The translations under genes and the position numbers were made by a program. Positions 1 to 64,000 of a stretch of DNA of 64,000 bases are shown here, piece after piece. The notes below the pieces were generated by a model, which saw only the letters and a list, made by a program, of their open reading frames with translations, was not told the origin of the DNA and searched no databases. The stretch comes from Mitsuaria sp. 7. Its GTDB lineage: Bacteria > Pseudomonadota > Gammaproteobacteria > Burkholderiales > Burkholderiaceae_C. Positions within the stretch are counted from its first letter, which is position 1; the number at the start of each line of letters is the position of its first letter. Location of the stretch: positions 3,180,279 through 3,244,278 of the forward strand of contig NZ_CP011514.1 of NCBI RefSeq assembly GCF_001653795.1, written 5' to 3'.

Positions 1-566
1 CGCTTCGCGTTGTCGTCCATCATCTGGGCGAGCAGTTCCTGGTCCAGGCTGCCCCAGTTGACGCCGATGCGCACGACCTTGTCGTACTGCATCGCGGCCT
101 CGATCATCTGGGCGAACTGGCGGTCCTTCTTGTCGCCCTTGCCGACGTTGCCCGGGTTGATCCGGTACTTCGACAGCGCCTGCGCCATGGCCGGGTGCTC
201 GGTCAGCAGCCGGTGGCCGTTGTAGTGGAAGTCGCCGACCAGCGGCACGTCGATGCCCATGCGGTCGAGCTGCTCGCGGATGTGCGGGACGGCGTCGGCG
301 GCCTCGGCGTTGTTGACGGTGATGCGGACCATTTCGGAGCCGGCCTGCGCCAGCTCCTTGACCTGGATCGCCGTCTCGATGACGTCGACGGTGTCGGTGT
401 TGGTCATCGACTGCACGCGCACCGGCGCGTCGCCGCCGACCGTCACCACGCGGCTGCCCCAGCGCACCTGCGCCTGGCGCGAGCGGCGCGCGGACGGCGC
501 GGCGGCGGCGATCAGATCGGAAAGGTCGACGGCTTGGGCGAAATCGGGAGTGGCTGGCTTGTCCAT
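1..566 (-). CDS. ispG: 4-hydroxy-3-methylbut-2-enyl diphosphate synthase (IspG), 3'-truncated by window edge
   Basis: IspG is the iron-sulfur enzyme of the non-mevalonate (MEP) isoprenoid pathway that reductively opens MEcPP to HMBPP. Reading from the ATG at 566, the first ~188 residues are present, beginning [13 protein letters not shown]. They contain the family segments [30 protein letters not shown] and YRINPGNVG, which form the N-terminal TIM-barrel. The C-terminal part with the cluster cysteines lies outside the window. The gene follows rodZ by 59 bp in the same direction, as is usual in betaproteobacteria. The cluster ahead of it (hpnCDE, far away at 53 kb) consumes isoprenoid from this pathway. 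Confidence 0.95.
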
Positions 567-625
567 CTTGCGGCGCTCTTGCGAAAGGGGTACGGCTGCT
601 GCGGCGCCCGTCGGGTCGGGTGGAG

Positions 626-1708
626 TCAGTTCAGTTCGAGGCGCGCGACGTTGTCGCGCGACCGGGCGGCGAGGTCCACGGCCTGGCCGCGGAACACCAG
701 TTCCGTGCCGGACACATTGCCCACGCGCAGCTTCAGCGGGGCGACGCCGTTGACGTCGACGAGGTCACCGGGACGCAGCAGTCTCGACAGCAACACCTGA
801 CCCTTGGCGTCGACGACCTCGACCCAGGCCTCGGCGTGGGCCCGGACCTTCAGGGGCGACGTGCCGGGTGCCGGCGCGCCGGCTTGAACCGGTTGGCCGG
901 TGGTCGCGGATGCCGCGCCAGTCGGCGACACGGGCGGGGTCTGGGCAGCGACGGCCGGCGCAGGCGCCGTGGTCGTCGGTGTCGTGATGGTCGGTGTGGT
1001 TGTGGTCGGCGCCGCAATGGTCGGTGCCGTTGCGGCGGTGGTCGCGCCGGAGCCCTGCGGCGGCAGCGTCGACGTCCCGGCGGACACCTGGCCCGACGGT
1101 GTGGTCTCGGCGGCGCCCACTACGGGCGCATCTCCCGTGGTCGACGGGATCTCCGTCGCGGCTGGCGGCGTCTCGACCACACTCCCCGGTCCGGGTGCCG
1201 TGGCGGCGGAATCGGTCTGACGGAAACGCTGCGTGACCTGATCGATCCAGCTCGACGGGACGACGTACACCGCCACCGCGGCGATCAGCAGCACACCGAC
1301 ACCCAGCACCGCCGGGCGCTTGAGCAAGGCCGTCGACAGCGCCGGATCCTGGCTCACCGAGCGGGCACGGAACGGCTGGTTCAGGCCGGGCGTCACGCGG
1401 TCCAGCGAGGCTTCGGCACCGCTGCTCGGCAGCAGGATCAACACCTGCGCGGCATCGAGCTTCATGACGCGACACACCGAGCGCGCCAGCGCCCGGGCAA
1501 AGGTCGCGTCGGGGAGGTCCTGGTAGCGGTCGGCCTCCAGGGCCTCCAGCTTCGACTGCGGCACCTTCAGCGTCGCGGCCAGCGCGGCGATATGCAGGCC
1601 CCTGGCCTCGCGCGCCCGGCGCAGCACGGCGCCGGCCGAGCTGGGCGCGGACATGGAGGCAGCGAAATCGGCTGCGAGCGACGCCTCGTCGGTGGCCGTC
1701 GGAGTCAT
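626..1708 (-). CDS. rodZ: RodZ-type cytoskeleton/HTH membrane protein
   Basis: RodZ links the MreB cytoskeleton to the cell wall machinery. The protein of ~360 residues has an N-terminal helix-turn-helix of the Xre/HTH_25 type ([19 protein letters not shown] onwards, about 26-90). One membrane helix follows ([17 protein letters not shown], about 132-150), then a long Thr/Ala/Pro-rich linker and a C-terminal beta domain ([18 protein letters not shown]). I chose the ATG at 1708 because a GAGGGA ribosome site sits 6 nt upstream. An upstream ATG at 1726 would overlap the pilF stop by 8 bp and has no good site. It sits between pilF and ispG, and in that position it is sometimes annotated only as a 'helix-turn-helix domain protein'. 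Confidence 0.85.
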
Positions 1709-1718
1709 GCGATGTCCC

Positions 1719-2536
1719 TCATTCATCGAATCGACCGTTGTTCAATGCTTGTGTCTCGGCCGCCTGCGGATACTTGCGCCGCATCTGCTGGCCGAGATCG
1801 TCCAGGTTGGAGGTGTTCCCCAGGCGGCGCTCGATGCGCAGCTCCAGCCAGAGGCTGGCGGCATTCGCCTGTTCCACGTTGCTGTTGACGCGGCGCACGT
1901 AGAAGCGGGCCCGCTCATACTCCCCCTGGCGGTACAGCACCTCGCCCAGGTTCAGCGCGATCGTCGGATTGCCCGGCTCAGCCTCGAAGGCCTTGGTCAG
2001 GTGGGCCTGCGCCGGAATCAGCCGGCCTTCGCGCGCTTCGCAGGCGCCCCAGGCGAGCAGCGTGCGCGACGGCGTGCGGTAGGTGGGGATCGCCACGGCC
2101 GCGTCGAACTGCTGGTAGGCCTCGGCGTAGCGCTGGCGCTGGCACAGGAACCAGCCGTAGTTGTGCAGCGTGTCGGCGTTGTTGCGGTCGCGGGCGATCA
2201 GTTGCTTGAAGCCGTCCTCGGCCAGCCCGAACTCGCCCATCGCGGCGTAGATCAGGTTGCGCAGATTGATCGCTTCGGGCAGGTCCGGCTTGGCGGACAT
2301 CGCGAGCTTGACCTCGTCCAGCGCCGTCTCGTACTGGCCGCGGGCGAAGTAGCCGCTGGCGAGTTCGAGCCGCACCTGCGCGCGGCGGTCGTTGTCGGTC
2401 TTGTCGCTCTCCGTGCGCGGCTGCTGTTGCTGCTGCCCGCCACCCGCGCACCCGGCCAGGGCCGCGGCGATCAGCAGCACGACGGACAGGGTCCGGGCGG
2501 AACGACGCGGAAGAAGGAAGCCGGGCGACGAAAGGG

Positions 2537-2540
<4 letters not shown>
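1719..2540 (-). CDS. pilF: type IV pilus biogenesis/stability lipoprotein PilF/PilW (TPR)
   Basis: This outer-membrane lipoprotein pilots secretin multimerisation for type IV pili. The 273-residue product has a lipoprotein signal peptide with the lipobox LAGC near residue 31, followed by a Gly/Gln-rich stretch. Tetratricopeptide repeats come next (for example [20 protein letters not shown] and [18 protein letters not shown]). Its ATG overlaps the rlmN stop by 4 bp (ATGA), which implies translational coupling. No other pilus genes are in the window, but rlmN-pilF-rodZ-ispG is a conserved order. Confidence 0.9.
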
Positions 2541-3736
<1,196 letters not shown>

Positions 3737-3793
3737 GCGTTCCTCATTTCCACTCAGGGCCTCATGGCCCGGAGGTCAGAGGCCTTGCCCGAT

Positions 3794-4219
3794 TCAGCGG
3801 GCGTTGATTTCCAGGCCGGAGAAGAAGAAGGCCACTTCCACGGCGGCCGTCTCGGCGGCGTCCGAACCGTGCACGGCGTTCGCGTCGATGCTGTCGGCGA
3901 AGTCGGCGCGGATGGTGCCCTTCTCGGCCTTCTTCGGATCGGTCGCGCCCATCAGGTCACGGTTCTTCAGGATGGCGCCTTCGCCTTCCAGCACCTGGAT
4001 CTGCACCGGGCCGGAGATCATGAAGGTCACCAGGTCGTTGAAGAACGGGCGGGCCTTGTGCACGGCGTAGAACGCTTCGGCTTCGGCGCGCGACAGCTGC
4101 TTCTGCTTGGAGGCGATGACCTTCAGGCCGGCGCCTTCGAAGCGGCTGTAGATCTGGCCGATGACGTTCTTGGCCACGGCATCGGGCTTGATGATGGAGA
4201 GGGTGCGTTCGATGGCCAT
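3794..4219 (-). CDS. ndk: nucleoside diphosphate kinase
   Basis: Ndk transfers the gamma phosphate between nucleoside triphosphates and diphosphates through a phosphohistidine. The 141-residue length is exactly typical when the ATG at 4219 is used ([15 protein letters not shown]). A longer frame opens upstream, but the site AAGGAAAAAGAC just before 4219 decides the start. The active-site histidine lies in NAVHGSDA near residue 117. The nucleotide-binding segments [11 protein letters not shown] and [15 protein letters not shown] are intact. It is the first gene of the run ndk-rlmN-pilF-rodZ-ispG and is insulated from rluB by a terminator. Confidence 0.97.
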
Positions 4220-4259
4220 GTCTTTTTCCTTGAAAATCTTGGGCTTGGCAAAGCCCGGG

Positions 4260-4287
4260 ATTGTAATGCGTGAAGTCAAGCCCCCAA
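4260..4287 (-). promoter_or_regulatory. candidate sigma70 promoter of ndk
   Basis: On the minus strand a TACAAT (-10, 4265-4260) lies 16 nt downstream of TTGGGG (-35, 4287-4282). The start of ndk is about 40 nt further on. The -10 is a good match and the -35 is weak. The location between the rluB terminator and ndk supports it. Confidence 0.35.
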
Positions 4288-4324
4288 GTGACATCCCGTT
4301 ATCAGACGGCTGTCACCGGAAGGC

Positions 4325-4347
4325 AAAAAGCCGGGATGGAACCCGGC
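4325..4347 (-). terminator. intrinsic terminator of rluB
   Basis: On the minus strand GCCGGG-TTCCAT-CCCGGC is followed directly by TTTTTG. It sits 51 bp after the rluB stop and ahead of the ndk promoter. Confidence 0.8.
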
Positions 4348-4397
4348 CCGGTCCGCCCTGCTCCGCCGGGATGGCGGAACACGGCTTTCAAACGTGA

Positions 4398-6575
4398 TCA
4401 GCGGCGACCGCGGCCACCACCGCCCCCGCCACCACCTCCGCCGCCGCCCCCGCGGCGACCACCGCCCCGGTTGTTGCTGCGGTTGATGAAGGCGTCGGCG
4501 CCGATGTAGCCCATGGAGGTCTTCATCGGATCCGGCTGCTGTTCGCCACCCGGACCGCGCTTGTTGCCCTGGTTCGGGTTGTGGCCGGGGTCGCTGCCGC
4601 CCCTGCCGAATCCCTGCGGGATGCGCTTGCTGCCGGTCGCGAAGCGACGGTCGAAGGTCTGCTCCAGCGGGTTGATGTGCTTCGGGATGAAGTCGTCATC
4701 ATCCTCGTCGCGGGGGCGGCGATCGCGTTCGCGCTCCTGCTGTTGCTGCTGCGGACGCTGCGGCTGGTTCGGCTGGGCGCGCTGATCGTTGCGGTCATTG
4801 CGCTGCGGACGATCCTGGCGGTCGCCGCGCTGATCGTTGCGATCGCCGCGCTGGTCGCCACGTTGATCATTGCGCTGATCACCCCGCTGGTCATTGCGTG
4901 CACCGCGCGGCTCATGGCGATCACCGCGGTGGTCGCTGCGCTGCTCGTTGCGCGGTTCCGGACGGCTCGGACGCGGACCATCGCTGTTGCCGCGGCGACG
5001 CTTGTCGCCACGATCGTTGCGCTCGTTGTGACGAGGCGCCCGCGGCTCGCTGCCGGCCAGTTGGCGGATGACGCGCACGTCGGCGTCGCCGAGCTCGATG
5101 TAGACGCCACGACGCAGGCCGCGCGGCAGCACGACGGTGCCGTAGCGGATGCGGATCAGGCGGCTGACGGCCAGGCCCACGGTCTCGAACAGCTTGCGGA
5201 CTTCGCGGTTGCGGCCTTCGGTGATGACGACGCGATACCAGCGGTTCACGCCTTCGCCGCCGCCGTCCTCGATGCTCTTGAAGCTGGCCTGCTGACCGTC
5301 GACGTCGACGCCGGCCAGCAGCTTCTCCTTCTGCTCCTTGCTCAGCGAGCCCAGCACGCGCACGGCGTACTCGCGCTCCACGCCGAAGCGCGGGTGCATC
5401 AGCAGATTGGCGAGCTCACCGGAGTTGGTGAACAGCAGCAGGCCTTCGGTGTTCAGGTCGAGTCGGCCGACCGACTGCCACTTGCCCTGCGGCAGACGCG
5501 GCAGGTTGCGGAAGACGGTAGGGCGGCCTTCGGGATCGTTGAAGGTCACGACCTCGCCGACGGGCTTGTGGTACGCCAGGATCCGCGGCGCGACCGGCGC
5601 GATGCGGACCTTGATCGGCTTGCCTGCGACGGCGACGCGATCGCCGTAGGAGATGCGCTGACCGACGTGGGCGACTTCGTCGTTCACCGTGATCTGGCCC
5701 CTGGCGATCATGTCCTCGATGTCGCGGCGCGAGCCGACGCCGGCCTGCGCCAGCACCTTCTGCAGCTTGGGCGCATCGGCATCGGGGGCAAGCACGCGCT
5801 TGGCGGGCTGGTCCGTCGCCTCGGATCCGTCGTCGTCGGACGAGGCCTGGACCTCGGCGATCTCCGCGGACTCGGCACCGTCGTCCTCGACGTCGGCATC
5901 GAAGGCACCCGACACCAGCGCGTCGAAGCGCGCCTGCGCCTCGGCCTGGAGCTGGGCCGTGTCGGCCTGCGACGGCGCGAACTCGGCGCCGCCGTTCGTG
6001 TCCGACGCCTCGCCCTGCGCCTGGGCCGGCTGACCTTCACGCGGCTCGCGATCACGGTCACGTCCGCGGCGGCGGCGATTGCGGCCACGGCCTTCACCGT
6101 CGCTGCCGGCATCACCGTCGGCGCCCTCGCCCAGCACCGGACCCGCTTCCCGCGATTCACGGGGTTCACGGGACTCGTGCGACACCAGCTCGCCGACCGC
6201 TTCAGCCACCGGCGACACCGGCGCGGGCGAGACCTCGACGGTCGCGACCGGCACGTGGCTCACGGCGGGTTCAGCCTGCTCCGACGCGGCGTCCGCCTCG
6301 GCGGACTTCTTCGTCGTGCGGCGCTTGGGCTTGGGCGCCTGCGCCTCCTCGGCCGCAGGTGCCTGCGCCTCAGCCTCGGCAGACACTTCCGCCGCGGCGG
6401 CCGTCTTGCGGCGCGCTCGAGGCTTGGGCGTCTCCTCGGCCACGGGCGCGACGCCCGGGTCGCTCGCCTCCGCCGGGGCCGCGGCCTTGCGGGTGCGCTT
6501 GGGTTTCGCGGGCGCGTCGGCCGGGTCGGTCGTCAGCGTCTCGGGCTTGGAATCGTCGATATCGTTGGAATTCAT
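4398..6575 (-). CDS. rluB: 23S rRNA pseudouridine synthase RluB with long low-complexity tails
   Basis: RluB makes pseudouridine 2605 in 23S rRNA. The catalytic core occupies about residues 269-508 of 725. It has an S4 RNA-binding domain (LQKVLAQAGVGSRRDIEDMI) and then the RsuA/RluB motif VGRLDLNTEGLLLF with catalytic Asp near 373. The first ~265 residues are an Ala/Glu/Lys-rich, disordered-looking extension. The last ~215 are Arg/Asp/Asn/Gln-rich (repeated NDQRGD units) and end in an RGG-like poly-Gly run. Such tails suggest extra RNA or ribosome binding, but that is inference. It forms the familiar scpB-rluB pair, 50 bp after scpB. Confidence 0.92.
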   Translation of the reverse strand: MNSNDIDDSKPETLTTDPADAPAKPKRTRKAAAPAEASDPGVAPVAEETPKPRARRKTAAAAEVSAEAEAQAPAAEEAQAPKPKRRTTKKSAEADAASEQAEPAVSHVPVATVEVSPAPVSPVAEAVGELVSHESREPRESREAGPVLGEGADGDAGSDGEGRGRNRRRRGRDRDREPREGQPAQAQGEASDTNGGAEFAPSQADTAQLQAEAQARFDALVSGAFDADVEDDGAESAEIAEVQASSDDDGSEATDQPAKRVLAPDADAPKLQKVLAQAGVGSRRDIEDMIARGQITVNDEVAHVGQRISYGDRVAVAGKPIKVRIAPVAPRILAYHKPVGEVVTFNDPEGRPTVFRNLPRLPQGKWQSVGRLDLNTEGLLLFTNSGELANLLMHPRFGVEREYAVRVLGSLSKEQKEKLLAGVDVDGQQASFKSIEDGGGEGVNRWYRVVITEGRNREVRKLFETVGLAVSRLIRIRYGTVVLPRGLRRGVYIELGDADVRVIRQLAGSEPRAPRHNERNDRGDKRRRGNSDGPRPSRPEPRNEQRSDHRGDRHEPRGARNDQRGDQRNDQRGDQRGDRNDQRGDRQDRPQRNDRNDQRAQPNQPQRPQQQQQERERDRRPRDEDDDDFIPKHINPLEQTFDRRFATGSKRIPQGFGRGGSDPGHNPNQGNKRGPGGEQQPDPMKTSMGYIGADAFINRSNNRGGGRRGGGGGGGGGGGGGRGRR

Positions 6576-6625
6576 GTGTCGGCTTGCACCTTGTCAGCGG
6601 TGGACACGGCCCCTTCCCGGGGCGC

Positions 6626-7495
6626 TCAAGTGGGCTCGGGGTTGACGGCCCCAGCCTGTGGTTCTTCACCCGGATCGCGCGTGGCGGCCGGCTTGGATTC
6701 GTCTTCAGTGGCGGCGTCCGTGGATTCGGGCGCCGCCGGGTTCGTTTCAAACGGTTCAGCAACAGGAGCAGCGGGTTCAAGGACTTCGGTGGCTGCACCC
6801 ACCTCAGCCACCTCACCCACCTCAGCCGCCCCAGCGTCCGCGACGACCGCCTCCGCCTCGACCGCCCCTTCCGCCGCCACCGGCTGGATCTCCGGCTCCG
6901 CCGGCTCCACCTCGACGATCACGTCGCCGGGCGGATCCTCCAGCAGCGAGGCCTGCAGCGCCCCGGCGATCGGCGTCGGGTCGCCGCCCTGGATCAAGGC
7001 CGGCAACTGCTCCAGCGAATGCAGCCCCAGGTCGTCCAGGAAATGCTTCGTCGTCGCATACAGCGCCGGCCGGCCCGGCGCCTCGCGATGCCCGATGACC
7101 TCGATCCAGTCGCGGTCCTCGAGCTGCTTGATGATGGGCGTCGCCACCACCACGCCGCGGATGTCCTCGATGTCGCCGCGGGTCACCGGTTGACGGTAGG
7201 CGATGATCGCCAGCGTCTCCAGCACCGCCCGCGAATACTTCAGCGGCTTCTCCGGATGCAACCGGTCCAGATGCTCGCGCATCTCGGGCCGGCTCTGGAA
7301 GCGCCAGCCGGAGGACAAGGCCACCAGCTCGACGCCGCGTCCTTCCCATTCGCGCAGCAGCTCGTCGAGCAGCGTCCGCACGCTGTCGCCGTTGAGCGCC
7401 TCCGCGAACAGCGAACGCATGTCGCGCAGCGTCAGCGGCGCCTGCGCGCACAGCAACGCCGTTTCGAGGACCCGCTTCGCCTCCTGCGTATTCAT
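6626..7495 (-). CDS. scpB: segregation and condensation protein B (ScpB)
   Basis: ScpB is the winged-helix subunit of the SMC-ScpAB chromosome condensation complex. Residues ~1-180 carry the two winged-helix domains ([22 protein letters not shown], then [29 protein letters not shown]). The remaining ~100 residues are an acidic Ala/Glu/Pro-rich tail. The total of 289 residues is longer than the usual ~190-210 because of that tail. scpA is not adjacent, since the next upstream gene is rluD after a 310-bp gap. Confidence 0.92.
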
Positions 7496-7805
7496 GAGGT
7501 CAGCATGAACTCAGTTCGTGACGCCGGCCTGGAGGCCGGTCAAATCGGTGTGTGTCGCCATCTGGGGCGTCGACGACGGCAACAGGCCGCGCCGGACGGA
7601 TTCGATCTGCTTGCTTGGGAGCTCTGTGCTCCAACGGCCGCCGCTCAGTGGGTGGATCCGGCCGGTCAGTGGGGCGCCGCGTCGGTGTGCGGCCTGCGCT
7701 GCGAACGGGGTCGACAACCAGCCCGTCGCCGTCTTGCGCACGCTCTTCACGTGGGTTTCAACGCAAGGACTGGAACGCATTGTAGCGCGAGCGCACGCCC
7801 GGCTC
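7496..7805. other. 310-bp gap between rluD and scpB, no confident gene
   Basis: A minus-strand open frame from an ATG at 7780 to a stop at 7511 (89 codons) exists, but its product (starts MRSSPCVETHVKS) resembles nothing I recognise. Its composition could simply be chance in G+C-rich DNA. A short perfect dyad (CCGGCCT/AGGCCGG near 7526-7541) lies close to scpB without a T tract. No terminator is evident for rluD. Confidence 0.4.
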
Positions 7806-8900
7806 TCAGAACACCGGATCGGGCAAACCCGCGACGCGCCACCCCGACGCCAGATCGTCCGGCAGCGGGGCCTCGAAGCGCAGCGCCTCGCCGGTGACCG
7901 GATGCGCGAAGCCGAGCCGCGCGGCATGCAGCGCCTGACGCGGCACGCCCAGCGCCCCGGCCCCGCCGTAGAGCGCGTCCGACACCAGCGCATGTCCGCG
8001 ATGCGCGGCATGCACGCGGATCTGGTGCGTGCGGCCCGAATGCAGCACGCAGTGCAGCGACGACACCGTCCGGCTCAGGCCGCGCGTGTCCTGCCACTCG
8101 CCCTCGCCCAGCTTGAAGAAGTCGGTGCGCGCGGGTTTGCCGCCGCCGACCACGGCCATCCGCGTGCGCGACTGCGGATCGCGGCCGATCGGTGCCTCGA
8201 CGATCCATTCGTCGGGCGTGCGGCCATGGACCAGCGCGAGGTACTCGCGATGGACCTCGCGCGCCGCGATCATCCGCACCAGCGCGGTGACCGCCTGCAG
8301 CGTCTTGCCCACGACCATCAGTCCCGAGGTGTCCTTGTCCAGCCGGTGCACGATGCCCGCGCGCGGCAGCGTCGCCGCCTTGGCGTGATGCGCCAGCAGT
8401 CCGTTCATCAGCGTGCCGGACCAGTTGCCCGCCGCCGGATGGACGACCAGCCCGGCCGGCTTGTTCACCGCGAGCAGATGGTCGTCCTCGAAGACGATGT
8501 CGAGCGGCAGCGGCTCCGCGCGGAAGGCCAGGGCCTCCTCGGTCGGGACGAGCTCCACCTCCAGCGTCTGCCCCAGCCGGGGCTTGCGCGAGGCGTGGGT
8601 GACGCGCTGCCCGTCCAGCGTGACGCATCCGCGCTCGATCAGGCCCTGCAGGTGGCTGCGCGAGAACTCCGGCGCCATCTGCACCAGCCATTTGTCCAGG
8701 CGCAGCGCGAGTTCGTCGCGACCGGCCTCCGCGCTGCGGCGTTCGGGGACGTCGGCACCGACGTCCTGGGCGTCGTCGATGCCCTCGGGGAGCGCGGCGG
8801 GTCCCGATGCGTCACCTGGTGTCCCACCCGGTTTTTCACCGGGTTTCCCACTCGGGTAAAGCCCGTCCTGCGCCGCCGGGTCGTGACCGACCTGAACCAT
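7806..8900 (-). CDS. rluD: 23S rRNA pseudouridine synthase RluD
   Basis: RluD makes pseudouridines 1911, 1915 and 1917 in helix 69 of 23S rRNA. The 364-residue product has a ~65-residue non-conserved N-terminal region and an S4 domain (RLDKWLVQMAPEFSRSHLQGLIERG). The RluA-family catalytic motif GIVHRLDKDTSGLMVV (catalytic Asp in HRLDKD) and the family signature SGRTHQIRVHAAHRGHALVSD follow. It diverges from bamD across only 22 bp, the conserved rluD/bamD divergent arrangement of proteobacteria. Confidence 0.95.
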   Translation of the reverse strand: MVQVGHDPAAQDGLYPSGKPGEKPGGTPGDASGPAALPEGIDDAQDVGADVPERRSAEAGRDELALRLDKWLVQMAPEFSRSHLQGLIERGCVTLDGQRVTHASRKPRLGQTLEVELVPTEEALAFRAEPLPLDIVFEDDHLLAVNKPAGLVVHPAAGNWSGTLMNGLLAHHAKAATLPRAGIVHRLDKDTSGLMVVGKTLQAVTALVRMIAAREVHREYLALVHGRTPDEWIVEAPIGRDPQSRTRMAVVGGGKPARTDFFKLGEGEWQDTRGLSRTVSSLHCVLHSGRTHQIRVHAAHRGHALVSDALYGGAGALGVPRQALHAARLGFAHPVTGEALRFEAPLPDDLASGWRVAGLPDPVF

Positions 8901-8905
8901 ATAAT
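8900..8905 (+). promoter_or_regulatory. TATAAT -10-like box in the rluD/bamD intergenic region
   Basis: A perfect TATAAT overlaps the rluD start codon and precedes the first bamD ATG (8923) by 17 nt. Transcription would begin around 8912. The -35 region at the proper distance is not convincing (CGGGTC). Confidence 0.35.
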
Positions 8906-8922
8906 CGCCGCTCCAATTTCAG

Positions 8923-9825
8923 ATGAGGGCCGCCGTGGCGCGCGCCCTGTGGACCATGATCGAGACTCGGGTGTTGCGCCGCCGGACCGCGGATTCTTCT
9001 GAAGTGTCCGGCACCTGGCGCGCCGCGTGGCGCTGCGTGGCGGTGACCGCCGCGGCAGCTGCCGTGCTGGGGCTGGCGGCCTGTTCGTCCGCCCCCAAGG
9101 AAGACCCGAATTCCCAGGCCAACCTGGAGAAATTGTACGCAGAGGCCAAGGAGGACATGCTCTCCGGCTCCTACGACCGGGCGATCAAGACGCTGGAACG
9201 CATCGAAGGCCGCGCCGCGGGCACGACGCTGGGCCAGCAGGCGCAGCTCGACCTGGCCTGGGCGAACTACAAGAGCGGCGAGCGCGTGCAGGCCGTGACG
9301 GTGCTGGACCGCTTCATCAAGCTCAACCCGTCCAGCCCGGCGCTGGACTACGCGCTGTACATGAAGGGCCTGGTCAACTTCAACGACGACCTCGGCCTGT
9401 TCGGCCGCATCGCCCGCCAGGACATCAGCGAGCGCGACCAGCAGGCCGCGCGCGATTCGATGCAGGCGTTCAAGCAGCTGGTGGAGCAGTTCCCGGAATC
9501 GAAGTACTCCGAGGACGGTCGCATCCGCATCGACTACATCACCAACAGCCTCGCGGCTTACGAGGTGCATGTGGCGCGCTACTACTACAACCGCGGCGCC
9601 TATCTGGCATCGGCCAACCGGGGCCAGGCCGCGCTGATGGAGTTCCAGAACGCCCCCGCGCTGGAAGAGGCGCTGTTCCTGATGGTGCAGAGCTATGACA
9701 AGCTCGGACTGGAACAGCTGCGCGATGACAGCCGCCGCGTGCTGCAGGCCAGCTTCCCGGACAGCTCGTACCTGACGACCGGCAAGGCCAAGCCGAAAGA
9801 CCGCGCCTGGTGGCAGATCTGGTGA
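8923..9825 (+). CDS. bamD: outer membrane protein assembly factor BamD
   Basis: BamD is the essential lipoprotein of the beta-barrel assembly machine. The 300-residue product has a lipoprotein signal with lipobox LAAC (AAAAAVLGLAACSS). Tetratricopeptide-type repeats follow (EAKEDMLSGSYDRAIKTLERIE, AQLDLAWANYKSGERVQAVTVLDRFI) with the family segment PSSPALDYALYMKGL. An internal ATG at 8956 (MIETRVL) would give a more usual signal peptide and may be the true start. Divergent from rluD, it is followed by a palindromic repeat and a shared terminator with the convergent helicase gene. Confidence 0.95.
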   Translation: MRAAVARALWTMIETRVLRRRTADSSEVSGTWRAAWRCVAVTAAAAAVLGLAACSSAPKEDPNSQANLEKLYAEAKEDMLSGSYDRAIKTLERIEGRAAGTTLGQQAQLDLAWANYKSGERVQAVTVLDRFIKLNPSSPALDYALYMKGLVNFNDDLGLFGRIARQDISERDQQAARDSMQAFKQLVEQFPESKYSEDGRIRIDYITNSLAAYEVHVARYYYNRGAYLASANRGQAALMEFQNAPALEEALFLMVQSYDKLGLEQLRDDSRRVLQASFPDSSYLTTGKAKPKDRAWWQIW

Positions 9826-9912
9826 GCTGAAGCTCGCCGTACGTCGTTGCTCACGGCCTTGCATAGCGCTGCTATGCGGCGGCCCCTCGCGCCTAGTCTG
9901 GCAAGCTTCAGC
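9826..9912. repeat. dispersed palindromic intergenic element, copy A (87 bp)
   Basis: The element starts at the base after the bamD stop. It has 9-bp terminal inverted repeats (GCTGAAGCT/AGCTTCAGC) and a central dyad GCATAGC-GCT-GCTATGC. Read on the minus strand it shares three blocks in the same order with the element at 16826-16946: CTAGGCGCG, TAGCAGCGCTA and GCAACGACG. Two copies with this shared architecture indicate a REP-like family. Confidence 0.7.
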
Positions 9913-9940
9913 CCACCAGATCCAACGCCCTCGGAAAGAA

Positions 9941-9966
9941 ATCAGCCCGCTCTTGAGCGGGCTGAT
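9941..9966. terminator. bidirectional intrinsic terminator between bamD and the dinG-like gene
   Basis: A perfect 11-bp stem (ATCAGCCCGCT/AGCGGGCTGAT) with a 4-nt loop is followed by TTTCTTT on the minus strand and TCGTTC on the plus strand. It lies between convergent genes. Confidence 0.75.
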
Positions 9967-9970
9967 TCGT

Positions 9971-12103
9971 TCATCCGTCGTGGGACGCCTTCAGCTCGGC
10001 AAGCCACGCCTGCGCCGTCGTTTCGTCCGGCACCTGCGTCATCGGCGGAAGCGCCCCGCGCAGCCGCTTGCCGTAGTGCGAGCCCGCCAGGCGCGGATCG
10101 CAGACGACCAGCAGGCCGCGGTCGGTCTCGGTGCGGATCAGTCGCCCGGCGCCCTGCTTCAGCGCGATCGCGGCCTCGGCGACGAAGTACTCCATGAAGG
10201 GATTGCGGCCCTCGGACTCCAGCCGCGCGACGCGCGCCTCGACCAGCGGATCGTTCGGCGGCGGGAACGGCAGCTTGTCGATGAGCACGCATTGCAGCGA
10301 GTCACCGGGCACGTCGATGCCCTCCCAGAAGCTCGCCGAGCCGACCAGGACCGAGGCCGGCTGATCGACGAACTGCTGCAGCAGTTGCCGCTTCGGCATC
10401 GTGCCCTGCACCAGCACCTCGATGCGATGACCCCCTTCCTCGAATCGCTGGCGCAGCACGTCCGCCACCGTCTGCAGCTGACGCAGCGTCGTCGTCAGGA
10501 TGAAGGTGCGTCCGCCAAGCTGCGCCGCCAGACGCGCGCCGAGCCAGCCCACCGATTCGCCGTGATCGGGCTCCGAGGGCTTGGGGAAATGCTTGGGCAC
10601 GTAGAGCCGCGCGTGCGACGCGTAGTCGAACGGGCTGCCCACGCGCAAGGTGCGCGCCTGACCGAGTCCGGCGGGCTCGGTGAACCAGGTGAGCGCATCG
10701 TCCTCGCCCAGCGTCGCCGACGTGAACACCCAGGCCTTGGGCGTGCTCGCGAGCGCCTCCTGCATCGCTTCGCGGATGTCCAGCGGCGACTCCATCAAAC
10801 GGACCTGATGCGTGCCGACATCGACCCACCGCACCGCGCCCGGGTCCGGCGCCCGCGCGAACAGCTGCGCCGTCTTGTAGAGCTCGACCGCGCGCTCGTG
10901 CAGGCGCACGAGGTCCGGCCCGACTTCCATCACCGTTCCCAGCGCATCCACGCTGAGCTCGATCGCCTGGGTCACCTGCACCAGCGCCTCTTCGAAATCG
11001 GAACGGCCTGAACATTCGCTCCAACGCAGCTTGAGCACGCCACGCAGCTCGCGTCCACCGGCGCAGGCCAGCCGCAGGGCACGTGCCGCGCGCTCGACGC
11101 CACCCGAGATCGCCTGCCACTCCTGCAGCCCGCGCGCATGCGCCAGTCCTTGCGCAAGCATGTCGCGTCCGAAGTCGAACAGTTGTGCGCTGCCCAGCAG
11201 ACGGCCAAGGAAATTGAGACCGGCCTCGGGCAGTTGATGGGCCTCGTCGAAGATCGCGACCTCGACGCTGGGCAGCAGTTCCGCGACGCCGCTGTCACGC
11301 AGCACGAGGTCGGCGAAGAACAGATGGTGGTTCACGACGACGAGGTCCGCTTCCATCGCCTCGCGCCGCGCCTTCACGACGTGACAGTCGCGGTAGGACG
11401 GGCAGTCGGTACCGAGGCAGTTGTCGCGCGTCGAGCTGACGATCGGGATCACCGGCGAGCGCTCGTCCATGCCGTCGATCTCGGCGAAGTCGCCGGTGTG
11501 GGTCGTCATCGCCCAGCGTTCGATGCGCGCGAGCTGCGCCACGGCACGCCGGTCCGGCAGTTCCGCGCTGTGGCGCGCCTGCTGAAGCCGGTGCAAGCAG
11601 AGGTAACTCCCTCGCCCCTTCAGCAACGCCGCGCGCAGCGGCAGCGCGAAGGTGTCCAGCAGCCGCGGCAGGTCGCGCATGAAGAGCTGATCCTGCAGGC
11701 TTTTCGTCGCGGTGCTGATCAACGTGCGACCGCCGCTGAGCAGCGCCGGCACCAGATACGCGAAGGTCTTGCCGACACCGGTGCCGGCCTCGACGACCAG
11801 CGTGTCGCGCCCGGCGATCGCCTGCGCGACGGCCAGCGCCATGCGCTGCTGCGGCTCGCGAGGGGCATAACCGGGGCCATGTCGTGACAGCGGGCCGCCC
11901 GTGTCGAACGCGGCGATCACCGACTGCTCCAGCTCGCCCGGACGCAGTTCCTCGGCCGCCGCGCGGGCGCGCGAGGCCGCCAGCGCTGGCGACACCTCGC
12001 CTGCGCCCCACGGGGCGTCAGCCATCAGATCGTCGGTCGAATCCCCGGTGGCGTCGTCGGTCGAGTCGTCGATGGCGGGATCGTGACGGTCAGGCGGGCT
12101 CAT
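9971..12103 (-). CDS. ATP-dependent DNA helicase, DinG/YoaA (XPD-like) family
   Basis: This is a 5'-3' superfamily 2 helicase with an iron-sulfur domain, used in DNA damage repair. Visible motifs are Walker A (EAGTGVGKTFAYLVPAL), four cysteines of the cluster (YLC, DNC, TDC, RDC), the DEAH box (FDEAHQLPEAG) and a C-terminal helicase end (GAGRLIRTETDRGLLVVCDPR). I chose the ATG at 12103. A GTG at 12112 in frame is the alternative. The ATG lies inside the last codons of the upstream small gene, so the two are probably translationally coupled. The product of ~710 residues fits YoaA/DinG. Confidence 0.9.
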   Translation of the reverse strand: MSPPDRHDPAIDDSTDDATGDSTDDLMADAPWGAGEVSPALAASRARAAAEELRPGELEQSVIAAFDTGGPLSRHGPGYAPREPQQRMALAVAQAIAGRDTLVVEAGTGVGKTFAYLVPALLSGGRTLISTATKSLQDQLFMRDLPRLLDTFALPLRAALLKGRGSYLCLHRLQQARHSAELPDRRAVAQLARIERWAMTTHTGDFAEIDGMDERSPVIPIVSSTRDNCLGTDCPSYRDCHVVKARREAMEADLVVVNHHLFFADLVLRDSGVAELLPSVEVAIFDEAHQLPEAGLNFLGRLLGSAQLFDFGRDMLAQGLAHARGLQEWQAISGGVERAARALRLACAGGRELRGVLKLRWSECSGRSDFEEALVQVTQAIELSVDALGTVMEVGPDLVRLHERAVELYKTAQLFARAPDPGAVRWVDVGTHQVRLMESPLDIREAMQEALASTPKAWVFTSATLGEDDALTWFTEPAGLGQARTLRVGSPFDYASHARLYVPKHFPKPSEPDHGESVGWLGARLAAQLGGRTFILTTTLRQLQTVADVLRQRFEEGGHRIEVLVQGTMPKRQLLQQFVDQPASVLVGSASFWEGIDVPGDSLQCVLIDKLPFPPPNDPLVEARVARLESEGRNPFMEYFVAEAAIALKQGAGRLIRTETDRGLLVVCDPRLAGSHYGKRLRGALPPMTQVPDETTAQAWLAELKASHDG

Positions 12104-12392
12104 CGGGGTCACTGGCGCGTTCGAGGCGCGCGATCTCGTCGCGCAGTGCCAGGCGTTGCTTCTTGAGGCGGCGCAGCGTCAGTTCGTCGACGGGCGGCAC
12201 GGCGAGTCCTGCCCCGATCGTCGGATCATCCGTGAGGGCTGCAATGGACGCGATGGGCGCGACCGGGCCGAAGTCCACGACCGTGTCGGCACGCAGGACG
12301 CCCATCAAGGCGTCGATGCGGCCGTCCAACTCCGCATGGGCGATGCGAAGTTCAATCAGACGGCGCGCTGGAGAGTGAAGTTGTTCATCCAT
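12090..12392 (-). CDS. YdcH-like (DUF465) small protein with central insertion
   Basis: The 100-residue product carries the two ends of the YdcH/DUF465 family: an N-terminal helix (RLIELRIAHAELDGRID) and a C-terminal helix (DELTLRRLKKQRLALRDEIARLE). Between them lie ~35 extra residues (VVDFGPVAPIASIAALTDDP) that most family members lack. The function of the family is unknown. The gene overlaps the helicase start by 14 bp and diverges from the PP2C gene. Confidence 0.7.
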   Translation of the reverse strand: MDEQLHSPARRLIELRIAHAELDGRIDALMGVLRADTVVDFGPVAPIASIAALTDDPTIGAGLAVPPVDELTLRRLKKQRLALRDEIARLERASDPDEPA

Positions 12393-12430
12393 AAACGGGG
12401 AACCACTCGACCGGGAAGCCGAGCAGGACG

Positions 12431-12438
12431 ATTATAGT
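12431..12438. promoter_or_regulatory. overlapping divergent -10 boxes (TATAAT minus, TATAGT plus)
   Basis: The 8-mer ATTATAGT reads TATAAT on the minus strand toward the YdcH-like gene and TATAGT on the plus strand toward the PP2C gene. The plus box ends 6 nt before the PP2C ATG, so that message may be leaderless. Neither side has a clear -35. Confidence 0.35.
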
Positions 12439-12444
12439 TTTGGG

Positions 12445-13212
12445 ATGAGTCGCAACACCCCAGGCTATCGCCTCAGCGCCGCCACCGGCATCCATCGGGG
12501 CGATCGCCTGTACCAGCAGGATCAGGTCCAGGTCATCGCCCATCCCCGACAGAGCGGCTGTGTGCTCGGCATCGTCGCCGACGGCATGGGCGGCAAGAGC
12601 GGAGGCCGCAAGGCCGCCGACCAGGTCATCCTCACCGCCCAGCAGCTGTTCGAACGCTTCGTCCCCGGCGAGGAGGACGAATCCGACCTGCTGCGACAGA
12701 TCGTCTCGGAATCCCACCTGATGATCCGCCTGACGGCGATCTCGGCCGAGGAAGAGCCGCACAGCACGCTGGCGGCCTACCTGCTGACGGCCGATAGGCG
12801 CTGCTACTGGATCCACACCGGCGACTCGCGGATCTACCACTTCCGCGGCCCCAACATGGTGACGCGCTCGCTGGACCAGTCCTACGTGCAGCGCCTGGTC
12901 GACGAAGGCCAGATCACGGAAGACGAAGCGCTGGTCCATCCGCAGTCGAACCTGCTGACGGCCTGCCTGGGCACGGTGCAGGAGCCGACGCCGGTCGAGT
13001 CCTTCATCGAGCACCTGGAGCACGGCGACACGCTGATGTGCTGCAGCGACGGCCTGTGGCACTACTTCTCCCCGGCCGAGCTCGGCACGGTGATGCACAG
13101 CCTGCCGCCGCGCGACGGCGCCGAGCTGCTGGTCAACAAGGCGCGCCAGCGCGCCAAGGGCACGGGCGACAACCTGTCGCTGGCGATCGTGCGGGTGGAC
13201 CCGCTCGAGTAA
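12445..13212 (+). CDS. PP2C-family serine/threonine protein phosphatase
   Basis: This metal-dependent phosphatase of 255 residues shows the PP2C motifs in order: an N-terminal GIHRGDRLYQQDQ, the metal-binding GIVADGMGGKSGG near residue 43, GDSRIYHFR, CSDGLWHYFSPAELG and the terminal GTGDNLSLAIVRVD. It has no membrane segment or sensor domain, so it is a stand-alone cytoplasmic phosphatase. No kinase partner is in the window. A terminator follows 50 bp later. Confidence 0.9.
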   Translation: MSRNTPGYRLSAATGIHRGDRLYQQDQVQVIAHPRQSGCVLGIVADGMGGKSGGRKAADQVILTAQQLFERFVPGEEDESDLLRQIVSESHLMIRLTAISAEEEPHSTLAAYLLTADRRCYWIHTGDSRIYHFRGPNMVTRSLDQSYVQRLVDEGQITEDEALVHPQSNLLTACLGTVQEPTPVESFIEHLEHGDTLMCCSDGLWHYFSPAELGTVMHSLPPRDGAELLVNKARQRAKGTGDNLSLAIVRVDPLE

Positions 13213-13262
13213 CCGATGCGAGCCAGCCGCTCGCACCAGGGCCCTCCCCGCCCCTCATGAAG

Positions 13263-13288
13263 AACGCCGGTCGACAGACCGGCGTTTT
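13263..13288 (+). terminator. intrinsic terminator of the PP2C gene
   Basis: A 10-bp stem AACGCCGGTC/GACCGGCGTT with loop GACA is followed by TTGCTT. Confidence 0.8.
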
Positions 13289-13338
13289 GCTTGGGGCGCC
13301 ACGAGGACGGCATCGCGTGCCATCCTCGCCTTGGACCC

Positions 13339-14007
13339 TCAGGGCTTGGGCAGCGCGCGAATGTCGGAGGCGGAAGGCGTCGGCAGATGGGCCGCGGGCG
13401 GCTTCGTGTTCTTGCCCACCGGCGCGGACGCCGCGGAGGCGGCCTTCTCCGCGGAGCGCCCCTGCTGCGCCTCCGCCTTGCGCTGTCGGTCCTGCGCCTT
13501 CTGACGGCGCTCGGCGGCGGCTTCGCGGCGCTTGGCCGCGTCGGCCTTCGCCTCGGCGTCCAGCTGTGCCTCCCGGCGCTGATGCAGCTCGGGATTGGCG
13601 CGCGGCGTCCGCGCACCGGGCAGCATGGGGACCGACGCAGCCTGCGCCGCTTCGCGCACCGATTCGGTCTTGCGTCGGGCCTCGTCCTTGGCGGCCTCGC
13701 GTTCGTTCTGCTCGACGCGCTCGCGCGCAGCGGCGCTGCGGCGCAGGCGCTCCTCGGCGTTGACCTGATGTTCCGCGTGGTCCAACGGGCGCAACTGGCG
13801 GATGCGTTCGTCGCGCGCGTCCTCCAGGCAGCCGGTCACGACGAAACGCTGGTTGCACTCGCGCACCTTGGCCTGGTAGGTCTGCTCGATGCGGGCACGC
13901 GCGGCGCCGATCTCGGCGCGGGACATCTCCGCCGCGCAGACGACCGGGGAGACGGCCGTGGCCGACAACGCCATCGGCAGGAGAACAAGGACGGAGCGGG
14001 AAGTCAT
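13339..14007 (-). CDS. secreted hypothetical protein, highly charged coiled-coil-like
   Basis: The product of ~222 residues begins MTSRSVLVLLPMALSATAV, a signal peptide probably cut after VVCA. A short conserved-looking segment (RARIEQTYQAKVRECNQRF, then TGCLEDARDERIRQLRPL) with two cysteines follows. The remaining ~150 residues are Ala/Arg/Glu/Lys-rich (RREAAAERRQKAQDRQRKAE), helical or coiled-coil in character, with a Pro-rich end. The start could also be the ATG at 14019. I do not recognise the function. It is the last gene of the sucA-odhB-lpdA-zapE direction. Confidence 0.75.
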   Translation of the reverse strand: MTSRSVLVLLPMALSATAVSPVVCAAEMSRAEIGAARARIEQTYQAKVRECNQRFVVTGCLEDARDERIRQLRPLDHAEHQVNAEERLRRSAAARERVEQNEREAAKDEARRKTESVREAAQAASVPMLPGARTPRANPELHQRREAQLDAEAKADAAKRREAAAERRQKAQDRQRKAEAQQGRSAEKAASAASAPVGKNTKPPAAHLPTPSASDIRALPKP

Positions 14008-14138
14008 GGCCCGGATCATCGCATCCGGCGACGCCCGTTCCAGTGACACGACCGCCCGTGACTTCCCTACACCCCAATCGGTGGGAGGGTCGAGGAGCGC
14101 GCGCCCCGCTCCCGCCGGCGTGAAGTCGGGGGAAGGTG

Positions 14139-15239
14139 TCAGGTCAGTCGCGTGTCGACGTCCCGGCGCTCCAGCTCCAGATACTCCTTGGACTGCATCT
14201 CCTGCAGCCGCGACACGGTGCGTGGGAACTCGTGCGCCAGCGGGCCCTCGGTGTACAGCTGCTCCGCCGGCACGGCCGCGGAGATGATCAGCTTCACGCG
14301 CCGGTCGTAGAGCACGTCCACGAGCAGCGTGAAGCGGCGCGCCTCGCTGGCCAGGCGCGGCGGCATCGCCGGCACGTTGGACAGGATGATGGTGTGGAAC
14401 TGCGTCGCCAGTTCGAGGTAATCGTTCTGCGAGCGCGGCCCGCCGCACAGCTCCGAGAAGTCGAACCACACCACGCCGCCGGCGCGGCGGCGTGAGCGGA
14501 TCTCGCGATGCTCGATGTGCAGGATCGGGTCTTCGTCGCGCGCTTCGGCGAGCGACTCGAACGCGGCGGTCAGCGCCTCTTCGGTCTGCGCGTTCAGCGG
14601 CGTGTGATAGAGATCGACATGCTCCAGCGAGCGCTGCCGGTAGTCGGTGCCGTTGTCGACGTTGATGACTTCCAGGTTCTGCTTCAGCAGTTCGATCGCG
14701 GGCAGGATGCGGTCGCGGTGCAGTCCGTTCGGGTAGAGCCCGTCGGGATGGAAGTTGGACGTCGTCACGATCGACACGCGGTTCTTGAACAGCGCGTCGA
14801 GCAGCCGGTACAGGATCATCGCGTCGGTGACGTCGGCGACGTGGAACTCGTCGAAGCAGATCAGCCGGAAGCGTCGCGCGATGCGCTTGCCGAGTTCGTC
14901 CAGCGGATCCTGGATGCCCTTGAGTTCCTGCAGCTCGCGGTGGACCTCGCGCATGAACTCGTGGAAATGGAGCCGGGTCTTGCGCGTCAGCGGCACGGCC
15001 TGGAAGAAGCAGTCCATCAGGAAGCTCTTGCCGCGGCCCACGCCGCCGAACATGTAGACGCCGCGCGGCAGCGGCGGCCGCACCAGGAACTTGGTCACCG
15101 CGTTGGAGCGCCGCGCTTTGTAGTCGGCCCATTCGTCCTGGCAGCGCTGCAGCGAGGCGACCGCGCGCAGCTGGGCCGCGTCGGCGGTGTAGCCGCGTTC
15201 GGCGAGGGTCTGGTGGTAAAGCTCGGTGACGGTGGTCAT
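14139..15239 (-). CDS. zapE: cell division protein ZapE (AFG1-like ATPase)
   Basis: ZapE is an AFG1-family ATPase associated with the FtsZ ring, especially at low oxygen or high temperature. The 366-residue product has Walker A GVGRGKSFLMDCFF near residue 67 and Walker B RLICFDEFHVADVTDAMI. Further family segments are NRVSIVTTSNFHPDGLYPNGLHRDR and WFDFSELCGGPRSQNDYLELA. The length matches the family. It lies 127 bp after lpdA with a terminator between them. Confidence 0.93.
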   Translation of the reverse strand: MTTVTELYHQTLAERGYTADAAQLRAVASLQRCQDEWADYKARRSNAVTKFLVRPPLPRGVYMFGGVGRGKSFLMDCFFQAVPLTRKTRLHFHEFMREVHRELQELKGIQDPLDELGKRIARRFRLICFDEFHVADVTDAMILYRLLDALFKNRVSIVTTSNFHPDGLYPNGLHRDRILPAIELLKQNLEVINVDNGTDYRQRSLEHVDLYHTPLNAQTEEALTAAFESLAEARDEDPILHIEHREIRSRRRAGGVVWFDFSELCGGPRSQNDYLELATQFHTIILSNVPAMPPRLASEARRFTLLVDVLYDRRVKLIISAAVPAEQLYTEGPLAHEFPRTVSRLQEMQSKEYLELERRDVDTRLT

Positions 15240-15302
15240 GCGGTGATCAGGCGAGGGTCAGGCGGCGGCGTTCATCTCGACGCGGCCTCTGGAAAGGACA
15301 AG

Positions 15303-15335
15303 AAAAAAGGGGCGACTCGTCGCCGCCCCTTTTTG
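15303..15335 (-). terminator. intrinsic terminator after lpdA
   Basis: The stem AAAAGGGGCG/CGCCCCTTTT with a 9-nt loop gives a T-rich trail in both directions. It lies 32 bp after the lpdA stop, so it probably ends the sucA-odhB-lpdA message before zapE. Confidence 0.8.
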
Positions 15336-15366
15336 TTCACGCATCCGATGCGCTTCGAGCCGGAGC

Positions 15367-16794
<1,428 letters not shown>

Positions 16795-16825
16795 CAAATT
16801 CTCCAATCTCATTCAACGCTCTGTC

Positions 16826-16946
16826 GGAGCGTAGCGAGCGGCGTCAGGGCTAGGCGCGGGTGCCGAGCCACCGGAACGTAGCAGCGCTACGTGAGGATGG
16901 CGAGGCGGGCCCCGCAACGACGCCCTGGCGCCGCGCAGTAGCTCCG
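16826..16946. repeat. dispersed palindromic intergenic element, copy B (121 bp)
   Basis: The element fills the odhB-lpdA gap almost exactly. Its ends are CGGAGC/GCTCCG and its centre is the dyad CGTAGCAGCGCTACG. It shares CTAGGCGCG, TAGCAGCGCTA and GCAACGACG with copy A (9826-9912). It is longer than copy A because the spacers between the blocks are 7 and 11 nt longer. Confidence 0.7.
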
Positions 16947-16948
16947 GC

Positions 16949-18217
16949 TTAGATGTCGAAGAGCAGACGGGCCGGATCTTCGAGCGCATCCTTCATCGCG
17001 ACCAGGCCCAGCACGGCTTCACGGCCGTCGATGATGCGGTGGTCGTAGGACATCGCCAGGTAGTTGATCGGACGGATCACGATCTGGCCGTTCTCGACGA
17101 CGGCGCGGTCCTTGGTCGCGTGCACGCCCAGGATGGCCGACTGCGGCGGGTTGATGATCGGGGTCGACAGCATCGAGCCGAAGGTGCCGCCGTTGGAGAT
17201 GGAGAAGGTGCCGCCGGTCATCTCTTCGATGCCGAGCTTGCCTTCCTGGGCCTTCTTGCCGTACTCGGCGATCTTCTTCTCGATGTCGGCGAAGCTCATC
17301 TGGTCCGCGTTGCGCAGGATGGGCACGACCAGGCCGCGCGGCGAGCCGACGGCGATGCCGATGTCGAAGTAGCCGTGGTAGACGATGTCGTTGCCGTCGA
17401 CCGAGGCGTTCAGCACCGGGTACTTCTTCAGCGCGTGCACGGCGGCCTTCACGAAGAAGCTCATGAAGCCCAGCTTCGTGCCGTGTTCCTTGGTGAAGCT
17501 GTCCTGGAACTTCTTGCGCAGCTCCATCACCGGCGCCATGTTCACTTCGTTGAACGTGGTCAGGATGGCGTTGGTCGATTGCGATTGCAGCAGGCGCTCG
17601 GCGATGCGGGCGCGCAGGCGGCTCATCGGCACGCGCTGTTCCGGGCGGTCACCCAGGTTGGCGGACACCGGCGCGGCGACGGCCTGCAGCGGTGCCTTGG
17701 CGGGAGCGGCCGGGGCCTGCACCGGCGCGGGAATCGTGGCCGGCTTGGCGCCGCCTTCGATCGCGCCCAGCACGTCGCCCTTGGTCACACGGCCATCCTT
17801 GCCGGTGCCCGGGACGGAGCCGGCGGCCAGGTTGTTGTCGCCCATGATCTTCGCGGCGGCGGGCATCGCGACGCCGGCCTTGCTGTCCGACGAGGCGGCA
17901 GCGGCGGCCGGGGCGGCGGCGGGTGCAGCGGCAGCGGGCGCGGCGGCGGCGGCCGGAGCAGCGGCGCCGGCCTTGCCTTCGGAGTCGATCTTGGCGATGA
18001 CCTGATCCGACGTGACGGTACCGCCGTCGGCGACGACCAGTTCGGCCAGCACGCCGGCGGACGGCGCCGGCACTTCCAGCACGACCTTGTCGGTCTCGAT
18101 CTCGATCAGGATCTCATCGATGGCCACGGCGTCGCCGGGCTTCTTCTTCCACGTGAGCAGGGTCGCTTCGGCGACCGATTCGGACAGCTGGGGGACTTTG
18201 ACTTCAACGATTGCCAT
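16949..18217 (-). CDS. odhB: 2-oxoglutarate dehydrogenase E2, dihydrolipoyllysine succinyltransferase
   Basis: This is the E2 core of the 2-oxoglutarate dehydrogenase complex in the TCA cycle. The 422-residue product has a lipoyl domain (1-77) with the lipoylated Lys 44 in [14 protein letters not shown], then an Ala-rich hinge. A peripheral subunit-binding domain (about 112-155, [18 protein letters not shown]) and the acyltransferase domain follow. The latter carries the catalytic [12 protein letters not shown] near the C-terminus. It is downstream of sucA with two hairpins in the spacer. Confidence 0.97.
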
Positions 18218-18263
18218 GATGTTTTTTCTCTCGGTTTTTCAGTAAACCGGAGCCTTGCGCCTG

Positions 18264-18332
18264 CCGGTCGCCGGGGAGCGTGTGCCCGTCCCCGGCGCCG
18301 GTGTCATTGCGGCGCGCGGCGTCCGCAATGAC
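18264..18332 (-). other. two hairpins in the sucA-odhB spacer
   Basis: A perfect 10-bp stem GTCATTGCGG/CCGCAATGAC (18303-18332) abuts the sucA stop codon. A second G+C-rich dyad with arms at about 18264-18277 and 18289-18301 follows it. Neither has a T tract, so I read them as RNA-stabilising or attenuating structures that set the E1:E2 ratio rather than as terminators. Confidence 0.5.
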
Positions 18333-21185
18333 TCACTTGGTCAGCACGAAACCCTTCAGTTTCCCGAAGGCCTGCTCCAGCAGCGCCTTCTGCTGTTCCT
18401 GGTGCAGGTGGGCGTAGCCGACGGCCGGCGAGGCCGAGGCGGGACGGCCCGCGTAGCCGAGCTTCTGGCCGTCGGCCATGTTCTCGTGGATGTAGTGCTG
18501 CACGAAGAACCAGGCGCCCTGGTTCTGCGGCTCGTCCTGGCACCACACGATCTCGGCCAGGTTGGGGTACTTCTTCAGCTCGGCCGCGAACGCCTTGTGC
18601 GGGAAGGGGTACAGCTGTTCGACGCGGATGATCGCGACGTCCTTCTTGTCGCCGCGGGCCTTGATCAGGTCGTAGGCCACCTTGCCGGAGCAGGCGATCA
18701 CGCGCTTGACCTTGCCCGCGTCGATCTCGGCGCTCGTCTCGCCGATGACGGTGCGGAACTCACCCTTGGTGAACTCGCTGACCGGCGAGGTCGCGTCCTT
18801 GGCGCGCAGCAGCGACTTGGGCGTCAGGATGACCAGCGGCTTGCGGAACATGCGCAGCATCTGGCGACGCAGCAGATGGAAGATCTGCGACGCGCTCGTC
18901 GGCTGGACGATCTGCATGTTGTTGTCGGCGGCCAGCTGCATGAAGCGCTCCAGGCGGGCCGAGCTGTGCTCGGGGCCCTGGCCTTCGTAGCCGTGCGGCA
19001 GCATCAGTGTCAGGCCGTTGGAGCGGCCCCACTTCACTTCGCCCGAGGCGATGAACTGGTCGATCACGACCTGCGCACCGTTCACGAAGTCGCCGAACTG
19101 CGCTTCCCAGATGGTCAGCGTGTGCGGGTCGGCGGCGGCGTAGCCGTACTCGAAGCCCAGCACCGCCTCTTCCGACAGGATCGAGTCGATCACGACGAAC
19201 GGGGCCTGACCTTCCGCGACGTTCTGCAGCGGGATGTAGATGCCCTCGTCGAAGCGTTCGCGGTTCTGGTCGTGCAGCACCGCGTGGCGGTGGGTGAACG
19301 TGCCGCGGCCGCAGTCTTCGCCGGACAGGCGGATCGGGTAGCCCGAGGCCACCAGCGAGGCGAAGGCCATGTGCTCGCCCATGCCCCAGTCGACGTTGAC
19401 GTCGCCGCGACCCATGGCCGCGCGGTCGCCGATGACCTTCTCCACCAGCGTGTGGGCCTTGAAGCCGCCCGGCAGCGTGGTGATCTTCTCGGACAGGCGC
19501 TTCCACTCGGCCACCGGCAGCGCGGTGTCGCAGCTGTCGGTCCACTTCTTGCCGAGGAACGGGGTCCAGTCGGTGGCGTACTTGCTCTTGAAGTTGGTCA
19601 GCACCGGGTCGACGGTGTGACGGCCTTCGTCCATCGCGGCGCGGAAGGCCTTGACCATGCCGTCCGGACCTTCGGCGTCCAGCACGCCCTGGGCCACCAG
19701 CTTGTCGCCGTACAGGCGGCGGGTGCCCGGGTGCTTGGCGATGGTCTTGTACATCAGCGGCTGCGTCAGCGCGGGCGTGTCCTGCTCGTTGTGGCCCAGC
19801 TTGCGGAAGCAGACGATGTCGACGACGACGTCCTTCTTGAACTGCTGACGGTAGTCCAGCGCCAGCTGCGTGCACAGCACGACCGCTTCCGGATCGTCGC
19901 CGTTCACGTGCAGCACCGGGGCCTCGATCATCTTGACGACGTCGGAGCAGTACAGCGTCGAGCGCGTGTCGCGCGGGTCGCTGGTGGTGAAGCCGATCTG
20001 GTTGTTGATGACGATGTGGACGGTGCCGCCGGTGTAGTAGCCGCGCGTCTGCGCCAGCGCCAGCGTCTCCATCACGACGCCCTGGCCGGCGAAGGCCGCG
20101 TCGCCGTGCACCAGCACGGGCAGCACCTGCTCGCCGGTCTTGTCGCCGCGGCGGTCCATGCGCGCCTTGACCGAGCCCTCGACGACCGGGTTCACGATCT
20201 CCAGGTGCGACGGGTTGAAGGCCAGGCTCAGGTGGACGGGGCCGCCGGGGGTGGTCACGTCGCTGGAGAAGCCCTGGTGGTACTTCACGTCGCCGGACGG
20301 CAGGTCTTCAGGGGCGGTGTGGTCGAACTCGGCGAACAGGTCCTTGGGCATCTTGCCCAGGGTGTTCACCAGCACGTTCAGGCGGCCGCGGTGGGCCATG
20401 CCGATCACGATCTCCTGGACGCCGCGCACGCCGGCGCACTTCACCAGCTCGTCCATCGAGACGATGAAGCTCTCGCCGCCTTCCAGCGAGAAACGCTTCT
20501 GGCCGACGTACTTCGTGTGCAGGTAGCGTTCCAGGCCTTCGGCGGCCGTCAGGCGCTCCAGGATCTGCTGCTTCTTCTCGGCCGTGTAGGTCGGCTTGCT
20601 GCGGATCGCCTCGAGGCGTTCCTGCCACCAGCGCTTTTCCGTCGGCTCGGTGACGTGCATGAACTCGGCGCCGACGGAGCCGCAGTAGGTGTCACGCAGG
20701 GCCTGCACGATCTCGCGCAGGGTCATGCGCTCGGCCTTGGTGAAATAGGTGTTGGTCGCGCTGAAGGTCCGGTCCATGTCGGCTTCGGTGAGGCCGTAGG
20801 ACGTGGGTTCCAGTTCCGCGATCTTGGCGCGCTCGGTGCGCTTCAAGGGGTCCAGGTCGGCCCAGCGCGAGCCCAGCGTGCGGTACGCGGCGATCAGCGA
20901 CTGGACGTGCACCTGCTTGCCGGCCACTTCGAGCTCGGCGGAGGACACCTTGTTGTTGAGCGCGTTGGCCTTGGCGCGTTGCGCGAAGGATTCGACGACG
21001 GGGGCGTGAGGCACATCCCGTTTGTCGCTGCCGTCCACCGCGGGAACGTGCTGCAGCGCGTCGAAGTAGGCGCGCCAGTTGTCGGGCACGGCGCCCGGGT
21101 TGTCGAGGTACTGCTCGTACATCTCCTCGACGTAGGGAGCATTGCCCCCGAACAGGTAGGAGTTCGAGCTGTATTGCTGCATCAT
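18333..21185 (-). CDS. sucA: 2-oxoglutarate dehydrogenase E1 component
   Basis: This thiamine-diphosphate decarboxylase feeds succinyl groups to OdhB. The 950-residue product has the N-terminal segment typical of E1o (SSNSYLFGGNAPYVEEMYEQ). It also has KRFSLEGGESFIV with the substrate-pocket Phe, GMAHRGRLNVL, NPSHLEIVNPVV, the ThDP/Mg motif HGDAAFAGQGVVMET to VINNQIGFTT, WEAQFGDFVNGAQVVIDQF, LPHGYEGQGPEHSSARLERF and the terminal GRPASASPAVGYAHLHQ. All expected residues are intact. It heads the sucA-odhB-lpdA run, and a divergent paralogue lies at 29078-31870. Confidence 0.97.
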   Translation of the reverse strand: MMQQYSSNSYLFGGNAPYVEEMYEQYLDNPGAVPDNWRAYFDALQHVPAVDGSDKRDVPHAPVVESFAQRAKANALNNKVSSAELEVAGKQVHVQSLIAAYRTLGSRWADLDPLKRTERAKIAELEPTSYGLTEADMDRTFSATNTYFTKAERMTLREIVQALRDTYCGSVGAEFMHVTEPTEKRWWQERLEAIRSKPTYTAEKKQQILERLTAAEGLERYLHTKYVGQKRFSLEGGESFIVSMDELVKCAGVRGVQEIVIGMAHRGRLNVLVNTLGKMPKDLFAEFDHTAPEDLPSGDVKYHQGFSSDVTTPGGPVHLSLAFNPSHLEIVNPVVEGSVKARMDRRGDKTGEQVLPVLVHGDAAFAGQGVVMETLALAQTRGYYTGGTVHIVINNQIGFTTSDPRDTRSTLYCSDVVKMIEAPVLHVNGDDPEAVVLCTQLALDYRQQFKKDVVVDIVCFRKLGHNEQDTPALTQPLMYKTIAKHPGTRRLYGDKLVAQGVLDAEGPDGMVKAFRAAMDEGRHTVDPVLTNFKSKYATDWTPFLGKKWTDSCDTALPVAEWKRLSEKITTLPGGFKAHTLVEKVIGDRAAMGRGDVNVDWGMGEHMAFASLVASGYPIRLSGEDCGRGTFTHRHAVLHDQNRERFDEGIYIPLQNVAEGQAPFVVIDSILSEEAVLGFEYGYAAADPHTLTIWEAQFGDFVNGAQVVIDQFIASGEVKWGRSNGLTLMLPHGYEGQGPEHSSARLERFMQLAADNNMQIVQPTSASQIFHLLRRQMLRMFRKPLVILTPKSLLRAKDATSPVSEFTKGEFRTVIGETSAEIDAGKVKRVIACSGKVAYDLIKARGDKKDVAIIRVEQLYPFPHKAFAAELKKYPNLAEIVWCQDEPQNQGAWFFVQHYIHENMADGQKLGYAGRPASASPAVGYAHLHQEQQKALLEQAFGKLKGFVLTK

Positions 21186-21262
21186 CTTTCGCTCACCTCT
21201 GCCCCGGCTTCCGGAGCTATCGGCTGGTTATGAACCTTCCGCGACACGGCTTGACCGGTTGG
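21186..21262 (-). promoter_or_regulatory. structured 5' leader of sucA, candidate sucA RNA motif
   Basis: Just upstream of the ATG the minus strand carries GGTT-CAT-AACC, then GCTCCGG-AAG-CCGGGGC (7 bp with one G.U pair), then the ribosome site AGAGGTGAG. A further stem GGCGG/CCGCC lies at about 21260-21277. A conserved 'sucA motif' RNA overlapping the ribosome site has been described upstream of sucA in Burkholderiales. Position and architecture fit, but I could not compare it with the covariance model. Confidence 0.45.
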
Positions 21263-21458
21263 CGGATTGCGACCCGCCTTTGCTGTTGCCAGAAAAGGGG
21301 TACGGGAAGGACCTGAAGTCACAAGCGCAGGACTGTAGCACCACGCTGGAACCCGTGCTGTTGCGGGTTCGCCCACTTCTTGTGCGTCCTGTGAATGACA
21401 GGGGTCAAGCGAACGAATGCTTACGGGACCCTCACACCGGCAAGCGACTCACAAACGT

Positions 21459-21488
21459 TTGCGAGGCATCAAGTCCAAGCAGTAGACT
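21459..21488 (+). promoter_or_regulatory. candidate promoter of the Fe(II)/2OG oxygenase gene
   Basis: TTGCGA (21459-21464), an 18-nt spacer and TAGACT (21483-21488) match the sigma70 boxes at four of six positions each. They lie about 60 nt before the oxygenase ATG. The rest of the 364-bp sucA/oxygenase divergent region contains a GAACCCG/CGGGTTC dyad (21349-21370) and no gene. Confidence 0.35.
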
Positions 21489-21549
21489 GCGGGTTGGCGT
21501 ACCGCCCCGAGATTGAATGGCGGACTGCCGGGGACACAGGAGATCCCAC

Positions 21550-22392
21550 ATGCAAGTTCGAGTCGTCGACTACCGCGCCGCGGATGCGGCCGAGCAATTC
21601 ACCCGCTCCCTGCACGAGACAGGCTTCGGCGTCCTGGTGAATCACCCGCTGCCTCAGGAACTGGTCGAAAAGATCTACGCCGATTGGCTCGGCTACTTCA
21701 ACGGGACCGAGAAGCACGAGTTGGCGTTCTCCAAGGAGACGCAGGACGGCTACTTCTCCACCGAGATCTCGGAGACCGCCAAGGGCCACACCCAGAAGGA
21801 CATCAAGGAGTACTTCCACCTCTACCCGTGGGGAAGGATGCCGGCGTCGCTCAAGGACGACGCGATGCGCTACTACGGCATCGCCAACGACCTGGCGGCG
21901 GAGCTGCTGTCGTGGGTGGAGAAGCACACGCCGGCCGACATCGCGAAGAACTATCGCGAGCCCCTGTCCAACATGATCAAGGACAGCCGGCACACGCTGC
22001 TGCGCGTGTTGCGTTATCCGCCGCTGACGGGCAACGAGCCGGCGGGCTCGCTGCGCGCCGCGGCGCACGGCGACATCAACCTGCTGACCATCCTGCCGGC
22101 GGCCAACGAGCCCGGCCTGCAGGTGCAGGGCAAGGATGGCGAGTGGGTCGATGTGCCGGGCGACTTCGGCATGCTGATCATCAACATCGGCGACATGCTG
22201 CAGGAAGCCTCGCAGGGCTACTACCCGTCGACGCAGCACCGCGTGGTCAATCCGACCGGCGAGGGCGCGAAGAAGAGCCGCGTCTCGCTGCCGCTGTTCC
22301 TGCACCCGCGCGAGGATGTGGTCCTGTCGGACCGCTACACCGCGCACGAGTACCTGGAAGAGCGGCTGCGGGAGCTGGGCGTCAAGACCTGA
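21550..22392 (+). CDS. isopenicillin N synthase-family Fe(II)/2-oxoglutarate-type oxygenase
   Basis: This 280-residue protein has the double-stranded beta-helix iron site. HxD is in AAHGDINLLTIL, the distal His is in STQHRVVNP and the co-substrate Arg is in KSRVSLPLFLHP. The N-terminal part (FTRSLHETGFGVLVNHPLP) matches the family's non-haem dioxygenase N-terminal domain. I chose the ATG at 21550, which has AGGAGA 6 nt ahead. The substrate is unknown, since family members range from antibiotic synthases to ethylene-forming and hydroxylating enzymes. It stands alone, divergent from sucA. Confidence 0.85.
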   Translation: MQVRVVDYRAADAAEQFTRSLHETGFGVLVNHPLPQELVEKIYADWLGYFNGTEKHELAFSKETQDGYFSTEISETAKGHTQKDIKEYFHLYPWGRMPASLKDDAMRYYGIANDLAAELLSWVEKHTPADIAKNYREPLSNMIKDSRHTLLRVLRYPPLTGNEPAGSLRAAAHGDINLLTILPAANEPGLQVQGKDGEWVDVPGDFGMLIINIGDMLQEASQGYYPSTQHRVVNPTGEGAKKSRVSLPLFLHPREDVVLSDRYTAHEYLEERLRELGVKT

Positions 22393-22414
22393 CACCTGGC
22401 GCACTGCCACCGCC

Positions 22415-22575
22415 GCTGGCCCTCACCCCTGCCCTCTCCCGCAAGCGGGAGAGGGAGTCCGATCGTTTGCACTCGCGGCGTTGGCTCCTCTTGCCCCTCT
22501 CCCGCACTGCGGGATAGCGCTGGCTCCTCTTGCCCCCTCTCCCGCTTGCGGGAGAGGGTTGGGGTGAGGGCTAGC
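22415..22575. repeat. compound CCCTCTCCCGC palindromic repeat element
   Basis: Between convergent genes lie three copies of a small palindrome with arms CCCTCTCCCGC and GCGGGAGAGGG; the middle copy is degenerate. The whole is bounded by outer inverted arms GCTGGCCCTCACCCC (22415) and GGGGTGAGGGCTAGC (to 22575). A direct repeat TGGCTCCTCTTGCCCC precedes the second and third copies. This type of repeat is widespread between genes in proteobacteria and can act as a bidirectional terminator. Confidence 0.75.
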
Positions 22576-22595
22576 GGCCTCACGCAGTCAGCAGA

Positions 22596-23723
22596 TCAGA
22601 GGCTCTTCAACGGCACGACGTCCTTGCCCTTGAGCGTGAACACCGTGACGGCGGACGACTTGAGGTCGTGCTTGTCGTCATAGGCGTACTCGCCGGCCAC
22701 GCCGGTGTAGGTCGACTTGGCGATCTGTTCGCCGACCTTCTTCGGGTCGGTGGACTGCGCCGCTTCCATGGCGCCCGCCAGCAGGTAGGCGCCGTCGTAG
22801 AACGACGCGGCGTAGGTCAGCGGATCGCGCTTGAACTCGGCCTTGTACTTGTCCAGGAACTGCTTGCCCTTGGCGCTGCGGTCGATGAGCGCGCCGCCCT
22901 GCGTGCAGTACGTGTTCAGGTCGTTCGCGATCTGCGACAGCGTGGCGGTTTCCGACGAGCAGATGCCGTCGCCGCCCAGCAGCGGCGCGGTGATGCCGAG
23001 GCCGCGCATCTGGCGCAGCATCGGACCGCCCTGCGCGGAGTAGCCGCCGTAGAACACGGCGTCGGGCTTGGCGGCTTTCACGGCGGTCAGGATGCTGCTG
23101 AAGTCGGTGGCCTTGTCGTTGGTGAATTCCTTGGACACGACCTTGATGCCGAGCTTGGCCGCCTGGGCGGTGAACTCCTGCGCGACACCCTGGCCATAGG
23201 CGGTGCGGTCGTCGATGACGGCCACCGTCTTCACCTTCAGGTCCTGCGCCGCGTAGACGGCCATCTTCGCGCCGAGCTGGTTGTCGGTCGCACCGATGCG
23301 GAACAGGTTGGACTGGTTCGGCTGCTGCGTGATGCGCGGGTTGGACGCCACCGTCAGCACGATCACGCCGCCGTCGGAGAACACGCGCGAAGCCGGCATG
23401 GTCACGCCCGAGTTGTAGGGGCCGAGCACGAACTTGATCTTCTTGTCGACCAGCGCCTGCGCCACCTGCACGCCCTGGCGCGGGTCGGCCACGTCGTCGT
23501 TGACGTCGAGCTCGAACACGACCGGCTTGCCGCCGACCTTCACGCCCTTGGCGTTCAGCTCCTTGATGGCGAGCGCGGCGCCGTCGCGGTTGTCGATGCC
23601 GTAGCCGGCCTGCGGACCGGTCACGGGGCTCATGAAGCCGATGCGCACGCGCTCCTGCGCATGGACGCCCAGGGCCGCGAAGCCGGCGGCGAGCACCAGC
23701 AGTTTCAGAGAGAACTTCTTCAT
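22596..23723 (-). CDS. branched-chain amino acid ABC transporter substrate-binding protein (LivK-like)
   Basis: This periplasmic binding protein of the type I Leu/Ile/Val family has 375 residues. It has a clear signal peptide (MKKFSLKLLVLAAGFAALGVHAQ). Binding-protein features are RIGFMSPVTGPQAGYGIDNRDGA, VLGPYNSGVTMPASRVF, TVAVIDDRTAYGQGVAQEF and SFYDGAYLLAGAMEAA. Permease and ATPase genes are not adjacent, so the partner membrane complex is elsewhere. Its exact ligand cannot be told from sequence. Confidence 0.92.
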   Translation of the reverse strand: MKKFSLKLLVLAAGFAALGVHAQERVRIGFMSPVTGPQAGYGIDNRDGAALAIKELNAKGVKVGGKPVVFELDVNDDVADPRQGVQVAQALVDKKIKFVLGPYNSGVTMPASRVFSDGGVIVLTVASNPRITQQPNQSNLFRIGATDNQLGAKMAVYAAQDLKVKTVAVIDDRTAYGQGVAQEFTAQAAKLGIKVVSKEFTNDKATDFSSILTAVKAAKPDAVFYGGYSAQGGPMLRQMRGLGITAPLLGGDGICSSETATLSQIANDLNTYCTQGGALIDRSAKGKQFLDKYKAEFKRDPLTYAASFYDGAYLLAGAMEAAQSTDPKKVGEQIAKSTYTGVAGEYAYDDKHDLKSSAVTVFTLKGKDVVPLKSL

Positions 23724-23819
23724 TTGTCTTCCTCGGTAAGGTCTTCCCCGGTAGGGGAGAGTTCGAGTCTACGTAATGCCGGCCTGAAGGTCGCGGCTCA
23801 ACCCCGTCTACAGTGGTGC

Positions 23820-24230
23820 ATGTCCTCTCGATCAGGCAGCGTGATCTGGATCCATCCGGAAGCGCCACCCAAACCCGCCGTCGGCGAACCGTGCAACGGC
23901 TGCGGCGTATGCTGCCTCGCCGAACCGTGCCCGCTGGGGATGCTGGTGAGTCTGAAGCGCGAAGGCGCCTGCCGCGCGCTGCAGTGGTCCGAGGAGGACC
24001 GGGCGTATCGATGCGGCATGCTGGTGCATCCGACGCGCTATGTCGGGTTGCGCACGTTCAGGCCCGACGGCCTCGTCAATCGCCTGATCCGCCGCTACGC
24101 GCGGCGCATGATCGCCGCCGGCATCGGCTGCGACGCGGACATCGAGCCGGCCGCTTCCCCACCCTCCCCCGCGTCATCGCCCCATTCATCGTCCCCTTCA
24201 TCGCCCTCGTCATCTCCGGAGAAGCGCTAA
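23820..24230 (+). CDS. CxxCxxxCC metal-cluster small protein (YkgJ-like)
   Basis: The product of 136 residues carries EPCNGCGVCCLAEPCPLGM near the N-terminus and a further Cys in AYRCGML. This is the cysteine cluster of the YkgJ/UPF0153-type proteins thought to bind zinc or an iron-sulfur cluster. The last ~25 residues are a Ser/Pro repeat (SSPHSSSPSSPSSSPEKR). The function is unknown. It diverges from the LivK-like gene and lies 70 bp before the first peptide-type binding protein. Confidence 0.75.
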   Translation: MSSRSGSVIWIHPEAPPKPAVGEPCNGCGVCCLAEPCPLGMLVSLKREGACRALQWSEEDRAYRCGMLVHPTRYVGLRTFRPDGLVNRLIRRYARRMIAAGIGCDADIEPAASPPSPASSPHSSSPSSPSSSPEKR

Positions 24231-24300
24231 GCAACGCCTGCCCCCGTCGGGCATAGCATGGAGCGAGCACCGCCTGACCAGGCTTCATCGGAGTCCGTCC

Positions 24301-25953
24301 ATGTCCCGCCTCCAGACCTTCCGCGTCCAGACCTTCCGCCTCCAGACCTTCCGCTTCCCGTCCGCTTCCCGCTTCGTCCGCGCCCGCGTGGCGCTCTCCC
24401 TGGCCGTCGCGTTCGGCGCGATCGCCGCCGCACCCGGCGCGCAAGCCGTGGCGTTGCGCTGGGCCGCGCAGAACGACGTGCTGACGCTCGACCCGCACTC
24501 GCAGGACCACACGACCACCAGCGCCATCCTGCAGCACGCCTACGAAGGCCTGACGCGCTACAACGAGCAGTGGGAGATCGAGCCCTGCCTGGCCACGAAG
24601 TGGACGCAGATCAGCCCGACGCAGGTCCGCTTCGAGCTCCGCAAGGGCGTGAAGTTCCATGACGGCTCGCCCTTCACCGCGGACGACGTGATCTTCAGCT
24701 TCGACCGCGTCCGCCAGCCGCAGGGCACGATGCAGATCTACGTCACCGGCATCAAGGAGATCAGGAAGGTCGACGACTTCACCGTCGATCTGATCCTCGA
24801 CTCGCCGCAACCGATCCTGCTGCGCAACCTGGTCGACTTCCGGATCATGAGCAAGGTCTGGGCGGAGAAGAACAAGGCGACGCAGATGGCCGATTACAAG
24901 GCCAAGGACGAGAACTACGCGAGCCGCCACACGGACGGCACCGGTCCCTACGAGATCACTTCCTGGCAACCCGACCAGAAGATCTCGATGACCATCAACA
25001 AGGGCTGGTGGGACAAGAACAAGGGCAACATCACCGAGGTCAGCTACATCCCGATCAAGTCCGATCCCACGCGCGTCGCCGCGCTCACGTCGGGCGACGT
25101 GGACCTGCTGACCGAGGTGCCGACCCAGGACGTCGGCGCGGTGAAGGCCGATGCGAAGCTCAAGTCGATCGAAGGCCCCGAGACCCGCACCATCTTCTTC
25201 GCGATGGACCTGGGCAGCGACGAACTGCGCGGCTCTTCCGTCAAGGGCAAGAACCCGTTCAAGGACCTCCGCGTGCGGGAGGCACTCTCCATCGCCATCG
25301 ACCGCGAAGCCATCAAGCGCAGCATCATGCGCGGCCTGTCGGTGCCGGCGTCGCTGATGGTCCCGCCCGGCGTCAACGGCTACGACGCCGCGCTGGACAA
25401 GCCCGCCAAGCCCGATCTGGCCCGCGCGAAGAAGCTGCTCGCCGAGGCCGGGTATCCGAACGGCTTCGAGCTGCCGCTGAACTGCCCCAACAACCGCTAC
25501 GTCAACGACGAGAAGATCTGCCTGGCCGTCGTGTCGATGTGGAGCAAGATCGGCATCACGGCGCGCCTGACCGCGCAGCCGATGTCGCAGCACAGCCAGC
25601 TCTTCCAGCGCTTCGAAGCGCCGCTGTACATGCTGGGCTGGGGCGTGTCCACGCGAGACGCGCTCTATTCGCTGCAGGCGCTCGCGCGGACGCGCAGCGG
25701 CGGCGCGGACGGCAGCTTCAACTTCTCCAAGGTCAGCGACCCCGCGCTCGACAAGCTGATCGACGCCGCCAAGAGCGAGATCGACACCGCCAAGCGCGAC
25801 GCCATCCTGCGCGACGCGCTGGTGCGCACGCGCGACCAGTACCTGTTCATCCCGCTGCACCACCAGGTGCGGCCGTGGGCGATGCGTGCCAACCTGCAGA
25901 CGCTGCACCGCTCCAACGACCGGCCGGAAGCCCGGTTCACGACGATCAAGTGA
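24301..25953 (+). CDS. peptide/nickel-type ABC transporter substrate-binding protein, paralogue 1
   Basis: This family 5 extracytoplasmic binding protein (550 residues) is exported by a signal peptide ending PGAQA. Family features are RWAAQNDVLTLDPHSQDH, AYEGLTRYNEQWEIEPCLA, VRFELRKGVKFHDGSPFTADDVIFSF and the ligand-pocket region NCPNNRYVNDEKICLAVVSMWSK cut across two segments. The n-region of the signal is unusually long and built of three 15-bp repeats. The next gene is a close paralogue. No permease (DppB/C) or ATPase (DppD/F) genes flank the pair. Confidence 0.92.
   Translation: MSRLQTFRVQTFRLQTFRFPSASRFVRARVALSLAVAFGAIAAAPGAQAVALRWAAQNDVLTLDPHSQDHTTTSAILQHAYEGLTRYNEQWEIEPCLATKWTQISPTQVRFELRKGVKFHDGSPFTADDVIFSFDRVRQPQGTMQIYVTGIKEIRKVDDFTVDLILDSPQPILLRNLVDFRIMSKVWAEKNKATQMADYKAKDENYASRHTDGTGPYEITSWQPDQKISMTINKGWWDKNKGNITEVSYIPIKSDPTRVAALTSGDVDLLTEVPTQDVGAVKADAKLKSIEGPETRTIFFAMDLGSDELRGSSVKGKNPFKDLRVREALSIAIDREAIKRSIMRGLSVPASLMVPPGVNGYDAALDKPAKPDLARAKKLLAEAGYPNGFELPLNCPNNRYVNDEKICLAVVSMWSKIGITARLTAQPMSQHSQLFQRFEAPLYMLGWGVSTRDALYSLQALARTRSGGADGSFNFSKVSDPALDKLIDAAKSEIDTAKRDAILRDALVRTRDQYLFIPLHHQVRPWAMRANLQTLHRSNDRPEARFTTIK
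24310..24354 (+). repeat. three 15-bp tandem repeats inside the signal peptide of paralogue 1
   Basis: The unit (C/G)TCCAGACCTTCCGC occurs three times in a row and encodes LQTFR-VQTFR-LQTFR before the hydrophobic core. Length changes would remain in frame. Confidence 0.85.
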
Positions 25954-26013
25954 GCGATCCCCGGGACGTTGGATGCGCGGAACCCGGATGTCCTTCCTCG
26001 GCGGCTGAGTTTT

Positions 26014-26049
26014 CCGCTCCACCCTGGGGCAATCCCCAGGGTGGAGCGG
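26014..26049. other. strong 16-bp hairpin between the two binding-protein genes
   Basis: CCGCTCCACCCTGGGG pairs perfectly with CCCCAGGGTGGAGCGG across a CAAT loop. There is no T tract on either side. It could protect the 3' end of the first message or reduce read-through into the second gene. Confidence 0.6.
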
Positions 26050-26129
26050 CCACCCGCCGGGGGTCCCGGCGGCTAGCATCCAGGCGACTTCACGTTTGCT
26101 TAACGACGTTGCCAAGGGAGCTACCGCTC

Positions 26130-27755
26130 ATGTCGAGGAATCACTCCGGATCGATCCGATCCGCTCGTACCGCTCGTACCGCTCGTACCGCTCTGACCGC
26201 CCTGTGCGTCGCCGCCGCGGCGGCGACGGTCGGGGTCGCCCACGCCGCCCCGCTGCGCTGGGCCGCGCAGAACGATGTGCTGACGCTGGATCCGCACTCG
26301 CAGAACCACAGCACCACGAACGCGATCACGCAGCACGCCTATGAGGGCCTGACGCGCTACGACCGCCAGTACCAGGTCGAGCCCTCGCTGGCCACGAAGT
26401 GGACACAGGTCAGCCCGACGCAGGTCCGCTTCGAGCTGCGCAAGGGCGTCAAGTTCCACGACGGCTCGCCGTTCACCGCGGACGACGTGGTGTTCTCGTT
26501 CCAGCGCATCAAGCAGCCCGTGGGCACGATGCAGCCGTTCGTGGCCGGCGTCGCCGAGATCAGGAAGGTCGACAGCCACACCATCGATGTGATCCTGGCC
26601 GCGCCCAACCCGATCCTGCTGCGCCAGTTCGTCGACTTCCGCATCATGAGCAAGACCTGGGCGGAGAAGAACAAGGCGCTCAACCTGCCGGACTTCAAGG
26701 CCAAGGAAGAGACCTTCGCGACGCGCAACGCCAACGGCACCGGCCCCTACCGGATCACCGGCTGGCAGCCGGACCAGCGCATCACCATGGTCCAGAACAA
26801 GGACTGGTGGGACGCGAAGAACGCGACCAACGTCGACGAGGTCATCTACACGCCGATCAAGTCCGATCCGACGCGCGTCGCGGCGCTGCTGTCGGGCGAC
26901 GTGGACCTGCTGTCCGACATCCCGACGCAGGACGTCGGCCGGCTGAAGGCTGATCCGAAGTTGAGCGTCGCCGAAGGCAGCGAGACCCGCACGATCTTCA
27001 TCGGCATGGACCAGGGCAGCGAGCAGCTCAAGGGCAGCAGCGTGACGGGCAAGAACCCGTTCAAGGACAAGCGCGTGCGCGAGGCGATGTCGCTGGCCAT
27101 CGACCGCGAGGCGATCAAGCGCGCGACGATGCGCGGCCTGTCGGTGCCCGCGGGCATCATGGTCGCGCCGGGCGTGAACGGCAACGCGCCGGACATCGAC
27201 GTCCCGACCAAGGCCGACGCCGAGCGCGCGAAGAAGCTGCTCGCCGAGGCCGGTTATCCGAGCGGTTTCGAAGTGCCGATGAACTGCCCGAACAACCGCT
27301 ACGTCAACGATGAGGAGATCTGCCTCGCCGTGGTGTCGATGTGGAGCAGGATCGGCATCAAGGCGCGGCTGCAGACCGAGTCCTTCAGCACCTTCAGCCC
27401 GAAGCTGCAGGCCTTCGAGTACCCGCTGTTCCTGTACGGCTGGGGCGTGCCGACCTATGACGCGCTGTACACGATGCAGTCGCTGGCGCGCACGCGGGCG
27501 GGCGGCGCGGACGGCAGCGGCAACTACTTCCGCCTGAGCGACGCGAAGCTCGACCAGATCATCGATGCCGCGAAGGTCGAGGGCGACGTGGCCAAGCGCA
27601 ACGCGCTGCTGAAGGAAGGCCTGGTGCGCATCCGCGACGAGGTGTTCTTCATCCCGCTGCACCACCAGGTGCGCCCGTGGGCGATGAAGAAGAGCGTCAC
27701 GACGCCGCACCGCTCCGACGACCGGCCGGAGGCGCGGTTCACGACGATCAAGTGA
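26130..27755 (+). CDS. peptide/nickel-type ABC transporter substrate-binding protein, paralogue 2
   Basis: The 541-residue product is a tandem duplicate of the previous gene. It has the same RWAAQNDVLTLDPHSQNH start of the mature part, KFHDGSPFTADDVVFSF, MNCPNNRYVNDEEICLAV and the same end (RPEARFTTIK). I chose the ATG at 26130, with AAGGGAG upstream. The signal peptide (MSRNHSGSIRSARTARTART, then hydrophobic to GVAHA) contains its own 9-bp repeats unrelated to those of paralogue 1. Differences are concentrated in the pocket region (QTESFSTFSPKLQAF against TAQPMSQHSQLFQRF), suggesting different ligands. Confidence 0.92.
   Translation: MSRNHSGSIRSARTARTARTALTALCVAAAAATVGVAHAAPLRWAAQNDVLTLDPHSQNHSTTNAITQHAYEGLTRYDRQYQVEPSLATKWTQVSPTQVRFELRKGVKFHDGSPFTADDVVFSFQRIKQPVGTMQPFVAGVAEIRKVDSHTIDVILAAPNPILLRQFVDFRIMSKTWAEKNKALNLPDFKAKEETFATRNANGTGPYRITGWQPDQRITMVQNKDWWDAKNATNVDEVIYTPIKSDPTRVAALLSGDVDLLSDIPTQDVGRLKADPKLSVAEGSETRTIFIGMDQGSEQLKGSSVTGKNPFKDKRVREAMSLAIDREAIKRATMRGLSVPAGIMVAPGVNGNAPDIDVPTKADAERAKKLLAEAGYPSGFEVPMNCPNNRYVNDEEICLAVVSMWSRIGIKARLQTESFSTFSPKLQAFEYPLFLYGWGVPTYDALYTMQSLARTRAGGADGSGNYFRLSDAKLDQIIDAAKVEGDVAKRNALLKEGLVRIRDEVFFIPLHHQVRPWAMKKSVTTPHRSDDRPEARFTTIK
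26161..26196 (+). repeat. 9-bp tandem repeats inside the signal peptide of paralogue 2
   Basis: CCGCTCGTA occurs three times followed by a degenerate fourth unit CCGCTCTGA, encoding ART-ART-ART-ALT in the n-region. Confidence 0.85.
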
Positions 27756-27764
27756 GGCGAGCCG

Positions 27765-27785
27765 GACGGCGGCCGTGCCGCCGTC
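27765..27785. terminator. hairpin between paralogue 2 and the convergent antitoxin gene
   Basis: GACGGCGGC-CGT-GCCGCCGTC lies between the two stops with only CCTTC after it. It is likely a bidirectional terminator without a strong T tract. Confidence 0.5.
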
Positions 27786-27788
27786 CCT

Positions 27789-28373
27789 TCAAGCGTGCGC
27801 GTGCGCGGGGGCGCGCGCCGTCTTCGCGGCCTTTCCCCGCGGGTTCTTCAGGGCTGAGCTTGCCTTGGCCGGCGTCGCGGCCTCGGCGGCCAGACGCAGC
27901 GCACGCCGCGCGGCGGCGTCATCGCGCATCCGCTGGCGCCACAGAGGCAGTTCCACGCCGGCCTTGTCTGCCAACCACTTGATGAACCTCGGCATCTCGA
28001 TCGCGGCCTGCAGCATCAGCGTGGTGCTGTCGTCGGGATAGCTGGCCTCGTTCTCGTAGCGCGAGAACGCGATCTTCCCCTTGCCGAAGATCCTTGCGGC
28101 CGCCTGCTGCGTGAGCCCGTAGCGCTTGCGCAGTGCGACGATTTCTTCCCCCATGAGCAACCCGTCATAGAAGGACTTGCGTGCAGCCAGGCGCCTCATG
28201 TTTTCATCATGTTGCGACCAGGTGCCGGCTTCATGGCCGCAAGCGGCGCACTTCGTGCCCAGCAGCTTCACCACGACTTCTGCCCCACGAGGACGATAGG
28301 TCTCCTCGAACACCATGGACTTCAGCCGCGTCGAACCGCAGTTCGGGCAGACAGGCTTGTTTCGATCAGTCAT
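27789..28373 (-). CDS. MqsA-like antitoxin (zinc finger + HTH), C-terminally extended
   Basis: The ~194-residue protein has an N-terminal zinc site with Cys 9, 12, 42 and 45 (VCPNC and KCAAC), as in MqsA. An Xre-type helix-turn-helix follows (EEIVALRKRYGLTQQAAARIF, then GKGKIAFSRYENEASYP, which aligns with the DNA-reading helix GGVNAFSRYE of E. coli MqsA). The next ~45 residues continue the domain, and the last ~35 are Ala/Lys-rich (ASSALKNPRGKAAKTARAP). I chose the ATG at 28373, with AGGAA 6 nt upstream and 8 nt after the toxin stop. MqsA-type antitoxins sequester the toxin and repress the operon. Confidence 0.75.
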   Translation of the reverse strand: MTDRNKPVCPNCGSTRLKSMVFEETYRPRGAEVVVKLLGTKCAACGHEAGTWSQHDENMRRLAARKSFYDGLLMGEEIVALRKRYGLTQQAAARIFGKGKIAFSRYENEASYPDDSTTLMLQAAIEMPRFIKWLADKAGVELPLWRQRMRDDAAARRALRLAAEAATPAKASSALKNPRGKAAKTARAPAHAHA

Positions 28374-28381
28374 GCGTTTCC

Positions 28382-28828
28382 TCAAGTTGAACCGTGGCAC
28401 GACGCGAGCAAGATCGTGATGTCGCCGGCCTCATCAACAGAGAACTTCAGATACACGGGTTGCGCATGCCGATGGCGTCGACGCGTCAGACTGTCATAGA
28501 ACGTTTGATAGACGTCGCAAGCCACCCATCGCCGTCCGCTGTCGATCCGAGCCCACTCCGACTTGGCATAGTCCCTGCCCAGCAGATTCACGAGCATCTG
28601 AAGCACATCGTGGGTCGTCCACCGCTCTCGACGCATGTCCTTCAGTACATCGCGATTTGCGGGCAGGAGACGATCAGTGTCGAACTCGCCACCTCGCAGA
28701 ATCTCCTGCAACAACTTCAAGTGGAACAGCGGCCCTCGCTGGATGCTCCTGCTTTGACCGCCTGCATCGTCGAAATCTGGGAGATGCGTGAAACGGGCAT
28801 TCCTAAGATTCGGATTTGAGTTTATCAC
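28382..28828 (-). CDS. MqsR-like toxin (putative mRNA interferase)
   Basis: The 148-residue product precedes the MqsA-like gene, the toxin-first order of mqsRA. The C-terminal ~80 residues align with E. coli MqsR: HDVLQMLVNLLGRDYAKS against DGMCNVIIGLSESDFYKS, then DVY and VYLKFSV against VYLKITV. From memory, the functional Lys 56 and Tyr 81 are kept, while Gln 68 is replaced by Cys and the terminal SFKEK by LASCHGS. About 50 extra N-terminal residues are present. The start is GTG at 28828, lying in a palindrome; no other in-frame start is reasonable. Activity is therefore uncertain. Confidence 0.65.
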   Translation of the reverse strand: MINSNPNLRNARFTHLPDFDDAGGQSRSIQRGPLFHLKLLQEILRGGEFDTDRLLPANRDVLKDMRRERWTTHDVLQMLVNLLGRDYAKSEWARIDSGRRWVACDVYQTFYDSLTRRRHRHAQPVYLKFSVDEAGDITILLASCHGST

Positions 28829-28836
28829 TGTGATAA
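28822..28836 (-). promoter_or_regulatory. perfect palindrome over the toxin start codon, probable autoregulatory operator
   Basis: TTATCAC-T-GTGATAA is a perfect 7+1+7 palindrome that contains the GTG start codon of the toxin. It sits in an A+T-rich patch. Binding by the HTH antitoxin is the obvious hypothesis. Confidence 0.55.
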
Positions 28837-29034
28837 GTCCTCGATCAGCTGCCGCCGGCGATCACGCCCGCGGCTTATGGCGGCGAAGAATCGACCAAGG
28901 AACACTTTCGTACCTTGCGCGATCGCAAGATTCCGAACGGGACACAGTGAATTGATGGATCGCAGTCATCCGGAGACAACCCGTAGAGACAAGCGAGATG
29001 GCCTCTTCGGGTCATCGACCGTGGTCGAATAGAC

Positions 29035-29055
29035 ACGCCCCGCAGAGCGGGGCGT
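29035..29055 (-). terminator. hairpin downstream of the orphan E1 gene
   Basis: ACGCCCCGC-AGA-GCGGGGCGT lies 23 bp after the E1 stop, followed on the minus strand by GTCTATTC. The 249-bp gap between toxin and E1 holds no other recognisable element. Confidence 0.55.
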
Positions 29056-29077
29056 TCACTTCGGGGGCGATGCTTGC

Positions 29078-31870
29078 TTAGTCGTGACCGCTGATACGCA
29101 GGGCTTGGCGCACGAGCTCCGCCTGCTGCCACCGGTGGATCACCGGCGACGCGGTGGCGCCGGCCGCGGTCACTGTGCGGGAGACCTCGCGCAGTCGCGC
29201 GCCGTCGGGCAGGAGCGCCTCAATCTCGTCGCGGACGAAGTGCCACGGCCCCTGATTGCGCGTTTCTTCCTGCGTCCACACAACGTCTTCGACGAGCGGG
29301 TAGCGACGAAGCACCGCCCCCAATACATCGCTCGGGAACGGATGGAGCTGCTCCACCCGCACCAGCGCGGTCGCATCCGCCATCGGATCGGCGAGCGAGC
29401 CGGCCATCGCCTGGCGCGCGCTGAGCAGGTCGTAGTGCACCTTGCCGCTGCTCAGCACGACCCGCCGCACGCGGCTGGCCTGCGCCTCGTCGACGGTGTG
29501 GTCGTCGAGCACCGGCTCGAAGCGGCCTGCCGCGAGCACGCCGATCGGTGTGTGGCTGCGCGACTCGTTCAACAGCACCGCCTTCGGCGTCATCACGATC
29601 AGCGGCTTGCGCACCGGAGCTAGCGCCTGACGCTGCAGCAGCGCCGCGTACTGGCCCGACGTCGATGGCATCGCCACGCGGAGGTTGTCGGCGCCGCACA
29701 ACTGCAGGATCCGTGCGAGGAAACCGTTCGAATGCTCCGGCCCAACGCCCTCGTAGCCATGCGGCAGCAGCACGGTCAGCGAGGAGGTGTCGCCCCACTT
29801 CTCTTCGCCGGAAGCGAGGTACTGGTCGAGGTAGACCTGCGCGCCGTTGACGAAGTCGCCGAACTGCGCCTCCCACACCGTCAGCACATCGCGCGCCTGC
29901 ACGCTGTGCCCGTATTCGAACCCGAGCACCGCTTCCTCGGCCAGCAGCGAGTTGACGACCTCCAGCCGCGCGCCCGTCGAAGCGAAGCGGGAGAGCGGCG
30001 TCCACGTCGAGGGCGGGCCCATGCGCCCGCCGCCCATGTCGTCGCGCGCCTCGCCCGCGCTCGTGATCGGCAGGCTGCCGACATCGTCGACCCGACCCTG
30101 GTGATGCCACACCGCCTGTCGATGCAGGAAGGTGCCGCGCTGCACGTCCAGGCCGGAGATCCGCACCCCCATGCCAGCGCGCAGGACCTGCGCCCAGGCC
30201 AGCGTCTCCGCCGTGCACCAGTCGGCGGGTCGGCGGGCGTCGTCAGCCATCCCGCGCCATCGGCTGGCCTGGTCGCGCAGCAGCGGATGCGGTTCGAAGC
30301 CATCAGGCACCTGCGCCAGTGCTTCCAGCACATCGTGCAGATCGCCGATGGGCGCGCGCCACTCCGGCGGCGGCGATGCGTCGTCGACGATGGGCGCCGC
30401 GCTCTCCAGCGGTCGCGTCGGATCGAAGGCATCGACCACCGCAGCGAGGGCCGCCGCCTCCTCGGCAGGGAGACGGCCTTCCGCGATGAGGCGCTCTGAA
30501 TAGAGCGCGGTCACGCCTCGCTTCGCCGGCATGCGCCGGTACAGCGCGGGGCTGGTGAGGTGCGGCACGTCGTGTTCCGAATGACCGAGGCGCCGGTATC
30601 CGACCAGATCGATCACGACGTCGGTACCGAAGCGCGCCCGGTAGTCGACCGCCAGTCGCGCAGCGCGCAGCACCGCCTCGGGATCGTCGGCATGGACTCG
30701 CAGCACCGGCGCGTCCACGCCGCGCGTCGCATCGGTGCAGTAGCGCGCCGACGCCGCATCCATCGTGTTCGGCTCAGTGAAACCGAGCTGGTTGTTGATG
30801 ACGACGTGGATCACGCCGCCCACCTCGTAGCCAGGCTTCAGGCCGAGCGCCAGCGTCTCCATCACCACGCCCTGACCCGCGAATGCCGCGTCGCCGTGCA
30901 TCACCACGGCCATGCACCGCTCCGGCCGGTCGCCGGCCGCGGAGCGGGCCGCGCGCGCCATGCCGACGACCACCGGATAGACGCTCTGCAGGTGGGACGG
31001 GTTGCTCGCCAGGCGCAGGCGCACCGCACCGTGCGCGGTCTGCACGCGCGACGTGCCGCCGAGGTGATAGACGAGGTCGCGCTGCCGTTCCGGATGCGCG
31101 GGCGCAGGCTCGAAGTAGTCGATCAACGCATTGATGGGGTGTCCCATCAGATTCGCCAGCACGTTCACGCGGCCGCGATGCGGCATGCCCATCAGCACCT
31201 GGTCGACGCCCTGCGCCACCGCCGCTTCCAGCAACGTGTCGAGCAAGGGCAGCAGTGCCTCGTTGCCCTCCAGCGAGAAGCGCTTGCTGTGCGGAAAGCG
31301 CTTGGCCAGATGCCGCTCCCAGCCTTCGACGCGCGCCAGCCGGCGCAGCAACGCACGCGCCGCTTCGGCCGGCAGCGGCGCGTCGTCCGACTCGAAACGC
31401 GCGCGCCACCACGCGCGGCGGGACTCGTCGCGCATCGCGCTCAGGTCGAGCGTCAAGGCGCCGCAGTACAGCGTGCCCAACCGGCGGTGCAGCGCGGCGG
31501 CCTCGGCGACGCCGAGGACCGTGGCCCCGTCATCCGCCACCGCGTCGCCGGCGACAAGACCGAAGCGCGAGAGGTCGAAGGCGTCGATGACGCCCGATCC
31601 GCCAGGTGCATCACCCATCGGATCGAGCATCGGATCGAGCCGCGCGTGGCGATGCCCCTGCTCGCGGAACGCGTCGATCAGCGCGGCGATGCCGGGCCGC
31701 AGGCGCGTTGAATCAGGCGTTGAATCAGGCGGTGAATCGGGCGGTGAAGAGGACGGTGATGAGGACGGTGATGCGGTTGACGGTGCGCTCGCGTCCGACG
31801 GATCGGTGTCGCGATCGAAACGGCAGCGGAGCGCCCAGGCGTAGAGCCCGAACGAGGTGTTCACGGACAT
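29078..31870 (-). CDS. orphan 2-oxoglutarate dehydrogenase E1-like protein (SucA paralogue)
   Basis: This 930-residue ThDP enzyme is homologous to SucA throughout. Conserved elements are KRFSLEGNEALLP (Phe 198), GMPHRGRVNVL (His 231), NPSHLQSVYPVV (His 293), HGDAAFAGQGVVME (Asp 327) to VINNQLGF, WEAQFGDFVNGAQVYLDQY and LPHGYEGVGPEHSN. The N-terminal E1o segment that docks onto E2 is missing and replaced by a Ser/Pro/Asp repeat tract (about 23-55). The GRPASASPAVG motif near the C-terminus is degenerate. No E2 or E3 gene is nearby. A 2-oxoacid decarboxylase or carboligase role is inferred, with substrate unknown. Confidence 0.85.
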   Translation of the reverse strand: MSVNTSFGLYAWALRCRFDRDTDPSDASAPSTASPSSSPSSSPPDSPPDSTPDSTRLRPGIAALIDAFREQGHRHARLDPMLDPMGDAPGGSGVIDAFDLSRFGLVAGDAVADDGATVLGVAEAAALHRRLGTLYCGALTLDLSAMRDESRRAWWRARFESDDAPLPAEAARALLRRLARVEGWERHLAKRFPHSKRFSLEGNEALLPLLDTLLEAAVAQGVDQVLMGMPHRGRVNVLANLMGHPINALIDYFEPAPAHPERQRDLVYHLGGTSRVQTAHGAVRLRLASNPSHLQSVYPVVVGMARAARSAAGDRPERCMAVVMHGDAAFAGQGVVMETLALGLKPGYEVGGVIHVVINNQLGFTEPNTMDAASARYCTDATRGVDAPVLRVHADDPEAVLRAARLAVDYRARFGTDVVIDLVGYRRLGHSEHDVPHLTSPALYRRMPAKRGVTALYSERLIAEGRLPAEEAAALAAVVDAFDPTRPLESAAPIVDDASPPPEWRAPIGDLHDVLEALAQVPDGFEPHPLLRDQASRWRGMADDARRPADWCTAETLAWAQVLRAGMGVRISGLDVQRGTFLHRQAVWHHQGRVDDVGSLPITSAGEARDDMGGGRMGPPSTWTPLSRFASTGARLEVVNSLLAEEAVLGFEYGHSVQARDVLTVWEAQFGDFVNGAQVYLDQYLASGEEKWGDTSSLTVLLPHGYEGVGPEHSNGFLARILQLCGADNLRVAMPSTSGQYAALLQRQALAPVRKPLIVMTPKAVLLNESRSHTPIGVLAAGRFEPVLDDHTVDEAQASRVRRVVLSSGKVHYDLLSARQAMAGSLADPMADATALVRVEQLHPFPSDVLGAVLRRYPLVEDVVWTQEETRNQGPWHFVRDEIEALLPDGARLREVSRTVTAAGATASPVIHRWQQAELVRQALRISGHD
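31707..31772 (-). repeat. 12-bp tandem repeats in the N-terminal coding region of the orphan E1
   Basis: Units GTTGAATCAGGC (twice), GGTGAATCGGGC, GGTGAAGAGGAC and GGTGATGAGGAC run in series (plus-strand reading). They encode the Ser/Pro/Asp repeat and any copy change stays in frame. Confidence 0.8.
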
Positions 31871-31884
31871 GTCGACTCCCTTGA

Positions 31885-32064
31885 CGTTGACTGACGCGGC
31901 TCGGATGAGCCCTGCTCGTCACGCCTCCGGGCGCCCCCCGGCGCTCTGCGGCACCTGTGCCTGTCCCTCGCGGCCCGCGCGGGCCTGCGATGGAACGGCG
32001 GTCGGATCCTCCCGGACTGCGTGACCTCCGGCTCTGCGGCCGGTCCTGTCTCCAGTCCCCTCCA
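31885..32064 (-). promoter_or_regulatory. candidate structured leader of the orphan E1 gene with a duplicated module
   Basis: On the minus strand GGACTG...CAGTCC (32056-32015 region) encloses a stem ACCGGC-CGCAGA-GCCGGAGGT. About 88 nt later the module recurs: CCGCAGAGC (32039-32031 and 31951-31943), then CCGGAGG, then ACG...GCAG. A short GGCTC-ATCC-GAGCC hairpin follows near 31910-31897. I do not recognise a known riboswitch consensus. Confidence 0.4.
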
Positions 32065-32069
32065 ACCTG

Positions 32070-32094
32070 GAGCGACGGCGCGGGGCCGTCGCTC
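32070..32094 (-). terminator. hairpin downstream of the chemoreceptor gene
   Basis: GAGCGACGG pairs perfectly with CCGTCGCTC across a 7-nt loop, 66 bp after the chemoreceptor stop. There is no T tract, so termination is only probable. Confidence 0.45.
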
Positions 32095-32159
32095 GCGGAT
32101 TCAGGACGCGGCGATCACGACGCGCTCATGCGTCGATGCGTCGCTCGCGCACGGCGTGC

Positions 32160-33701
32160 TCACAGCGCGAAGGCTCGCACGGCGTCGTTGAGCTGATGCG
32201 CCTGCTCCTGCAGCGCGCGCGCCGCGGCGGTGCTCTGCTCGACCATCGAGGCGTTCTTCTGCGTCGAGTCGTCCATCTGCACGACCGCGGCGTTGACCTG
32301 CTCGATGCCCGCGCTCTGTTCGCGGCTGGACGCGCTGATCTCGGTCACGATGTGGCTCACGTGCCGGATGCTGCCCACGACCTGCTGCATCGTCTGGCCG
32401 GCCTGCTCGACCATGCGGCCGCCGGCCTCGACCTGCGACACCGAGTCGTCGATGAGCCGCTTGATCTCCTTGGCCGCCGTCGCGCTGCGCTGCGCCAGGC
32501 TGCGCACCTCCGACGCCACGACCGCGAAGCCGCGACCCTGCTCGCCGGCGCGCGCCGCCTCCACCGCCGCGTTGAGCGCCAGGATGTTGGTCTGGAACGC
32601 GATGCCGTCGATGACGCCGATGATCTCGACGATGCGACGCGAGGCGGCGGAGATCGAGCTCATCGTCTGCACGACCTGGCCCACGACCTCGCCGCCCTGC
32701 GTGGCGATGCCGGAGGCCGACGACGCGGAGCGGTCGGCCTCGCCGGCGTTGTCGGCGCTCATGCGCACCGACGCCGTCAGCTGCTCCATCGCCGACGCGG
32801 TTTCCTCCAGCGCCGCGGCCTGCTGCTCGGTGCGCGCCGCCAGGTCCTGGTTGCCCTGCGCGACCTCCAGCGCCGCGTGGGCGATCGTGTCCGCGCCGGT
32901 GCGGACTTCCGTGACGATGCGGTGCAGGTTCTCGACCATGTTCTGCAGCGCGGACATCAGCCGGGCCACCTCGTCCTTGCCGTTGGCGCGGATGCGGTAG
33001 GTCAGGTCGCCGGCGGCGACGCGCTCGGCCAGCTCGATGGCGCCCTCGATCGGCTGCGTGATCGAGCGCGTGATGAAGAAGGCCGTCGCCACGCCCAGCA
33101 GCAAGGCCAGCGCGGACGCGACGATCATGTCGAGCTTGGCGCCCTGCGAGCGCTCGTTGGCCTCGGCCACGTCCGCGGCCATGCGCGCGGCCTGGAAGTC
33201 GACCATCTTGTCGATCAGCGCGTAGTAGCGCGCCTGCGGGCCGGCCATCTGGTCCTGGTAGACCGCCATCGCGCCGTCGCGGTCGCCGGCGGCCAGCAGG
33301 TCGAAGATCTTGCGCACCAGCGCGCCGTAGTCCTTGCGCGCCGTCGACTGCTCGGCGAAGAGCTGCTTGCTCTCGTCGTCGGCCAGCATCTTCTCGAGCT
33401 TGGCGAGGTTGTCCGAGTTGGTCTGGCGGATGCCGGCGTACTCGTCCATGTACTTCTTGGTCGCCTCGGGCGTCCCCGCCAGCAGCAGCCGGCCGATGGT
33501 GATCGCGCCGCGATCCCCCACGCTCTTGACCTGCGTGGTCAGCGCGATCAGCGCATAGCGGTCCTCGACCACCCGCCCCATCGTCGCGTTGACCCCGTCG
33601 ATGACTCGGATCCCCACCCCGAGGATGACCAGCAGCAGCACGAAGACGACGGCGAATGCCGCGGCAAGACGTGATCCGATCCGGACGTCGGCCAATTTCA
33701 T
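32160..33701 (-). CDS. methyl-accepting chemotaxis protein (Tar-like, four-helix-bundle sensor)
   Basis: This membrane chemoreceptor of ~513 residues starts [16 protein letters not shown] at 33701 (GGGAGAG upstream); a longer frame to 33737 is less likely. Order: TM1 ([15 protein letters not shown]), a periplasmic helical-bundle sensor (about 30-185), TM2 ([20 protein letters not shown]), HAMP ([22 protein letters not shown]) and a cytoplasmic signalling tip ([38 protein letters not shown]) with Gln/Glu methylation regions on both sides. No C-terminal NWETF-type tether is present. The ligand is unknown. No che genes are adjacent. Confidence 0.93.
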
Positions 33702-34042
33702 TTGTTTGCTCTCCCTGACGACGAAATGTCCGCTCATGAAACCACCGCTTACATTTCGGGTCTACCGGCTGCAGCAATGCGAAATCGCGAATCACGTTGT
33801 GAAATCGCAGCCACGTGAAGTTTTCAACGGATAGAGAGCGATACCGGTATCACGCGCGGTCGATTGCCGGATCAATGGCTCCACAGATCGCGCACGCCGG
33901 GCGATTGACAGCGCTTGCCCACCCTCGACTGAGGGGACTTTCCCCGCCGGATCGTGAACGGAAGCACAAACGGACGGAGTACGGCGGGGGATATGGAGAA
34001 ATGGGAGAGGGAATCCGGCGAACGGGAAAGGCGGAAATGAAA
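33702..34042. other. ~340-bp gap upstream of the chemoreceptor gene, no gene
   Basis: No coding frame is convincing here. It contains a perfect 12-bp palindrome GATACCGGTATC (33840-33851) and, further right, arms TTCCCCGCCG and CGGCGGGGGA that could form a long stem. I found no good flagellar sigma28 promoter (TAAA-N15-GCCGATAA) for the chemoreceptor. Confidence 0.5.
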
Positions 34043-34063
34043 ACGCCCCGCTAGGCGGGGCGT
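34043..34063 (-). terminator. intrinsic terminator of the nitronate monooxygenase-like gene
   Basis: ACGCCCCGC-TAG-GCGGGGCGT is followed on the minus strand by TTTCATTT, 40 bp after the stop. Confidence 0.8.
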
Positions 34064-34103
34064 GTGCGGAGCGGCGCCGCGCGCCAGGCGCGGACGGGGG
34101 ATG

Positions 34104-35057
34104 TCAGGCCAGTGCGAGACGCTGACGCGCTGCCTGGTATTCGCGATCGAAGCGCGCGACCAGTTCGCCGGCCGGCAGCACCTCGCGGATCGCGCCGATG
34201 CCCTGGCCACTGCCCCAGACGTCTTTCCAGGCCTTCGCGCCAGTACCCCCGAAGTTCATCTTCGTGGGGTCGCTTTCGGGCAGGTTCTCCGGATCCAGGC
34301 CGGCCTTCACGATCGAGCCCTTCAGGTAGTTGCCGTGCACGCCGGTGAACAGGTTGCTGTAGACGATGTCGTCGCTGTTGCTCTCGACGATCATCTGCTT
34401 GTAGTCGTCAGACGCGCGCGCTTCCTGCGTCGCGATGAAGGCCGAGCCGATGTACGCGAGGTCCGCGCCCATCGCCTGCGCCGCGAGGATCGCATCGCCG
34501 CTGGCCATCGAGCCCGACAGCGCCAGCGGGCCGTCGAACCATTCGCGGATCTCCTGGATCAGCGCGAAGGGGCTCTTCACGCCGGCATGGCCGCCAGCGC
34601 CCGCCGCCACGGCGATCAGGCCGTCGGCGCCCTTCTCGATCGCCTTCTTCGCGAACTTGTTGTTGATGATGTCGTGCAGCACGATGCCGCCCCAGCCGTG
34701 CACGGCGGCGTTGACGTCCTCGCGCGCGCCCAGCGAGGTGATCACGATGGGCACCTTGTACTTGGCGCACAGGGCCATGTCGTGATCGAGCCGGTCGTTG
34801 CTCTTGTGCACGATCTGGTTGATCGCGAACGGCGCGGCCGGCGACTCCGGATGCGCGCGGTCATGTGCGGCCAGCGTCTCGGTGATCTCGGCGAGCCAGT
34901 CGTCGAGCAGCTCGGCGGGACGCGCGTTGAGCGACGGCATCGAGCCGACGATGCCGGCCTTGCATTGCGCGATCACCAGCTTGGGGTTGCTGATGATGAA
35001 CAGCGGCGAGCCGATGACCGGCAGACGCAGCGTGTTGAACAGCGGGGGAAGTGCCAC
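34104..35057 (-). CDS. nitronate monooxygenase / NAD(P)H-dependent flavin oxidoreductase family
   Basis: This FMN TIM-barrel protein of ~317 residues belongs to the 2-nitropropane dioxygenase (NMO/FabK-like) family. Features: LRLPVIGSPLFIISNPKLVIAQCKAG cut at its start, HDIINNKFAKKAIEKGADGLI, AVAAGAGGHAGVKSPFALI (the FMN phosphate site) and LSGSMASGDAILAAQAMGADL. The start is a GTG at 35057 with GAGGAGACACGAG ahead, since no in-frame ATG fits. It lies 38 bp after the acyl-CoA dehydrogenase gene. The true substrate is uncertain; such genes often accompany fatty-acid catabolism. Confidence 0.85.
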   Translation of the reverse strand: MALPPLFNTLRLPVIGSPLFIISNPKLVIAQCKAGIVGSMPSLNARPAELLDDWLAEITETLAAHDRAHPESPAAPFAINQIVHKSNDRLDHDMALCAKYKVPIVITSLGAREDVNAAVHGWGGIVLHDIINNKFAKKAIEKGADGLIAVAAGAGGHAGVKSPFALIQEIREWFDGPLALSGSMASGDAILAAQAMGADLAYIGSAFIATQEARASDDYKQMIVESNSDDIVYSNLFTGVHGNYLKGSIVKAGLDPENLPESDPTKMNFGGTGAKAWKDVWGSGQGIGAIREVLPAGELVARFDREYQAARQRLALA

Positions 35058-35095
35058 CTCGTGTCTCCTCTTCGATGAATCTCGATGCGACGGGA

Positions 35096-36889
35096 TCAGA
35101 ACGCGTCGATGGGCAATGCCATCACGCTGTCCGCGCCGTTGACGACCGCGTCGCGCTGCGCGGCGCAACGGGGCAGGATGTGCTCGGCGTAGAAGCGCGC
35201 GGTGGCGATCTTGGCGTCCATGAAAGCGACGTCCTCGCCGGTCGCCTTCAGTTCCTGCGCGGCGAGCAGCGAGCGCGCCAGCTGCCAGCCCGCCATCAGG
35301 TTGCCGCCCACCATCAGGTAGGGCACAGAGCCCGCGAAGGCCGCATTCGGCTTGGCCTTGCCGTTGGCCGCGATGAAATCGACGACCTCGACGAAGGCCG
35401 CGCGTGCCGCAGCCAGCTGCGCGCGCACCGCCTGCGCGTCGGCGCTGCCGTTCGCGGCCAGCGCGCCTTCGGTCTCCTCGACCTGCGCCGCCACGCTGCG
35501 CGCGAAGGCGCCGCCGTCGCGCACCGTCTTGCGCCCGACCAGGTCGTTGGCCTGGATCGCCGTCGTGCCTTCGTAGATCGGCAGGATGCGCGCGTCGCGG
35601 TAGTACTGCGCCGCGCCGGTCTCCTCGATGAAGCCCATGCCGCCGTGCACCTGTACGCCCAGCGAGGTGACCTCCAGGCTCATCTCGGTGCTGTAGCCCT
35701 TCACCAGCGGCACCATGAACTCGTAGAAGGCCTGCGCCTGCTGACGGGTCTCGGCGTCCTCGTGGTGGTGGGCCATGTCGTAGGCGGCGGCGGCGTCGAT
35801 CGCCATCGCGCGGCAGCCTTCGACCAGCGCACGCTGCGTCATCAGCATGCGACGCACGTCGGGGTGGTGGATGATCGCCGCGGCGTCCTTCGAGGAGCCG
35901 TCGACCGGCCGCGATTGCACGCGGTCCTTCGCGTACTCGACCGCCTTCTGGTACGCGCGATCCGCCACCGCGATGCCCTGCACGCCGACGCCGAAGCGGG
36001 CCGCGTTCATCATGATGAACATGTACTCGAGGCCGCGGTTCTCCTCGCCGATCAGCGTGCCGATCGCACCGCCGTGATCGCCGAACTGCAGCACCGCGGT
36101 CGGGCTCGCCTTGATGCCGAGCTTGTGCTCGATGGACACGCAGTGCGCGTCGTTGCGCGCGCCCAGCGAGCCGTCGGCGTTCACCAGGAACTTCGACACC
36201 AGGAACAGGCTGATGCCCTTCACGCCTTCCGGCGCGCCGGGCACGCGTGCGAGCACCAGGTGGACGATGTTGTCCGCCATGTCGTGCTCGCCCCAGGTGA
36301 TGAAGATCTTCGTGCCGAAGACCTTGTAGGTGCCGTCGCCCTGAGGCTCCGCGCGCGTGCGCACCATGGCCAGGTCCGAACCGGCCTGCGGCTCGGTCAG
36401 GTTCATCGTGCCGGTCCACTCGCCGGAGATCAGCTTGGGGATGAAGGTCTGCTTCTGCTCCTCGGAGCCCGCGACCAGCAGCGCCTCGATCGCGCCGTCG
36501 GTCAGCAGCGGGCACAGCGCGAAGCTGACGTTGGCCGCCTGCACGATCTCGCCGCAGGCCGCGCCGATGGTCTTGGGCAAGGCCTGACCCCCGTAGGCTT
36601 CCGGATGCTGCAGCCCCTGCCAGCCGCCCTCGGCGTACTGCTTGAACGCGGCCTTGAAGCCCGGCGTCGCGAAGACCTCGCCGTTCTTCCAGTACGAGGG
36701 ATTCCTGTCGCCTTCGACGTTCAGCGGCGCGATCACGTCCTCGTTCAGCTTGGCCGATTCCTCGAGCACCGCCTGCGCGGTGTCCAGGCCGTGATCGGCG
36801 AACGCGGGGATCTGCTCGGCCAGCGTCTGCAGGCCGGCCAGGGCCTGCATGTTGAACAGCATGTCCTTGATCGGGGCGCGGTAGGTCAT
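35096..36889 (-). CDS. acyl-CoA dehydrogenase, long (~600 aa) type
   Basis: This flavoprotein of 597 residues oxidises an acyl-CoA at the alpha-beta bond and passes electrons to ETF. Visible: the FAD/substrate segment TMNLTEPQAGSDLAMVRTRA, FGTKIFITWGEHDMADNIVHLVLAR, the signature VQVHGGMGFIEETGAAQYYRD and the region ILPIYEGTTAIQANDLVGRK typical of the catalytic end. A C-terminal ~120-residue extension is as in DmdC-like (3-methylmercaptopropionyl-CoA) dehydrogenases, but the substrate cannot be assigned. Its electron acceptor etfBA lies just upstream, beyond a terminator. Confidence 0.9.
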   Translation of the reverse strand: MTYRAPIKDMLFNMQALAGLQTLAEQIPAFADHGLDTAQAVLEESAKLNEDVIAPLNVEGDRNPSYWKNGEVFATPGFKAAFKQYAEGGWQGLQHPEAYGGQALPKTIGAACGEIVQAANVSFALCPLLTDGAIEALLVAGSEEQKQTFIPKLISGEWTGTMNLTEPQAGSDLAMVRTRAEPQGDGTYKVFGTKIFITWGEHDMADNIVHLVLARVPGAPEGVKGISLFLVSKFLVNADGSLGARNDAHCVSIEHKLGIKASPTAVLQFGDHGGAIGTLIGEENRGLEYMFIMMNAARFGVGVQGIAVADRAYQKAVEYAKDRVQSRPVDGSSKDAAAIIHHPDVRRMLMTQRALVEGCRAMAIDAAAAYDMAHHHEDAETRQQAQAFYEFMVPLVKGYSTEMSLEVTSLGVQVHGGMGFIEETGAAQYYRDARILPIYEGTTAIQANDLVGRKTVRDGGAFARSVAAQVEETEGALAANGSADAQAVRAQLAAARAAFVEVVDFIAANGKAKPNAAFAGSVPYLMVGGNLMAGWQLARSLLAAQELKATGEDVAFMDAKIATARFYAEHILPRCAAQRDAVVNGADSVMALPIDAF

Positions 36890-36907
36890 GGGGCTTGTCT
36901 CCGGATG

Positions 36908-36943
36908 AAAAAAGGGCGCCGCGCGTCGTCGGCGGGCGCCCTT
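36908..36943 (-). terminator. intrinsic terminator after etfA
   Basis: On the minus strand AAGGGCGCC pairs with GGCGCCCTT around a 14-nt loop and runs into TTTT. It separates etfBA from the acyl-CoA dehydrogenase gene. Confidence 0.8.
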
Positions 36944-36990
36944 GGTCTTGTCGGCGACCGTTCGATGCGGTCGCGGTATTCAGCGATCGA

Positions 36991-37920
<930 letters not shown>

Positions 37921-37948
37921 GTCTTATCTCCGGATCTTTTTCTGGGGC

Positions 37949-38704
37949 TCAGATGACCTTGGCCTCGGTCTTCAGCTTGGTGACCAGCGTGGCCACGTCG
38001 GGCACCTTGATGCCGGCGCTGCGCTTGGCCGGCTCGGCGACCGACAGCGTCTTGATGCGCGGCGTCACGTCCACGCCCAGGTCGGCAGGCTTGACCACGT
38101 CGAGCTGCTTCTTCTTGGCCTTCATGATGTTGGGCAGCGTCACGTAACGCGGCTCGTTCAGGCGCAGGTCGGTCGTCACGACCGCCGGCAGCGTCAGGCT
38201 GACCGTCTCCAGGCCGCCGTCGACTTCACGCGTCACCTTGACCTTGCCGTCGGCGACTTCCACCTTCGACGCGAACGTGCCTTGCGGCAGGCCCGTCAGC
38301 GCGGCCAGCATCTGGCCGGTCTGGTTGCAATCGTCGTCGATGGCCTGCTTGCCCAGGATCACCAGCTGCGGCTGTTCCTTGTCGACCAGCGCCTTCAGCA
38401 GCTTGGCCACGGCCAGCGGCTGCAGTTCGAGGTCGGCGGGGGTCTCGACCAGGATCGCGCGGTCGGCGCCGATGGCCATCGCGGTGCGCAGCGTTTCCTG
38501 GCACTGCGTGACGCCGCAGGAGACGGCGATCACTTCGGTGACCACGCCCTTCTCCTTCAGGCGGACGGCCTCCTCGACGGCGATCTCGTCGAAGGGGTTC
38601 ATGGACATCTTCACGTTGGCGATGTCCACGCCGGTCCCGTCACTCTTGACGCGCACCTTGACGTTGTAATCGACGACTCGTTTGACGGGGACCAATACCT
38701 TCAT
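37949..38704 (-). CDS. etfB: electron transfer flavoprotein beta subunit
   Basis: EtfB is the AMP-binding partner of EtfA. The 251-residue product starts [19 protein letters not shown]. It contains the signature [48 protein letters not shown] and [20 protein letters not shown]. It heads etfBA. A 20-bp near-palindrome lies 16 bp upstream of the ATG and is a likely operator (see 38721-38740). Confidence 0.97.
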
Positions 38705-38720
38705 CGAAGCACTCCAAGCG

Positions 38721-38740
38721 GATTGACGTTAACGTTAATC
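38721..38740 (-). promoter_or_regulatory. LiuR-like operator palindrome upstream of etfBA
   Basis: The plus strand reads GATTGACGTTAACGTTAATC, a 20-bp palindrome with one mismatched pair centred on GTTAAC. It resembles, from memory, the TTGACGTTAACGT-type sites of MerR-family LiuR regulators of branched-chain amino acid and acyl-CoA catabolism in proteobacteria, whose regulons often include etfBA. Confidence 0.5.
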
Positions 38741-38859
38741 AGATTCTATGGGAGCCCCGGGGCGCTCCCGTGTCTCCCAGCCGTCATGCACCCCTGCTCC
38801 CGTCCCGGGCATCCCGGAAAACCGCGAGCGTCTCCTCGGCGCCGGCTCGAAAATAAAAC

Positions 38860-38871
38860 GAACGATCGTTC
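38860..38871. promoter_or_regulatory. second operator-like palindrome in the etfB/murI region
   Basis: GAACGATCGTTC is a perfect 12-bp palindrome in an A+T-rich patch (AAATAAAAC before it, TATTCTAG after it). It is the kind of site bound by TetR-family regulators of fatty-acid catabolism. Its distance from etfB (~155 bp) and murI (~120 bp) leaves the target open. Confidence 0.4.
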
Positions 38872-38989
38872 TATTCTAGCCATCGATTGCCGGCTGCCAA
38901 GCGGTTCACGGCAGGAATGAGGGATTCCTCTAGACTGCGCTCCCGACACGTCGCCCGATCCCAACCCCACGATCACGCCCGCGAGTTCT

Positions 38990-39835
38990 GTGCCTCCGCT
39001 CTCCTCTCCTTCGACCTCTCCCGCAAGCGTCCTCGACGCCGTCCCTCGCGTCCCCTGCATCGGGGTCTTCGATTCCGGCGTCGGCGGACTGACCGTGCTG
39101 AAGGCGCTGCGCGAGCAGTTGCCCAATGTGCCGCTGCATTACGTCGCGGACACGGCCCACGCACCGTATGGGGACAGGAGCAGCGAGTACATCGTCGAGC
39201 GCAGCGTGCGGGTCGCCGAGCGCCTGCGGGACGTCGGCGCCCGGATGGCGGTCGTGGCGTGCAATACGGCGACCGCGCACGCCGTCCAGGCGATGCGCGA
39301 ACGCTGGCCGGACTGGCCGGTCGTGGGCATCGAGCCGGGCGTGAAACCCGCCGTGGCGGCGACGCGTAACGGCCGCATCGGGGTGATGGCGACGACGGCG
39401 ACGATCGCGAGCCGGCGTTTCGAACAACTCGTCGCGGCGCATGCCAGCGACGTCGAACTGATCAGCCAACCCTGCCCCGGCCTCGTCACGCTGATCGAGC
39501 GCGGCGATCTGCGCAGTGCCGAACTCGGCGACCTGATCGAGCGCTTCTGCGAGCCGCTGCGGCAGCGGGGCGTCGACACGGTGCTGCTCGGCTGCACCCA
39601 CTACCCGCTGGTGCAGTCGCGCATCCAGGCGGCGCTCGGCGACGGCGTGCAGTTGCTCAACATCGAGGACGCCGTGGCGCGTCAGGCCAGGCGCGTGTGG
39701 GAAAGCCTCGGCCCGGTCGCGTCAGGGCCCGCGGCGATCGTGCTCGAAAGCACCGGCGATCCCTTGCCGCTGCAGCATCTGGCGCGCGAGGCGCTCGGCT
39801 GGCGCGACGTCACGGCGACACGCATCGCGGCCTGA
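38990..39835 (+). CDS. murI: glutamate racemase
   Basis: MurI makes D-glutamate for peptidoglycan. The 281-residue product has GVFDSGVGGLTVLKAL, the two catalytic cysteines in AVVACNTATAHAV and LLGCTHYPLVQSRI, plus HYVADTAHAPYGDRS. The start is GTG at 38990; there is no closer ATG before the conserved GVFDSG, so ~20 N-terminal residues are Ser/Pro-rich filler. It is divergent from etfBA and convergent with the UMF1-type transporter. Confidence 0.95.
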   Translation: MPPLSSPSTSPASVLDAVPRVPCIGVFDSGVGGLTVLKALREQLPNVPLHYVADTAHAPYGDRSSEYIVERSVRVAERLRDVGARMAVVACNTATAHAVQAMRERWPDWPVVGIEPGVKPAVAATRNGRIGVMATTATIASRRFEQLVAAHASDVELISQPCPGLVTLIERGDLRSAELGDLIERFCEPLRQRGVDTVLLGCTHYPLVQSRIQAALGDGVQLLNIEDAVARQARRVWESLGPVASGPAAIVLESTGDPLPLQHLAREALGWRDVTATRIAA

Positions 39836-39878
39836 ACATCGCGCGGCGCACCGGTGGCCGATCACGCTCGATCCGAAC

Positions 39879-41171
39879 TCAGATCAACGCTCTCGCGAGT
39901 CCGCGCGCCATGTCGACGCGTCTCAGCAGCCAGTAGCCCAGGACGAAGAAGACGCCGGTCGCAAGAATCGCGAGGCGGTGGTTGCCCGCCGTCAGCACCG
40001 TGACCGCGCCGTAGGTCAGCGGGCCGATGATCGCGGCGAGGCGGGTGGCGAAGGTCCACAGGCCGAAGAACTCCGCCAGACGATCGTGCGGCGCGAGCGC
40101 GCCCGCGAGCGCCCGCCCGCAGGACTGGCTCGAACCCATGCACAGGCCCGCGATCACTGCGGCGATCCAGAACAGCCAGGCACTCGTCGCCAGGAAGGCC
40201 AGCAGCGTCATGACCATCCAACCGACCAGCGTCACCGCCAGCGCGGGTTGGTGACCGATGCGGTCCTCGTAATAACCGAACAGGAACGCTCCGACGGCGG
40301 AGGCGATGTTCACGAGGAACACCAGCGTCATCGTCTGCGCCTGTGTGAAACCGAGCGCCTGCTCCGCATAAACGGCCGCAAGCGCGATGACGACGGCGAT
40401 CCCGGCCTGGTAGCTCGTGCCACAGGCCAGCAGGCGCAGGAAGTCGGGATAGGCACGCGCACGCTGCCAGGACGTCCACAGCTGGGAAAGACCTGACCCC
40501 ATGCGTGCGGCGCGACGCGTGGCGCACGGATCCGCGCGCTCGCGCAACAGCAGGAAGGTCGGCAGCGCGGCGAGCAGATACAGGCCGGCGGTGATCAGCA
40601 TCGTGATGGGAACGAAGTGGTCGGCGGAATCCCCGCGCGCTTGCGCGCTCAACACGTAGCCCAGGCACAGACCGAGCGCGAGCATCCCGCCCAGATAACC
40701 AAAGGCCCAGCCCCACCCCGACACGCGTCCGAGCGCGTCGCGTCGCGCGAGCTCCGGCAGGAACGCCGCGATCAGCGATTCGCCATAGGAGAAGAACACG
40801 TTGGAGAGCACGACCGCCGCAGCCGCCCACCACAGCCGATCAGCGCCGAACAACGCCAGCGCGGCCGTCGACAACACGCAGCCGAGCGTGCAGATGCCGA
40901 GCAGTTTCTTCTTCGCCCCATGCGCATCGGCCCAGGCGCCCAAGCCCGGCATGGTGACCATCACGAGGAAGCTGGAGACGGCGATCAGCACGGTCCAGAG
41001 CAGCGTCGCCGACGGCTGGCCCTTGGCGATGACGCCGACGAAGTACGCGTTGTAGACGGCGGTCAGGACGACGGTGGTGTAGCCCGAATTGGCGAAGTCG
41101 TACATCGACCAGCCGAAGACTTCGCGTTTGCGAACGCCCGGGTTCAACAGTTCCTGCACAAACATGCCCAT
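39879..41171 (-). CDS. MFS transporter, UMF1 (Atg22-like) family
   Basis: This inner-membrane permease of 430 residues has about 12 hydrophobic segments. The family signature REVFGWSMYDFANSGYTTVV is at the N-terminus, with MPGLGAWADAHGAKKKLL between helices 2 and 3 and GYYEDRIGHQPAL at the mid-loop. UMF1 members are related to yeast vacuolar amino-acid exporters; the substrate here is unknown. I chose the ATG at 41171 (GGAGA upstream); a long open frame upstream is only the antisense of tRNA genes. It begins 29 bp after tRNA-Leu and may share its transcript. Confidence 0.88.
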   Translation of the reverse strand: MGMFVQELLNPGVRKREVFGWSMYDFANSGYTTVVLTAVYNAYFVGVIAKGQPSATLLWTVLIAVSSFLVMVTMPGLGAWADAHGAKKKLLGICTLGCVLSTAALALFGADRLWWAAAAVVLSNVFFSYGESLIAAFLPELARRDALGRVSGWGWAFGYLGGMLALGLCLGYVLSAQARGDSADHFVPITMLITAGLYLLAALPTFLLLRERADPCATRRAARMGSGLSQLWTSWQRARAYPDFLRLLACGTSYQAGIAVVIALAAVYAEQALGFTQAQTMTLVFLVNIASAVGAFLFGYYEDRIGHQPALAVTLVGWMVMTLLAFLATSAWLFWIAAVIAGLCMGSSQSCGRALAGALAPHDRLAEFFGLWTFATRLAAIIGPLTYGAVTVLTAGNHRLAILATGVFFVLGYWLLRRVDMARGLARALI

Positions 41172-41199
41172 GCGCTGCGGTCTCCGGGAGCCGATCGCG

Positions 41200-41287
41200 T
41201 GGTGCCTCGAACGGGACTCGAACCCGTACGCCGGTTGAGGGCGGCGGATTTTAAGTCCGCTGTGTCTACCAATTTCACCATCGAGGC
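41200..41287 (-). tRNA. tRNA-Leu (anticodon UAA)
   Basis: The acceptor stem GCCTCGA/TCGAGGC, D-loop GAAATTGGTAGAC, anticodon stem-loop GCGGACTTAAAATCCGC (TAA at 34-36), long variable arm, T-loop GTTCGAGTC and encoded CCA are all intact. It is last in the tRNA cluster and sits behind a terminator. Confidence 0.97.
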
Positions 41288-41351
41288 GCGACGACTCCGC
41301 ATCGATTCCATGTCGGAGTGAGCGCGCATTATCACGGCCGCCGGCAAAGAA

Positions 41352-41379
41352 AAAAGGGAAGCCGATGGGCTTCCCTTTT
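41352..41379 (-). terminator. intrinsic terminator inside the tRNA cluster (after the third tRNA-Gly)
   Basis: AAAAGGGAAGCC-GATG-GGCTTCCCTTTT, a perfect 12-bp stem, is followed on the minus strand by TTTCTTTG. It lies between a tRNA-Gly and tRNA-Leu. Confidence 0.85.
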
Positions 41380-41386
41380 GAGAGTT

Positions 41387-41462
41387 TGGAGCGGGAAACG
41401 AGGCTCGAACTCGCGACCTCAACCTTGGCAAGGTTGCGCTCTACCAACTGAGCTATTCCCGC
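41387..41462 (-). tRNA. tRNA-Gly (anticodon GCC), copy 3
   Basis: 76 nt including CCA. GCGGGAATAGCTCAGTTGG leads into the anticodon loop CTTGCCAAG, then T-loop GTTCGAGCC. It is identical to the copies at 41512 and 41765. Confidence 0.97.
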
Positions 41463-41511
41463 ATCGCAGGACAGCGGAATGATGAATCACCCCACCGACC
41501 TTTGGTGTCGT

Positions 41512-41587
41512 TGGAGCGGGAAACGAGGCTCGAACTCGCGACCTCAACCTTGGCAAGGTTGCGCTCTACCAACTGAGCTATTCCCGC
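41512..41587 (-). tRNA. tRNA-Gly (anticodon GCC), copy 2
   Basis: 76 nt including CCA, identical in sequence to the neighbouring Gly-GCC genes. It lies 49 bp from copy 3 with no terminator between them. Confidence 0.97.
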
Positions 41588-41600
41588 AATGTCCATTCTT

Positions 41601-41674
41601 TGGAGGCGCGATCCGGAGTCGAACCGGACTGACCGGATTTGCAATCCGGGGCATAACCGCTTTGCTATCGCGCC
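41601..41674 (-). tRNA. tRNA-Cys (anticodon GCA)
   Basis: 74 nt including CCA. Acceptor GGCGCGA/TCGCGCC, anticodon stem-loop CCGGATTGCAAATCCGG, T-loop GTTCGACTC. It is 13 bp upstream of Gly copy 2. Confidence 0.97.
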
Positions 41675-41729
41675 CCAGAACCCTGGACGGGATTCTGTAG
41701 AAGCCGGATGTGGTTGTCCGACCTCGATA

Positions 41730-41757
41730 AAAAATGGAAGCCTGGGCTTCCATTTTT
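41730..41757 (-). terminator. intrinsic terminator inside the tRNA cluster (after the first tRNA-Gly)
   Basis: AAAAATGGAAGCC-TG-GGCTTCCATTTTT gives a 13-bp stem with a T-rich 3' trail (TTATCG after it). Its core GGAAGCC/GGCTTCC is the same as in the terminator at 41352. Confidence 0.8.
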
Positions 41758-41764
41758 TTAAACC

Positions 41765-41840
41765 TGGAGCGGGAAACGAGGCTCGAACTCGCGACCTCAA
41801 CCTTGGCAAGGTTGCGCTCTACCAACTGAGCTATTCCCGC
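41765..41840 (-). tRNA. tRNA-Gly (anticodon GCC), copy 1
   Basis: 76 nt including CCA, first gene of the cluster, about 80 nt downstream of the predicted start of transcription. Its own terminator follows. Confidence 0.97.
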
Positions 41841-41927
41841 AGGTCTTCAACACACTGCCTGCCTCAACTGCCGTGCAATCCTTGCGAATTGCTTTGTTGC
41901 TGCTGCACCGTTTGCGCTGAAGCCGAG

Positions 41928-41957
41928 AGTATAGAACGGTTTTTGACGCTCTCGCAA
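41928..41957 (-). promoter_or_regulatory. promoter of the tRNA cluster
   Basis: On the minus strand TTGCGA (41957-41952), an 18-nt spacer and TATACT (41933-41928) are followed by a G+C-rich discriminator CTCGGC, typical of stringently controlled stable-RNA promoters. Confidence 0.65.
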
Positions 41958-42031
41958 GAGTTCGGCGACTTCTTTATGAAGATCGCCCAAACACTTTGCT
42001 TCACCCGCGATCGATCATCACCCTGCAATGA

Positions 42032-42057
42032 ACAACGGCGCCCGAAGGCGCCGTTGT
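42032..42057 (-). terminator. intrinsic terminator of lon
   Basis: ACAACGGCGCC pairs with GGCGCCGTTGT around a UUCG tetraloop (minus strand), then TTCATT. It lies 24 bp after the lon stop. Confidence 0.8.
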
Positions 42058-42081
42058 CATGGGGTTCGCGATGAATCGCGA

Positions 42082-44511
<2,430 letters not shown>

Positions 44512-44534
44512 GAAAACCTCTCTTTCTCAAGCCC

Positions 44535-44562
44535 ATCTAGGGCCCGAGCTACCAATTACAAG
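44535..44562 (-). promoter_or_regulatory. candidate heat-shock (sigma32) promoter of lon
   Basis: On the minus strand CTTGTAA (44562-44556), a 13-nt spacer and CCCTAGAT (44542-44535) approximate the sigma32 boxes CTTGAAA and CCCCATNT. They lie 24 nt ahead of the lon ATG, and lon is a classical heat-shock gene. Confidence 0.5.
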
Positions 44563-44641
44563 GTGCCGTTCAATAGCCTTTGAGCGATTGCTTTCCACGC
44601 GAAGTGATGGCAAGCGAATCGCCCGGGATGTCCTCGCGAGC

Positions 44642-45910
44642 TCAGGCGCTGGCCTTGGTTTCGCGATAGACCAGCAACGGCTTGGTGTCCTCGTCGATGT
44701 TGTGTTCGTCCAGCACGACCTTGGCGACGCTCTCCAGCGACGGCAGCTCGAACATGGTGTCGATCAGCGCGTGCTCGACGATCGAGCGCAGGCCGCGGGC
44801 CCCGGTCTTGCGGGCCAGCGCCTTGCGCGCGACGGCGCTCAGCGCCGACGGACGCACTTCCAGTTCGACGCCGTCCATCGAGAACAGCTGCTGGTACTGC
44901 TTGACCAGCGCGTTGCGCGGCTCGGTCAGGATCTGCACCAGCGCGTCCTCGGTCAGCTCGCCGAGCGTGGCGATCACCGGCAGACGGCCGACCAGTTCCG
45001 GGATCAGGCCGAACTTGATCAGGTCGCCCGGTTCGACTTCGCGGAACAGCTCGCCGACCTTCTTGTCGCTCTTGCTCTTGACGTCGGCGCTGAAGCCGAT
45101 GCCCGAGCGCTCGGAGCGGTTCTGGATGAGCTTCTCCAGGCCGTCGAAGGCGCCGCCGCAGATGAACAGGATGTTGGTCGTGTCGATCTGCAGGAAGTCC
45201 TGGTTCGGATGCTTGCGGCCGCCCTGCGGAGGGACCGACGCCATCGTGCCTTCGACCAGCTTCAGCAGCGCCTGCTGGACGCCTTCGCCCGACACGTCGC
45301 GCGTGATCGAGGGGTTGTCCGCCTTGCGGCTGATCTTGTCGATCTCGTCGATGTAGACGATGCCGCGCTGCGCGCGTTCGACGTCGTAATTGCAGTTCTG
45401 GAGCAGCTTCTGGATGATGTTCTCGACGTCCTCGCCGACATAGCCGGCTTCGGTCAGCGTCGTCGCATCGGCGATCACGAACGGGACGTTCAGCACACGC
45501 GCCAGCGTCTGCGCCAGCAGCGTCTTGCCCGAACCGGTCGGTCCGATCAGCAGGATGTTGCTCTTGGACAGCTCGACGCCATCCTTGGTGTCGGCCGCAT
45601 GGCGCAGCCGCTTGTAATGGTTGTAGACCGCGACGGACAGGGTGCGCTTGGCCACGTCCTGACCGATGACGTACTGGTCGAGCGTCGTCTTGATCTCGCT
45701 GGGAACGGGCAGGTCCGACTTGCTGGCACGTCCGCCGGTCGCCGCCTCTGCGGGGACCTCGTCGCGGATGATGTCGTTGCAGAGTTCGATGCACTCGTCG
45801 CAGATGAACACCGACGGACCCGCGATCAGCTTCTTGACCTCATGCTGGCTCTTGCCGCAGAAGGAGCAATACAAGACTTTTTCGCTGGAGTTGCCTTTTT
45901 TCTCGGCCAT
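44642..45910 (-). CDS. clpX: ATP-dependent Clp protease ATP-binding subunit ClpX
   Basis: ClpX unfolds proteins for ClpP. The 422-residue product has the N-terminal zinc-binding domain ([16 protein letters not shown], then [10 protein letters not shown]), Walker [16 protein letters not shown], Walker [14 protein letters not shown], the pore loop region GYVGEDVEN and the ClpP-docking loop near [15 protein letters not shown] (IGF-type tripeptide not checked). It lies ~310 bp after clpP, with its own promoter presumed in that gap. Confidence 0.98.
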
Positions 45911-46220
45911 GGGAGTGCTGCTGGGGCTGCTGAAGGGCTGCGGGGAATACAGGCAAGTGCCTGCATTGATGATAGTTCAATTGCCGGCACCACCCTTGGG
46001 GGGATAAAAGCCCCTAAGAGTGGTCAGTTGGTGCGGTCAACGGGCGGTCAGTTGCCACACGGCGCCAGTGGTTCGATCTGGCCCGGCGAGAAGACGCTGA
46101 ATCCTGAAGAATCTTCTGCCCGGACATGGCGGTGGAATCAGGGAGAAGGCAAACGGCGCCCCCGGAGGGACGCCGCTGCAAGCCCGAAGGGGGCCTCGGA
46201 CCTCGGACCTTGATCCGCGA
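45911..46220. other. 310-bp clpP-clpX gap
   Basis: No gene seen. Next to clpP lies a terminator-like hairpin (46154-46175). The middle contains two direct copies of GGTCAGTTG (near 46022 and 46045). Nearer clpX is a small GGGG-CTTTTAT-CCCC hairpin (minus strand). A TTGACC at 46040-46035 (minus) could be a -35 box, but I see no matching -10 and no convincing sigma32 site. Confidence 0.5.
46154..46175 (-). terminator. terminator downstream of clpP
   Basis: CGGCGTCCC-TCCG-GGGGCGCCG (minus strand) followed by TTTGCC, 46 bp after the clpP stop. Confidence 0.6.
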
Positions 46221-46826
46221 TCAGCGCTTCTCGATGACCTTGTCGATCAGGCCGTAGGTCGCGGACTCGGCGGCCGACATGAAGTAGTCGCGCTCGGTGT
46301 CGGCCTGGATCTTCTCCAGGCTCTGCCCGGTGCGTTCAGCCAGGATGCGGTTGAGCTGCTCGCGGGTCTTGAGGATCTCGCGGGCGTGGATCTCGATGTC
46401 CGTGGCCTGACCCTGGGCGCCGCCCAGCGGCTGGTGGATCATGATCTTGGAGTTCGGCAGCGCGAAACGCTTGCCCTTCTCGCCCGCGGCGAGCAGGAAC
46501 GCGCCCATCGATGCGGCCATGCCCATGCACAGCGTCGAGACCGACGGCTTGATGAACTGCATCGTGTCGTAGATCGACATGCCCGCCGACACGCTGCCGC
46601 CCGGCGAGTTGATGTACAGCGAGATCTCCTTCTCGGGGTTCTCGCTCTCCAGGAACAGCAGCTGCGCGACCACCAGGTTGGCGACGGCATCGTTCACCGG
46701 GCCGACCAGGAAGACGATGCGCTCGCGCAGCAGGCGGCTGTAGATGTCGTAGGCGCGCTCGCCGCGGCCCGACTGTTCGATGACGATGGGCACCATGCCC
46801 AGGTTGCTGGTTTCAAGCGCGCTCAT
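46221..46826 (-). CDS. clpP: ATP-dependent Clp protease proteolytic subunit ClpP
   Basis: ClpP forms the proteolytic chamber used by ClpX and ClpA. The 201-residue product carries the catalytic Ser in [16 protein letters not shown], His in [16 protein letters not shown] and the catalytic Asp region [22 protein letters not shown]. The N-terminal [20 protein letters not shown] is typical. It follows tig after a terminator. Confidence 0.98.
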
Positions 46827-46946
46827 GAAATCCTCTGATGTGGTTCGAGATCACGACAAACCATTATGTCGTGCGCTCCATCCCCTGACCGTCCGAGGGT
46901 GGCCCCTTTCAGGGCGCCCCCATGACGGTAGCGCCGGGGAAAGAAA

Positions 46947-46975
46947 AAGGCGCCGGCCTCGCGGCCTAGCGCCTT
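46947..46975 (-). terminator. intrinsic terminator of tig
   Basis: On the minus strand AAGGCGC-TA-GGCC-GCGA-GGCC-G-GCGCCTT runs into TTTCTTT, 73 bp after the tig stop. Confidence 0.8.
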
Positions 46976-47047
46976 ACTTGGCGGTGAGTTTGCGGCGAAT
47001 CAAGAGCAACGCCGAAAAAGCCCGCGCCAAAATCGCGTGATCGCCGA

Positions 47048-48358
47048 TCAGGCCGTGGCCATCAGTTCGTCGAACGGCAGTTGCTTGTCGGTGATCTTGG
47101 CCTTGCCCAGGATGAAGTCGGTGACGTTGTTTTCGATCACGACGGCTTCGACCTCGGCCATGCGCTCACGGTCCGACAGATACCAGCGCACGACTTCCGC
47201 CGGCTTCTCGTAGCTCTGCGAGATCTCTTCGATGTGGGCCTGCAGCTGCTCGGGCTTGGCCTGCAGGTTCTGCGAACGGACCAGCTCGGCCACGACCAGA
47301 CCCAGGCGCACGCGCTTTTCGGCTTGGTCGTTGAACAGCTCGGCGGGGATCGGGGCCTTGTCGGCGTCCTTGATGCCGCGCTTCTTCAGGTCTTCGCGGG
47401 CGTTGGCGACCATGCGCTCGGCTTCACCGGCGACCAGCGACTTGGGCACGTCCAGTTCGGCCTTGCCGACCAGCGCGTCCATCGCGGCGCCCTTGTTCTT
47501 GGCCAGCACGCGGAACTTGACTTCGCGCTCGAGGTTCTTCTTGATGTCGGCGCGCAGGGCCTCGACCGTGCCTTCCTTGATGCCCAGGGCCTTGGCGAAC
47601 GATTCGTTCACTTCAGGCAGGTGCTGGGCTTCGATCTTCTTGACTGTGACCAGGAAGTCGGCTTCCTTGCCGGCGACGTCCTTGCCGTGATAGTCCTCGG
47701 GGAAGGCCAGCGGGAAGGTCTTCGATTCGCCGGCCTTCATGCCGCGCACGGCCTTCTCGAAGGCTTCGAGCATCTGGCCTTCGCCCAGCAGGAACTGGAA
47801 GCCGTCGGCCTTGCCGCCGGCGAAGGGTTCGCCGTCGATCTTGCCTTCGAAGTCGATGCTGACGCGGTCGCCGTCGGCGGCCACATCCGCCGCGCCGCGC
47901 TGGGCGAACGAACGGCGCTGCTTGCGCAGGATCTCGACGGTCTTGTCGATGGCTTCGTCGGTCACGTCGGAGGAGACGCGCTCGATCTCGGCTTCGGCCA
48001 GATCGGCGATCTTCACTTCCGGATAGATCTCGAAGGTCGCGTCGAAGGCCAGTTCGCCTTCGGCGGCTTCGTCCTTCTGGGCGATGCTGGGCATGCCGGC
48101 GACGCGCAGCTTGGCTTCGTTGGCGGCGACGCTGAAGGCCTCACCCAGCTTGTCGTTGACGACTTCGTACTGGACCTGCGCGCCGTAGCGCTGCGCCACG
48201 AAGGACATCGGCACCTTGCCGGGACGGAAGCCGTCGGCCTTGACCGTGCGGGCCAGCTTCTTCAGGCGGGACTCGACTTCGGAGTTGATGACAGTGGCCG
48301 CCAGCGTGAGCGTGATGCGGCGTTCGAGCTTTTCGAGAGTTTCGACGGTGACAGCCAT
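47048..48358 (-). CDS. tig: trigger factor (ribosome-associated chaperone and prolyl isomerase)
   Basis: The 436-residue product has the ribosome-binding tail with signature GFRPGKVPMSFVAQRYG (about 43-59). An FKBP-type isomerase domain follows (DRVSIDFEGKIDGEPFAGGKADGFQFLLGEGQMLEAFEKAV, given here in two pieces of the same run: DRVSIDFEGKIDGEPFAGG and LLGEGQMLEAFEKAV). The helical C-terminal chaperone arms come last. It heads tig-clpP-clpX-lon, and tRNA-Leu(UAG) lies 26 bp upstream in the same direction. Confidence 0.98.
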   Translation of the reverse strand: MAVTVETLEKLERRITLTLAATVINSEVESRLKKLARTVKADGFRPGKVPMSFVAQRYGAQVQYEVVNDKLGEAFSVAANEAKLRVAGMPSIAQKDEAAEGELAFDATFEIYPEVKIADLAEAEIERVSSDVTDEAIDKTVEILRKQRRSFAQRGAADVAADGDRVSIDFEGKIDGEPFAGGKADGFQFLLGEGQMLEAFEKAVRGMKAGESKTFPLAFPEDYHGKDVAGKEADFLVTVKKIEAQHLPEVNESFAKALGIKEGTVEALRADIKKNLEREVKFRVLAKNKGAAMDALVGKAELDVPKSLVAGEAERMVANAREDLKKRGIKDADKAPIPAELFNDQAEKRVRLGLVVAELVRSQNLQAKPEQLQAHIEEISQSYEKPAEVVRWYLSDRERMAEVEAVVIENNVTDFILGKAKITDKQLPFDELMATA

Positions 48359-48384
48359 AGTGGACTCGGAATCAGTTGAGAGGG

Positions 48385-48471
48385 TGGTGCGCGGGGCCGG
48401 ACTCGAACCGGCACGCCCGTGAAGGCGTCAGGACCTAAACCTGGTGCGTCTACCAATTTCGCCACCCGCGC
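48385..48471 (-). tRNA. tRNA-Leu (anticodon UAG)
   Basis: Acceptor GCGCGGG/CCCGCGC, D-loop GAAATTGGTAGAC, anticodon loop TTTAGGT (TAG), long variable arm, T-loop GTTCGAGTC and CCA encoded. A possible promoter -10 (TACAAT) lies ~130 bp upstream near 48605. tig may be cotranscribed with it. Confidence 0.96.
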
Positions 48472-48632
48472 CGGGTGAACTGAGGTCGTCGCGTTCGCTG
48501 CGCGCTGTCTGCGCGCAGCGTGGCGCGACGGCCCCCTGGTAATTCATGACGCGAAGGGAGAGCCCAGGCCCCTGCCCTCCGCGATCCGGAAAACCGGCGA
48601 TTGTAATCAAGGAATCGATGCTTTCCGACGCA

Positions 48633-48655
48633 CCCCCGCCCGTCCCGGGCGGGGG
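48633..48655 (-). terminator. strong hairpin downstream of the RND permease gene
   Basis: CCCCCGCCCG-TCC-CGGGCGGGGG (plus reading) is a perfect 10-bp stem 63 bp after the permease stop, without a T tract. It separates the efflux genes from tRNA-Leu. Confidence 0.5.
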
Positions 48656-48717
48656 AAACCCCTGCGGGGCCATGACGCCGTCGGCACGCGCTCTGCGCGC
48701 GCTCAGTGCGCGGTCAA

Positions 48718-51700
48718 TCAATGCGTGGTGGGCGCGATGCCGGCATCCTTGTCCCGCTCGACACGGAACCAGGCCGCGTACATCGCCGGCAGCGCCAGCA
48801 GCGTCAGCACGGTGGCGACGATCAGGCCGCCCATGATGGCCACTGCCATCGGGCCCCAGAACACGCTGCGCGACAGCGGCACCATCGCCAGCACCGCCGC
48901 CGCCGCGGTCAGCGCGATCGGGCGCAGACGACGCACGGCGGACTCGACGATCGCCTGCGCCGGCGGCACGCCGCGGCTGCGGTCCTGCTCGATCTGGTCG
49001 ATCAGGATCACGGAGTTCCGCTGGATCATGCCCATCAGCGCGATCACCCCCAGCAGCGCGACGAAACCGAACGGCCGGTTCAGCAGCAGCAGCGCCGCCG
49101 ACACGCCCGCGATGCCGAGGAAACCGGTCAGGAAGGCCAGCATGGCGCGCGAGAAGCTGTGCAGCTGCAGCATCAGCAGCGTGAAGGTGATGAACAGCAT
49201 GATGGGCACGCCCGCCGCGATCGAGCCGGTGCCCTTGCTGCTCTCCTCCACCGCGCCGGCGATCGAGATCGAGTAGCCGGGCGGCATCTCCTTCTGCATC
49301 GCGTCGAGCGCGGGCCACAGCTGCGTGGTCACGGTCGCGCCCTGCAGACCTTCGATGACGTCGCCCTGGACGGTGATCGCGAACTGGCGGCTCTCGCGGT
49401 GCATCACGCCGGGCTCCCAGGTGAACTGGGGCTTGGCGATCTGCGTCAGCGGCACCGAGCGGCCCGAAGCCGTCGGCACGTAGGCGTTGGCCAGTTCGGA
49501 CAGCGTGTCGCGCTCCTGCACCGGCTGGCGCAGGACGATGTCGATCAGCCGGTCGGCCTCGCGATACTGCGCCACCGTCGTGCCGGTCACGAGGATGCGC
49601 GCCGCCTGCGCGATGCTCTGGCTGGTGACGCCCAGCGCGCGCGCCTTGTCCTGGTCGACCTGCAGGCGCAGGACCTTGATGGCCTCGTTCCAGTTGTCGT
49701 TGACGCCGACCATGTTGGGATTGGCGCGCATCTGTTCCTTGGCACGGTCGGCATAGATCCGCAGCTGCGCGGGATCGTCGCCGGCGATGCGGAACTGCAC
49801 CGGGTACGGCACCGGCGGTCCGTTGGGCAGCAGCTTCACGCGGCCGCGCACCTCGGAGAACTCCTGCGCCAGGATCTGCGGCAGCTTGTGGCGCAAGGTC
49901 TCGCGGTCGGCCAGCGACTTCGGCAGGATGATGGCCTGGCTGACGTTGGTGTTGGGCAGGATCTGGTCCAGCGGCAGGTAGAAGCGCGGCACGCCCGAAC
50001 CCACCCAGGTCGCAATGCTGCCGACCAGCGGCTCCTTGGCCATGCGGGCCTCGAAGCGCTTGGCGATGACGTTGCTCTCCTCGATCGTGGCGCCCTCGGG
50101 CAGCCACAGGTCGACCAGGATCTCCGGCCGGCTCGAATCAGGGAAGAACTGCTGCTGCACCTTGCCCATGCCGGCCAGGCCGAGCACGAACACCAGGATC
50201 GTCAGGCCGATCGTCTTCCAGCGGTTGAACACGCACCACGCGACCCAGCGGCGGAAGCGGTTGTAGAACGGCGTGTCGAAGACCTCGTGGGCCTCGCCCT
50301 CGTGGCCGGCGCGCGTCTTCAGCAGCAGCGCGCCGAGGTAAGGCACGAAGTACACCGACACGAGCCACGAGATCACCAGCGCCGCCGCGGTCACCGCGAA
50401 GATGGCATAGGTGTACTCGCCGACGGTGGACTTCGCCAGACCGATCGGCAGGAAGCCGACCGCGGTGATCAGCGTGCCGGTGAGCATCGGCTTGGCGGTG
50501 GCGTCGTAGGCGTACGTCGCCGCATGCATCTTGTCGTAGCCCTCTTCGAGCTTGCGCACCATCATCTCCACCGCAATGATGGCGTCGTCGACGAGCAGGC
50601 CCAGCGCGATGATCAGCGAGCCCAGCGAGATCTTGTGCAGGCCCACGCCGGCATAGAGCATCACGACGAAGGTGATCGCCAGCACCAGCGGGATCGTGAT
50701 GCCCACGACCAGGCCCGGCCACACGTCGATGCGCAGCGGCTTGGTGTGCAGGCCCAGCGCGATGAAGCTCACGCCCAGCACGACGACGACGGCCTCGATC
50801 AGCACGTGCACGAACTCGCCCACCGAGCTCTTCACGGCGCTCGGCTGGTCCTGGATCTGCTGCAGCGAGATGCCGGCCGGCAGTTGCTGCTGCAGTCGCT
50901 TGACGCTGGCCTGCAGCGCCTTGCCCAGCGCGATGATGTCGCCGCCCTTGCCCATGGACACGCCCAGCGCGACGACCTGCTTGCCGTTGTAGCGGACCAT
51001 CGTGGTGGCCGGATCGACATAGCCGCGGCGGACCTTGGCGATGTCGCCCAGGCGGATGCTGCTGGCCGCGCCGGTCTGCGTGTTGGTGCCGCGGATCGGG
51101 AATTCGCTCAGCGCCTGGACGGAGTTGAGCTGTCCCTCGATGCGGATCTGCACGTTGGCGCTGCCGGCGTTCATCGTGCCGGCGCTCTCGACCGCGTTCT
51201 GCGCGTTGAGCTGCGACACCACCTGGTTGAAGTCCAGGCCCAGTTCGGCGAGCCGCTTCTGCGAGATCTCGATGAAGAGCTTCTCGGCCTGGACGCCGAA
51301 CAGGTCGACCTTGGCCACGTCCTGCACGCGCAGCAGTTCGGAGCGGACAGCTTCGGCCTGCTGGCGCAGCTCCTCGATCGAGAAGCCGCCGTCGGACGAC
51401 AGCGCGAAGATCGAGCCGTAGACGTCGCCGAACTCATCGTTGAAGAACGGCCCCAGTACGCCCTGCGGCAGCGTGGCCCGCAGGTCGCCGATCTTCTTGC
51501 GGACCGTGTACCAGAGCTGCGGCACCTCGGTCGGCGAGGTGTTGTCCTTCACCTGGAAGATGGTGAGGGACTCGCCCGGCTTGGTGTAGCTGCGGATCTT
51601 GTCGGCGTGCGGCACCTCCTGCAGGGTGCGCTCGATCTTGTCGGTGACCTGTTCGGCCATCTGCTGCGGCGTCGCGCCAGGCCAATAGGCCTGCACGACC

Positions 51701-51858
51701 ATCGCGCGGAACGTGAACGGCGGGTCCTCGTCCTGGCCCAGCTGGAAGTAGGCGGCGAAGCCCAGCACCATCAACACCACCATCAGGTAGCGCGTCAGGG
51801 GGGCATGCTCCAGCGCCCAGCGCGAGAGGTTGAAACCGGCGCGGCTCGGGTTGCTCAT
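48718..51858 (-). CDS. RND efflux permease (hydrophobe/amphiphile exporter type)
   Basis: This is the inner-membrane proton antiporter of a tripartite efflux pump, 1046 residues as expected. It has TM1 (LTRYLMVVLMVLGFAAYFQL), the porter domain (YWPGATPQQMAEQVTDKIE), the TM4 region with VLGVSFIALGLHTKPLRID, the conserved ISLGSLIIALGLLVDDAIIAVEMMV of helix 4, a second porter half and final TM helices (FGFVALLGVIALMGMIQRNS). The QDEDPPF start resembles multidrug/acriflavine-type members. Its adaptor gene lies 16 bp upstream; no outer-membrane factor is in the window. Confidence 0.93.
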   Translation of the reverse strand: MSNPSRAGFNLSRWALEHAPLTRYLMVVLMVLGFAAYFQLGQDEDPPFTFRAMVVQAYWPGATPQQMAEQVTDKIERTLQEVPHADKIRSYTKPGESLTIFQVKDNTSPTEVPQLWYTVRKKIGDLRATLPQGVLGPFFNDEFGDVYGSIFALSSDGGFSIEELRQQAEAVRSELLRVQDVAKVDLFGVQAEKLFIEISQKRLAELGLDFNQVVSQLNAQNAVESAGTMNAGSANVQIRIEGQLNSVQALSEFPIRGTNTQTGAASSIRLGDIAKVRRGYVDPATTMVRYNGKQVVALGVSMGKGGDIIALGKALQASVKRLQQQLPAGISLQQIQDQPSAVKSSVGEFVHVLIEAVVVVLGVSFIALGLHTKPLRIDVWPGLVVGITIPLVLAITFVVMLYAGVGLHKISLGSLIIALGLLVDDAIIAVEMMVRKLEEGYDKMHAATYAYDATAKPMLTGTLITAVGFLPIGLAKSTVGEYTYAIFAVTAAALVISWLVSVYFVPYLGALLLKTRAGHEGEAHEVFDTPFYNRFRRWVAWCVFNRWKTIGLTILVFVLGLAGMGKVQQQFFPDSSRPEILVDLWLPEGATIEESNVIAKRFEARMAKEPLVGSIATWVGSGVPRFYLPLDQILPNTNVSQAIILPKSLADRETLRHKLPQILAQEFSEVRGRVKLLPNGPPVPYPVQFRIAGDDPAQLRIYADRAKEQMRANPNMVGVNDNWNEAIKVLRLQVDQDKARALGVTSQSIAQAARILVTGTTVAQYREADRLIDIVLRQPVQERDTLSELANAYVPTASGRSVPLTQIAKPQFTWEPGVMHRESRQFAITVQGDVIEGLQGATVTTQLWPALDAMQKEMPPGYSISIAGAVEESSKGTGSIAAGVPIMLFITFTLLMLQLHSFSRAMLAFLTGFLGIAGVSAALLLLNRPFGFVALLGVIALMGMIQRNSVILIDQIEQDRSRGVPPAQAIVESAVRRLRPIALTAAAAVLAMVPLSRSVFWGPMAVAIMGGLIVATVLTLLALPAMYAAWFRVERDKDAGIAPTTH

Positions 51859-51874
51859 TCAGGGCTCCCGAGGA

Positions 51875-53092
51875 TCAGCGCGAAGCCGTCGGGGCCGGCG
51901 CGGGGGCAGCGCCCTCGGTCGGCGTGCCCGGTGGGACGAAGCGCTTGACCTTCTGCCCCGGCGTCAGCACGTGCCCGCCGGCGGTCACGACCTCCATGCC
52001 GGGCGACAGGCCTTGCACGACCAGTTCATTGCCCTCGGCGCCGGCGACGGTCACCGCCTTCGGGCTCACCGCCATCGTCTTGGGGTCCAGCAGCAGCACG
52101 GAACTCTTGCCCTGCACTTCCATCACCGCGCTCAGCGGCAGCTTGATCGCGTTGTCCGACGGCGCGCCGGTCAGCACGACCGTCGCGGTCTGACCCAGGT
52201 GCACGTTCTGGCTGTTGAGCTCGGCCTTCACCAGGAAGGTCCGCGTCACCGGATCGGCGGCAGCGGCCAGCTCGCGCAGCTTGATCGGTTGCGCGTCGGC
52301 CTTGGCATCGGTCCAGAGCCGGACCTTCAGGCCGTCCGGACGCGCCGCGGCGGCGCGCACCAGCGCGATCTGGTCCTCGGAAACCGAGAACACGATGTCC
52401 CGCGGCCCGTCGTTGGCCACGCGCACCACCGGCGTGCCGGCGGCCACGACCATGCCGGGCTCCGCATCAATGCCGGTCACGACGCCGGCCGCGTCGGCGA
52501 TCAGGCTCGAGTACTGCGCCTGGTTGCGCTGCACGTCGGATTGCGCGCGCGCCGATTCGAACTGCGCCTGCGCGGCCTTGAAGGCGGCGTCGCGGCGGTC
52601 GAGTTCCGCCGCGCTGATGAAACCCTGGCGGTGCAGATCGATATAGCGCCTGTAATCGGCGCCAAGCTGGTCGCGATTGACCCGAGCCGCCAGCACGGTG
52701 GACTTGGCGGCCTCCTGGGCGAGCACCAGATCCGAACTGTCGATCCGCGCCAGGACCTGCCCCGGCTTGACCACCGATCCGAGGTCCACCTTGCGTTCCA
52801 GGATCTTCCCCGCGACGCGGAAGGACAGCCGCGACTCGAGGCGGGCTCGCACTTCAGCAGCGAATTCACGTTGCAAGCCGGCCGATTGCGGCGTCAGCAC
52901 CAGGGTGCGCACATAGCGCTCCGGTTCAGGCGGCGGCGCCTGCTTGCCGCAGGCGGCCAACACGGCCACGGCAGCCATGGCGGCAGCCGCCGCCAGCCAC
53001 TTCGACACGCGCCCCCAGGAACCGGCGGAGGCAGGTTCGGACACGACGCCGGATACACCGGCGGACAGGGACACAAGAGACCGTTGGGGCAT
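51875..53092 (-). CDS. RND efflux periplasmic adaptor lipoprotein (membrane fusion protein)
   Basis: The adaptor links the RND permease to an outer-membrane channel. The ~405-residue product starts MPQRSLVSLSAG (GAGGTG upstream). It has a lipoprotein signal (MAAVAVLAACGK), a barrel-sandwich motif (RLSFRVAGKILERKVDLGSVVKPGQVLARID), given here as RVAGKILERKVDLGS and VKPGQVLARID, a long hairpin coiled coil (AAFKAAQAQFESARAQSDV) and beta-barrel segments. A longer frame to 53185 would span an operator palindrome and is unlikely. It is first in the pump operon. Confidence 0.92.
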   Translation of the reverse strand: MPQRSLVSLSAGVSGVVSEPASAGSWGRVSKWLAAAAAMAAVAVLAACGKQAPPPEPERYVRTLVLTPQSAGLQREFAAEVRARLESRLSFRVAGKILERKVDLGSVVKPGQVLARIDSSDLVLAQEAAKSTVLAARVNRDQLGADYRRYIDLHRQGFISAAELDRRDAAFKAAQAQFESARAQSDVQRNQAQYSSLIADAAGVVTGIDAEPGMVVAAGTPVVRVANDGPRDIVFSVSEDQIALVRAAAARPDGLKVRLWTDAKADAQPIKLRELAAAADPVTRTFLVKAELNSQNVHLGQTATVVLTGAPSDNAIKLPLSAVMEVQGKSSVLLLDPKTMAVSPKAVTVAGAEGNELVVQGLSPGMEVVTAGGHVLTPGQKVKRFVPPGTPTEGAAPAPAPTASR

Positions 53093-53142
53093 GAACACCT
53101 CGACAAAGCCACGACGCCCGACCTCGGGCATCGGAGTAACTG

Positions 53143-53156
53143 ACTGACCGGTCAGT
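53143..53156. promoter_or_regulatory. TetR-type operator palindrome upstream of the efflux operon
   Basis: ACTGACCGGTCAGT is a perfect 14-bp palindrome, 51 bp from the adaptor ATG and 152 bp from hpnC. Sites of this form (TGACCGGTCA) are typical of TetR-family repressors that control RND pumps. No tetR gene is in the window. Confidence 0.6.
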
Positions 53157-53307
53157 AATGTATTCAGCGTGTCCGAACGTGTCAAACCGACGGCGTACGG
53201 TTCACCTGGGTACTGCTCGTGGTCTGCGGAGATTGACGCCCGCAGCGAAACAGCGCGCGGTTCGGGACGTCAGGTTGACGCAAACGGCATCGCTCACTCA
53301 GCGGAGA

Positions 53308-54180
53308 ATGCCGGCCGTGAGCATAGAGCACTACGAAAACTTTCCTGTCGCATCCTGGCTGAGCCCGCCGGCGTTGCGTCCCGCGATCATGGCGATCTAC
53401 AGATTCGCGCGGACCGCCGACGATCTGGCCGACGAAGGCGACGCCGCGACCGCGCAGCGGCTGCGCGATCTGGCGGACTATCGCGCCGACCTGCGGGCCG
53501 TCGCGGCCGGAGGTGCCCCCTCGCCGCGCTGGGCGGCGCGCGTGTTCGAACCGTTGGGACGAATCCTTGTCGAGCACGGGCTGCCGGTCCCGTTGCTGGA
53601 GGATCTCCTCGATGCCTTCGAACAGGACCTCGTGAAAACCGATTACGCCACCCGCGCCGAGCTGCTCGACTACTGCCGCCGCTCGGCCAATCCGGTCGGG
53701 CGCCTGCTGCTGCACTTGTACGGCATCGCAGACGCGGCGTCGTTGCGGCGTTCGGACGCGATCTGCTCCGCGCTGCAACTGATCAACTTCTGGCAGGACT
53801 TCACCGTCGACGGCCCACGCGGCCGGATCTACGCGCCGCTGGAGGATCGCCAGCGTCACGGCGTCCAGGGACAGGACCTGCTGTCGCTGCGCGACAGTCC
53901 CTCCGCTCGCGCGCTGATCGCAGAACTCTGTGGCTGGGCCCGGGAATTGATGGCCGAGGGCGCGCCGCTGGCACACCGGATTCCGGGCCGGGCCGGTTGG
54001 GAGCTGCGCTTGGTGGTACAAGGCGGCCTCCGCATCCTCGACAAGCTGGCGTCGAATCGTTTCAACGCGCTGCTGCGACGACCGACGATCGGTGCGACCG
54101 ACGCACCGCTCCTGCTGTGGCGCGCAATGACGATGCCGGCAGACCGTACGAACCCACGCCGCGAAGGGACGGCGCGATGA
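53308..54180 (+). CDS. hpnC: squalene synthase-like protein HpnC (hydroxysqualene synthase)
   Basis: In the bacterial three-step route HpnC converts presqualene diphosphate to hydroxysqualene. The 290-residue product has the prenyl-transferase Asp motifs RTADDLADEGD (about 33-43) and NFWQDFTVDGPRGRIYAP. I chose the ATG at 53308 (GCGGAG ahead) because the 50 residues upstream in frame look non-coding. It overlaps hpnD by 4 bp (ATGA). Confidence 0.93.
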   Translation: MPAVSIEHYENFPVASWLSPPALRPAIMAIYRFARTADDLADEGDAATAQRLRDLADYRADLRAVAAGGAPSPRWAARVFEPLGRILVEHGLPVPLLEDLLDAFEQDLVKTDYATRAELLDYCRRSANPVGRLLLHLYGIADAASLRRSDAICSALQLINFWQDFTVDGPRGRIYAPLEDRQRHGVQGQDLLSLRDSPSARALIAELCGWARELMAEGAPLAHRIPGRAGWELRLVVQGGLRILDKLASNRFNALLRRPTIGATDAPLLLWRAMTMPADRTNPRREGTAR

Positions 54181-55076
54181 GCACCAAGACCGACAAGACT
54201 CCAGACACGACGACCGCCGCAGGCGCCTCCACGCCCGAGCAGTACGTCCAGCAGAAAGCCGCCGCGAGCGGCTCGAGCTTCTATTACGCGTTCCTCTTCC
54301 TGCCGCCACCGCGCCGCGCGGCGATCACCGCCTTCTACGCGTTCTGCCGCGAGGTCGACGACGTGGTCGACGAGGTGTCCGATCCGGGCGTCGCGGCGAC
54401 CAAGCTGGCCTGGTGGCGCAAGGAGGCGATGACTGCCTTCAACGGCCAGCCGTCCCATCCCGCGATGAAGGCGCTGATGCCGCACGTCAAGGATTACGAC
54501 ATCCGCGTCGAGCACCTGCTCGCCGTCATCGACGGCTGCCAGATGGACCTGGAGCAGACACGCTACCTCGACTACCCTGGGCTGCAACGCTATTGCCACC
54601 TGGTGGCAGGCGTGGTCGGCGAAGTGGCGTCGGGCATCTTCGGACGCACGGATCCGGGCACCATCGCCTACGCCCACAAGCTGGGCCAGGCCATGCAGCT
54701 CACCAACATCATCCGCGACGTCGGCGACGACGCGCGACGCGGACGCATCTACCTGCCCGTCAGCGAGCTGCAGCAGTTCGACGTGAAGGCGCACGAGATC
54801 CTCAAACGCGATGCCCCTTGGGGTTACAGCGACCGCTTCACCGCGCTGATGAAGTTCCAGGCGGACCGCGCGCACGCGCTGTACGACGAAGCCGTCGCCC
54901 TGTTGTCCGATACCGACCGCAAGGCGCAGAAACCGGGGCTCATGATGGCCAACATCTATCGCACGCTGCTGCGGGAGATCGAGGCGGAGAATTTCCAGGT
55001 CCTGCACCAGCGCATCGCACTGACGCCACTGCGCAAGCTGTGGATCGCGATGAAGACGAACTGGCGCGGGCGCTGA
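54177..55076 (+). CDS. hpnD: presqualene diphosphate synthase HpnD
   Basis: HpnD condenses two farnesyl diphosphates to presqualene diphosphate. The 299-residue product has FYAFCREVDDVVDEVSD (first Asp-rich motif) and QLTNIIRDVGDDARRGRIYL (second), both complete. The first ~25 residues are a Thr/Ala-rich leader. Start ATG overlaps the hpnC stop, and hpnE follows after 1 bp, so the three genes are one translational unit. Confidence 0.95.
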   Translation: MSTKTDKTPDTTTAAGASTPEQYVQQKAAASGSSFYYAFLFLPPPRRAAITAFYAFCREVDDVVDEVSDPGVAATKLAWWRKEAMTAFNGQPSHPAMKALMPHVKDYDIRVEHLLAVIDGCQMDLEQTRYLDYPGLQRYCHLVAGVVGEVASGIFGRTDPGTIAYAHKLGQAMQLTNIIRDVGDDARRGRIYLPVSELQQFDVKAHEILKRDAPWGYSDRFTALMKFQADRAHALYDEAVALLSDTDRKAQKPGLMMANIYRTLLREIEAENFQVLHQRIALTPLRKLWIAMKTNWRGR

Positions 55077-55077
55077 G

Positions 55078-56349
55078 GTGACTCGATTGGCCGTCATCGG
55101 CGGCGGCTGGGCGGGGCTCGCCGCGGCTGTCGAGGCGGTGTCACTGGGCGCCGCCGTCACGCTGTTCGAGATGGCGCCGACGCTCGGCGGGCGCGCACGC
55201 ACCCTCGAAGGCGTCGCGCCCGTGCTCGACAACGGCCAACACATCCTGATCGGCGCGTACACGGAGACGCTGGCGTTGATGCGGCGCGTGGGCGTCGACC
55301 CCGATGTCGGTCTGCTCCGCATGCCGCTGCGGCTGCGTTATCCCGATCGCGAGACGCTGCGCTTGCCGCCGGGGCCGCCCACCCTCGCCTTCCTGCGCGG
55401 GGTGCTGGGCTGCGCGGCATGGTCGTGGTCAGATCGGCTGCGCTTCCTGATGACCAGCAGCCTGTGGACGATGCGCGGCTTCCGTTGCGATCCGGCGCTG
55501 ACCGTTGCCGAGCTCTGCGCCACGCTCCCGCGTCCGGTGCGCGATGACCTGATCGATCCGCTGTGCGTCGCCGCGCTGAACACGCCGGCCGGGCAGGCCA
55601 GCGCGCAGGTGTTTCTGCGGGTCCTCAAGGACGCGCTGTTCAGCGGCCCGGGGAGTGCCGATCTGCTGCTCCCCCGGCTCGGGCTGAGCGAATTGCTGCC
55701 CACCCCGGCCCGCGTCTGGCTGCAATCACATGGCACGGACATCCGCACGCGACGCGTTCAGCGACTCGACGCAGCGGGCCCGGGCTGGTCCATCGATGGC
55801 GACGCTTTCGACGCCGTCATCGTCGCCTGCAGTTCGGTCGAAGCCTCGCGACTCACGCGCGAACTCGCGCCGGGCTGGAGCGCCGCCGCCGGCGCGTTCG
55901 AGTTCCAGCCGATCGTCACCATCTATCTGGAAAGCGCAGGTTCCGCGCTGCCAGCTCCGATGGTGGCGCTGCGCGAATCGGCAACGGAGCCCGCGCAGTT
56001 CGCCTTCGACCTGGGACAACTTGGCCAGCATCCCGGACTGTTCAGCCTCGTCGTCAGCGGCGCAGCCCCGTGGATCACGCGGGGGCTGGACGTCACCGGC
56101 GCCTCGGCGCTGGCGCAGGCCGAGCGTCATTTCCAGTGGGCCACGCCTCCGCGGATCGTCCGCGTACTCAGCGAGAAGCGCGCGACCTTTGCCTGCACGC
56201 CTGGGCTACTCCGCCCCGGAGCGTCGATCGCGCCAGGGATCTGGGCTGCGGGCGACTATCTGGCGGGCCCCTACCCCGCGACGCTCGAAGGTGCGGTTCG
56301 CAGCGGCTTGGCTTCGGCCCGTTCCGCAATGCGGCAATCCGTGGGCTAA
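55078..56349 (+). CDS. hpnE: hydroxysqualene dehydroxylase HpnE
   Basis: This FAD-dependent amine-oxidase-like protein reduces hydroxysqualene to squalene. The 423-residue product starts at a GTG with the dinucleotide motif RLAVIGGGWAGLAAAVEA, then GGRARTLEGVAPVLDNGQHI and the C-terminal FAD segment PGIWAAGDYLAGPYPATLEG. It is one base from the hpnD stop. No squalene-hopene cyclase gene is in the window, so the end product (hopanoids or squalene itself) cannot be decided here. Confidence 0.93.
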   Translation: MTRLAVIGGGWAGLAAAVEAVSLGAAVTLFEMAPTLGGRARTLEGVAPVLDNGQHILIGAYTETLALMRRVGVDPDVGLLRMPLRLRYPDRETLRLPPGPPTLAFLRGVLGCAAWSWSDRLRFLMTSSLWTMRGFRCDPALTVAELCATLPRPVRDDLIDPLCVAALNTPAGQASAQVFLRVLKDALFSGPGSADLLLPRLGLSELLPTPARVWLQSHGTDIRTRRVQRLDAAGPGWSIDGDAFDAVIVACSSVEASRLTRELAPGWSAAAGAFEFQPIVTIYLESAGSALPAPMVALRESATEPAQFAFDLGQLGQHPGLFSLVVSGAAPWITRGLDVTGASALAQAERHFQWATPPRIVRVLSEKRATFACTPGLLRPGASIAPGIWAAGDYLAGPYPATLEGAVRSGLASARSAMRQSVG

Positions 56350-56480
56350 ATGTCCTTCCAATGCCCAGCCTCGCCCGGCTGGCGCACCGCTGATGGGCAA
56401 AAGCGACGGAACGCGCCTGCGGGCCGCCTCTCTAGGTTTCGCCATGCAAAACCTGGAAGAAATCCTTCACAATCGTCCGC

Positions 56481-57248
56481 ATGAAGTCCAAGGAGCTCCA
56501 GACCCCCGCCATCCAGGTCCTCGAGCGCACGTTTGCGCTGCTGGACGTCCTGGCCCAGCACCAGGATCCCGTGTCCCTGAAGCTCATCAGCGAGACCACG
56601 GGTCTGCATCCCTCAACGGCGCACCGCATCCTGAACGACCTGACATTGGGACGTTTCGTGGACCGGCCGGAGGCTGGGAGCTACCGGCTGGGCATGCGGC
56701 TGCTGGAGTTGGGCAATCTGGTCAAGGCGCGTCTGGACGTTCGCGAGGCGGCGATCGGCCCGATGCGGGAATTGCACAAGCTGACCCACCAGCCCGTCAA
56801 CCTGTCCGTGCGACAGGGTGATGAGATCGTCTACATCGAACGCACCTATTCCGAACGCAGCGGCATGCAGGTCGTGCGCGCGGTCGGCGGCCGCGCGCCG
56901 CTGCATCTGACGTCGGTCGGCAAGCTCTTCCTCGCCAGCGACGATCCCCAGCGCGTGCGGGCGTATGCGACTCGCACCGGTCTTTCCGGGCACACGCGCA
57001 ACAGCCTCACCGAGATCAACCTGCTCGAACGCGAGATGGCGCTGGTGCGTCAGCGCGGCGTCGCGCGGGACGATGAAGAGCTCGAACTCGGCGTGCGCTG
57101 CATGGCCGCCGGCATCTACGACGACCAGGGCAAGCTGGTCGCGGGATTGTCGATCTCGGCACCCGCGGATCGACTGGAAGAAGGCTGGTTGCCTCGACTC
57201 AAAGAAACGGCGACGCGGATCTCGGCGTCGCTCGGGTTCCGAGGCTGA
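56481..57248 (+). CDS. IclR-family transcriptional regulator
   Basis: The 255-residue product has the IclR winged helix (AIQVLERTFALLDVLAQHQD, LKLISETTGLHPSTAHRIL) and the C-terminal effector domain (GKLFLASDDPQRVRAYA, GVARDDEELELGVRCMAAGIYD, AGLSISAPADRL). It lies 131 bp after hpnE in the same direction, so it may be independently transcribed. The target and ligand are unknown; control of hpnCDE is only a guess. Confidence 0.93.
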   Translation: MKSKELQTPAIQVLERTFALLDVLAQHQDPVSLKLISETTGLHPSTAHRILNDLTLGRFVDRPEAGSYRLGMRLLELGNLVKARLDVREAAIGPMRELHKLTHQPVNLSVRQGDEIVYIERTYSERSGMQVVRAVGGRAPLHLTSVGKLFLASDDPQRVRAYATRTGLSGHTRNSLTEINLLEREMALVRQRGVARDDEELELGVRCMAAGIYDDQGKLVAGLSISAPADRLEEGWLPRLKETATRISASLGFRG

Positions 57249-57303
57249 ATCGCCGGAGGTCCGGACCGGGAGGCGGGACCAGCAATGACAGACCAGAAAT
57301 GAC

Positions 57304-57330
57304 GAAGCGGGCGCAAGGCCCGCTTCTTTC
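57304..57330 (+). terminator. intrinsic terminator of the IclR gene
   Basis: GAAGCGGGC-GCAAG-GCCCGCTTC followed by TTTC. Confidence 0.85.
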
Positions 57331-57335
57331 ATTCA

Positions 57336-57365
57336 GGGAGTACCCACCGAGGGAGTACCCACCGC
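57336..57365. repeat. two 15-bp direct repeats next to the pbpG stop
   Basis: GGGAGTACCCACCGA is followed immediately by GGGAGTACCCACCGC. Each unit also contains a small GGGAGTACCC dyad. Confidence 0.8.
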
Positions 57366-58442
57366 TTACTTGGCCGACATCACCGGCGTCAAGGCCGTCG
57401 CGCTGACCGTCGTCGGAGTGGCGACAGCCGCCAAGGGCGATGCGGCACCGGTCAGCCACTTGCGCACGCGCTCGGCATCGCCGATGCGCGAGTACTTCCC
57501 GGCGGAATCCAGGAACACCATGATCAGCTTGCGACCGGCGAGCTGCGCCTGCATCACCAGGCACTGACCGGCCTCGTTGATGAAACCGGTCTTCTGCAGG
57601 CCGATGTCCCAGTCGCCCTTGCGGACGAGCCCGTTGGTCGTGCCGAAGCGGACCTGCTTGCGGCCCAGCGCGACGGTGTACTCGGACGACGTCGACAGCT
57701 CGCGCATCAGCGGGAAGGAGTGGGCGACCTTGACCAGCTTGGCCAGGTCGGCCGCGCTCGACTGATTGCGGCTGGACAGGCCGGTCGGCTCGACGTAATG
57801 CGTGTCCATCATGCCCAGCATCTGGGCCTTGGCGTTCATCGCCGCGACAAAGGTTTCCAGGCCGCCCGGGTAGTTGCGACCGAGCGCATGCGCCGCGCGG
57901 TTCTCCGACGACATCAGCGCCAGGTGCAGAAGTTCGCCACGCGTCAGCGTCGTCCCCACGGCCAGACGGGACCCGGTGAACTTCTCGGTGTCCTTGTCCT
58001 CGTCGGTGATCTCGATCTTGTCCTCGAGCGACTGGTTCGCCTCGACGACCAGCAGCGCGGTCATCAGCTTGGTGATGGACGCGATCGGCAGCACCGCCGA
58101 CGGGTTCTTCGAGAACAGGACCTCGTTGGTGTCCTGGTCGACGACGTAGGCGACGCTGGACTTCAGGTCGAGGGGATCTTCGGTGTCGTGCAGACCGTAC
58201 ATCGTGCCGAAGGACGGTTTGGACGGGACGACCTCCCGGATCGGGGCTGCCGCACGGGCAGCCACCTTGCGTGGAGAGCGCGGGGCCGGCTTGGCCTGCC
58301 GCACGCTCTTCACTTTGGCTTTGGAGGACGACGAGGTGGCCGCCTGCGCCGATTGGATCGGCGCGAGACTGGCGGTCAAGCCCGTCAGCAACATGACGCC
58401 GCTGAGCGCGGCACCAGACAGCAATGTCGCAATGGTCTTCAA
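57366..58442 (-). CDS. pbpG: D-alanyl-D-alanine endopeptidase (PBP7-like)
   Basis: This periplasmic low-molecular-weight penicillin-binding protein cleaves peptidoglycan cross-links. Active-site motifs are PIASITKLMTALL (SxxK), LMSSENRAAHALGRNYPGG (SxN) and GLQKTGFINEAGQC (KTG). I chose TTG at 58442: it gives the signal peptide MKTIATLLSGAALSGVMLL...QSAQA, with GGGGA 6 nt upstream. The frame extends to a TTG at 58502 without a better site. A basic, Ser/Arg-rich linker follows the signal. Assignment to PbpG rather than DacA rests on overall similarity and length. Confidence 0.88.
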   Translation of the reverse strand: MKTIATLLSGAALSGVMLLTGLTASLAPIQSAQAATSSSSKAKVKSVRQAKPAPRSPRKVAARAAAPIREVVPSKPSFGTMYGLHDTEDPLDLKSSVAYVVDQDTNEVLFSKNPSAVLPIASITKLMTALLVVEANQSLEDKIEITDEDKDTEKFTGSRLAVGTTLTRGELLHLALMSSENRAAHALGRNYPGGLETFVAAMNAKAQMLGMMDTHYVEPTGLSSRNQSSAADLAKLVKVAHSFPLMRELSTSSEYTVALGRKQVRFGTTNGLVRKGDWDIGLQKTGFINEAGQCLVMQAQLAGRKLIMVFLDSAGKYSRIGDAERVRKWLTGAASPLAAVATPTTVSATALTPVMSAK

Positions 58443-58578
58443 TCCAGTCCCCAGGTCAGTGGGCGCGAGTTTAGGGGATCGCTGAAAGACCGGCAAGATC
58501 AATGACTTAACGCAGGCTCTTAAAGTACCTGAATCCGTGCCATCCGACGCGGCCAGGGGCTCCGCGTTCGCTGTCCTG

Positions 58579-60120
58579 TCAACCTTGGGCGGCGACCCGC
58601 TCCGTCTTGCTCTGCAACTTGTTGAGAGCGCTCAAATATGCTTTGGCCGAGGCGACCACGATATCGGGATCTGCCCCCACGCCGTTCACCACGCGCCCCG
58701 CATGTTGCAGGCGCACCGTGACTTCGCCTTGCGATTCTGTGCTGCCGCTGGTGATCGCACTGACCGAATACAGCAGCATTTCCGCCCCACTTTGGACCTT
58801 GCTCTCGATCGCCTTGAGCACGGCGTCCACTGGACCGTTGCCGTCGCTCTCCGTGCGGTGCTCGGTCTCGCCCTCGGCGAAGACCACCTGCGCCTGCGGC
58901 CGTTCACCGGTTTCGGAGCGCTGCGCCAGCGCCACCAGCCGGTAATGTTCCTGGAGGTGGGTGACCGACTCATCCATCACCAGCGCGATGATGTCCTCGT
59001 CGAAGATTTCGGACTTGCGGTCGGCCAGGTCCTTGAAACGGACGAAGGCGGCGTTGATCTCTGCCTCCGATTCCAGCACCACGCCCAATTCCTGCAGCCG
59101 CTGCTTGAACGCATTGCGGCCCGACAGTTTGCCCAGCACGATCTTGTTGGCGCTCCAGCCGACGTCCTCGGCGCGCATGATCTCGTAGGTATCGCGGGCC
59201 TTCAGCACGCCGTCCTGATGGATGCCCGACGCATGCGCGAAGGCATTGGCGCCGACCACGGCCTTGTTCGGCTGGATCACGAAACCGGTGGTCTGCGAGA
59301 CCAGCTTGGACGCCGGCACGATCTGCGACGCATCGATCCGCACGTCCAGGCCGAAGTAGTCGCGGCGGGTCTTCACCGCCATCACGACCTCTTCCAGCGA
59401 GCAGTTGCCGGCACGCTCACCGAGGCCGTTGATGGTGCACTCGACCTGCCGCGCGCCGCCGATCTTCACGCCAGCGAGCGAGTTCGCCACCGCCATGCCC
59501 AGGTCGTTGTGGCAGTGGACGCTCCAGATCGCCTGATCGGCATTCGGAACGCGCTCGCGCAGCGTCTTGATGAACTGTCCGTAGAGTTCCGGGATCGCAT
59601 AGCCGACCGTGTCGGGGATGTTGATGGTGCGCGCGCCCTCGCGGATCACCGCCTCGACGACACGGGCGAGGAACTCCGGATCGGATCGGTAGCCGTCCTC
59701 GGGTGAGAACTCGATGTCGTCGGTCAGGTTGCGGGCAAAGCGGACCGCCTGGGTCGCCTGCTCCAGCACCTGCTCGCGGGTCATGCGCAGCTTCTTCTCC
59801 ATGTGGAGTTCGCTGGTCGCGATGAAGGTATGGATGCGCGCGCGGGCTGCGCCCTTGAGCGCCTCGGCGGCGCGGGCGATGTCGCGGTCGTTCGCACGGG
59901 CCAGCGAGCAGATCGTGCTCTCGCGGATCGCATCGGCGATCGCCTTCACCGCTTCGAAGTCGCCCTGGCTCGCCGCCGCGAAGCCGGCCTCGATCACATC
60001 CACCTTCAGACGTTCCAGTTGACGCGCGATGCGCAGCTTCTCGTCCTTGGTCATGGACGCGCCGGGCGATTGCTCGCCGTCGCGCAGCGTGGTGTCGAAG
60101 ATGATCAGTTGGTCGGACAT
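58579..60120 (-). CDS. leuA: 2-isopropylmalate synthase, bacterial type I
   Basis: LeuA condenses acetyl-CoA with 2-ketoisovalerate, the first step of leucine synthesis. The 513-residue product starts [20 protein letters not shown] at 60120 (AAGGAAG upstream), the TIM-barrel metal-binding start. [17 protein letters not shown] (metal HxH) and a C-terminal leucine-binding regulatory domain ([19 protein letters not shown] onwards) follow. It lies 94 bp after the second synthase gene, and a hairpin GGGCGGC/GCCGCCC in that spacer could reduce read-through. Confidence 0.96.
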
Positions 60121-60214
60121 GTCGAGGCTTCCTTGCGGTGGCGGGCCGCGGGCCGTCTCGGCCCGGTCAGCGAGTTTAGGCGGCACAAGGGCGGCGCAGC
60201 GGCCGCCCTCGACC

Positions 60215-61900
60215 TCAGACAGCGACGCGGTCGGCGAGCTTCAGGACACCGCGCTGCGACGCGCGGCGCAGCCCGGAGACGATCGCCTTCAGCGAGGCCG
60301 AGGCGATGTTGCCGTCCATGCCGACGCCGAACAAGGTCGCCTCGCCCACGCGAAGCTCCAGGTAGGCCACCGCCTGCGCGTCGGCGCCGCTGCCCATCGC
60401 GTGCTCGTGATAGTCCAGCACCCTCACCTGCGTCTTCAGCAGCTTGTTCAGGCCCTCGACGAAGGCGTCGATCGGCCCCTTGCCCTGCCCGTCGATCTTG
60501 ACCATGCGCACGCACAGGTCGGCCTGCGCCTGGACGCGGGTCTGGCCGTCCTCGGCGGTGTCGATCTGCGGGTGCAGCGACGGCGCCTGCTTCACACCGT
60601 ATTCGCGGTCGAAGATCCGCCACAGGTCGGCCGCGCCGAGCTCCTTGCCGTTGGTGTCCATCACGCCCTGGACGATCTGGCTGAACTCGATCTGCAGGCG
60701 GCGCGGCAGTTCGATGCCGTATTCCGCCTCGAGCAGATACGAGATACCGCCCTTGCCCGACTGGCTGTTGACGCGGATCACGGCCTCATAACTGCGACCC
60801 AGGTCCTTCGGGTCGATCGGCAGGTACGGGATCTCCCAGACGTCGCCTTCCTTGCGGGCGGAGAAGGCCTTCTTGATCGCGTCCTGGTGCGAGCCCGAGA
60901 ACGAGGTGTAGACCAGCTCGCCGACATACGGATGGCGCGGATGCACGGGCAACTGGTTGCAGTGCTCGACGCAGCGGCGGATCTCGTCGATGTCGGAGAA
61001 ATCCAGCTCCGGATGGACACCCTGCGTGTACAGGTTGAGCGCGACATTCACCAGGTCCAGGTTGCCGGTGCGCTCGCCGTTGCCGAAGAGGCAGCCTTCG
61101 AGACGGTCGGCGCCGGCCATGATCGAGAGCTCGGCGGCGGCCGTGCCGGTGCCGCGGTCATTGTGCGGGTGCACCGACAGCACGATGCAGTCGCGGCGCG
61201 CGACGTTGCGCCCCATCCACTCGATCATGTCGGCGAACAGGTTCGGCGTGGAGTGCTCGACCGTCGACGGCAGATTGATGATGATCTTGCGCTCCGGCGT
61301 CGCGCCCCACGCTTCGGTCACCGCGTCGACGACACGCTTGGAGAAGCTCAGTTCGGCGCTGGAGAACATCTCCGGCGAGTACTCGAAACGGAAGTCCGTC
61401 TCCGGCTGCTTCGCAGCGAACTCGCGGATCATCCGCGTGTGGGTGACGGCCAGGTCGACGATCTCGTCCTCGCTCATGCCCAGCACGACGCGGCGCATCA
61501 CCGGCGCCACGGCGTTGTACAGGTGGACGACCGCCCGCTTGGCGCCGACCAGCGATTCGAACGTGCGTTCGATCAGTGGCTGGCGCGCCTGCGTCAAGAC
61601 CTGGATCGTCACGTCGTCAGGGATATGGCCCTGCTCGATCAGCAGCCGCACGAAGTCGAAATCGGTCTGCGACGCGGACGGGAAACCGACCTCGATCTCC
61701 TTGAAGCCGATCTTCACCAGCATCTGGAACATGTGCAGCTTGCGCTCGGGGTCCATCGGCTCGATCAGGGCCTGGTTGCCGTCACGCAGGTCGGTGCTCA
61801 GCCACAGCGGCGCCTTCGTGATCTGCACGTCGGGCCAGCGGCGGTCCGGGAGGGCGATGGGGGCGAAAGCGCGGTACTTGGTCTGCGGTTGCTTGAGCAT
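60215..61900 (-). CDS. leuA: 2-isopropylmalate synthase, second (long, fungal/actinobacterial-like) type
   Basis: This is a different subfamily from its neighbour. The 561-residue product starts [20 protein letters not shown] and has [20 protein letters not shown] (metal-binding start with Asp), [20 protein letters not shown] (HxH), [20 protein letters not shown] and a C-terminal allosteric domain. AGGAA lies 9 nt before the ATG. It is preceded by a leucine attenuator and its own promoter, and can also be read from pssA. Having both types in tandem suggests different feedback or expression roles. Confidence 0.95.
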
Positions 61901-61927
61901 GAGAGCGTTCCTGTGGGTTCAGGGGGC

Positions 61928-61986
61928 GCAACTCGCAGACTCTCCAGAAACAGGAACGGCCCGTTGCGAGTTGCATTCGGGCCGTT
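61928..61986 (-). terminator. attenuator terminator and alternative hairpin of the leuA2 leader
   Basis: The terminator pairs AACGGCCCG (61986-61978) with CGGGCCGTT (61963-61955), followed by CCTGTTTC. Segment 3 GGCCCGAA (61983-61976) can instead pair with segment 2 UUCGGGUU (62039-62032) as antiterminator. A further 10-bp helix GCAACTCGCA (61974-61965) with TGCGAGTTGC (61937-61928) encloses the terminator's 3' arm and would exclude it. Confidence 0.75.
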
Positions 61987-62025
61987 GATCTGGGATGAGC
62001 GTCTGGATGGACGGACGTGCGCGAT

Positions 62026-62082
62026 CTAGCGAACCCGAAGGTCACCTAGTAGTAGCAGCGCAATTCGGGCCGGGGACGTCAT
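62026..62082 (-). CDS. leucine leader peptide (attenuation leader for leuA2)
   Basis: An 18-codon open frame reads MTSPARIALLLLGDLRVR then TAG. Four successive Leu codons (CTG CTA CTA CTA, 62058-62047), three of them CTA (normally rare in such G+C-rich DNA), make it a leucine sensor. Segment 1 of the attenuator, GGCCCGAAT (62071-62063), lies inside it and can pair with segment 2 (62039-62032) to form a pause hairpin. A ribosome stalled at the Leu codons would mask segment 1 and free segment 2 to block the terminator. No ribosome site precedes it. Confidence 0.8.
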   Translation of the reverse strand: MTSPARIALLLLGDLRVR

Positions 62083-62090
62083 AGCTGTTG

Positions 62091-62120
62091 AATATAGAGG
62101 CGCGGCGCGTGAAGCGTCAA
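62091..62120 (-). promoter_or_regulatory. sigma70 promoter of the leuA2 leader
   Basis: On the minus strand TTGACG (62120-62115), an 18-nt spacer and TATATT (62096-62091) match the consensus at five of six positions each. The leader ATG begins 8 nt after the -10, so the transcript may start at or within 2 nt of the ATG. Confidence 0.8.
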
Positions 62121-62155
62121 CGTCAGTGGACGAATCGCCGCGCCGTGAGCATTCG

Positions 62156-63004
62156 CTATCGGTGAAGGCCCGCTTCATCGGGCTCGTCGGTGGACATGGC
62201 GATCACGCTGGCCGGCTTGCCCTTGGCGCGCCGGACTGCGTAGACGACATAGCCCGAGATGCCATACGCGCAGAAGACGCCGAACAACACCCGTGGCGGG
62301 TCGATGTTGATCGCCGCAATGGCCAGCATGATCACCACCAGCACGATGAAGGGTACCGAGCGCTTGAAGGTAATGTCCTTGAAGCTGTAGAACGGCGCGT
62401 TGGTCACCATGGTCAGGCCCGCATAGAGCGTGAAGCCGAAGGCCAGCCACGCAAGCGTCGGATCGCGGTGGATGTCCTTGTAGCCCGAGCTGTCGAGCGC
62501 CCAGATCAGGCTCATCACCAGCGCTGCGGCGGCCGGGCTGGGCACGCCCTGGAAGAAACGGCGGTCCACCACCCCGATATTCGTGTTGAAGCGCGCCAGG
62601 CGCAGCGCGGCACCGGCGATATAGACGAAAGCCGCGAACCAACCCCACTTGCCCAGGCCCTGCAACGCCCACGAATACATGATCAGCGCTGGCGCCGCAC
62701 CGAACGAGACCATGTCGGACAGCGAGTCCATCTGTTCGCCGAAGGTGCTCTGCGTGTTGGTCATGCGTGCGACACGGCCATCCAGGCTGTCGAGCACCAT
62801 CGCCGCGAAGATGCCATAGACGGACTGCTCGAAGCGGCCGCCTATGCCCATCACGATCGCGTAGAAGCCGCTGAACAGCGCCGCCAGCGTGAAGAGGTTG
62901 GGCAGCAGGTAGATGCCCTTGTGGCGCGGGCGCTGCGGAGCATCGAGGCCGTCCGCCTCGTCCTCGTCGAGCAGGTCCACGCTCTTGTTTTCGGTCGAAT
63001 TCAT
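62156..63004 (-). CDS. pssA: CDP-diacylglycerol-serine O-phosphatidyltransferase
   Basis: PssA makes phosphatidylserine, the precursor of phosphatidylethanolamine. The 282-residue integral membrane protein has the CDP-alcohol phosphotransferase motif DSLDGRVARMTNTQS...FGEQMDSLSD (Asp residues all present) and about eight hydrophobic segments. It sits between ilvC and leuA2, an association found in many betaproteobacteria. Its stop is only 35 bp from the leuA2 promoter's -35 box. Confidence 0.95.
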   Translation of the reverse strand: MNSTENKSVDLLDEDEADGLDAPQRPRHKGIYLLPNLFTLAALFSGFYAIVMGIGGRFEQSVYGIFAAMVLDSLDGRVARMTNTQSTFGEQMDSLSDMVSFGAAPALIMYSWALQGLGKWGWFAAFVYIAGAALRLARFNTNIGVVDRRFFQGVPSPAAAALVMSLIWALDSSGYKDIHRDPTLAWLAFGFTLYAGLTMVTNAPFYSFKDITFKRSVPFIVLVVIMLAIAAINIDPPRVLFGVFCAYGISGYVVYAVRRAKGKPASVIAMSTDEPDEAGLHR

Positions 63005-63033
63005 GGGGGCGGAGGATAACCCAGCGCATCAAT

Positions 63034-63067
63034 GGAAAAGGCCGCGCGGTGCGACCCGCGCGGCCTT
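63034..63067 (-). terminator. intrinsic terminator of ilvC
   Basis: AAGGCCGCGCGG/CCGCGCGGCCTT, a 12-bp stem, is followed on the minus strand by TTCCATTG. It ends 30 bp after the ilvC stop and 30 bp before the pssA start. Confidence 0.75.
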
Positions 63068-63096
63068 CTGGACTGATCTGACGCGATCTGCGTGGA

Positions 63097-64000
<904 letters not shown>

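Follow-up and report, generated by a model that had tools for sequence, protein, structure and literature searches.

The leuL leader of the enterobacterial leucine attenuator contains rare CUA codons. For Shewanella, an attenuator upstream of leuA has been predicted (PMC2659441). In Actinobacteria, the LEU element consists of a leucine leader peptide and a pseudoknot upstream of leuA, and its mechanism was left open in the account given of it (Seliverstov et al. 2005, PMC1262725); the leuA leader of S. lividans is described as leaderless and without a typical terminator in PMC8079986. Compared by description, the LEU element is the closest known system to the one analyzed here, which lies upstream of the leuA2 gene of Mitsuaria sp. 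7. We propose, with a probability of about 0.7, that leuA is controlled here by a ribosome-mediated leucine attenuator, in which the leader ORF is leaderless and a pseudoknot forms past the terminator. Its parts, their conservation and their covariation are documented by comparison with related sequences.

The window, i.e., the whole stretch of DNA that was analyzed, comprises 64,000 nt of a genome close to Roseateles noduli (98% identical LeuA). The gene order on its minus strand is ilvC, pssA, leader, leuA2 and leuA1 (Table 1). The leuA1 gene scored 696 bits with NCBIfam TIGR00973 on 58579-60144 and is possibly co-transcribed with leuA2. Two types of 2-isopropylmalate synthase gene thus stand in tandem behind a single leader (58579-61900, minus strand). 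The promoter agrees well with the sigma-70 consensus, at 10 of 12 bases, and promoter-like sites at that level occurred on average 0.1 times in shuffles of the region, in agreement with the near-consensus promoter recognized in the initial annotation, whose segment coordinates and sequences also proved correct on re-reading. The leader element had no Rfam match in the window at the gathering cut-off, and RF00512 (Leu leader) gave no match up to E 5 in 61800-62300. Elsewhere on the minus strand of the window, Rfam identified a sucA RNA motif at 21190-21272 (RF01070, 85.6 bits) and five clustered tRNA genes plus one further (41203-41840 and 48388-48471). An HDV-like ribozyme (CPEB3 match) scored 14.6 bits against a cut-off of 35 (E 0.53) and was taken as a chance match.

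Table 1. Positions in the window of the leuA genes and the elements of the leader region.
Feature	Position	Strand	Basis or remark
leuA2, 2-isopropylmalate synthase of TIGR00970 type, controlled gene	60215..61900	-	NCBIfam TIGR00970, 780 bits, over cut-off
leuA1, 2-isopropylmalate synthase of TIGR00973 type, directly 3' of leuA2	58579..60120	-	start from sequence reading
Promoter TTGACG-18-TATATT	62091..62120	-	10/12 consensus bases; predicted start about 7 nt past the -10, next to the leader ATG
Leader ORF MTSPARIALLLLGDLRVR, 18 codons + TAG, predicted leaderless	62026..62082	-	sequence reading, comparison
Regulatory Leu codons CTG CTA CTA CTA	62047..62058	-	sequence reading; CTA bias in relatives
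Segment 2 TTCGGGTT, the antiterminator strand, partner of 61983-61976	62032..62039	-	closing pair covaries, 121/139 paired
S1 (terminator stem), 5' arm AACGGCCCG, including segment 3 (GGCCCGAAT, 61983-61975)	61978..61986	-	99.1% of cells paired, 37 sequences
S2 5' arm GCAACTCGCA, in terminator loop	61965..61974	-	alignment, tree
S1 (terminator stem), 3' arm CGGGCCGTT, including segment 4 (CGGGCC, 61963-61958), then interrupted U-tract	61955..61963	-	sequence reading, alignment
S2 3' arm TGCGAGTTGC, past terminator, ends 27 nt before leuA start	61928..61937	-	alignment, tree

For comparison, the best 80 of 326 related loci were retained, of which 79 had upstream DNA (L021 did not) and made up, with the window, a first set of 80. 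The full comparison set comprises 143 elements including the window, corresponding to 139 distinct sequences. The leader peptide with four Leu codons that had been read from the sequence is present in the window at 62058-62047, and a leader ORF with a Leu run precedes leuA in 143/143 elements (139 distinct). CTA accounts for 342 of the 639 leader Leu codons in these elements and for none of the 141 Leu codons of leuA1, leuA2, pssA and ilvC in the window. The leader stop codon is TAG in 112/143 elements, and a GCGCACGCGC-like sequence is often found 3' of it. Pairing between the Leu codons and the stop region was considered and found not convincing (mean 13.2 for own sequences, 12.8 swapped, 11.0 shuffled). 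In 135/139 distinct elements, the end of a TAnnnT motif lies 6-10 nt 5' of the leader ATG; in the four exceptions (L082, L171, L177 and L184) an inner ATG had been chosen, and an in-frame upstream ATG lies at the usual distance. A transcript starting about 7 nt past the -10 would begin at or beside the AUG, and the leader ORF is thus predicted to be leaderless. A strict Shine-Dalgarno motif was found 5' of the leader ATG in 1/139 elements, and a lax motif in 17/139, compared with 115/139 before leuA.

The pairing of segments 3 and 4 into a terminator stem, as previously read, is strong: the stem is present in 80/80 of the first set (the window and 79 loci) and in 143/143 elements including the window. 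A terminator pattern scan of the region found no terminator, and the tail GUUCCUGUUUCU after the strong stem is interrupted in the window; the 12 nt 3' of CGGGCC contain seven T residues there, the median of 139 elements being eight. The leader fold as a whole is not unusually stable, with 24 of 200 shuffles folding at least as well. Segment 3 is part of both the terminator and the antiterminator, which are therefore mutually exclusive. The antiterminator closing pair, between the base before the leader CGGG and the base after the terminator GCCCG, is formed in 121/139 elements, versus a mean of 95 and a maximum of 107 in 5000 shuffles. With the terminator base first and in DNA letters, its states are T:A (100), A:T (10), C:G (7) and T:G (4). 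On the LeuA2 tree, five double compensatory changes were found at this pair, and 9 of its 18 changes led to an unpaired state.

To follow the switch, the nascent RNA was folded before the terminator 3' arm exists, with the ribosome placed as a mask; the edge of a stalled ribosome was set, by assumption, 11 nt past the codon. With the ribosome on the first Leu codon, the 2:3 pairing exceeded 0.5 in 121/141 elements, and without a ribosome in 33/141; with the ribosome at the stop codon it did so in 0/141, which holds by construction because the mask removes segment 2. The corresponding values for the window are 0.9996, 0.68 and 0 (the last again by construction). As the 2:3 pairing stands at 0.68 even without a ribosome, shut-off in the absence of translation would be weak there. 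Once its 3' arm has been made, S1 wins (median 0.98), so the switch works kinetically, like that of classical attenuators. A GGG motif lies 8-12 nt past the last Leu codon in 119/140 elements. As far as sequence comparison goes, the CTA-rich Leu run, the covarying antiterminator, the conserved terminator and a spacing that would free segment 2 when the ribosome is held early together give good support to leader-peptide attenuation of leuA. While a ribosome is stalled on the CUA-rich Leu codons, segment 2 would be free to pair with segment 3 before the terminator 3' arm is made, and RNA polymerase would pass. A ribosome reaching the stop codon would cover segment 2, and S1 would form and terminate transcription. 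The leucine response itself is inferred from this arrangement.

The interrupted U-tract of the window might mean that termination is poor in this species and that control is mainly translational, as has been proposed for the actinobacterial LEU element, and Actinobacteria also have a pseudoknot upstream of leuA together with a leucine leader peptide (PMC1262725). However, the wider set retains both the terminator stem and the covariation of the antiterminator. Furthermore, the stem of the LEU element between the Leu codons and the Shine-Dalgarno sequence was not found here: 2/139 elements were at ≤2 of 50 shuffles, and the mean was 9.2 for own sequences and 10.1 for shuffled ones. Mainly translational control is therefore quite unlikely in our judgment, and we retain the attenuation mechanism described above.

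Segments 1 and 3 were said to share an identical nonamer, and both indeed read GGCCCGAAT (62071-62063 and 61983-61975). The 8-bp helix that segment 1 can form with segment 2 (GGCCCGAA/TTCGGGTT) is found only in the window and in L003, its 98%-identical relative. The statement that segment 2 can pair with either partner thus stands for the 2:3 pairing, which is conserved with a covarying closing pair, and is confined to these two sequences for the 1:2 pairing. A helix of at least 6 bp holding the GGG, between segment 2 and the leader 5' of the Leu codons, is possible in 23/141 elements, and a 1:2-type helix reaches the shuffle threshold (≤2 of 50) in 5/141, no more than expected by chance. In L016 and L168, other helices, of 6 and 7 bp, can form at this place, each at 1 of 50 shuffles. 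No conserved pause or 1:2 hairpin was found by RNAalifold in two subgroups. Segment 1 was therefore rejected as a conserved part of the device, and the exact four-segment logic of trp- and leu-type attenuation proposed in the initial annotation is not supported for these elements. When relatives are checked for the three helices, the 2:3 closing pair covaries and the 3:4 stem is conserved, but the 1:2 helix is not.

Two conserved features were missing from that account, namely the predicted leaderless start and a pseudoknot involving the terminator loop. In the window, the loop sequence GCAACTCGCA (61974-61965) is exactly complementary to TGCGAGTTGC (61937-61928) past the terminator, giving a helix, S2, that crosses S1. 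In a first per-locus test, S2 was at ≤5 of 100 shuffles in 66/80 loci. An alignment of 37 sequences showed the 11 S2 pairs formed in 90.4% of cells, compared with 19-58% after a slide of 1-3 columns, and 22 cells changed on both sides versus 7.6 in shuffles. At least 7 of 9 S2 pairs are formed in 134/143 elements (131/139 distinct); across the 143, the arms make up 64 different pairs, with 24 different 5' arms. Among the nine elements below this level, five (L033, L034, L052, L157 and L161) show good pairing once the register is shifted. In three others (L172, L207 and L208) S2 is weak or has been lost, and L096 also has no good shifted register.

The S2 tree comprised 92 of 109 LeuA2 elements, leaving out 17 of the AACCGCAGC type, in which S2 has a 1-nt bulge. 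On this tree, 21 double compensatory changes were reconstructed for S2 versus 0-2 at slides of 1 to 4, and 40 of its 74 changes led to an unpaired cell, many of them at helix ends. A swap control based on duplex energy was moderate, with 25/143 own pairs in the best 5% and a median swap fraction of 0.09, because many loops share GCAGC/GCTGC. With 9-mers, all nine pairs form in 2.6% of swaps and eight in 29%, whereas own arms reach 9 of 9 in 54/143 and 8 in 46/143. The slid-register and tree tests are cleaner controls than the swaps. The arms are inverted repeats in the DNA as well, so S2 could in principle be a DNA-level palindrome (an operator) or a chance inverted repeat. Such an origin is hardly credible, however, considering that between 6 and 34 nt separate the S1 core from the 3' arm, that the arms change yet stay complementary in the 64 arm pairs, and that double compensatory changes far outnumber those of the slid controls. 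We therefore continue to treat S2 as an RNA helix. The terminator loop (61965-61976 and relatives) also keeps TGC...GCA, a possible 3-bp mini-stem that would need to open for S2.

The S1 3' arm directly follows the S2 5' arm, which is preceded by a short loop. The stretch past the S1 core to the S2 3' arm has a median of 17 nt and is mostly 14-19 nt. Together, S1 and S2 are predicted to be an H-type pseudoknot that would be possible only in read-through RNA. Because the S2 3' arm lies at least 6 nt past the S1 core, it would as a rule be unmade at the termination decision, so that S2 must act on read-through RNA. When pseudoknots are disallowed, S1 is favored over S2 by a median of 8.3 kcal/mol, and the opposite holds in only 4/143 elements. 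With S1 so much more stable, coexistence of the two helices is the easiest way to account for selection on S2. Alternatively, S2 might replace S1 in antiterminated RNA and in this way lock segment 3 in a state free for segment 2. The window's clade, in which S2 has up to 12 pairs and L1 only 2-3 nt, lends some weight to this possibility, since an L1 of 2-3 nt may be too tight for the full S1 and a 12-pair S2 together. Replacement is nevertheless unlikely in view of the energy difference, and transcription no longer needs S1 open after the polymerase has passed. We thus prefer the pseudoknot, with S1 and S2 present at the same time.

In read-through RNA, the S1 loop would pair with a strand about 27-32 nt before leuA and complete the pseudoknot. 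The role of this structure is inferred from its position. The S2 3' arm is a median of 29 nt from leuA (IQR 27-32) and would end near the edge of the initiating ribosome; for this reason we tentatively favor, as the most likely role of S2, a further brake that acts after termination and limits the initiation of leuA translation in leaked transcripts. The spacing (25-75%) is tight before leuA2, at 27-31 nt, and loose before leuA1, at 25.5-43 nt, and the looseness before leuA1 weakens the translation reading. A somewhat unlikely alternative is that translation is not the target and that S2 instead shields read-through mRNA from RNases or from the loading of Rho onto its untranslated leader. It would suit the presence of S2 in read-through RNA only, where it structures about 130 untranslated nt from the leader stop to leuA, but protection by itself would need no terminator loop as a partner. 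The terminated leader could also be a small RNA acting in trans via its loop, with the S2 3' arm of the leuA strand among its targets. The loop would be exposed in terminated RNA, and the part of PMC7298713 on the trp attenuator RNA of S. meliloti reports that it acts in trans. However, the exact 10-mer occurs 12 times in the Mitsuaria genome, two of these being the arms of the element, versus 57 for the reversed control (exact sites, one genome), which makes action in trans very unlikely. The brake on translation initiation therefore remains our favored, tentative role.

A covariance model for genome searches was built on the core from the terminator to S2. In the window's own genome it gave one strong match (E 1.2e-13), the next best being at 0.0024. 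Matches at E 1e-5 or better were found in 194/299 sampled genomes of the family, covering 103/141 genera. This number is probably a lower bound, since G093 carries the element (L114) and yet its best model match has E 3e-4 and lies on the opposite strand. Sixty family elements were hand-picked from the listed matches at E 2.3e-8 or better, weaker matches being left out, and all 60 fetched matches lie upstream of a 2-isopropylmalate synthase gene, either leuA2 or leuA1. One genome (G242) has its own element before each leuA type (L155 and L156). An order-wide search with the model matched 71/200 genomes at E 0.01 or better and was noisy; a leuA gene was found at 3 of the 26 loci checked (L092, L096 and L114). 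L092 and L096, which belong to another family (f10), adjoin leuA, and S2 was not evident in either. Judged from these sequences, a leucine attenuator of leuA common to many relatives looks real.

Leu attenuators of Betaproteobacteria may be among those listed in an earlier survey (Vitreschak et al. 2004), so the attenuator as such may already be known; the pseudoknot and the leaderless start are the parts for which we found no description in the open-access literature. No description of this betaproteobacterial element was found in the open-access full texts as far as they were covered by our search, nor in the parts consulted of PMC6123439 and of the RNA-discovery surveys PMC11109978 and PMC8632094. 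The terminator of an attenuator is commonly regarded as its last step, and a terminator loop selected to pair with RNA that exists only after failed termination calls for a function after read-through. One possible overall view, which we put forward tentatively, is a two-checkpoint leucine switch. The terminator hairpin of a leaderless-leader attenuator would serve a second time, as one half of a pseudoknot that represses leuA translation or determines how long the mRNA lasts, and mRNA that leaked through would thus remain under control. Such a switch would be widespread in the family, before either leuA type, and would parallel the actinobacterial LEU pseudoknot by descent or convergence.

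Compared with known systems, the element resembles the enterobacterial leu attenuator (leuL, RF00512) in having a Leu leader peptide, an antiterminator and a terminator. It differs from leuL in the predicted leaderless leader and the extra pseudoknot, and no conserved 1:2 hairpin was found in it. The Shewanella attenuator likewise has a leader peptide, an antiterminator and a terminator before leuA, according to the section of PMC2659441 that describes it; its own feature is an anti-antiterminator stem with compensatory changes, and the predictions of that study excluded pseudoknots. The S. meliloti trpL attenuator offers a parallel for the start of the leader, as its transcript begins at the ATG of the leader ORF and is therefore leaderless, but it senses tryptophan, and a terminator-loop pseudoknot is not mentioned in the part of PMC7298713 that deals with it. 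The LEU element lacks an obvious terminator and contains a base stem between the Leu codons and the leuA Shine-Dalgarno sequence (PMC1262725, as far as the element is described there), unlike the element analyzed here. Both have a Leu-run leader peptide upstream of leuA (143/143 elements in our set) and a conserved pseudoknot between the leader and leuA, a likeness at the level of description. The element precedes both 2-isopropylmalate synthase types and may help to explain the leuA pseudoknot of Actinobacteria.
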